Shown piece by piece: positions 1 to 34,078 of a DNA stretch of 34,078 bases (position 1 is its first letter; each line of letters starts with the position of its first letter). Source of the stretch: Bacteroidales bacterium. Its GTDB lineage: Bacteria; Bacteroidota; Bacteroidia; Bacteroidales; WCHB1-69. A model generated the notes under the pieces. That model did not search any database. It worked only from the letters and a program-made list of their open reading frames with translations, and had not been told where the DNA came from. The position numbers and the translations under genes are program-made. The stretch is from positions 1-34,078 of the forward strand of contig JAITVP010000027.1 in assembly GCA_031285725.1 (NCBI GenBank). The letters run 5' to 3'.

Positions 1-147
1 GGGCGATCGCCCGCCATTCGCCACGGAGGTCAAGCGGCCGCTCTTTCCGTGATGGATCCGGCCGTTCTCTTCCGTATTCAGGGTTAATAAACCGATCATC
101 ACCAAAAGGCAGGCGATGATGCTTTGAAATAGATGCGGTGATCTCAT
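1..147 (-). CDS. Partial N-terminus of a probable membrane-anchored or secreted protein (runs off the window edge)
   Basis: The reverse strand reads open from ATG at 147 to the edge: MRSPHLFQSIIACLLVMIGLLTLNTEENGRIHHGKSGRLTSVANGGRSP, with one hydrophobic segment near the N-terminus. Too short to assign a family. Confidence 0.4.
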   Translation of the reverse strand, partial: MRSPHLFQSIIACLLVMIGLLTLNTEENGRIHHGKSGRLTSVANGGRSP

Positions 148-276
148 GATGCTTTTTGTTTTATGGTTAGATATTCCGTGTTAAAAAATCACGGTGTAAA
201 AATAGTATATTATTTTAAAAAAACAATGATGTTTTAATTTTTTTCGCACTTTTTCCCTATTTTTGCGTTCAATTTT

Positions 277-1059
277 TTGACTGTGAAAAACATACTGTTT
301 TTTTTCTTTTCCATCGGGTTGTTTGCCACGCTTTCGGCACAATCCGGAAATTTGAAGAATATTGAAAATTACGATGATACAGCACACGGTGAGTGTGCTG
401 TCCTCATTGATTCAATCGTGGATTTCGCTTTGAAACACAAGGGAGCCACTTATAAATATGGTGCGGCCGGCCCCAAATATTTCGATTGTTCGGGATTGGT
501 TTATTACACTTTTAACCATTTCGGCATCAAATTATTTAGAAGTTCGCAGGAACAATATAACAATGGAATCGCCGTGAAACGGGAAGATATTCGGAAAGGC
601 GATTTGGTTTTTTTCAAACGCGGAGAGGGAATTGGCCATGTGGGCATTGTTATTGAAAACAACGACAATGGGCATTTTACTTTCGTGCATGCTTCCACTT
701 ATAAACGGGGCATCTGTATCGACAATTCCGCACGGGAAGGTTACGCAAACAATTATGTCGGTGCCCGCCGCATTATTGTTTGCGATTCGACCATGATGTC
801 CATTCCAGATACTGTTAATACGAAAATAGATACTGTTTTCACACGTTCTTCCGGTATAATCCCAACCGAAAAAAAAGAAATTATAAATACGAATTCTCAA
901 AAAAAAGAGAAAACCATCACCTATGTTGTTAAAAAAGGCGATACACTTTATGGCATCGCCAAAAAACACAACGTGAAAGTGGACGATATTAAGAAGTGGA
1001 ACAACCTGCGGATCGATCGAATCAACATCGGTCAAAAATTGAAAATCAAAAAGAAGTGA
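277..1059 (+). CDS. Secreted NlpC/P60 cell-wall hydrolase with C-terminal LysM domain
   Basis: Signal peptide-like N-terminus; FDCSGLVYYTF (catalytic Cys), GHVGIVIENN and HAS motifs; C-terminal YVVKKGDTLYGIAKKHNVKVDDIKKWNNL...INIGQKLKI LysM. Start is non-ATG: TTG 277 or GTG 283. Confidence 0.9.
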   Translation: MTVKNILFFFFSIGLFATLSAQSGNLKNIENYDDTAHGECAVLIDSIVDFALKHKGATYKYGAAGPKYFDCSGLVYYTFNHFGIKLFRSSQEQYNNGIAVKREDIRKGDLVFFKRGEGIGHVGIVIENNDNGHFTFVHASTYKRGICIDNSAREGYANNYVGARRIIVCDSTMMSIPDTVNTKIDTVFTRSSGIIPTEKKEIINTNSQKKEKTITYVVKKGDTLYGIAKKHNVKVDDIKKWNNLRIDRINIGQKLKIKKK

Positions 1060-2123
1060 TGATGAGAACGAAACCCGATATCCGGTATATTTCCGAAGAG
1101 GAGCTGGGCCTGTTTCTGAAAGAGAACGGCGAGAGCGCTTTCCGGCTAAAACAGATCAAGGAGTGGCTTTGGAAGAAAGGGGCTGTTTGTTTCAACGAGA
1201 TGACCAACCTCTCTGTTGTCCTCCGGGAGAAGTTGACAACAGCGTTTACGTTTCAAAACCTGACGATATCCCAAGAACTACAAAGCTGCGATGGCACAGT
1301 AAAGTTTGTTTTTACATTGCACGACAACCGGAAAATCGAAGGGGTGCTAATTCCCTCCCCTGACCGGGTCACTACCTGCCTCTCTTCGCAAGTGGGTTGT
1401 CCGCTGGGCTGCCAATTCTGTGCCACGGGCACGATGGGTTTCACCCGCAACTTACATTTCACGGAGATCTGGGACCAGTTTAACGTAATGAACCGCAAAG
1501 CGTTGGAATACTACGGAAAGGAGATTACCAACATCGTCTACATGGGAATGGGCGAACCGCTGCTGAACTACGACAATGTGATGATGTCGATTCAACTGCT
1601 CTCCACTGAATCCGGCAAGGGAATGTCGTCCTCACGCATCACCCTCTCCACCGTGGGAATTACAAAGGGTATCCGACAACTTGCCGATGACGGGTTCAAA
1701 GCCGGATTGGCCATCTCGCTCCACAGTGCCGATGAAGAGATCCGAAAACGAATCATGCCAGTGACAAAAACAAATTCATTAGTTGAACTGCAAAACGTTC
1801 TCCGCTATTTCGTGGAGAAGACCGGCAAACGGATTACTTTTGAATACATCATGCTCCACGGGATCAACGATTCATTAGACGATGCCGAAAAATTAGCCCG
1901 CTACTGCAAATCTTTCCCCGTGAAAATCAATATTATAGAATACAACTCCACCGACAGTTTTTTCAAAGGTTCCCCACAAAAAACCGTAGATACTTTCGTC
2001 CGTTTTCTCGAATCCCGAAACCTCATCGTCAACATCCGCAAAAGCAAGGGACAAGATATCCGGGCAGCGTGCGGACAATTGGTGAAGAGAGTTCAAGAGT
2101 TCAAAGATTCAAAAGTTCAGTAA
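1059..2123 (+). CDS. rlmN: 23S rRNA (adenine2503-C2)-methyltransferase RlmN (radical SAM)
   Basis: SSQVGCPLGCQFCATGTMGFTRNL radical-SAM CxxxCxxC, GMGEPLLNYDNV, RITLSTVGI, LAISLHS, and C-terminal IRAACGQL. ATG at 1059 overlaps the upstream TGA (TGATG), so it probably starts there (or 1062), not at 996. Confidence 0.95.
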   Translation: MMRTKPDIRYISEEELGLFLKENGESAFRLKQIKEWLWKKGAVCFNEMTNLSVVLREKLTTAFTFQNLTISQELQSCDGTVKFVFTLHDNRKIEGVLIPSPDRVTTCLSSQVGCPLGCQFCATGTMGFTRNLHFTEIWDQFNVMNRKALEYYGKEITNIVYMGMGEPLLNYDNVMMSIQLLSTESGKGMSSSRITLSTVGITKGIRQLADDGFKAGLAISLHSADEEIRKRIMPVTKTNSLVELQNVLRYFVEKTGKRITFEYIMLHGINDSLDDAEKLARYCKSFPVKINIIEYNSTDSFFKGSPQKTVDTFVRFLESRNLIVNIRKSKGQDIRAACGQLVKRVQEFKDSKVQ

Positions 2124-2150
2124 TGTAATGGTTTATTGAATCTTTGAACT
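2098..2150. terminator. 15-bp perfect inverted repeat at the convergent rlmN / hydF-side junction
   Basis: agttcaaagattcaa (2098-2112) pairs with ttgaatctttgaact (2136-2150), 23-nt loop; the left arm lies inside the rlmN 3' end. Confidence 0.6.
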
Positions 2151-2188
2151 TCTTCTTTCCTATCCACGTAATGTGTGTGCAACGGCTC

Positions 2189-2341
2189 GGTGAGGTCGGC
2201 GGTGAAGTCGGTGTCCAACACGGAATTGAAACCCAATTTTCTCAGGGCGGCGGCCATCTTACCGGTCACGATCTCGCCGTGTGGTAATCCTAGATCTTCG
2301 CCGAGAGCGATACGCACAGCGGGTGCGGTTTGCATTTGTGC
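2189..2341 (-). pseudogene. Internal fragment of an [FeFe]-hydrogenase large subunit (HydA-like)
   Basis: Reverse-strand translation AQMQTAPAVRIALGEDLGLPHGEIVTGKMAAALRKLGFNSVLDTDFTADLT matches the conserved HydA segment TAPAVRvalGEefG...GKMvaALrrLGFd.VfDTdFaADLT; the homology then stops abruptly and no cysteine motif is present. Confidence 0.75.
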
Positions 2342-3561
2342 TATGTCAGAATTTCGTTTTGTTCGATAAAAATAGCAACCGCCCGATGAAAAATACCATG
2401 CATATAAGCAATGGCCATACCGTAGTTTGTCACCGGAATACCTTGATCCACAGCTTGTTTCATACGATTAAGCAATTGCTTTCGGGTGAACATGCAGCCC
2501 CCGCACTGGATGACGATAGCATACTCGCCCATATCATGCTTGGTCTGCTGGAAACTGCTCACCACCTCAAACTCAAGGCTTTTTCCGGTGAATTTCCGCA
2601 GCCAGTTGGGGATTTTAAACCGCCCGATGTCGTCGCAGTTCACGTGGTGCGAACAGCTCTCAAAAATCAACACCTTGTCGCCGTCTTTGAGATTTTTAAG
2701 GTGAGGGGTTCCTTTCAAATAAGTCTCAAAGTCACCTTTCAAGCGGGCAAACAAAATACTGAAACCGGTCAGTGGAATATCGGAGGGAACGATTTTATCC
2801 ACTTGGTTGAAAATTTGACTATCGGTCACCACCAATTTGGGACGAATGCCGCTATTTTTTAGGAAAAAGTCAAGTTCTTCCAACTGCAAGACAATGCTGA
2901 TCGCATGGTGATCCAGCATGTCACGGATCGCCATTACTTGAGGGAGAATCAGCCGTCCTTCGGGCGCCTCGTTGTCGATGGGGGTCACAAGCAAGGCTAT
3001 CTCTTTTTCCGAAATGATGCTTTCAAAAAGGGTCACGGATTGATATGCGGAAGATGGAATCGTGTTTTTCAGTAATTGAATGATATCCGGTAGATTTGCG
3101 GGCTGAAGATTACTATATTCTATAATCCTCGCATCCGTATATTCTGAAATAAGATTTTGTGTCTCTTCAGATAATGCTTCCTGGTCGCTTTTATTATGAA
3201 CGATGAAAAACGGGATGTCCAGGTCATTAAATTTGTTAATCAAGTCGATTTCGAACTCACCAAACTGATTGTTGGCGATGACCAAAATGGCACAATCGAT
3301 GATACTGAGGATGTCCAGCGTTTTCCGCACTCGTTTTCCGCCCAACTCGCCCACGTCATCAATGCCGGCGGTGTCGATCACGATGGCTGGTCCGATTCCG
3401 AAAATCTCGATTGATTTTTTGACCGGATCGGTCGTCGTGCCCGGCTGATCGGAGACAATGGCTACCTCTTGGTCTACCAAACGATTGATAAACGAACTTT
3501 TCCCGTTGTTACGTCGGCCGAAAACAGCAATGTGTGGTTTAAGATCACGTCCTTTACTCAT
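2341..3561 (-). CDS. hydF: [FeFe]-hydrogenase H-cluster maturation GTPase HydF
   Basis: GRRNNGKSSFIN P-loop, PGTTTDPVKKSIEI, DTAGIDD, HNKSD; C-terminal ESCSHHVNCDDIGR...IQCGGCMFTRKQLLNR...PVTNYGMAIAYMHGI, the HydF FeS-domain pattern (HxC...CxxC). Appears full length. Confidence 0.94.
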   Translation of the reverse strand: MSKGRDLKPHIAVFGRRNNGKSSFINRLVDQEVAIVSDQPGTTTDPVKKSIEIFGIGPAIVIDTAGIDDVGELGGKRVRKTLDILSIIDCAILVIANNQFGEFEIDLINKFNDLDIPFFIVHNKSDQEALSEETQNLISEYTDARIIEYSNLQPANLPDIIQLLKNTIPSSAYQSVTLFESIISEKEIALLVTPIDNEAPEGRLILPQVMAIRDMLDHHAISIVLQLEELDFFLKNSGIRPKLVVTDSQIFNQVDKIVPSDIPLTGFSILFARLKGDFETYLKGTPHLKNLKDGDKVLIFESCSHHVNCDDIGRFKIPNWLRKFTGKSLEFEVVSSFQQTKHDMGEYAIVIQCGGCMFTRKQLLNRMKQAVDQGIPVTNYGMAIAYMHGIFHRAVAIFIEQNEILT

Positions 3562-3641
3562 GGTAATAATTTTAATTATCCTTTGCTATTCCAAAGATAA
3601 AAGAAATAGTAAATGGATCTGTTTTTACTTCATCAAGCCCG

Positions 3642-3649
3642 CAAATATA
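3642..3649 (-). promoter_or_regulatory. Bacteroidetes -7 element (TATATTTG) upstream of hydF
   Basis: The + strand reads caaatata; matches the TAnnTTTG consensus, about 80 nt upstream of the hydF ATG. Confidence 0.45.
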
Positions 3650-3729
3650 CAAAAATTAATGGTTGGTTGTTGTCATGAGAAATCTCGTCACACACCCACA
3701 GAATACGCATTTCTACCGAACGGAAATCC

Positions 3730-6700
3730 TTAATTCTTTACCACCTTCTTCATGGCCACTCCCTTATCCGTCGCTATTTTTAAGAAATAGACACCAGCGG
3801 AAAGGTGTGACAAGTCAATGGAGAGATCGGAATCAAGAGATAAGAGGTGGAGTTCTTTGCCATACATGTCAAAAATCCTAATGCCCTCAATTTTTAATTC
3901 ATAACTTTTAATTTTCAATTCTCCTGTCGTCGGGTTAGGATATACTTCCATATACTTGCTTGGGTCGTAGATTTCGATGCCCACCGCAAAGACCACTTCA
4001 ATGGTGTGGTCTGCTCGTACATCGACGAAAGTGTAGGAGTTGTCAGGTTCCCACTCGCTTTCTTCGCCATCAATAAGTACCGCTTGTACGATTTGATCAA
4101 CACCGGGGGTAAACTCGAAACGTTGCGCCCCGCCTTCCACTACCGTCACCGTCGTTGACGGGGTGATAGTCCCGGTGCCGTTCACAGAGGGTTCGATGGT
4201 GTAGCGCATCGAATCCCTTGGTGTAGTGAAGGTAAGTGTGATGTATTCGCTTTCGTTGACGGTGTCGCATACCGCTTTTACGCGTACTTCGTAATCTCTT
4301 TCCGGTTGCACGTTAAGGGTTGCCGTGTCCGTGGTCGCTTGTTGCGAGTCGTAATCGGTACCTCCTACCTCACGGTGTTCCACGATCCAAGTGGTTTCGA
4401 TTCCGCCCGCCGTCCAAGTGACGGTTGCAGAAGTAGGTTGGATAGCAGAGACAGCGAGATTGGTGGGTGTATAACACTCTATTTCTGGTATGCGGTAAAT
4501 ACTGATGTCGTCAATACTTACGGAAAAGTCTGTTCCGCTCTTATACCAATGAAAAGCAAGATATTGCGCATCGGAGGGAATCGTGTAGCCAGAAAGGACG
4601 ATGGTGTCTCTGGTTATTGACGAGTTTCCGGTAATCGTTGCCAATTGCGTGAACGTTGACGTATCCATGTTATCGGTCATATAACCGAGATAAAGCGTTC
4701 CGTAGGTCGCATTTTCAAAACGATAGGCGAAGGCAAGGATAAGCGAGTCCAACGGCAGATTCATTTTCGGAAGCGCCACATACGAATTAGGTCCGGCCGA
4801 ACTGGAAGTGAATGTCAAACATTGTGAGCCCGAAGCGGGATAGTGGTAGGTTCCCGAATTGGTGATGTGGGGAGGGTAATAGTTGGTATTCGTGGAGTGC
4901 GCTCTCCAGCAAGGGGGGGCAAAGCCACGGTTGTTGATCGTTGTGCTGACCGGAACATCGTAGCTGTCGAAATTTTCGAAATAGGGTACTTCCATCGCTG
5001 TTAAACAAGCCGTGGGAAGGGTCACGCTGTTTAAACTCCATTCGCTCACATCGGATTGACCGCAATCGGCGCGGACATAAAAAGTGTAGAAAGCATCTTC
5101 TTCCAATGAACTGAAAACGTAGGAGTTGGTCGTAGTAGTCACGGTAGTGGTCGCAACTTCCGGATCAAACGCCCGACTCTGATCGTAAGCGATTTCCCAC
5201 TCTTCCACATTGTCGTTGTCATTCCACGATACTGTCACTTCTCCGGTCGTTTCATCCACCGTGGCGGTAAGTCCGGTGGGAGGCAAACAACTCGGCACCC
5301 ATTGCACGACCACATTGTCGATGTTGACAAAAGTTTCGTCAAGGGTGAAGAGTCTGAAAGCGATGTATTTTCCTGTACCCGCATATTCACTCATATACAC
5401 CGTGACATCTTCCCATACTTCCAGCGACGATGGTGTCACCAATTCAATCAATGTGAACGTTGACATATCGGTAGGATCGGTCATCACGCCAACTTCGATA
5501 CCATCCGAAGAATACTCCGCATAGATTTTGAAGTTAACTTCGAGAAGGGAAACATCCACGGTTTGATCGAATCCCGTCATGATAGCCACCACATCGGAAT
5601 AACTGTCTCCCTCAAATTCAAGGGAATATGAGCCGCCAAATCCCACATAATCATCAATATAAGGTATTCCATAATAGATATCATACGTGTTTATTCTTTC
5701 CCAGCAATCCACATACGGATCATCATCATTTCCCCATGCTTCAAAATTTTGAGAATACGGGAGATCTGTGGACGTAAGTAATTCGCACTCCATGGTGAAG
5801 GTGAACACCGTGGACCAAACCGTGGTGTCATCATCGCATACCGATTTTAAATAGACATCATACCCAGCGGCTGCGGTTAATCCCGTCAATTGATAGGTTT
5901 CACTTCCATAGTGAGAAATGATATTGGTCGTGGTATCGGGATTAAAACCGGTGTGACCGTAAGCGATCAAATACTCATCGGGCGAGTTTTGCCCAAAGAA
6001 ATTCCATGTCAGATCAATGCTGCTGGTCGTCAAATCGGAATAGCCGACATGGATAGGTGCGCTGCAATCCAGAATAGTCTCAATAGATATGTCATCAATA
6101 TACATATACCATCCATCTGTGCTGGAAGGCGGTACTCTAAACGCAATGAACGCATTGCCGGTATAGGCCGACAAATCTACTTCATAGAGCGTGTATGTTC
6201 TGTGTGAAATAATTTGCATCGGAAGAAGTGTGTCGGTGAAATTTGCCAGCATGATACCCGTATTGGAGAGCAATACTTCAAATGCATCCGGCTCCGAAGC
6301 ATTGTAAACCCTAGTGTAAAATTTCAGCATCTCGCTTCCTGTCAATGCTATTTGCGGGGAGATCAGGTAGTCGTCATTGTCTCCTTCTAACCAATTCGTG
6401 TAGATTCTATACGAATAGCTTCCTGTGCGGGCGTATGTGGTGTCGCTGTATCTGCTCCAGGTTGTGCCATCTTGATTGGCGTCAATGATTGTCCAGCACG
6501 TGCGGGTGGATGAGGTGTCCTCGAAAGATTCCACCAGCGGAAATTCCGTGATGGGATTGCAAAGCGTTGTAAAGGTGAAGTTTCCAAGAATAGAACTGAT
6601 TCCATCCCCGCAAATGGACACCACATAATAAGTATAGGTAGTTGATGGAGTCAATCCGGTCACCGTGTATTCGTCATCCACTAAATCCGAAATATTGATT

Positions 6701-8352
6701 TCCGCGGAATCTATTGCCGACATGGAAGCCCAATAATATAGCTTCATGTCAGTTGTGTTTTCAGTGTAATCAAAATCAAACGTGACATTATCCGATTGTA
6801 AATCCGTAATCGTCATGGCGAGAATGGATTCGCAAGCCACTATATCAATGGAGATGTTGTCTATGGCGATGGGCGGATTGTTGGTTACGCCATTGTCATT
6901 TTCCCAATAAAAAATCAAATTGTAGAGCCCCGGCTCGCTAATCAGGAAATTTACTTGTTTTGCGTGCCAGTTGGTATCTGCATTTAAATAGCTACTGCCG
7001 TATAAGTTGATCCAATCCGATGAAGCAGGGGTGAAACCCGCTGCGAAATTAGCGGAATAGGGAGCTATCCACACCGCAGCGTAGTCATAATTCGTTTCAC
7101 CCATACATTTCCAATCATAGCTGATCAGATACTCTCCCGGATCATCAAATTGAACAGTCTTGTATGCGTAAACATTTATCGAAGAGGCGGAAATATAGTC
7201 ATGGCTCGATCCATTGTTTGAAATATAGAGACTTGACGTGCTGCCGGCAGGCTGCGCCGAGGTCGCAGCACCCACGATCCATTGATTTCCTTGTGTTTCA
7301 TTTTTAAACAAAAAATCACCGTCTCCACTTTCAAAATCTTCCTCGTAGGGAACGAGAGCCGGATTCTGCGGCGTGATGAACGGGAAAAGATAGGAACTGC
7401 TTGTGTCTATGTCGGTGCACAATGTCCGGATGCGAAAAATGTATGAAGTGTTAATAGTCAAGTCGCCCGAATAAAAAACATACTCATTGTCGGTGATAAA
7501 TTCTTCGGTGTTCCAATCGGTATCTTCTTCTGCCCTATAAGAGACAAGCCATCCCAAAACATTGTCATTTTCCCCCCAGTTTAGGGTGGCGGAAGTTGGT
7601 GTGATCTCCGCCATGGCAATGTCGGAAGTTCTGCTACAGCTAGCTAGTTCAAAAGTGTAGGTTGTTCCGGAAACTAAATAAGCAATGTCAAATTCATCGA
7701 TGAGGTTGTTTGCCGAAGTGATGGAATGGCTGATCTGTCCAAAACCAGCGGGGGTGACACTCAAAAAGTGGGTTGTCCCGCCGCTGAAATTATTGATCCC
7801 AATCGATGCGGAAGGGTAAATATAATAGTAGGTGTCTTGAAAACCGGAACCGTAAACGAATTCAATTATATTTGATGTTTCGTACAGCTTCACTTGGAAA
7901 TCAAAATCCCCATCCTCACTATATTGTTCGTACAGACCCTCAAACTGGATGGTCACGATCCGGTTGGGCGAAGTGCCCGTCGTGGCATGTAAGATAGATG
8001 CATTTGCATAATACACCATCAAATCATCCCAATAAGGCGCCAACACATTACGGGTATAATCTGAATTTGAGAGATCATTGTCAAAGTAGGTCATTCCGGT
8101 GAATGACAGCATTCCGTTGGTGGAAGCTGTGATAGAATTGTAACTTGTTCCGCAGTAAGTAAATGCGAAAGGGAGAGTGAACGTAGCTTCGCCGTCATCT
8201 TCGTCATCCATGTTCAGGTAGGTTCCCATGATAGGGACGTAAGTCCCGAGAGAGGCCGAAACCTCATAATCACTTGCCATTTGCGCAAATCCCGTATTCA
8301 AGCAAAAGATGCTCAAAAACAAAATCAGCATTCCAATAAAAGTCTTTTTCAT
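3730..8352 (-). CDS. Giant secreted T9SS substrate: repeated fibronectin type III and cleaved-adhesin/MAM-like modules, C-terminal type A sorting domain
   Basis: ATG at 8352 gives signal peptide MKKTFIGMLILFLSIFCLNTGFAQ. Repeated FN3-like units (PTSATLNWGENDNVLGWLVSYR, LTTSSIDLTWNFFG, TATVDETTGEVTVSWNDNDNVEEWEIAYD, IQPTSATVTWTAGG) alternate with adhesin-like units (...YISFRVPPSSTDGWYMYIDDISIE-type endings). C-terminus VYPNPTTGELKI...GIRIFDMYGKEL...IDLSHLSAGVYFLKIATDKGVAMKKVVKN is a T9SS type A CTD. The ORF track start at 8496 is probably too far upstream. Confidence 0.9.
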   Translation of the reverse strand: MKKTFIGMLILFLSIFCLNTGFAQMASDYEVSASLGTYVPIMGTYLNMDDEDDGEATFTLPFAFTYCGTSYNSITASTNGMLSFTGMTYFDNDLSNSDYTRNVLAPYWDDLMVYYANASILHATTGTSPNRIVTIQFEGLYEQYSEDGDFDFQVKLYETSNIIEFVYGSGFQDTYYYIYPSASIGINNFSGGTTHFLSVTPAGFGQISHSITSANNLIDEFDIAYLVSGTTYTFELASCSRTSDIAMAEITPTSATLNWGENDNVLGWLVSYRAEEDTDWNTEEFITDNEYVFYSGDLTINTSYIFRIRTLCTDIDTSSSYLFPFITPQNPALVPYEEDFESGDGDFLFKNETQGNQWIVGAATSAQPAGSTSSLYISNNGSSHDYISASSINVYAYKTVQFDDPGEYLISYDWKCMGETNYDYAAVWIAPYSANFAAGFTPASSDWINLYGSSYLNADTNWHAKQVNFLISEPGLYNLIFYWENDNGVTNNPPIAIDNISIDIVACESILAMTITDLQSDNVTFDFDYTENTTDMKLYYWASMSAIDSAEINISDLVDDEYTVTGLTPSTTYTYYVVSICGDGISSILGNFTFTTLCNPITEFPLVESFEDTSSTRTCWTIIDANQDGTTWSRYSDTTYARTGSYSYRIYTNWLEGDNDDYLISPQIALTGSEMLKFYTRVYNASEPDAFEVLLSNTGIMLANFTDTLLPMQIISHRTYTLYEVDLSAYTGNAFIAFRVPPSSTDGWYMYIDDISIETILDCSAPIHVGYSDLTTSSIDLTWNFFGQNSPDEYLIAYGHTGFNPDTTTNIISHYGSETYQLTGLTAAAGYDVYLKSVCDDDTTVWSTVFTFTMECELLTSTDLPYSQNFEAWGNDDDPYVDCWERINTYDIYYGIPYIDDYVGFGGSYSLEFEGDSYSDVVAIMTGFDQTVDVSLLEVNFKIYAEYSSDGIEVGVMTDPTDMSTFTLIELVTPSSLEVWEDVTVYMSEYAGTGKYIAFRLFTLDETFVNIDNVVVQWVPSCLPPTGLTATVDETTGEVTVSWNDNDNVEEWEIAYDQSRAFDPEVATTTVTTTTNSYVFSSLEEDAFYTFYVRADCGQSDVSEWSLNSVTLPTACLTAMEVPYFENFDSYDVPVSTTINNRGFAPPCWRAHSTNTNYYPPHITNSGTYHYPASGSQCLTFTSSSAGPNSYVALPKMNLPLDSLILAFAYRFENATYGTLYLGYMTDNMDTSTFTQLATITGNSSITRDTIVLSGYTIPSDAQYLAFHWYKSGTDFSVSIDDISIYRIPEIECYTPTNLAVSAIQPTSATVTWTAGGIETTWIVEHREVGGTDYDSQQATTDTATLNVQPERDYEVRVKAVCDTVNESEYITLTFTTPRDSMRYTIEPSVNGTGTITPSTTVTVVEGGAQRFEFTPGVDQIVQAVLIDGEESEWEPDNSYTFVDVRADHTIEVVFAVGIEIYDPSKYMEVYPNPTTGELKIKSYELKIEGIRIFDMYGKELHLLSLDSDLSIDLSHLSAGVYFLKIATDKGVAMKKVVKN

Positions 8353-8485
8353 AATATGTTGGTTTTCGTTCATAAATATATTGATTTGTGTGTTTTCTAA
8401 GTAGAAGATTGATATATAAAATAAAAAAACGCATATATCATAACCGAATATGAACAAAATAAAATCCCTTCTTTCAACGAATGGG

Positions 8486-8493
8486 CAAATATA
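8486..8493 (-). promoter_or_regulatory. Bacteroidetes promoter -7 (TATATTTG), with a TTG about 19 nt upstream, for the adhesin gene
   Basis: The reverse strand reads ...gTTGcttataacaaattattttgTATATTTGccc; start codon at 8352 implies a ~130-nt leader. Confidence 0.5.
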
Positions 8494-8548
8494 CAAAATA
8501 ATTTGTTATAAGCAACAAAAAATGATTTTTGTATTTTTATTTCCACTT

Positions 8549-8574
8549 CTATAAGACAACTCTTTGTCTTATAG
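8549..8574. promoter_or_regulatory. 11-bp perfect hairpin/palindrome in a divergent intergenic region
   Basis: ctataagacaa-ctct-ttgtcttatag, followed by cccccc; lies between the divergent adhesin and CDF genes. Confidence 0.55.
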
Positions 8575-8652
8575 CCCCCCTGTTTTGCTACCGATAAATG
8601 AGGGATTATCTCATTTTATATCGTATCTTTGCTCACTCATTAGGGTAAATAT

Positions 8653-9570
8653 ATGAATGAAAAACGCTCTTCTATTATTAGGCTCGCTTCAATTATTGCT
8701 TTGGTTGGAAATTTAATACTTGCCATACTTAAAGTTTGGGCAGGTCTGTATTCGGGAAGTTTAGCTGTTGTTGGGGACGGCATTGATTCGTCAATGGATG
8801 TGCTTATTGCCATAATGGCCTTACTGGTTTCAAGAATGGTATCAAAACCTGCGGATAAAAATCATCCTTGGGGACATGGTCGAGCAGAAACCGTAGCTAC
8901 TTCAATTCTTTCAATGATACTTTTTTTTGCAGGCGGACAGTTAATATTCAATTCTGTGCAAAATTTATTTATAGGAATGAAATCTGAAATTCCGACTAGT
9001 GCGGCATTAATTGCGACTCTTATCTCCATAGCCGGAAAAATAATACTTGCTTGGAGTCAATACTTCTTTGGAAAAAAAGCCGATTCTGCCATGCTCAAAG
9101 CAAACGCAAAAAATATGTTTGCCGATATACTTACTTCAGTTGGTGTATTGATTGGTTTAGGATTTACAAGACTATTCAATGTTGGCGCCATAGACCTTAT
9201 TGTCGCGATTTTGGTCGGATTATGGGTTATTAAAAATGCCATAAGTATCTTTCTTGAAGCCAATTTGGAATTGATGGACGGCAACAAAAACAATGAGTAT
9301 TATAAGATCCTTTTTGAGGCAGTTAATTCAGTGCCCGGCGCAATTAATCCGCATCGAGTGCGCATGCGCCGTGTTGCAGGTTTTTGGGATATAGATATGG
9401 ATATAGAGGTCGATCAAAATCTAACTATTACTCAAGCCCATGAGATAGCCAATAAAGTAGAAAATGCTATAAAGGATAAAATTGATCAAATTTTTGATAT
9501 AGTGGTTCATGTTGAACCTAAAGGAAACAGACAAATTGAAGGTTATGGTTTGATGGAAAAAACATTGTAA
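8653..9570 (+). CDS. Cation diffusion facilitator (CDF) family efflux transporter
   Basis: Transmembrane segments; GSLAVVGDGIDSSMDVLIAIMALLVS and HPWGHGRAETVATSILSMILF motifs; MFADILTSVGVLIG second metal site; C-terminal HRVRMRRVAGFWDIDMDIEVDQNLTITQAHEIANKVE cytoplasmic domain. Confidence 0.93.
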   Translation: MNEKRSSIIRLASIIALVGNLILAILKVWAGLYSGSLAVVGDGIDSSMDVLIAIMALLVSRMVSKPADKNHPWGHGRAETVATSILSMILFFAGGQLIFNSVQNLFIGMKSEIPTSAALIATLISIAGKIILAWSQYFFGKKADSAMLKANAKNMFADILTSVGVLIGLGFTRLFNVGAIDLIVAILVGLWVIKNAISIFLEANLELMDGNKNNEYYKILFEAVNSVPGAINPHRVRMRRVAGFWDIDMDIEVDQNLTITQAHEIANKVENAIKDKIDQIFDIVVHVEPKGNRQIEGYGLMEKTL

Positions 9571-9764
9571 TTTGTACGTTTAGTTTTAGCAATTGCGGAT
9601 ATGCAAAATACAAAAATCATCACCATTTTTCCTGCTTTTTCCTCATAAATTTCCATATTAACATATCAACATTTCGCTGTGTGTTATTTCCTTTCTTGTC
9701 GAAAAAAATAAGATTTAATATTGTTATTTTTGGCTGCTTTGACCATAAGGTATTATTAAAAATA

Positions 9765-10526
9765 ATGGGAAAAATAAAAGCTCTTGTGAGTATTGCAGTT
9801 ACGATTTTGATTCTCTCGATCGTGGTGGTGGCTATTGTGAAAAAGCAGTCCACGATTTGCGAGAAAATCGAAGTTAAAATTGTCCCGATTCCAAGTCCCT
9901 CCATGGTTTCCATTCCCGAGATCGAGCAGATGATTGCCGATTCCAACTTGGTGGTAATCGGAAAATCTGTGAAGGAGCTACGGAATATCACCGGCCAAAT
10001 CGCCGATGTGATTACCCATCATCCGTTCATCCTGCAATGCAGAAATGTCTATTTCTCGAACTCGTCCATGGTAATCGAGATCGTGCAATCCCGACCGTTG
10101 GTGCATGTTTTTTCTAATCAACACGATCAGTATTTTATTGATCATGAGGGTTTTATAATTCCATATCATCCTAATTTACAAGAGAATATTCTGGTTGCCC
10201 ATGGTAACATCGATTATAATTTCCAAACCAAATTCGTCTCGGATTCCGTACCGTTGCTCCATGGCATTTATACCATCGCCAAGCGGGTTTTTGCCGATCC
10301 GTTTCTCAATGCGCAGTTCCGGCAGTTTTATGTCAATAAAAATCTTGACATTGAGCTGATTCCGACCGTGGGAAAACAGGTGGTTTTGTTTGGAGACGCC
10401 ACGGATGCGGACGCAAAGTTACTGCATTTGTCCAAAATGTACAGCGAAGCGCTGCCCTACCGCGGAATCAACGAATACACGATGTTGGATGCCAGATTTA
10501 AGAACAGAATAATTGCTAAAAAGTAG
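9765..10526 (+). CDS. ftsQ: Cell division protein FtsQ
   Basis: Single N-terminal TM followed by a POTRA/FtsQ-like region (NVYFSNSSMVIEIVQSRPLVHVFS...YFIDHEGFIIP); immediately upstream of ftsA-ftsZ. ATG at 9765 is more plausible than the track start 9681. Confidence 0.85.
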   Translation: MGKIKALVSIAVTILILSIVVVAIVKKQSTICEKIEVKIVPIPSPSMVSIPEIEQMIADSNLVVIGKSVKELRNITGQIADVITHHPFILQCRNVYFSNSSMVIEIVQSRPLVHVFSNQHDQYFIDHEGFIIPYHPNLQENILVAHGNIDYNFQTKFVSDSVPLLHGIYTIAKRVFADPFLNAQFRQFYVNKNLDIELIPTVGKQVVLFGDATDADAKLLHLSKMYSEALPYRGINEYTMLDARFKNRIIAKK

Positions 10527-10542
10527 AAACAAAAGGAGTTAT

Positions 10543-11892
10543 ATGAAAAATAGAGCTACGCATGACACCACGCCGGAAATAGTTGTCGGATTGGACATCG
10601 GAACAACGAAAATCGCAACCGTCATTGGATCGCGGAATCCCGACGGGAAAATCGACATTCACGGATACGGTAAAGGAGAATCGACTGGCGTGCAGCATGG
10701 GTTGATCTACAACATTATCAAAACGGTGGAAGGCATCCATGTTTCGAAAAGCGTGGCCAGAAACCGCTTCAACCACGACTTTCACGAGGTTTTCGTTGGC
10801 GTGGCAGGACGGCATATCAAGAGTATGGAATACAAGCACACCGTGACCCGTATCAACGGGAAAGAGGATGTGATCCGGCATGACGAGATTGAGGACATGG
10901 TGAACGACCTGCAGAGTATTTCAGTAACGCCGGGCGAGCAGATCATCAGCGTGATCCCGCAACGGTTTATCATCGATAAGCATCGCGAAACCACGGATCC
11001 GGTGGGCGAATTGGGCGAGGTGGTGGAAGGCTATTTCCAAATTATCACCGGTAACGAGGCGGAGATCAAAAAGATACTGCGCTGTGTGCGCGATGCGGAG
11101 TTGGAGGCGGAGACAATTATTCTGGAACCGATCGCATCGGGACTGGCGTGCTTGACTCATGAGGAGAAAAAACACGGTGCCGTCCTCATCGACATCGGCG
11201 GCGGCACCACCGACGTAGCCATTTTCTACGACGGCAAACCGGTCTACACCATCGTGATTCCTTTCGGCGGAAACTCTATTACCAAAGATATTTCGGGAAT
11301 CTGCAAAATTCCTATGGAATTGGCGGAAAAATTGAAAATCAGTTACGGAACGTGCTTAGTGAAAGAGAGTAACAGCAATAATTACATCAACATTCCACAA
11401 CTCCACGGTCTGCAACCCATCCAGATCAGTGAAAATATGCTGGCGGAGATCATCCATGCCCGTGTTCAAACCGACATTCTGGATGAAATTGCGCTGGCGA
11501 TCCGCGAATCCGGTTACGCTTCTCGAATCACAGGCGGTGTAGTGCTCACGGGTGGCGGCTCATTGTTGAAACATATCAAAGAATTGTGCCAATTCACCTT
11601 ACAACTGCCGGTCCGTATTGGAAATCCAGAAATCGGATTCGTCAGCAATATCCCCAGCGAATTGAAAAGCCCGATCTACTCCACCGTGCTTGGCCTGTTG
11701 AAATTCGGAATAGAGGGATTGGATGGACAAGTGGAGGAAAGTGTTTCTGCAAATAACTCTTCTTCCATGACAAAAAAAACGGAAAAGAAGAAAAATCAAA
11801 AATATAATAAGGGGAATAAAGGTAAATCATTTGACGATTTTTTCAATGTGATCAGTAATTTCTTAGATAATCTATTGGAAAAAGCGACATAA
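10543..11892 (+). CDS. ftsA: Cell division protein FtsA
   Basis: VVGLDIGTTKIATVIG, VAGRHIKSMEYKHTV, IDIGGGTTDVAIF, GGVVLTGGGSLLKHI; actin-like ATPase pattern. ATG 10543 is preceded by aaaggag. Confidence 0.95.
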   Translation: MKNRATHDTTPEIVVGLDIGTTKIATVIGSRNPDGKIDIHGYGKGESTGVQHGLIYNIIKTVEGIHVSKSVARNRFNHDFHEVFVGVAGRHIKSMEYKHTVTRINGKEDVIRHDEIEDMVNDLQSISVTPGEQIISVIPQRFIIDKHRETTDPVGELGEVVEGYFQIITGNEAEIKKILRCVRDAELEAETIILEPIASGLACLTHEEKKHGAVLIDIGGGTTDVAIFYDGKPVYTIVIPFGGNSITKDISGICKIPMELAEKLKISYGTCLVKESNSNNYINIPQLHGLQPIQISENMLAEIIHARVQTDILDEIALAIRESGYASRITGGVVLTGGGSLLKHIKELCQFTLQLPVRIGNPEIGFVSNIPSELKSPIYSTVLGLLKFGIEGLDGQVEESVSANNSSSMTKKTEKKKNQKYNKGNKGKSFDDFFNVISNFLDNLLEKAT

Positions 11893-11950
11893 ACTTAATA
11901 AGTTATTGACAATAAATATAAATTATAGATATAAATATAAAGACAATATC

Positions 11951-13399
11951 ATGAGCGAAGAAATATTTTTTGGGGGTATGTATGAGGCAAAAGAGACCAA
12001 TTCAAACGGTTCTATTATCAAGGTTATCGGTGTCGGTGGAGGTGGTGGCAATGCAGTGAAACACATGTATTTAGATGGAATCGTGGGCGTGGATTTCATG
12101 ATCTGCAACACCGACCGGCAAGTATTGGAAAATAACAAGGTTCCCAAAAAGATGATGTTGGGTGACACCGGTCTGGGTGCGGGCGCAGTGCCCGAAGTGG
12201 CGAAAAAATTGGCCGATGAAAGCCGCGAAAAGATCAAGGAGTTTATCGGCGATGAGACGAAGATGTTGTTCATCACGGCCGGCATGGGCAAAGGCACGGG
12301 CACGGGTGCGGCACCGGTAGTGGCACAAGTGGCACGCGAAATGAAAATTTTGACCATTGGCGTGGTGACTTATCCTTTCCGCTTCGAAGGTTCGAAACGG
12401 GCGAAATATGCCGATGATGGTATCTCCGAACTGAAAAAACATGTTGATTCGCTCATCATTGTGAACAACGAGCGTATCCTCAACATCTATCCCGATGATG
12501 ACGTGGAGGAGGCTTTCGGTTATGCGGACGATGTGTTGAAAAATGCCGTGAAATGTATTGCGGAACTCATCACGGTGCAAGCGGCGCAAAATATTGACTT
12601 TAACGACATCAAAACCGTAATGGAAAACAGCGGTCCCGCCATGTTGGGATTGGCAATAGCCAGCGGTCCCAACCGGATCAAGGAGGTTGTGGAAGGTGCG
12701 CTTTCTTGCCCGTTATTGGATGAAAATATGATCACTAATGCCAAAAATTTCTTGTTCTTTATTAGTTACGGCAAGGATGCGCCGTTGAAAATGTCCGAAT
12801 TATCGCAAATCACGGAAGAGTTTGAAAAGTTCAAATCCGAAAATTCCGATGTGATCTGGGGACGTGCGTTAGATGAGGAATTGGGCGACAAAGTGAAACT
12901 TTCCGTGATCGTAACCAATTACGACACAAGCCAACAATCCACGGAAAGCCATCTGGAACAACCTGTGGAAGAGATCACGCTTGTTGAAAATGGTGATGCT
13001 ATCACTTCTCCTGCAACTCCCGAGAAAAAGACTTTCGTAACAGAAAGGATTTTCTCTCAAAATGACTTTCCAGACAAAGTATCCTCCGATGTGAAGGCGG
13101 AAACCGAAGTGGGAATGATGGATAACCCGGTGAGGACTCCTGAAATGGCACCCGCCCAATCCGCTGAACCCAATGCGAAAAAATTCACGTTCAAAAGTGG
13201 AACGGGCATTCTCTCCGCCTTGAAATCCTCCCCGGCCGGTGCGAAATACGACAGCAATGAATTGTTCAATGAAATGCATGAAATTCCGGCCATTGAGCGG
13301 CAAAACATGCTCAAAAACATGAACACTGAAAATCATTTTGATTCCTCCCTGTTCGAACAAAGCGATGCTAATTCGTTGTATAACAATAGAGCGGACTAA
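11951..13399 (+). CDS. ftsZ: Cell division protein FtsZ
   Basis: IKVIGVGGGGGNAVKHM, ITAGMGKGTGTGAAPVVAQVAREM tubulin signature, GVVTYPFRFEGSKR; ATG at 11951. Confidence 0.97.
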   Translation: MSEEIFFGGMYEAKETNSNGSIIKVIGVGGGGGNAVKHMYLDGIVGVDFMICNTDRQVLENNKVPKKMMLGDTGLGAGAVPEVAKKLADESREKIKEFIGDETKMLFITAGMGKGTGTGAAPVVAQVAREMKILTIGVVTYPFRFEGSKRAKYADDGISELKKHVDSLIIVNNERILNIYPDDDVEEAFGYADDVLKNAVKCIAELITVQAAQNIDFNDIKTVMENSGPAMLGLAIASGPNRIKEVVEGALSCPLLDENMITNAKNFLFFISYGKDAPLKMSELSQITEEFEKFKSENSDVIWGRALDEELGDKVKLSVIVTNYDTSQQSTESHLEQPVEEITLVENGDAITSPATPEKKTFVTERIFSQNDFPDKVSSDVKAETEVGMMDNPVRTPEMAPAQSAEPNAKKFTFKSGTGILSALKSSPAGAKYDSNELFNEMHEIPAIERQNMLKNMNTENHFDSSLFEQSDANSLYNNRAD

Positions 13400-13421
13400 T
13401 TCAATAATTCAATGAATTAGT
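13395..13421. terminator. 9-bp hairpin at the convergent ftsZ / LuxE-like junction
   Basis: actaattca (13395-13403) pairs with tgaattagt (13413-13421), overlapping the ftsZ stop; AT-rich and symmetric. Confidence 0.5.
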
Positions 13422-14395
13422 AACAAACTACATCCCCGTATTTCGCTGTGATCGGAGCGGCCGATGATTTCCATACCATCGCCGCGGCGTTTTCCCAGAT
13501 CATCAGTGGCAAGAAAAGCGCAAGAATAGATATTGGCCAAGTCAATCACATTGACTTGGCCGCTGCTTAGTTCGGGATTAACAAATAGAGGATCTTTTTC
13601 ATCCCGTAAAAGCAACTTCATCCACGGTGGCGTGAAGAAGACGTTGTTACCTTGGCTGTATGCTTGCGACAATAACTCGCACATTCCATATTCCGAATGG
13701 ATGGAATCGACACCGAAAGCGGTTTGCAAAATGGCGTGCAACTCCTCTTTCACTAACTCTTTCCGACGACCTTTCATGCCTCCGGTTTCAAAAACTGTCA
13801 ACTCGGGAAAATCAATCGCATAGCGTTCTGCAAAATCCAACAAAGCGAAAGAAACACCGAATAAAACGCTCTTTTTCCCCGATTTTTTCAAGGATTGCAA
13901 CCGTTGCCACAGCTCTTCATGATCATAGAGGAAGAAACCGCTTTCCGGATTTTTCGAGTGGTTTGTTAAATAATCCATCATATATATTAACGAAGATCCT
14001 TCGCGTTCCAAGTAGCCCGGCAGTAGGCACAAAAACGTGTAATCTGCCGGATCGCCGTAAAAATGGACGAATCCTTTCATAAAACTTTGTTCGTACAGCG
14101 AAAGATCCTTCACTAAATGGCGAGCGTTTTGCAGGCCGGTGGTACTGCTGCTGGTGAAAACGATCTCAGGTGCAAATTTTGTGGTGACCACATCGTGCAT
14201 TTTAAAAAAAGAGACCGGCAAAAAGGGAATCTCGTAAATCGATTTCACTTTCGTGATATCAACCCGCAAACGATTACAATACTCTTGATAAACAAGATTG
14301 TTTTTATATTGAAAATGAAAGAGATGCAAGGCGGTATCTTCAAAATTATCTGCCAAATCCGTTATGGATTTTCCAAATAAATCAACATTCTCCAT
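13409..14395 (-). CDS. LuxE/acyl-protein synthetase-like (adenylate-forming) protein
   Basis: IPFLPVSFFKMHDV, VFTSSSTTGLQNARHLV (AMP-binding-like S/T-rich loop), SEYGMCELLSQAYS, ATDDLGKRRGDGMEIIGRSDHSEIRGCSLLL: LuxE-family pattern. Confidence 0.85.
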   Translation of the reverse strand: MENVDLFGKSITDLADNFEDTALHLFHFQYKNNLVYQEYCNRLRVDITKVKSIYEIPFLPVSFFKMHDVVTTKFAPEIVFTSSSTTGLQNARHLVKDLSLYEQSFMKGFVHFYGDPADYTFLCLLPGYLEREGSSLIYMMDYLTNHSKNPESGFFLYDHEELWQRLQSLKKSGKKSVLFGVSFALLDFAERYAIDFPELTVFETGGMKGRRKELVKEELHAILQTAFGVDSIHSEYGMCELLSQAYSQGNNVFFTPPWMKLLLRDEKDPLFVNPELSSGQVNVIDLANIYSCAFLATDDLGKRRGDGMEIIGRSDHSEIRGCSLLLIH

Positions 14396-14417
14396 CTCTG
14401 TGTGTCATTTTTATATT

Positions 14418-16175
14418 TTATCTCCTCCTAAATCGATACCTTCGAATCAGGATCATTACGATGGCCATGATGACGATGACGAGCAGTGGAACGCCGATGT
14501 TGATAACTGCCAACGAACGGGACTTATTCATCACCTTGATTTTGTCCAATGGGCCTATTTTGAAGTTCTTTGCCCGGATTTTCAACAGGTCGTCGTCAGC
14601 GCAAAGGTAGTTTACACAATTGATGATCAATTCGCTGTTATCGTACATGGTTTCGGTATGCATATCATAGCCGGCGGGCAGTGGTCGGTTGCGCTTGTAG
14701 TCGATGGTATTGCGGATGATGTCGCCGTCAGAGATGAAAATCTGTCGTGTCCGAGGACTTTTTTCAATAAAATTGATGCTTTTTAGCGTGTCGAGATAGG
14801 TGGGAACGATACCACGGAACGCCGACTCAAACTCGCCTTCGATCAACACGGCCAAATTCAGCTTACGCAAGGCAAACTCCTGCATGTTGGGACGGGCGCG
14901 CCCCACGTTCAACGTCACGATGGAGGGTACGGGCACCATTTTGGTTTGGTCGGAACTGGTCATCAGGATGGTTTTGTCGAGTTCGGGGTTTCCCACAAAG
15001 TCAATGTTTCCTGCAAATTCGGACTTGATCGCTTTCATGTTCCGCACGATCGGGTGTGTGCTGAAATTAACAACTCGGAGGGCATACGGGAATGCCACCA
15101 AACTGTATTGCGGCTTGTCGCCCGCCATGCCCGTAATCATTTTAACACTCTGACAACTAATATCCTGCAATAAATTCGCATTCAGTCGAACGCCATATCG
15201 GAAGAAAATATCATTCAACCGCAAGTTTCGCGCCGTGGCGAAAAATTCCTGCCGTGTTTCCAAACTGTCCATGGAACCCGTGGTCGCATCGATCAGCCAC
15301 AAAATCTTTCCACCTCGCATAATATGCTGGTCGATAATGAATTTGTCGAAATCGCTGAACGGCTCCGTGGGCTGCGCAATCACGAGCACGTCATATTTGT
15401 TACCCCTTACCTCAACATCGTAATTGACGGTGTCGAGAACGGATATATTTCGTAAGCTGTTGATTTTTCCACCGATCGTCACACGCTCGGTTTGATAGAA
15501 ACGTTGCAGTTGATAAGTCACCCAAGAGGTGTTGAGGAAGTCCAACTCGCCGTGTCCCTCTACGAAAGCCACTTTCGGCTTGCCGGTTTTCATCAAACTC
15601 CGAATAGCGGAAATCACGTTGTATTCCAGTTCTTGTGTGGAATAGGTCATCCAATATTCATTGCCGCTGGGGTCGGAAACGACCAAGTTAGCAGGATATT
15701 CTTTTTCTTTGTAGCGGATGAGTGCGCCCGGAATCACGTATTGCGTGGAAAAACCGGCACTGGTTTCGGTGCTGATCGGGATAGGCGTGAGACCACGGCC
15801 GGCGAGTTCGCCATAAATGGCAGCCGTCTCTTCCCGGTTTTTGCCCGCCACGGGATCGATAAATTCAATGTGGACCTGATTCGAATAACCGCGCAACTCT
15901 TGTAAAAATTCCTGCACTTTTTTAGCAAAAAGCTTATAATCAGCCGGATAATTATCTCCCTTGAGGTATACTTTGATGTAAACTTTATCTTCCAAATTCT
16001 TCAACATCTCAATGGTCGCAAGAGAAAGGGAGTGGCGCTTGTCGCTTGTCAGGTCAATTCTAAAGAAAAGATAAGAGGAGATAATATTGATTGTGACAAG
16101 AATGAGCAAAGCGGAGACGAACCCGATGATTGCCGATTTCTTGTATCTGTTACTGTTTTGACTGTTTTTTTTCAT
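14418..16175 (-). CDS. gldG: Gliding motility-associated ABC transporter component GldG
   Basis: YFFRIDLTSDKRHSLSLATIEMLKNLEDKVYIKVYLKGDNYPADYKLF, KPKVAFVEGHGELD, C-terminal TM with RRYRFRRR; directly downstream of gldF. Confidence 0.92.
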   Translation of the reverse strand: MKKNSQNSNRYKKSAIIGFVSALLILVTINIISSYLFFRIDLTSDKRHSLSLATIEMLKNLEDKVYIKVYLKGDNYPADYKLFAKKVQEFLQELRGYSNQVHIEFIDPVAGKNREETAAIYGELAGRGLTPIPISTETSAGFSTQYVIPGALIRYKEKEYPANLVVSDPSGNEYWMTYSTQELEYNVISAIRSLMKTGKPKVAFVEGHGELDFLNTSWVTYQLQRFYQTERVTIGGKINSLRNISVLDTVNYDVEVRGNKYDVLVIAQPTEPFSDFDKFIIDQHIMRGGKILWLIDATTGSMDSLETRQEFFATARNLRLNDIFFRYGVRLNANLLQDISCQSVKMITGMAGDKPQYSLVAFPYALRVVNFSTHPIVRNMKAIKSEFAGNIDFVGNPELDKTILMTSSDQTKMVPVPSIVTLNVGRARPNMQEFALRKLNLAVLIEGEFESAFRGIVPTYLDTLKSINFIEKSPRTRQIFISDGDIIRNTIDYKRNRPLPAGYDMHTETMYDNSELIINCVNYLCADDDLLKIRAKNFKIGPLDKIKVMNKSRSLAVINIGVPLLVIVIMAIVMILIRRYRFRRR

Positions 16176-16199
16176 CTTTAACAAATTTATATGAGTAGC

Positions 16200-16931
16200 C
16201 TACCATTTCCGGCTGATCAGCACGATCCGGGTGGCCAATAAAAAGATAAAATTAACACTTAAAAAGTAGATAATATCCCGTAAATCAATTACTCCTTTGC
16301 TGATAGACGTGTAATGATGGTCGATTCCCAACTGTTTGATGATATAACCGAAATTTCCCAGCGCATCGAACGAGTAGATAAACTCGAAGCCAAAACTGAG
16401 AATGAAACAGAGCGGCGCAGTGAGGATGAAGGCTACGATCTGATTATTCGTGAGACTGGAGACAAACAATCCCACGGAAATGAACGCACTCCCCAGGAAA
16501 ATCAACCCCAAATAGGAGCCCCATGTACTGCCCATGTCGATGTTCCCAATTGGATTTCCGAGATAGAAAATAGACACGACATACGTAAGAGTGGGGATGA
16601 GTGCAATGATGAAAAGTGTCAGCGCAGAGAGGAGTTTCGCCATGATGATCTGGTTATCGGAAAGCGGCTTGGTGAATAGCAACTCCATCGTGCCCAACCG
16701 TTTTTCCTCCGAAAAGGAGCGCATGGTGATCGCCGGGATCAGCAGGATGAACAAAAATCGCGACAAGTTGAACAGTCCCTGAACGTCAGCCATTCCCGAC
16801 AACGGAATGTTGTTGATATTGGGAAATATCCACAAAAACAAGCCCGTCACGATCAAGAAAACAGCAATAAAAATATAACCTACCAGGGAACTAAGGTAGG
16901 TTTTTATTTCTTTAATATATAAGCTCCACAT
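16200..16931 (-). CDS. gldF: Gliding motility-associated ABC transporter permease GldF
   Basis: ABC-2 permease: LIPAITMRSFSEEKRLGTMELLFTKPLSDNQIIMAKLLSALTL, six TM-like segments. Confidence 0.92.
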   Translation of the reverse strand: MWSLYIKEIKTYLSSLVGYIFIAVFLIVTGLFLWIFPNINNIPLSGMADVQGLFNLSRFLFILLIPAITMRSFSEEKRLGTMELLFTKPLSDNQIIMAKLLSALTLFIIALIPTLTYVVSIFYLGNPIGNIDMGSTWGSYLGLIFLGSAFISVGLFVSSLTNNQIVAFILTAPLCFILSFGFEFIYSFDALGNFGYIIKQLGIDHHYTSISKGVIDLRDIIYFLSVNFIFLLATRIVLISRKW

Positions 16932-16952
16932 AATTAAAAAGTTAATTCATCA

Positions 16953-18050
16953 TCAGACATTATATCGAATGTGCAAAATATCACCGTCTTTCACGATGTA
17001 GCTTTTCCCTTCCACGGCCAATTTGCCAGCCTCTTTGCATTTTTGTTCAGAGCCTAACGTCACCAAATCATCGTATTTGATCACCTCGGCGCGGATGAAA
17101 CCCCGTTCCAAATCGCTGTGAATGGTGCCGGCTGCTTGCGGTGCCAACATATCCTGCCGGATCGTCCAAGCGCGGTTCTCTTTGCCGCCAACGGTGAAAA
17201 ATGATATGAGGTTCAGCAACTTATACGCTTCACGAATCACCTTGTTCACACCGGGTTCGGTCAATCCCACGTCTTCCAAGAAAGTTTGACGATCTTCCTC
17301 ACTCTCCAACTCCGCAATTTCCGATTCGATTTTTCCGGCGATCACCAACGGTTCTTGACCCAAAGCAGCCAAATAGCTTTTCACTTGTTCCACATATTTA
17401 TTGCCGTTCACCGCATCATTGTCGTTCACATTGCAAACATACATCATTGACTTGGCCGTCAGCAGCATCATGTCGTTCACCACGGTTTTTTCTTCATCGG
17501 TTACATCCAACGTTCTAACATTCTGAAAGTTCTCGATATGCTCTTTGTATTTCAGCAACACGTCCAAATCGCGTTTTGCATTTTTGTCGCCTACTTTGGC
17601 CGCTTTTTCCACTTTCTGGATTTTGCGTTCAATCTGCTCCAAATCTTTCACTTGCAACTCAAAATCAATGATTTCGATATCCCGAACCGGATCAATGGAG
17701 CCTTCCACGTGTGGCAAGTTTGGGTTGTCGAAACAACGGAGCACGTGAACCAATGCGTCACATTGGCGCACATCGCCCAAAAAACTGTTTCCAATCCCTT
17801 CACCCTGACTAGCACCTTTCGCCAATCCCGGAATATCCACGATGTCCAGCGTCGCATACACCAACTTTTCCGCTTGGATAAACGTGTTGATGTGTGCCAA
17901 CCGCAGGTCGGGCACAGAGCAAACGCCAATATTCGATTTATTGGTGCTGTAAGCGAAATCAGTAATTGCCGCTTTCGTGTTGGAAATACAATTGAAAAGT
18001 GTGGTTTTACCCGAGTTGGTAAGACCGACAATGCCACATTTTAAACCCAT
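16953..18050 (-). CDS. ychF: Redox-regulated ribosome-binding ATPase YchF (OLA1 family)
   Basis: GIVGLTNSGKTTLFNCISN, DIPGLAKGASQGEGIGNSFLGDVRQCDALVHVLRCF, FFTVGGKENRAWTIRQDMLAPQAAGTIHSDLERGFIRAEVIKYDDL. Confidence 0.97.
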   Translation of the reverse strand: MGLKCGIVGLTNSGKTTLFNCISNTKAAITDFAYSTNKSNIGVCSVPDLRLAHINTFIQAEKLVYATLDIVDIPGLAKGASQGEGIGNSFLGDVRQCDALVHVLRCFDNPNLPHVEGSIDPVRDIEIIDFELQVKDLEQIERKIQKVEKAAKVGDKNAKRDLDVLLKYKEHIENFQNVRTLDVTDEEKTVVNDMMLLTAKSMMYVCNVNDNDAVNGNKYVEQVKSYLAALGQEPLVIAGKIESEIAELESEEDRQTFLEDVGLTEPGVNKVIREAYKLLNLISFFTVGGKENRAWTIRQDMLAPQAAGTIHSDLERGFIRAEVIKYDDLVTLGSEQKCKEAGKLAVEGKSYIVKDGDILHIRYNV

Positions 18051-18061
18051 AAACCTCTGTA

Positions 18062-18310
18062 TTAGAAACCTAAAACTATATCTTCCACACGAACGATTTC
18101 CGGAAGATGCTCTTTGATTGTACTTTCAACGCCTTGTTTCAGCGTGACTTTCGCATGAGGACAAGTTCCGCACGCACCTTGCAATTTCACCCGCACCACA
18201 TTATCGGGAGTCAACTCCACAAATTCAATGTCGCCGCCATCAGCTTGCAAATAAGGGCGTATTTGTTCAATAATAGATTTTACTTTTTCTGTTAATAGGC
18301 TATGTTCCAT
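18062..18310 (-). CDS. NifU C-terminal domain Fe-S scaffold protein
   Basis: IRPYLQADGGDIEFVEL...VRVKLQGACGTCPHAKVTLKQGVESTIKEHLPEI; conserved CxxC; ATG at 18310. Confidence 0.93.
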   Translation of the reverse strand: MEHSLLTEKVKSIIEQIRPYLQADGGDIEFVELTPDNVVRVKLQGACGTCPHAKVTLKQGVESTIKEHLPEIVRVEDIVLGF

Positions 18311-18345
18311 CTTGTTTAATTTTGAGTGCAAAGATACGATTTTCA

Positions 18346-19143
18346 TCAGAATCTTCTTAGCTCTGTATCCTCGTTGTATCCCAAATAGGTCAACAGTCGT
18401 CGTTCCACTTCCCGGCGGCGGGCGGCGGCGATGGGAACCAACCGGTCGTTTCCGTCAACACCTTTACCCATATTCACGGAGTAACTGTTGAACGAAAAGA
18501 CATGATGCATGGCGATAATCGTGTCGCGGCTCACTTTCAGGAAATAATCAACAGAAAGATAATTATCGACAAAAAATTGTAACGTTGAGCGTAATCTATG
18601 GGTTTTTCCATCTTTTGTATGAACGAAAACGTAATTTTTATCCACGCTGACGTATGAGATGTCATGAAGATGTATTGATTCTTCACTATCACAGTAATGT
18701 TGTATTATGATATTCTCAAGATGGAAAACCGGCTGCGCCCCGATTCTCGAATTTTCAATGACCACGTTTTTCGACAGTTTTTCGAATCGATCCAGTGATC
18801 GTCGGAAACGAGCCGGTTCCATTGATTTGGAGAGGAAATCGATGATGCCGTGGTCGTAATATTCGTGTGCCCGCTCGCTATATTCGGTAGGATAACCGGT
18901 CAGCATAATGGTCAACGGTGGATTTTTCAACCTGTCCATCATCGTGAAACCGTCCATTTCGGGCATTTCCACATCCAAAAACATCAAATCCACCGAATGA
19001 TCGGATAAATAATACAATGCCGCCTCCGGATCCGTGAACTGGGCTTGCCGTTTGTATTCGGGATAGCGCCGCATTACATATTCCAACACAAAATGCGTGC
19101 TAATTTCATCATCCACAGAAATATACTTATAATCAGATGCCAT
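18346..19143 (-). CDS. LytTR-family response regulator (LytR/AlgR type)
   Basis: N-terminal receiver (SVDDEISTHFVLEYV...LMFLDVEMPEMDGFTMMDRL...IMLTGYPTEYSERAHEYYDHGIIDFLSKSMEPARF), C-terminal LytTR (HDISYVSVDKNYVFVHTKDGKTHRLRSTLQFFVDNYL). Confidence 0.92.
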   Translation of the reverse strand: MASDYKYISVDDEISTHFVLEYVMRRYPEYKRQAQFTDPEAALYYLSDHSVDLMFLDVEMPEMDGFTMMDRLKNPPLTIMLTGYPTEYSERAHEYYDHGIIDFLSKSMEPARFRRSLDRFEKLSKNVVIENSRIGAQPVFHLENIIIQHYCDSEESIHLHDISYVSVDKNYVFVHTKDGKTHRLRSTLQFFVDNYLSVDYFLKVSRDTIIAMHHVFSFNSYSVNMGKGVDGNDRLVPIAAARRREVERRLLTYLGYNEDTELRRF

Positions 19144-19150
19144 GCCTTTG

Positions 19151-19350
19151 CTATTTTACAAGAGGGCAAATATAGTGAGATTTTTGTTGCGCTGAACAAT
19201 ACTTGCCGTCAATCTTGATTTTGAGAATATAAAATCCATTAGATAGATCTGAAATATTCAAACTGTGACTCACCACAAGAGTTACAGTAAGTAGCATGGG
19301 ATGAGTAATTTGCCTCAATTTGACAACTTTTCGAATGGGCTCTATCAACG
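19151..19350 (-). pseudogene. Remnant of a T9SS type A C-terminal sorting domain
   Basis: Reverse strand ...RKVVKLRQIT...SHSLNISDLSNGFYILKIKIDGKY resembles the CTD pattern (GkvV...LnisdLsnGfYilKi..dgk). The end shifts frame, and no body of a gene lies upstream. Confidence 0.6.
19167..19174 (-). promoter_or_regulatory. Bacteroidetes -7 element (TATATTTG) upstream of the LytTR regulator
   Basis: The + strand reads caaatata; ~24 nt upstream of the ATG at 19143; TTG about 22 nt upstream of the -7. Confidence 0.45.
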
Positions 19351-19529
19351 CTATGGCCACCGAGTATTGAGGGACAAGTGGTGGGAGACACATTTGGAGT
19401 ATTAAACCTTCTGGATGCAAAAAATGAAACACGATTGAATAATTTTAAGTAGATATTTTTTAGTTCACTATAATACAGTTACTTGCGACTGTGATTTAAA
19501 AACATTAAAAAAGTTATTGTATTTTTCTT

Positions 19530-19537
19530 TATATTTG
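19530..19537 (+). promoter_or_regulatory. Orphan Bacteroidetes -7 element (TATATTTG) in a gene-poor region
   Basis: tttctTTATATTTGccgag in a ~320-bp region without a large ORF. Confidence 0.35.
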
Positions 19538-19579
19538 CCGAGAATTTTTAGAATTTCACAAAGAATATTCCACACTTCC

Positions 19580-19611
19580 TCAACTCGTTCACTTGTCTGC
19601 TTGGCTCATTA
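19580..19611. repeat. Short period-8 repeat: TCAACTCG-TTCACTTG-TCTGCTTG-GCTCATTA
   Basis: Four consecutive 8-nt words resembling TTCACTTG; TCAACTCGTTnACTT is shared with the hairpin at 31268-31286. Confidence 0.4.
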
Positions 19612-19752
19612 ACAACCAAATGTTTATATGGGCGTTTCAACAAAAAATAGATATGCTGTTTTGTTTGTTTTAATGATTTGGCCCTGGTAAACGCTCAGAC
19701 TTGATATGGTTGGGCAATTTTCTGTACTTTTGCCATCCTAAAAAATAATACA

Positions 19753-20151
19753 ATGAAAGTCAGCAGTCCCAAAACTCACATGGAAGCATCGAATGAAAAG
19801 ATTTTTAACATGATGAGCGATTGCCGCCGTTTCGGGGAGGTGGTACCCGACCAGATACAGAATGGGGAGGCGGGCGACGACTATTTCAAATTCTCCTTCC
19901 AAGGCTTGGTGACCATGACGTTGCGGGTGGCGGAAAAACAGGAATTTTCAAAGATCGTCTATTCTGCGGAAAACAGCCAAAATATCCCCGCATTCATCAC
20001 GGTGGATATTAATGGCAACGATCAAGCCAGTGAAGTTACAGTGAGCGCGGATATTGAGGTGCCGGTCTTTTTATCGGGCATGGTGAAAAAGCCATTGCAA
20101 AATTTCGCCGACATGGTCGTGGAAAAATTGAAGATCGCCGCAGAAAAATAA
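19753..20151 (+). CDS. SRPBCC/START-like small ligand-binding-fold protein
   Basis: 132 aa: SSPKTHMEASNEKIFNMMSDCRRFGEVVPDQIQN...CTD helix SGMVKKPLQNFADMVVEKLKIAAEK; typical of the Bacteroidetes gene near lptB. TACTTTTG -7 at 19725-19732. Confidence 0.65.
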   Translation: MKVSSPKTHMEASNEKIFNMMSDCRRFGEVVPDQIQNGEAGDDYFKFSFQGLVTMTLRVAEKQEFSKIVYSAENSQNIPAFITVDINGNDQASEVTVSADIEVPVFLSGMVKKPLQNFADMVVEKLKIAAEK

Positions 20152-20169
20152 CATATTATAATTTATAGC

Positions 20170-20913
20170 ATGGCAGAGAAAGCATACTCCATCCGTACCG
20201 AAGGATTGGTCAAGAAATACAAAAGTCGTACCGTGGTGAACAATGCTTCGTTTGAGGTTAAGCAAGGTGAAATTGTGGGATTATTGGGGCCGAACGGCGC
20301 CGGTAAAACCACTTCTTTTTACATGATTGTCGGGATGATCAAGCCTTTTTCCGGAAAAATCCTGCTCAACGACAAGGATATCACAGAGTTGCCGATGTAC
20401 AAAAGAGCCAAGTTGGGAATTTCCTACTTGCCACAAGAAGCGTCGGTTTTTCGAGGATTGAGTGTGGAGGACAATATCTGCGCAGTGCTGCAATACAGCA
20501 AATTGACGAAAGAAGAGCAAAAGGACAAATTAGAGAGCCTTATTTCCGAGTTCAATATCCAGAAAGTGAGAAAAAATAAGGGGAACAATCTTTCCGGTGG
20601 GGAGCGGCGGCGTTGCGAGATTGCCCGCTGTCTGGCCACCGATCCCAAGTTCATCCTGTTAGACGAGCCTTTCGCCGGCGTCGATCCGATTGCCGTGGAG
20701 GATATCCAACAGATTGTGGCGAAATTGAAAGACAAGAACATCGGTATCCTGATTACCGACCATAATGTGCATGAAACACTGACGATTACCGATCGCTCTT
20801 ACCTGTTGTTCGAAGGCAGTATCCTAAAATCGGGAACATCCGAAGAATTGGCCGCCGACGAACATGTGAAACGGGTTTATCTGGGAAAGAATTTCGAGTT
20901 ACGGAAAGGGTAA
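20170..20913 (+). CDS. lptB: LPS export ABC transporter ATP-binding protein LptB
   Basis: [83 protein letters not shown]. Confidence 0.96.
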
Positions 20914-20998
20914 CGCATACGGGTTTGTTATGAAAGAAAAAGGAATAAGGTACAAAACGAATGCCACGTCTTGTATTGCATTCTGTGAATTATTTTTA

Positions 20999-21006
20999 TA
21001 TATTTG
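20999..21006 (+). promoter_or_regulatory. secDF promoter: TTG-N20-TATATTTG
   Basis: attgcattctgtgaattatttttaTATATTTGcagg, ~60 nt upstream of the ATG at 21067. Confidence 0.5.
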
Positions 21007-21066
21007 CAGGCTTGAATTTTTAAAAAATAGCAAAAATAAATTATTAATAATCAAATAGATAGAAAA

Positions 21067-24000
21067 ATGCGGAACAAAGGATTAATTATTTTCTTCACAA
21101 TACTCATCAGTTTAGTTTGTGTGTATTGCTTGTCATTTACGTTTGTCACATGGTCGGTAGAGAAAGATGCGAGAGGATTTGCGCAAACCACAATCAATGA
21201 TCAAGCCACCGTTGATTTTCTGGAAAAAGCTTCGGCTGGCGACCCCATGTTGAGAAAACACTTGTTGGATTCAATCTATTCTGACAGAGAGAGTTTCTAC
21301 CTTGCCACGATGAAAGATTCTTCTGTCTTTTTCGGCATGACATACAAGCAATGCAAATACAAAGAGTTGAACCTCGGTCTCGACTTGAAAGGGGGGATGA
21401 ACGTTACATTAGAAGTGTCTATTCCCGAAGTGGTTATGAGTCTCGCAAACAACACCGACGATGAACTCTTCACCAAAGCGTTTGCTAGAGCGGAAGCGAG
21501 ATACAATGAAACCAACGGTAATTTTATTGATATTTTCGTAGAATCGTTCAATACGGAAAAAAACACGCTGGGATTGGAAAATGCCGCGCTCCGTACCTAT
21601 TTTGGCGAAAGAGCCAATAACAAAAGTGCTTCAGATCAAGAAATTAAGAATTTCATTGAAACGGAATCTAACGAAATCGTAGACCGTACTTTCAAAATTT
21701 TGACCACCCGTATTGACCGTTTCGGAGTGGCACAACCCAACATCCAGCGTCTGCAAGGCGGCCGTATTTTGGTGGAGTTGCCCGGCATCAAAGAGCCCGA
21801 ACGCGTGACAGACCTGTTGAAAAGCACAGCGAAATTGGAATTTTGGGAAGTGTACAGCGAGCCTGTCAACGGCGTTGCCGTGCAAGAACTGTTCAGACAA
21901 GCCGATCTGAAATTGAAAGATCAAATGAAAATCGAAGAGGCGAAAACCGAAGAGGCAACAATGGAAGCGGATTCAACCCAAGTTGCGGACAGCACAGATG
22001 TTGTGGATGAGGCAAGTGTTGCAAGTGCCGTTGAAGATGAAGACGAAGATTTTGAAGAAGACTATAGCCAATTGGGGCTGATTTTAAGTAAATCACTAGG
22101 AAGTAACGGTGTGGTAATCGGTTATTTCAAAGAAGCCGACATGAAAGAGATCAGCATGTTGCTTCCCGAAATGAAAAGATTGATGGGTATAAACAATGTT
22201 GAATTTTATTGGGGAATTGCTGACAAAGATTTCGGGAACGCTTATCCATTGATCCCGTTGAAAAGTAACAATGACCGTGTCGGGCCGAAATTAAGTTCCG
22301 AAACGATCGGTGGTGCGCGCGTGGTGCGTTCCGCAAGACAAGACGTTAACCAAAACAACCAGGTAGTGGTAACCATGGCGATGGAAGACCAAGCGACCGA
22401 CGAATGGCGGAAAATCACCCGTGCGGCTGTGGAAAATTCATCCAAAATCACCATGATTGCTATCGTGTTGGATGACATCGTATACTCTTATCCTTCCATC
22501 AAATCGGAAATTCCGAACGGACATTCCGAAATTTCCGGAACATTCTCCATCGACGAGGCGAAGGATTTAGCAACCGTATTGAACTCCGGTAACTTGGAGG
22601 CTAGCGTGAATATCGTGCAATCGGAAGTCGTAGGACCGACATTGGGGCAGGAGTCTATCAAATCCGGTTTGCTCTCCGTAGTGTTAGCGTTTGTGTTAGT
22701 GTTGACTTACATGTTGTTATATTATAGCCGCGCGGGTTTTGCCGCTGACGTGGCGTTGTTGATGAATATCTTCTTCCTGTTGGGAATCCTTGCTTCATTG
22801 GGTGCCGTATTGACATTGCCCGGTATCGCCGGTATCGTGTTGACACTCGGTATGGCGGTGGACGCCAACGTGATCATCTTCGAGCGGATCCGGGAAGAGG
22901 TGCGCGCCGGCAAAGGATTGCGCATAGCCATCGATGAAGGTTACCACAATGCGTACTCTGCGATCATCGACGGTAACGTAACCACGTTGATCACCGCAAT
23001 CGTGCTTTATATTTTGGGCTCCGGTCCGGTGCAAGGTTTCGCAACTACGTTGATCATTGGTATCTGTTCTTCCTTGTTCACGGCGATCTTTATTACAAGA
23101 CTTATTTCCGAACGCCGGTTGAAAACCGGCAAATCGCTGAATTTTGGCAACCAACATACTATCAATGCATTCACGAATACCCATTTCGATTTCATCAAAA
23201 CCAAAAAAATATTCTACTCCATCTCTGGTATTGCGACTGTGGTTTGCATTGTATCTTTCTTCACGTTAGGTTTCAGTCCGGGTATCGATTTTACCGGTGG
23301 ACGTAACTTCGTGGTTCGTTTCGACCAGGAGGTTAACACGGCGGATGTTCGTCAAGCCGTGGGCGAAGAGTTTGGCGGTAATCCCGAAGTGAAAACATTC
23401 GGTGGAAACGACCAGGTGAGAATCACCACCAACTACAAAATCGACAGCAACGATCCCGCAGTGGATAAAGAAGTGGAAGCTAAATTATACAATGCCTTAA
23501 AGGGATTCTATAAAAAATCAGACATTTCCGAAACCGATTTCACGCAACAAATTGACCCGAGAGGTATTCAAAGTTCGCAAAAGGTACAACCGATGATTGC
23601 GAAAGAGTTGTTAAGAGATTCCGTGTTTGCGGTATTGATCTCCTTGATCCTCATCTTTGCGTATATCGCTATCAGATTCCGGAACTGGCAGTTTGGTTTG
23701 GGTGGTGTGGTTTCGTTGGCGCACGATGCCTTACTCACCATCGGCCTTTTCTCACTGTTCTACAAAGTGATGCCGTTCTCCATGGAAATTGACCAGTCGT
23801 TCATCGCCGCGATTTTGACCGTAATCGGTTATTCCATCAACAACGTGGTGGTAATCTATGACCGTATCCGTGAAAACTTGGCATTATATCCGAAGAAAGA
23901 TAATTACGCCAACTTCAATTCCGCAGTTAACAGTACGTTGGGCAGAACCGTGAACACGGCAGGTACCACTATTGTGGTATTGATCGCCATGTTCATCTTT

Positions 24001-24141
24001 GGCGGCGAAGTGATCCGTGGTTTCATCTTTGCGATGGGTGCCGGTGTGATCATCGGAACCTACTCCAGTATTTTCGTTGCCACTCCGTTGGCTTACGACC
24101 TCTTGGCAAAAGGCAAAGTGAATAGGATGAAAACGAAATAA
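21067..24141 (+). CDS. secDF: Fused protein translocase subunit SecDF
   Basis: SecD: LGLDLKGGMNVTLEV, TRIDRFGVAQPNIQRLQGGRILVELPGI, GMAVDANVIIFERIREE; SecF: FSPGIDFTGGRNFVVRF, IGYSINNVVVIYDRIRENL. Confidence 0.97.
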   Translation: MRNKGLIIFFTILISLVCVYCLSFTFVTWSVEKDARGFAQTTINDQATVDFLEKASAGDPMLRKHLLDSIYSDRESFYLATMKDSSVFFGMTYKQCKYKELNLGLDLKGGMNVTLEVSIPEVVMSLANNTDDELFTKAFARAEARYNETNGNFIDIFVESFNTEKNTLGLENAALRTYFGERANNKSASDQEIKNFIETESNEIVDRTFKILTTRIDRFGVAQPNIQRLQGGRILVELPGIKEPERVTDLLKSTAKLEFWEVYSEPVNGVAVQELFRQADLKLKDQMKIEEAKTEEATMEADSTQVADSTDVVDEASVASAVEDEDEDFEEDYSQLGLILSKSLGSNGVVIGYFKEADMKEISMLLPEMKRLMGINNVEFYWGIADKDFGNAYPLIPLKSNNDRVGPKLSSETIGGARVVRSARQDVNQNNQVVVTMAMEDQATDEWRKITRAAVENSSKITMIAIVLDDIVYSYPSIKSEIPNGHSEISGTFSIDEAKDLATVLNSGNLEASVNIVQSEVVGPTLGQESIKSGLLSVVLAFVLVLTYMLLYYSRAGFAADVALLMNIFFLLGILASLGAVLTLPGIAGIVLTLGMAVDANVIIFERIREEVRAGKGLRIAIDEGYHNAYSAIIDGNVTTLITAIVLYILGSGPVQGFATTLIIGICSSLFTAIFITRLISERRLKTGKSLNFGNQHTINAFTNTHFDFIKTKKIFYSISGIATVVCIVSFFTLGFSPGIDFTGGRNFVVRFDQEVNTADVRQAVGEEFGGNPEVKTFGGNDQVRITTNYKIDSNDPAVDKEVEAKLYNALKGFYKKSDISETDFTQQIDPRGIQSSQKVQPMIAKELLRDSVFAVLISLILIFAYIAIRFRNWQFGLGGVVSLAHDALLTIGLFSLFYKVMPFSMEIDQSFIAAILTVIGYSINNVVVIYDRIRENLALYPKKDNYANFNSAVNSTLGRTVNTAGTTIVVLIAMFIFGGEVIRGFIFAMGAGVIIGTYSSIFVATPLAYDLLAKGKVNRMKTK

Positions 24142-24225
24142 AAAACGTACTTTTTGGGGGTGTTTGTAATTCAGAATAATTTTCTATTTTAGCAACCCAA
24201 TTTAAACTAGAAAAAATTACTAAGC

Positions 24226-26766
24226 ATGAACAAAATAAAAATCGTTGCTACGTTAGTATTTGCTTTAATAGTTAGTACTTCGATTACAAATGCCCAAATC
24301 ACTCGAGAGGCCGACAACGCATTCAAATACTGCCAATATGAAAAGGCACTGGATGAATACCGGAAAGGGGTCAAAAAGGTGAAGAAGAACCGGGTTGAGT
24401 TGCGCCGAGTGACCTTTCAAATCGCTGAATGTTACCGCATTATGGGAGACCTGAAACGGGCAGAACAGCAATATTTACGCCTGTACAAACAGAACTACCA
24501 AAAGGATAATCCGATTATCCTTTTTCATTTGGGTAGTATTTACAATTTGCGGGGCGAGTATGACCAAGCGCTCAAATATTATAACGAATTTCAGAAAAGA
24601 GTGCCGGAAGACACACGTGTTGCCGCCCGCATAGAAGGCTGCCAAAAAGCAAAACAGTGGATGGATAACCCCATGCGCTATGAGGTGGAAAATTTCAAAA
24701 AGTTCAATACCAAGCAAGACGAGTGGGCACCGCGCTGGGGTAATTTGGATAAACAAAACCAGATTATCTTCACCTCAAACCGCGAAGGTTCCATGGGCAA
24801 AGGACAAGACCAATGGACCGGCGGTCTCTTCTCCGACTTATACCGCACAGACAAACCCAAGAGCAAAAACACCGAATGGCCAGGTGAATGGTCACCGGCG
24901 TTACCGTTGGATGAAAGCGAAACGCTGAACACCGCCGTGAACGAAGGCGAGGCTTCCGCAAACCTTAAAGGCGGCGTGATCTATTTCACCCGTTGTCCGC
25001 AAGACAAGAAAAAGGTGATGCAATGTTACATTTATACAGCACAGAAAAAAGGAAAATCATGGAGCGAAGGAACGTTGGTGGAACTAGGTCCCGACACATT
25101 CAACTACGTGCATCCCTACATTATGCCTGATGAGTTGACTCTCTATTTCGCCTCCAACAAACCGGGTGGCTATGGCGGCTACGACTTGTATAAAGCGACC
25201 CGGGAGAAAAAGTCTGGGAAATTCGCAAAGATCGAGAATTTGGGCGCTAATGTAAATACTGCCGGACAGGAAGTTTTCCCAACCATGCGGAATGAAACCA
25301 TGCTATATTTCTCTTCCGATGGACATCCGGGCATGGGCGGTCTTGACCTCTTCTCCTCCGAACTTAAGGATGGGAAGTTCCAAGAGGCAATCAATCTCAT
25401 GTATCCACTTAACTCCTCGTGGGACGATATCAGTATTATTTTCGACGAGACGGAAGCGATTGACCCGCTCTCCAAGTCGCCTTATATGGAAAAGGGGTAC
25501 TTATCCTCTAACCGTTCCGGCGGCCGTGGCGGCGATGATCTTTACTACTTCGTGATGCGTCCGCTCGTGTATAGCATCTCCGGGTTCGTGAGAGACGAAG
25601 CCACGCTACAGTACATCGATGGCGCCACGGTGGAAATTTCCGGTTCCGATGGCTCTTCCTATACCACTACCACGGATGTGAAAGGATATTATCACTTCGA
25701 TAAATCCAAAATTTTAGGCAATACGACGTATACGATGCGAGTTACGAAAACCAAATATTGGGAAGACAGAGGAAAAATGACGGCGACCCAAACCACTGTG
25801 GGATTGTCTGAAAATACAGATTTGAAACAAGATTTTGTGATTGTTCCGATTCCTATCGAACCGGTACCGCTTCCCGAGATATTGTATGATTTTGCAAAAT
25901 GGGATTTGAAACCGCAGTATAAGGATTCCCTATTATACTTATACAATATAATGATTAAAAACCCCACGTTTGTAATTGAGTTACGCTCTCATACGGATAG
26001 CAGGGGGAATGATAAAGACAACGAGATACTTTCTCAGAAAAGAGCGCAGTCTTGTGTTGATTTCTTGGTTCAAGAAAAAGGAATTGACCCTGATCGGATC
26101 GTGGCAAAAGGCTATGGAGAATACAGACCCCGCAAATTTATCAATGATTTTACGGGAACATTTAATAGAAAGAGTTTTACTTTCCCGAAAGGAACGGAAT
26201 TAACAGAAGCCTATATTAACTCATTGCCTGATAAAGATCAGCAAGAGTATGCTCATCAATTGAATCGTCGTACAGAATTTGTTATTTTGAGAACTGACTT
26301 TGTGCCAAAAGGTGATCAAATTGGTGATGTGAGACGCAATACTACAACTGTTGCCGTAGTGCAAGAGAGAGCTTTCCCCGTTGAAATCGCAGAAGACGGC
26401 ACGGTGAAAGGTAAAGCCAGCACATACAACAAAGAGTACGACTTTGTATTGGCAACTGGTAGCAACGAGGTTTATATCAGTTACATATTGGCTACGCAAT
26501 TCTTGAAAGAGATGGTGATTACCGTGAAAGATTTCGAAGATGGCGCAGCAGCGATCAAACAAGAAGACGGTAGCATTATCGAGAATGCGGTCCTCTATAT
26601 CTCCGAACTGACTATCGGCGATGCTTGGGCTGAAAACGTAGTCGTGATCGTGAAGAAAGGTCTCCCTGCTACCTTCGTTATCGGCGACCAGTTTATCAAT
26701 GATGAATTAGACCGTTTCAGAATTGATAAAGACCGGAAGTTGTTGATTTATGATTCGAAAAGATAA
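24226..26766 (+). CDS. PorE-like outer-membrane protein: TPR + PD40 + carboxypeptidase-regulatory-like + OmpA domain, with a C-terminal retropepsin-like domain
   Basis: Signal peptide; TPR-like repeats; PD40 repeats (IIFTSNREGSMG, LYFASNKPGGYGGYDLYKA, LYFSSDGHPGMGGLDLFSSE, GYLSSNRSGGRGGDDLYYF); ISGFVRDEATLQYIDGATVEI; OmpA IELRSHTDSRGNDKDNEILSQKRAQSCVDFLVQEKGIDPDRIVAKGYGE...NRRTEF; C-terminal ~120 aa with a clan AA pattern. Confidence 0.9.
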   Translation: MNKIKIVATLVFALIVSTSITNAQITREADNAFKYCQYEKALDEYRKGVKKVKKNRVELRRVTFQIAECYRIMGDLKRAEQQYLRLYKQNYQKDNPIILFHLGSIYNLRGEYDQALKYYNEFQKRVPEDTRVAARIEGCQKAKQWMDNPMRYEVENFKKFNTKQDEWAPRWGNLDKQNQIIFTSNREGSMGKGQDQWTGGLFSDLYRTDKPKSKNTEWPGEWSPALPLDESETLNTAVNEGEASANLKGGVIYFTRCPQDKKKVMQCYIYTAQKKGKSWSEGTLVELGPDTFNYVHPYIMPDELTLYFASNKPGGYGGYDLYKATREKKSGKFAKIENLGANVNTAGQEVFPTMRNETMLYFSSDGHPGMGGLDLFSSELKDGKFQEAINLMYPLNSSWDDISIIFDETEAIDPLSKSPYMEKGYLSSNRSGGRGGDDLYYFVMRPLVYSISGFVRDEATLQYIDGATVEISGSDGSSYTTTTDVKGYYHFDKSKILGNTTYTMRVTKTKYWEDRGKMTATQTTVGLSENTDLKQDFVIVPIPIEPVPLPEILYDFAKWDLKPQYKDSLLYLYNIMIKNPTFVIELRSHTDSRGNDKDNEILSQKRAQSCVDFLVQEKGIDPDRIVAKGYGEYRPRKFINDFTGTFNRKSFTFPKGTELTEAYINSLPDKDQQEYAHQLNRRTEFVILRTDFVPKGDQIGDVRRNTTTVAVVQERAFPVEIAEDGTVKGKASTYNKEYDFVLATGSNEVYISYILATQFLKEMVITVKDFEDGAAAIKQEDGSIIENAVLYISELTIGDAWAENVVVIVKKGLPATFVIGDQFINDELDRFRIDKDRKLLIYDSKR

Positions 26767-26973
26767 AGCGTAAAAGGGAAAAAGAGGCTGTTCAAAAAGT
26801 ACGCTTTTCCCAAACGCATGCACTATTTTTCCGCTTACACGATCGTATGCGCGGATGAGCTATATCTTATTGGATTTTTTTTCCACATAAAAAGTTAAAA
26901 AAAAATACTTTCATTTTTTCATCTAAGGTTATTTCTGGCTTTGGCACCAGTATTCAAAATGAATGGAGTGAAA

Positions 26974-29055
26974 TCATCCGCTCACTATGTTTTCTCCCAT
27001 TTTATACCATCGAATCCCCAACCCTGCACAGTAATCCTTCCACAAATTTTGATAATAACACGAAATACTCTCATCGACAATTACTCCTTTAAAACAGACA
27101 CTCCTTTCCAAAAATTCCGGTTTAAGGGTGCAACCGTCGCATAGAATGAGATGATCAACGGTAATGAGACGATCATCGTTGTAAAATCGCATCCCTTTCC
27201 GGCAGATCAGGAAAGTTTGATCATTGAAAACCACGATATTGCCCCGTTTGAGGAATCGCTTTTCCGGCAAACAAACATCCTCGTCAAAATCCACTAATTG
27301 ACTGTTGATCTTCCGTTTCTGCTCATGATTTTTAATATGATATTGATAAACGGAATGACTTTTGTCTCCCATGAAATTATTCAACAGCACACTTTCTCCG
27401 TGATAGTTAAAATTGACCGCACTCTGTTTTGACAAAGCATAGCACGTGACGGAAATCTCTTTTTTCTTATCAATATTTGTAATAAAAGAGATAACCGGTA
27501 ATAAGGTCAACAAACCATATGCATATAATAGTATCCGTCGGCGAGGGTGCAGGACGAAGAGGGCAAGGAAGAAGAGTAGGAACAACAGTACGATTAATTG
27601 CAGAAAATGGACGTTGATATTCTGGGTGAGAGCACCCGGAAGTCCATCAATGAAAGTGACAATATCGTTCATCAGCTTGATTTCCAACGTCAAAATTTTT
27701 CCTAAGAAGACGAAAATCGTTTCACAAAACGAGAAAGCGAGCACCACTATGCCGGAAGCGATAATGATTGTGGAGAGCAAGATAACGGAAAGGTTGGTGA
27801 GCAGGAAATAGTTGGGAAACTGTCCGAAATAATAGAGGGCGTGTGGAAAAGTTCCCAACTGCGCCGCCGTGGAAACGGTTGTCAGTTTCCAAAAATAGTT
27901 CACGATCCGCCAACGGGGTTTCCACAAATTGTGGATCGATTTTTGAAAGATCACAATCCCGAACACTGCCTCATAGCTCAACTGGAAACCGATCTCGAAA
28001 AGCAACAAAGGATTGATAGACAGTAAAATAAATAGCGATGCAAAGAGACTATGAAAAATGGTAGTATTTCGTTTCAACAACCCACCAACCGTGACAAAAG
28101 AGAACATAACGGCGGATCGTTGCACGGACGGTGCCAATCCGGTGATGTTTGCGTAAGCCCAAATTGACAAAAGGAGTATAATCGCTTTAATAATGCGCAA
28201 TCTCCGTGTGAAATTTAATGGTTTTAACAAAAAATCCAAGATCATGAAGATAATCGCCACGTGCATGCCCGACACGCATAAAATATGACTCACACCGGTG
28301 GTGCTGTACTGACTCTTCAACGCCGGGTTCATCGTGTCATCGTTGCCCAGCAAGATTGCCGTGATCACACTGTACTCGTCTCCCGACATTCCCGCCAAGG
28401 AAAATTGTCGGGAGAGTTGCCGCTGGATCTTCGCCGCAAATTTTTTCATCGGCCGCACGGTTCGCCGTCCGACCATTTCAAACTTGACACTGTCCACAAA
28501 ACCGGTCAACCGAACTCCTTTCCGTTCCATATATTTCTTATAATCAAAAGAGTATGGATTTTTAGGTGGTGATATAAACGACAGTTGCGTATTCACTAAC
28601 AATTCGTCACCGTGTTGCAGCATCATACTGCGGTAACTTTTCCGGAAATAGAGTACCGCCTTCTCCATAACAAACTCTCCTGAAATGGTTTGGCTAATCT
28701 CTGCAACACATTTCACGCTGCCGGGTTTCTCCATCGGAAGATCAGTAATGGTCATCCACCAGAAATGTTCTTCTTGTAAAACATCCTCCAATTTCTCATT
28801 TTCCGGTGGCGACAATCGGTGCGAAGTGGAAGTGACTCCGTATAAAACGAAGCAATATTGCAGCAATAATCCGGCAATCCACTGTTTGCTATAGCCAAAA
28901 AAATGATAAAGCAGGGCAGATATAGGAAGTAATATTCCTAAAATCAAAAGCAAAGGATTTGTGAAATCCTTCGAAAAGGGAAAAAAATAAGCCAAAAGTA
29001 TACCAATCAAATATGGAAAAAGTAATTTTACAATGGGGTAGTTCTTGTAGTTCAT
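26974..29055 (-). CDS. comEC: ComEC/Rec2-family competence membrane protein
   Basis: N-terminal DUF4131-like region, SQYSTTGVSHILCVSGMHVAIIFMILDFLL, ANITGLAPSVQRSAVMFSFV, many TMs; C-terminal soluble region. ATG at 29055 is preferred over 29100. Confidence 0.9.
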   Translation of the reverse strand: MNYKNYPIVKLLFPYLIGILLAYFFPFSKDFTNPLLLILGILLPISALLYHFFGYSKQWIAGLLLQYCFVLYGVTSTSHRLSPPENEKLEDVLQEEHFWWMTITDLPMEKPGSVKCVAEISQTISGEFVMEKAVLYFRKSYRSMMLQHGDELLVNTQLSFISPPKNPYSFDYKKYMERKGVRLTGFVDSVKFEMVGRRTVRPMKKFAAKIQRQLSRQFSLAGMSGDEYSVITAILLGNDDTMNPALKSQYSTTGVSHILCVSGMHVAIIFMILDFLLKPLNFTRRLRIIKAIILLLSIWAYANITGLAPSVQRSAVMFSFVTVGGLLKRNTTIFHSLFASLFILLSINPLLLFEIGFQLSYEAVFGIVIFQKSIHNLWKPRWRIVNYFWKLTTVSTAAQLGTFPHALYYFGQFPNYFLLTNLSVILLSTIIIASGIVVLAFSFCETIFVFLGKILTLEIKLMNDIVTFIDGLPGALTQNINVHFLQLIVLLFLLFFLALFVLHPRRRILLYAYGLLTLLPVISFITNIDKKKEISVTCYALSKQSAVNFNYHGESVLLNNFMGDKSHSVYQYHIKNHEQKRKINSQLVDFDEDVCLPEKRFLKRGNIVVFNDQTFLICRKGMRFYNDDRLITVDHLILCDGCTLKPEFLERSVCFKGVIVDESISCYYQNLWKDYCAGLGIRWYKMGENIVSG

Positions 29056-29414
29056 GACAGCAAAGTTCCCCAAATGTACAGAAAAATATCGTATCCACAC
29101 AGAATACGATAGAACGAAGTAATCGGGTTTTGCTTTGTCGTCGCCTACGAAAGGATTTATTCGTGATCTTGTTTCAGTAAGTTTAAAATATAACTTTTCT
29201 GTTCTTTTTTGGTGGGAAATGAACCCTCATCCTTTTCGCTCTCCGCCTCACGGCGATGGATATCTCTTAATCCATACATTGACAAATTTTGCCTTTTACT
29301 TTATCAATTGCGACACCAATGATGTAATATTCTGATAATCAATCTTGTATGATTTTTATTGCTGTCCATTTTTGGACAATAAATAAGGAAAAAAGGCAGA
29401 ATACCCTTTTTCCC

Positions 29415-29422
29415 TATTTTTG
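29415..29422 (+). promoter_or_regulatory. Bacteroidetes -7 element (TATTTTTG) upstream of folA
   Basis: cccTATTTTTGcatc, 20 nt upstream of the ATG at 29442. Confidence 0.45.
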
Positions 29423-29441
29423 CATCTCTAAAAAACACACA

Positions 29442-29942
29442 ATGAAAGAGCTAAGTATGATTGTCGCTGTAGGGAATAATTGGGAATTGGGATTGAATAA
29501 CCGGCTGTTGTGCCATCTTCCCGAAGATATGAAATGGTTCAAGTCGAAAACATCCGGGCACACGGTGATCATGGGCGACCGCACGTGGGAATCACTGCCC
29601 CAAAAGCCGCTGCCTAACCGTCGCAACATCGTGATGACGTTGGATCGCTCATTGGTCTACCCCGGTTGCGAGATGGCCTATTCCATCGAGGAACTATTTG
29701 ATATGTTGGACGATAATGAAAACCCATTCATTATCGGTGGTGCCACGATCTATAAGTTGTTTATCGACAAAATCCAATATCTCTATCTCACCCGCATTTT
29801 ATCCAATTTTGAGGCGGATGCTTTTTTCCCAACGGTTGATTTTTCTAAATGGGATCTCATTTCGGACGAATTTTTCGCCAACGATGAAAGAAATCCGTAT
29901 GATTTACGTTTTCAATACTATCAATTAAAAAATAAAAGATGA
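29442..29942 (+). CDS. folA: Dihydrofolate reductase
   Basis: SMIVAVGNNWELGLNNRLLCHLPEDMKWFKSKTSGHTVIMGDRTWESLP...PLPNRRNIVMT, FIIGGATIYKLF. Confidence 0.96.
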   Translation: MKELSMIVAVGNNWELGLNNRLLCHLPEDMKWFKSKTSGHTVIMGDRTWESLPQKPLPNRRNIVMTLDRSLVYPGCEMAYSIEELFDMLDDNENPFIIGGATIYKLFIDKIQYLYLTRILSNFEADAFFPTVDFSKWDLISDEFFANDERNPYDLRFQYYQLKNKR

Positions 29943-30487
29943 AAAACATTATTTTCGGCATATTTTTGATATCCGTTTTTGGAGCGGTACAGGCGCAAGG
30001 CGCCCATCCGGAACCGCCTTATCTCCCTATTGATGAGGACACTAAATTGGTCACTTACAAAGAAGTGGTAAATGAGAAAGGTGCCCCGCAGGAACTTTAC
30101 GATCGGGCGATGGTGTGGGTAAAAGATTTTTATAAAAACACTGCCGAAGTGATCAAAAACAGCGACCGCGAGACCGGTGTGATCAACATGCGCTCCAGCG
30201 CAAAGATTTATGTAACCTTAAAAGACGGCACAAAAAAATTAAAAAACATTGTTTATTACAATTTTAAGTTGGAATGTCGCCAAGATCGTTATCGTTATAC
30301 AATTACCGATTTTAATGAAAAAGCCGCCACCGCCGCCCCTATCGAGGCTTGGTATGATACCAAAAATCCGTTGTGGAATCCCAATCAGTACGAATTTCTG
30401 ATTCAGATAGATGAACAAATTAAAGCCCTGATTGAGTCCTTGGAAGAAGGCATGTTACCTAAAGTGGAAAAAGTAGATGAGTGGTAA
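29939..30487 (+). CDS. Secreted DUF4468-like domain protein
   Basis: Signal peptide MKNIIFGIFLISVFGAVQAQ; VVNEKGAPQELYDRAMVWVKDFYKNTAEVIKNSDRETGVINMRSSAKIYV...YYNFKLECRQDRYRYTITDF matches the DUF4468 layout; 4-bp overlap with folA. Confidence 0.75.
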   Translation: MKNIIFGIFLISVFGAVQAQGAHPEPPYLPIDEDTKLVTYKEVVNEKGAPQELYDRAMVWVKDFYKNTAEVIKNSDRETGVINMRSSAKIYVTLKDGTKKLKNIVYYNFKLECRQDRYRYTITDFNEKAATAAPIEAWYDTKNPLWNPNQYEFLIQIDEQIKALIESLEEGMLPKVEKVDEW

Positions 30488-31235
30488 ACTAAAATTGGCG
30501 ATGCTTTGCTTAGTAGCATTGATTGCCATTGCCTGCGGCAACAAAGTCAAAACAGGAAATGTGATGGTCAAATTCTCCTTTTCCGTGGATGGAGAGACCT
30601 TGGAACAGAACCAGATGATCTACACCAACGCCGCTGGAAACCCATATGAGGTGGATGAGGTGAAATACTTTATCTCCGATGTGGTTTTCTATCCCTCCGG
30701 AGGTCGACGAACAATCATCGACAAAAAAACCTATTACGTAGATGCAGGTATCGCCAGCACGCTGACGTGGACGATCCCCGACCCCATGCCGATCGGGCAG
30801 TACGACAGTATCCGGTTCATTTTTGGGCTATCCGCCGACCGGAACGTTTCCAACGCTTTTGTCAACCAACCCGAGGTGAACATGGCTTGGCCGGAAACGC
30901 TGGGTGGCGGCTACCACTACCTACAAATTAATGGAAAATGGAATGGAAGTGAGAGTATTACACCGTTTAATTTCCATACCGGTATTAGTAAAGTGACTTC
31001 CTCCGATTCCATCAGCCGGTTCACACACAATCATTTTTATGTCACGCTGCCGGCCAAAATATTAACTGTGGAAGAGAAGAAAACCTCCACAATCACACTG
31101 GATATGAACATCAACAATTGGTTCACAACCCCTATCGACTTCGACTTCAACTATTGGGGCGGAGCCATCATGGAAAATCCTAATGCTCAGACTGTTGCCA
31201 AGCAAAATGGGGCGGATGTTTTTTCGATAAAGTGA
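30477..31235 (+). CDS. MbnP-family lipoprotein
   Basis: Lipobox LIAIACGN; VKFSFSVDGETLEQNQMIYTNAAGNPYEVDEVKYFISDVVFYPSGG...YDSIRFIFGLSADRN...AWPETLGGGYHYLQINGKW; 11-nt overlap with the upstream gene. Confidence 0.8.
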   Translation: MSGKLKLAMLCLVALIAIACGNKVKTGNVMVKFSFSVDGETLEQNQMIYTNAAGNPYEVDEVKYFISDVVFYPSGGRRTIIDKKTYYVDAGIASTLTWTIPDPMPIGQYDSIRFIFGLSADRNVSNAFVNQPEVNMAWPETLGGGYHYLQINGKWNGSESITPFNFHTGISKVTSSDSISRFTHNHFYVTLPAKILTVEEKKTSTITLDMNINNWFTTPIDFDFNYWGGAIMENPNAQTVAKQNGADVFSIK

Positions 31236-31239
31236 GGTG

Positions 31240-31286
31240 GTTAACGAGTTGACAAGTTAACGTGTGAAACTTGTCAACTCGTTAAC
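31240..31286. terminator. Perfect 19-bp hairpin at the convergent mbnP-like / rubrerythrin junction
   Basis: gttaacgagttgacaagtt (31240-31258), 9-nt loop, aacttgtcaactcgttaac (31268-31286); 5 nt after the + stop and 8 nt before the - gene end. Confidence 0.75.
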
Positions 31287-31293
31287 TTCTTAT

Positions 31294-31872
31294 CTACATA
31301 TTCGTCTTCTTCACCTCAAAATACGCTTGTGGGTGTAGGCATGCGGGGCATTTCATCGGGGCCTTTTTATCTTTGGTCACATAGCCGCAGTTCCGGCATT
31401 GCCATTCCACCTCTTCCGATTTCTCAAAAACCTGATTGCCTTCGATATTTTTGATGAATGTGCGGTAACGGTGTTCGTGTTCTTTTTCCGCAATGGAGAT
31501 CTGACGATACATGACTGCGATTTCCGGAAAACCGTCTTGATCGGCTATATCGGCGAAATGAGGATAAATTTCCTCCCACTCTTCGTATTCACCTGCCGCC
31601 GCCTCGTAAAGATTTTCCAGTGTCGTGGCAATCACGCCCGCAGGAAAAGTAGCGGTAATTTCACACATCCCGCCTTCCAAATACTTGAACATCCGCTTCG
31701 CATGTTCTTTTTCTTGATCGGCGATTTCGGTGAAGATGGCTGAAATTTGCTCATAGCCCTCTTTTTTAGCCTGACTTGCATAATACGTATAGCGCATTCT
31801 CGCTTGCGATTCACCTGCGAAAGAGTGCATTAAATTCTTTTCGGTTTGGGTTCCTTTCACATTTCTTGACAT
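31294..31872 (-). CDS. rbr: Rubrerythrin
   Basis: AGESQARMRYTYYASQAKKEGYEQISAIFTEIADQEKEHAKRMFKYLEGG, IAEKEHEHRYR, C-terminal rubredoxin-like WQCRNCGYV...CPACLHPQAYFEV. Confidence 0.97.
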   Translation of the reverse strand: MSRNVKGTQTEKNLMHSFAGESQARMRYTYYASQAKKEGYEQISAIFTEIADQEKEHAKRMFKYLEGGMCEITATFPAGVIATTLENLYEAAAGEYEEWEEIYPHFADIADQDGFPEIAVMYRQISIAEKEHEHRYRTFIKNIEGNQVFEKSEEVEWQCRNCGYVTKDKKAPMKCPACLHPQAYFEVKKTNM

Positions 31873-32070
31873 AATTCTCTACATTTTTGGGTTAATATTT
31901 TTCTGCACAAATTATAGTGGAGATTTCAGCTATATTGAGGCGTCGCCCAAAGTATCTAACTCATGTTACGCAATAGTATCAATCCCTCCAGTTCTTTCCA
32001 AGAGTTTGTCATTATGGTTTAGCCTGTTTTTCACATATGACTTTTGTGATTTTTAGAAGCACTTTAAGTG

Positions 32071-32826
32071 CTATTCAACGATGGTCATAGAGATGATTTT
32101 CACGTCTTGGGTGGGACGGTCCATGCGGTCTTTCGGTTGCGCCGCAATGAGATCAACCACTTCCATGCCGGAAACCACCTCGCCGAAAACGGTGTATTGT
32201 CCATCCAAATGAGGGGCACCACCGATTGTTTCATAAACCTCTTTTTGCGTATCCGTGTATTTGTAGTTTGAAAATCTTGCCAAATCGGTTCTCGGGAAAG
32301 TATTACCATCCACAATGTAGAATTGTGAACCCGATGATTCCCGTTTCGGATTCACATTGTCGCCCATGCGAGCGGCTGCCAGTGCACCTCTTTTGTGGTA
32401 ATATTTCGGATGGATTTCGGCCGGAATCGTATATCCCGGCCCGCCATTGCCCAACGGATCACCCGGCTTTGCGGTTTTTGAGTTGGGATCACCCGTCTGT
32501 ACCATGAAATTCTTGATAATCCGGTGGAATAGCACGCCATCGTAATAATTCTGATTCACTAATTTGATGAAATTATCTTTATGCAGCGGGGTTTCGTCAT
32601 AAAGTGCGATGGTGATTTCACCCATCGATGTTCTAATTAATATTTGTGTCATAGTATTGGATTGTTCTTCTTTTTTTTCGGGTTCGGATTCTTGGGTGGT
32701 CGTACCCGTAACCACTTCGTTAGTAGCATTTTCTTTTTGGCTTTTTTTCTCTCCGTTTTTGGTCGGAGAGCAAGCGGCGATGATGATGGTTAAAAATAAA
32801 ACGGTTGTTAATTTTATTCTATTCAT
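32071..32826 (-). CDS. Peptidyl-prolyl cis-trans isomerase (cyclophilin type), lipoprotein
   Basis: Lipobox TIIIAACSPTK; charged linker; ETPLHKDNFIKLVNQNYYDGVLFHRIIKNFMVQTGDPN...GSQFYIVDGNTF...VFGEVVSGMEVVDLIA. Confidence 0.94.
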   Translation of the reverse strand: MNRIKLTTVLFLTIIIAACSPTKNGEKKSQKENATNEVVTGTTTQESEPEKKEEQSNTMTQILIRTSMGEITIALYDETPLHKDNFIKLVNQNYYDGVLFHRIIKNFMVQTGDPNSKTAKPGDPLGNGGPGYTIPAEIHPKYYHKRGALAAARMGDNVNPKRESSGSQFYIVDGNTFPRTDLARFSNYKYTDTQKEVYETIGGAPHLDGQYTVFGEVVSGMEVVDLIAAQPKDRMDRPTQDVKIISMTIVE

Positions 32827-32867
32827 AGTTTTCATTTTAATGTTAGAAATTAACGCAAATAAGCGGG

Positions 32868-32875
32868 CAAATATA
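32868..32875 (-). promoter_or_regulatory. Bacteroidetes -7 element (TATATTTG) upstream of the cyclophilin gene
   Basis: The + strand reads caaatata, ~42 nt upstream of the ATG at 32826. Confidence 0.4.
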
Positions 32876-32908
32876 CACTAAAAATTTGAGAATGATTATT
32901 GGGTTTTT

Positions 32909-33826
32909 CTATACGCACAACACGTACAAATCCTCCCGCTCATTGATACACAACACTGGAACCCCCTCTTCGTTACCCAACACCGAAAACTCTTTTGGAC
33001 CAAAGAGATAGTCGAAAAGAGAATAATACTTGGTCATCATGATAACGGTGAGGGAAGCGTTGATTTTTTTGGCGAACGACAGGGAATGCTTGTCAATGTT
33101 GTCGACCGTTGGCGTGATGTTGTGCAGTTCGTAATTCACTTTGAGATTTTTGTACAGTTTCTCCGTGAAATCAATATTATCTTTGATTTTTTTGCGTAAA
33201 AACTCATCTTTGTACGTGGTGTGGATCACATGGACGGTGGCGTAGTAGAACTTGCTGAAATAGCCTGCCCACAGCACCTTCTCCTTGGCTTGCCGATCGA
33301 TATCCAAGGGTAGAATAACGTGTTGATAAACATTCGCTTCCGGCATCTTATCACCCACTGCCATCACCGGAATCCGGGAGGGTTTTATGAACTTGGCGGC
33401 TTTTTTCCGACTGAAATAATTATCTTTTCCCTGCTTCGAGACGCCGATCACGAACATGATAGTGTTGGTGTCCTCAGCGTAATCGTAAAGCATCTGCGCG
33501 GTGAAATGGTCGCTCTGCATGATGGTTTCGATCTCATGTTCGGCCAGATTGTCCAATGTCCGGTTGAAATTTGGACTGATTTCCGGTACCGGTTCCTCAA
33601 TGGCGGACTGGATCTTTCCAATTTCCTCTTTCCAAACATCCTCTTTGGGTATTCTTTCCTCCTGAAAAGCGTGGATTTCCTTGAATTTTTTGGGATATAA
33701 TGAAAAATCGGTGATAATAGTCAACGAAGCCTTGAAAATGGCGGCCAACACTCCCGCATGACGTACCGCCGCATCCCCGTGAGCCGAGTAATCCGTGATC
33801 GCAATAATATTGAGTGGCTTTTTCAA
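32909..33826 (-). CDS. Universal stress protein-family protein (two USP-like halves)
   Basis: NIIAITDYSAHGDAAVRHAGVLAAIFKASLTIIT; second half HVILPLDIDRQAKEKVLWAGYFSKFYYATVHVIHT. Confidence 0.75.
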   Translation of the reverse strand: MKKPLNIIAITDYSAHGDAAVRHAGVLAAIFKASLTIITDFSLYPKKFKEIHAFQEERIPKEDVWKEEIGKIQSAIEEPVPEISPNFNRTLDNLAEHEIETIMQSDHFTAQMLYDYAEDTNTIMFVIGVSKQGKDNYFSRKKAAKFIKPSRIPVMAVGDKMPEANVYQHVILPLDIDRQAKEKVLWAGYFSKFYYATVHVIHTTYKDEFLRKKIKDNIDFTEKLYKNLKVNYELHNITPTVDNIDKHSLSFAKKINASLTVIMMTKYYSLFDYLFGPKEFSVLGNEEGVPVLCINEREDLYVLCV

Positions 33827-33962
33827 TTTATTTGCTTAGTTGTTGTTATAAATGCGCTTTCAAAATAGATAATATGGCGCACAGATGATGCAGATTTTTA
33901 GCATGGGCGAGAAAAGGAAGCCAGACCCCATACCCAACCCCTCAGTATAAACTATGAACTCA

Positions 33963-34078
33963 TCACCGTTTCACCACCTTGTCGCTTCCTATGGGAATGC
34001 CATCGTTTAGAACCCGATAATAATACAATCCCGACGAAAGTTTGTTCAAGCTGACCGTGGTGTAATGGTCGGTTAACG
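33963..34078 (-). CDS. Partial C-terminus of a T9SS substrate (type A sorting domain); gene continues beyond the window
   Basis: The reverse strand reads LTDHYTTVSLNKLSSGLYYYRVLNDGIPIGSDKVVKR-stop, the canonical end of a T9SS CTD. Confidence 0.85.
   Translation of the reverse strand, partial: LTDHYTTVSLNKLSSGLYYYRVLNDGIPIGSDKVVKR

Follow-up and report, generated by a model that had tools for sequence, protein, structure and literature searches.

Between the convergent mbnP and rubrerythrin genes of an uncultured Bacteroidales bacterium lies a 58-nt spacer that is almost wholly occupied by one perfect hairpin. The locus raises the question how such a palindrome was built, how its arms stay complementary and whether it helps to end the two transcripts. 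The window, meaning the whole stretch of DNA that was analysed, is the entire 34,078-nt contig C156 of a draft genome of 2.11 Mb in 197 contigs. Octamer words were assigned to family A (RAGTNNRC, including the hairpin at 31240-31286) or family B (RAYTCMAW, including the element at 13396-13421). The relevant features of the window are:

30477-31235, plus strand: gene for an MbnP-domain protein (PF20243), stop codon 4 nt short of the hairpin
31240-31258, plus strand: 5' arm of the hairpin, GTTAACGAGTTGACAAGTT, from complementarity and RNA fold
31246-31261, plus strand: two consecutive family-A octamers, GAGTTGAC and AAGTTAAC
31259-31267: 9-nt loop, AACGTGTGA; octamer unit 3 of the 5' arm extends into its start
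31268-31286, minus strand: 3' arm, AACTTGTCAACTCGTTAAC, the perfect complement of the 5' arm
31273-31288, minus strand: two consecutive family-A octamers in minus-strand reading, AAGTTAAC and GAGTTGAC
31287-31294, plus strand: moderately T-rich tail, TTCTTATC, 5/8 T, 3' of the hairpin in the mbnP transcript
31294-31872, minus strand: rubrerythrin gene (PF02915 and PF21349), stop codon 7 nt off the hairpin
13396-13421: family-B octamer array and hairpin, AATTCAATAATTCAATGAATTAG, spanning both stop codons of a convergent gene pair
2090-2150: period-8 words, AGTTCAAGAGTTCAAAGATTCAAAAGTTCA, with an inverted arm, forming a 15-bp perfect hairpin that overlaps the end of the upstream gene

The arms at 31240-31258 and 31268-31286 are complementary at 19 of 19 positions, and a G-T pair at 31239/31287 lengthens the stem to 20. 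When the window was simulated 60 times with a first-order Markov model, the longest perfect arm (loops of up to about 25 nt) measured 9-12 bp. The perfect 19-bp hairpin claimed by an earlier, sequence-only reading of this DNA was thus confirmed, and the 5+3 rhythm with period 8 that it described is present in the arm as GTTAACGAG-TTGACAAG-TTAACGTG. RNA folding of the element gave −33.0 kcal/mol on the plus strand and −28.4 kcal/mol on the minus strand (z = −6.7 and −7.0), and no shuffled sequence folded equally well. In an Rfam search the element had no match above the gathering score, the weaker ones being chance resemblances to eukaryotic families.

The hairpin is one of dozens of word-built hairpins that fill intergenic gaps in this genome. 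The 19-mer arm has 17 genome-wide matches with at most three mismatches against 0 for a reversed control, and the 13-mer TTRACRAGTTRAC occurs at 12 sites of the genome against 0 for the same pattern read backward, which supports the proposal that the element belongs to a family and is not unique. The octamer words are real as well, but the notion of one single word had to be abandoned, since the words are degenerate (RAGTNNRC). In the sample read (997 kb, 47% of the genome), for which nine contigs were chosen because they carry the 13-mer, so that the family-A sample counts are biased upward and the whole-genome pattern counts unaffected, RAGTNNRC recurred on the same strand 31 times at lag 8 and 9 times at lag 16. 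For RAYTCMAW the corresponding numbers were 18 and 8; other lags mostly gave 0-3 and the reversed-word controls gave 0 at lag 8. Array clusters were distributed between noncoding and coding DNA as 15/6 for family A and 12/1 for family B, with noncoding DNA making up 9% of the bases (for either family, p is about 1e-11 or lower). These and the distance figures are approximate, since ORF calling was mechanical and took the longest ORF with a minimum of 80-100 codons. Because the word families were defined and counted on the same genome, the independent checks are the reversed patterns, the shuffles and the other genomes. When spacers were scanned for tandem periods of 4-24, periods 7 and 8 and their multiples stood out, both in this genome (22 at period 7 and 12 at period 8 versus 2 and 0 after shuffling) and in 20 relatives from the same family (23 and 9 versus 1 and 1). 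The period-7 arrays in the spacers of this genome (CTGAAACTTGAAATCTGAAATC; ATTTCAG; ATTAATC) are as frequent as those of period 8, examples being L190:1627-1682, L186:94-126 and L218:201-233. The genome also holds long non-periodic spacer hairpins, at L223:11397-11467, L249:14317-14383 and L215:386-446, with arms of 33, 29 and 28 nt.

The words are arranged with a fixed handedness. In 22 of 22 two-strand clusters (13 of family A, 9 of family B) the words are on the plus strand at the left and on the minus strand at the right, as a result of which, in each transcript, the purine-richer arm precedes the U-richer arm. Word variants differ from site to site, whereas the family-A arms of one site share theirs. 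Exact mirrored words in opposite arms were found 9 times in family A versus 2.2 expected, a value reached in 0 of 3000 shuffles. These figures come from an unconditional test, as a test conditioned on hairpins is biased by their having been picked for complementarity. In family B the number was 7 versus 4.3 expected (377 of 3000 shuffles), which is not significant because the words are too uniform. Contig C181 carries a sister hairpin that shows 85.7% identity over 49 bp and has unrelated flanks. Its loop start likewise continues an octamer unit, and a C-to-T word change is present in both of its arms. The mirrored word variants and this paired change fit template switching. Of the suggestion that the perfect arms reflect recent formation or active maintenance, for example by template switching or a mobile palindrome, maintenance is supported, in that arms are kept complementary among paralogues; a mobile palindrome found no such support, as discussed below.

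The element lies between the stop codons of two convergent genes. Three of the four convergent junctions in the window do carry inverted period-8 words, as the sequence-only reading had noticed: 2090-2150, 13396-13421 and 31240-31286, with 26766/26974 as the exception. The element at 2090-2150 is built of AGTTCAAA and AGATTCAA words that are related to both octamer families and bridge them. For family A this pattern does not generalise to the genome. In the approximately 1 Mb that was read, arrays of both families together occupied 6/87 convergent, 5/87 divergent and 9/502 tandem junctions, and the mbnP/rubrerythrin junction was the only convergent one with family A, which is otherwise found mostly at divergent or tandem junctions. 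At three divergent junctions (L124:2664-2712, L183:15327-15389 and L185:5755-5809) the family-A arrays are located directly upstream of TATCTTTGC and TATTTTTGC, which by eye resemble the Bacteroidales −7 box, and could conceivably be operators or upstream elements.

One explanation of the hairpins would be that they are selected bidirectional terminators, which convergent genes need, and that their complementarity is kept by compensatory selection, as documented for terminator stems in Bacillus (PMC5381666). In 80 Bacteroidales loci, a hairpin occurs within 95 nt 3' of rubrerythrin in 44, of which 30 have a T-rich tail, while upstream, coding and shuffled controls each gave 0/80. These hairpins are species-specific, and a survey of 80 Bacteroidales loci placed hairpins at 57% of convergent junctions, compared with 25% of tandem and 4% of divergent ones. 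Family B is located at the stop codons of convergent pairs, and on either strand the handedness leaves the U-richer arm at the 3' side. On the other hand, the corresponding percentages in this genome are 12% convergent, 10% tandem and 7% divergent, the minus-strand tail on the rubrerythrin side has at most 3/8 T, and the octamer periodicity, the words common to several sites and the family-A arrays at divergent junctions are left unexplained. We consider it unlikely that selection for termination produced these elements. A consensus terminator scan gave no match at 31240-31286, but it accepts loops of 3-8 nt only and the loop here has 9. The 44 of 80 rubrerythrin genes with a hairpin imply that there is nothing unusual in a hairpin here and that its construction from octamers is the special feature. 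A 3'-end function is plausible at the mbnP/rubrerythrin junction, with its T-rich tail on the mbnP side. It would be a passive one, in transcript stabilisation or as a help in termination, with better grounds on the mbnP side than on the rubrerythrin side. Since no U-rich tail follows on the rubrerythrin side and family A is mostly found at divergent or tandem junctions, termination is not the general role of the arrays.

Comparison with relatives placed constraints on the origin of the element. No orthologous copy was found in strains or sister species among the genomes examined, so no slippage or template-switch event was directly observed. In the closest relative with a genome (G031), of which the rubrerythrin is 84% identical, the mbnP-rubrerythrin junction is absent and the rubrerythrin gene ends in an unrelated hairpin. 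The two genes are apart in the other four genomes of the genus that were examined; in these the rubrerythrin gene ended in an unrelated hairpin once, in a hairpin followed by seven T once and without hairpin twice, and TTRACRAGTTRAC sites numbered 0, 0, 0 and 2. The single alignable orthologous spacer belongs to another family-A hairpin, adjoining a gene that by eye resembles tRNA-dihydrouridine synthase and supplying its last codons and stop codon. The relative's spacer is of similar length and lacks the element, hence a simple insertion is unsupported at this site. At one family-B site the relative carries family-B-like words in a different arrangement. An excess of synteny breaks at the elements, of which few have flanking pairs that are adjacent in G031, was also considered and dropped for want of a usable baseline.

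These observations bear on the possibility that the element is a REP- or MITE-like mobile palindrome dispersed in trans by a transposase. The dispersal of near-identical hairpins with unrelated flanks, as on C181, and the sporadic distribution across genera would agree with mobility, and the genome does contain one Y1_Tnp-like ORF, of 150 aa at L302:430-882 (G000:C148). This ORF, the only candidate in a search for the Y1/TnpA_REP mobiliser envisaged in the sequence-only reading, scored 21.4 bits, below the Pfam cut-off of 23, and by eye it has the HIH motif and no obvious tyrosine at the usual Y1 position. No PDB homologue backing its identity as a transposase was found, and no credible Y1 or RAYT transposase scored above the Pfam cut-off in this 94.6% complete genome, in which the positive controls matched. 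Near the ORF a short octamer array, CCACTCGTCAACTT, lies upstream of a gene. The copies of the palindrome vary in words and length while their arms agree, the GTAG/CGTC tag of REPs is absent from the flanks, the stem foot being GTTAAC, and the alignable spacer points to replacement at similar length, with no insertion visible. The lack of tag, of a transposase above cut-off and of an insertion signature at the one checkable site makes a mobile REP appear disfavoured and, in our view, improbable.

Two further kinds of element were rejected. Uptake sequences (DUS/USS) consist of one conserved 9-12-mer present in hundreds to thousands of copies, and the 12 TTRACRAGTTRAC sites in 2.1 Mb are far too few for a DNA uptake sequence, an idea raised by the competence-family gene at 26974-29100. 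The stem foot of integron attC sites follows the consensus GTTRRRY, which GTTAACG does not fit. The arrays might also be binding sites for a sequence-specific DNA- or RNA-binding protein recognising the octamer core GTNNAC. The fixed core letters with free middle letters, the exact 8-nt spacing and the position of the L124, L183 and L185 arrays just upstream of sequences judged by eye to be −7-box-like would suit such sites. The occurrence of two word families and period-7 words here and of other words in relatives argues against a single cognate protein. A spacing of 8 bp is not in phase with the helix, and no candidate protein was found. We regard this explanation as very improbable.

We favour, with a probability of about one in two, the interpretation that the elements are lineage-specific intergenic palindromes of octamer words that started as slippage arrays, have their arms kept complementary by template switching and sometimes act as 3'-end hairpins. 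Degenerate 8-nt words, here RAGTNNRC, would expand by replication slippage in spacer DNA that is free of constraint. Fold-back template switching between facing copies would then write the reverse complement of one array opposite to it and go on correcting the arms, so that words vary between sites while the arms of each site stay complementary. Perfect stems are known to arise and to be preserved through template switching (PMC8794818). Such a palindrome at gene ends would give each of the two mRNAs a strong hairpin, and between mbnP and rubrerythrin it may take the place where other Bacteroidales rubrerythrin genes often have a terminator-like hairpin. Slips made in replication thus probably gave rise to the octamer hairpins, and the one between mbnP and rubrerythrin may help to end both transcripts. 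The orthologous spacer overwritten at similar length counts in favour of this origin and the insignificant mirroring in family B against it.

The distribution of the words is a further difficulty for slippage and template switching. Scattered and unrelated Bacteroidales genera are rich in the same octamers, which in places form long arrays without a perfect hairpin, and sister species largely lack the words of the window. AGTTTAAR occurs at 34 sites in G012, AGTTGACA-type words are present in G109 and G225, and RAYTCAAT has 12 matches in G013 and 77 in G113. Purely local slippage does not predict octamers that are shared by distant families (G109/G225; G013/G113) and are rare in sister species. 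An undescribed Bacteroidales process by which degenerate words of 7 and 8 nt enter spacers as mirrored arrays from the outside in, perhaps linked to an enzyme that moves horizontally or to a replication property in common, would accommodate AGTTRACR, RAYTCAAT and AGTTTAAR in unrelated genera and their scarcity in sister species, and also spacers overwritten at roughly constant length; we give it a small chance only. Several related arrays were seen in these genomes. At L283, L286 and L288-L290 of G012 a second, palindromic repeat, TGTAGGGCCGTCGCGTGCGGCGACC, is flanked by AGTTTAAR arrays. In G113, which belongs to another Bacteroidales family, GATTCAAT arrays of up to about 200 nt occur on C52, C476, C541 and C682 (L389), with 77 two-unit matches. 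The backward control CARTTGARCARTT is high in G252 (39/17) and G224 (15/22), where another period-8 word seems favoured, and at L355 (G003) an orthologous gene ends within a period-7 array, GTTAGAATTTAGAATTTAGAATTTAGA, its stop codon being part of the array.

Among known systems the closest kind is the heptamer intergenic arrays, i.e. the STRR of cyanobacteria and the TAACTGA arrays of Beggiatoaceae, Cyanobacteria and a few Bacteroidetes including Paludibacter (PMC4679880). Like the octamer arrays these are short tandem words of two to many copies that are found mostly in spacers, lie near start or stop codons and have a sporadic phylogenetic distribution. TAACTGA is one invariant heptamer, mostly in direct repeats (169 direct-repeat sets and one indirect repeat in the reference genome; PMC4679880), whereas the words described here are degenerate octamers, with lag 8 in both families, of fixed handedness and mirrored into hairpins; the period-7 arrays of this genome are separate. 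These differences in unit length, degeneracy and mirrored, handed arrangement make the octamer class a distinct variant beside the heptamer arrays. REP/RAYT elements (PMC3733652) are similar as extragenic palindromes of 20-50 nt downstream of genes and between convergent genes, but have a constant sequence where the present element has internal 8-nt periodicity. Bidirectional intrinsic terminators share the strong hairpin between convergent stop codons and differ in the U-tract missing here on one side, the word-repeat construction and the sister elements at divergent junctions. Quasipalindrome correction by template switching (PMC8794818, PMC7202029) likewise yields arms that are identical per site and sequences that differ between sites, as found for the shared variants of family A; it is a mutational mechanism rather than an element family and does not by itself make an octamer lattice. 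We found no description of octamer-word palindromes in Bacteroidales in the open-access literature.

If the favoured interpretation is correct, the octamer, mirrored class would join the little-explained short-word intergenic arrays, and the elements would provide a natural record of perfect palindromes arising and persisting in bacterial spacers and help to explain the fast-changing hairpins at Bacteroidales gene ends.
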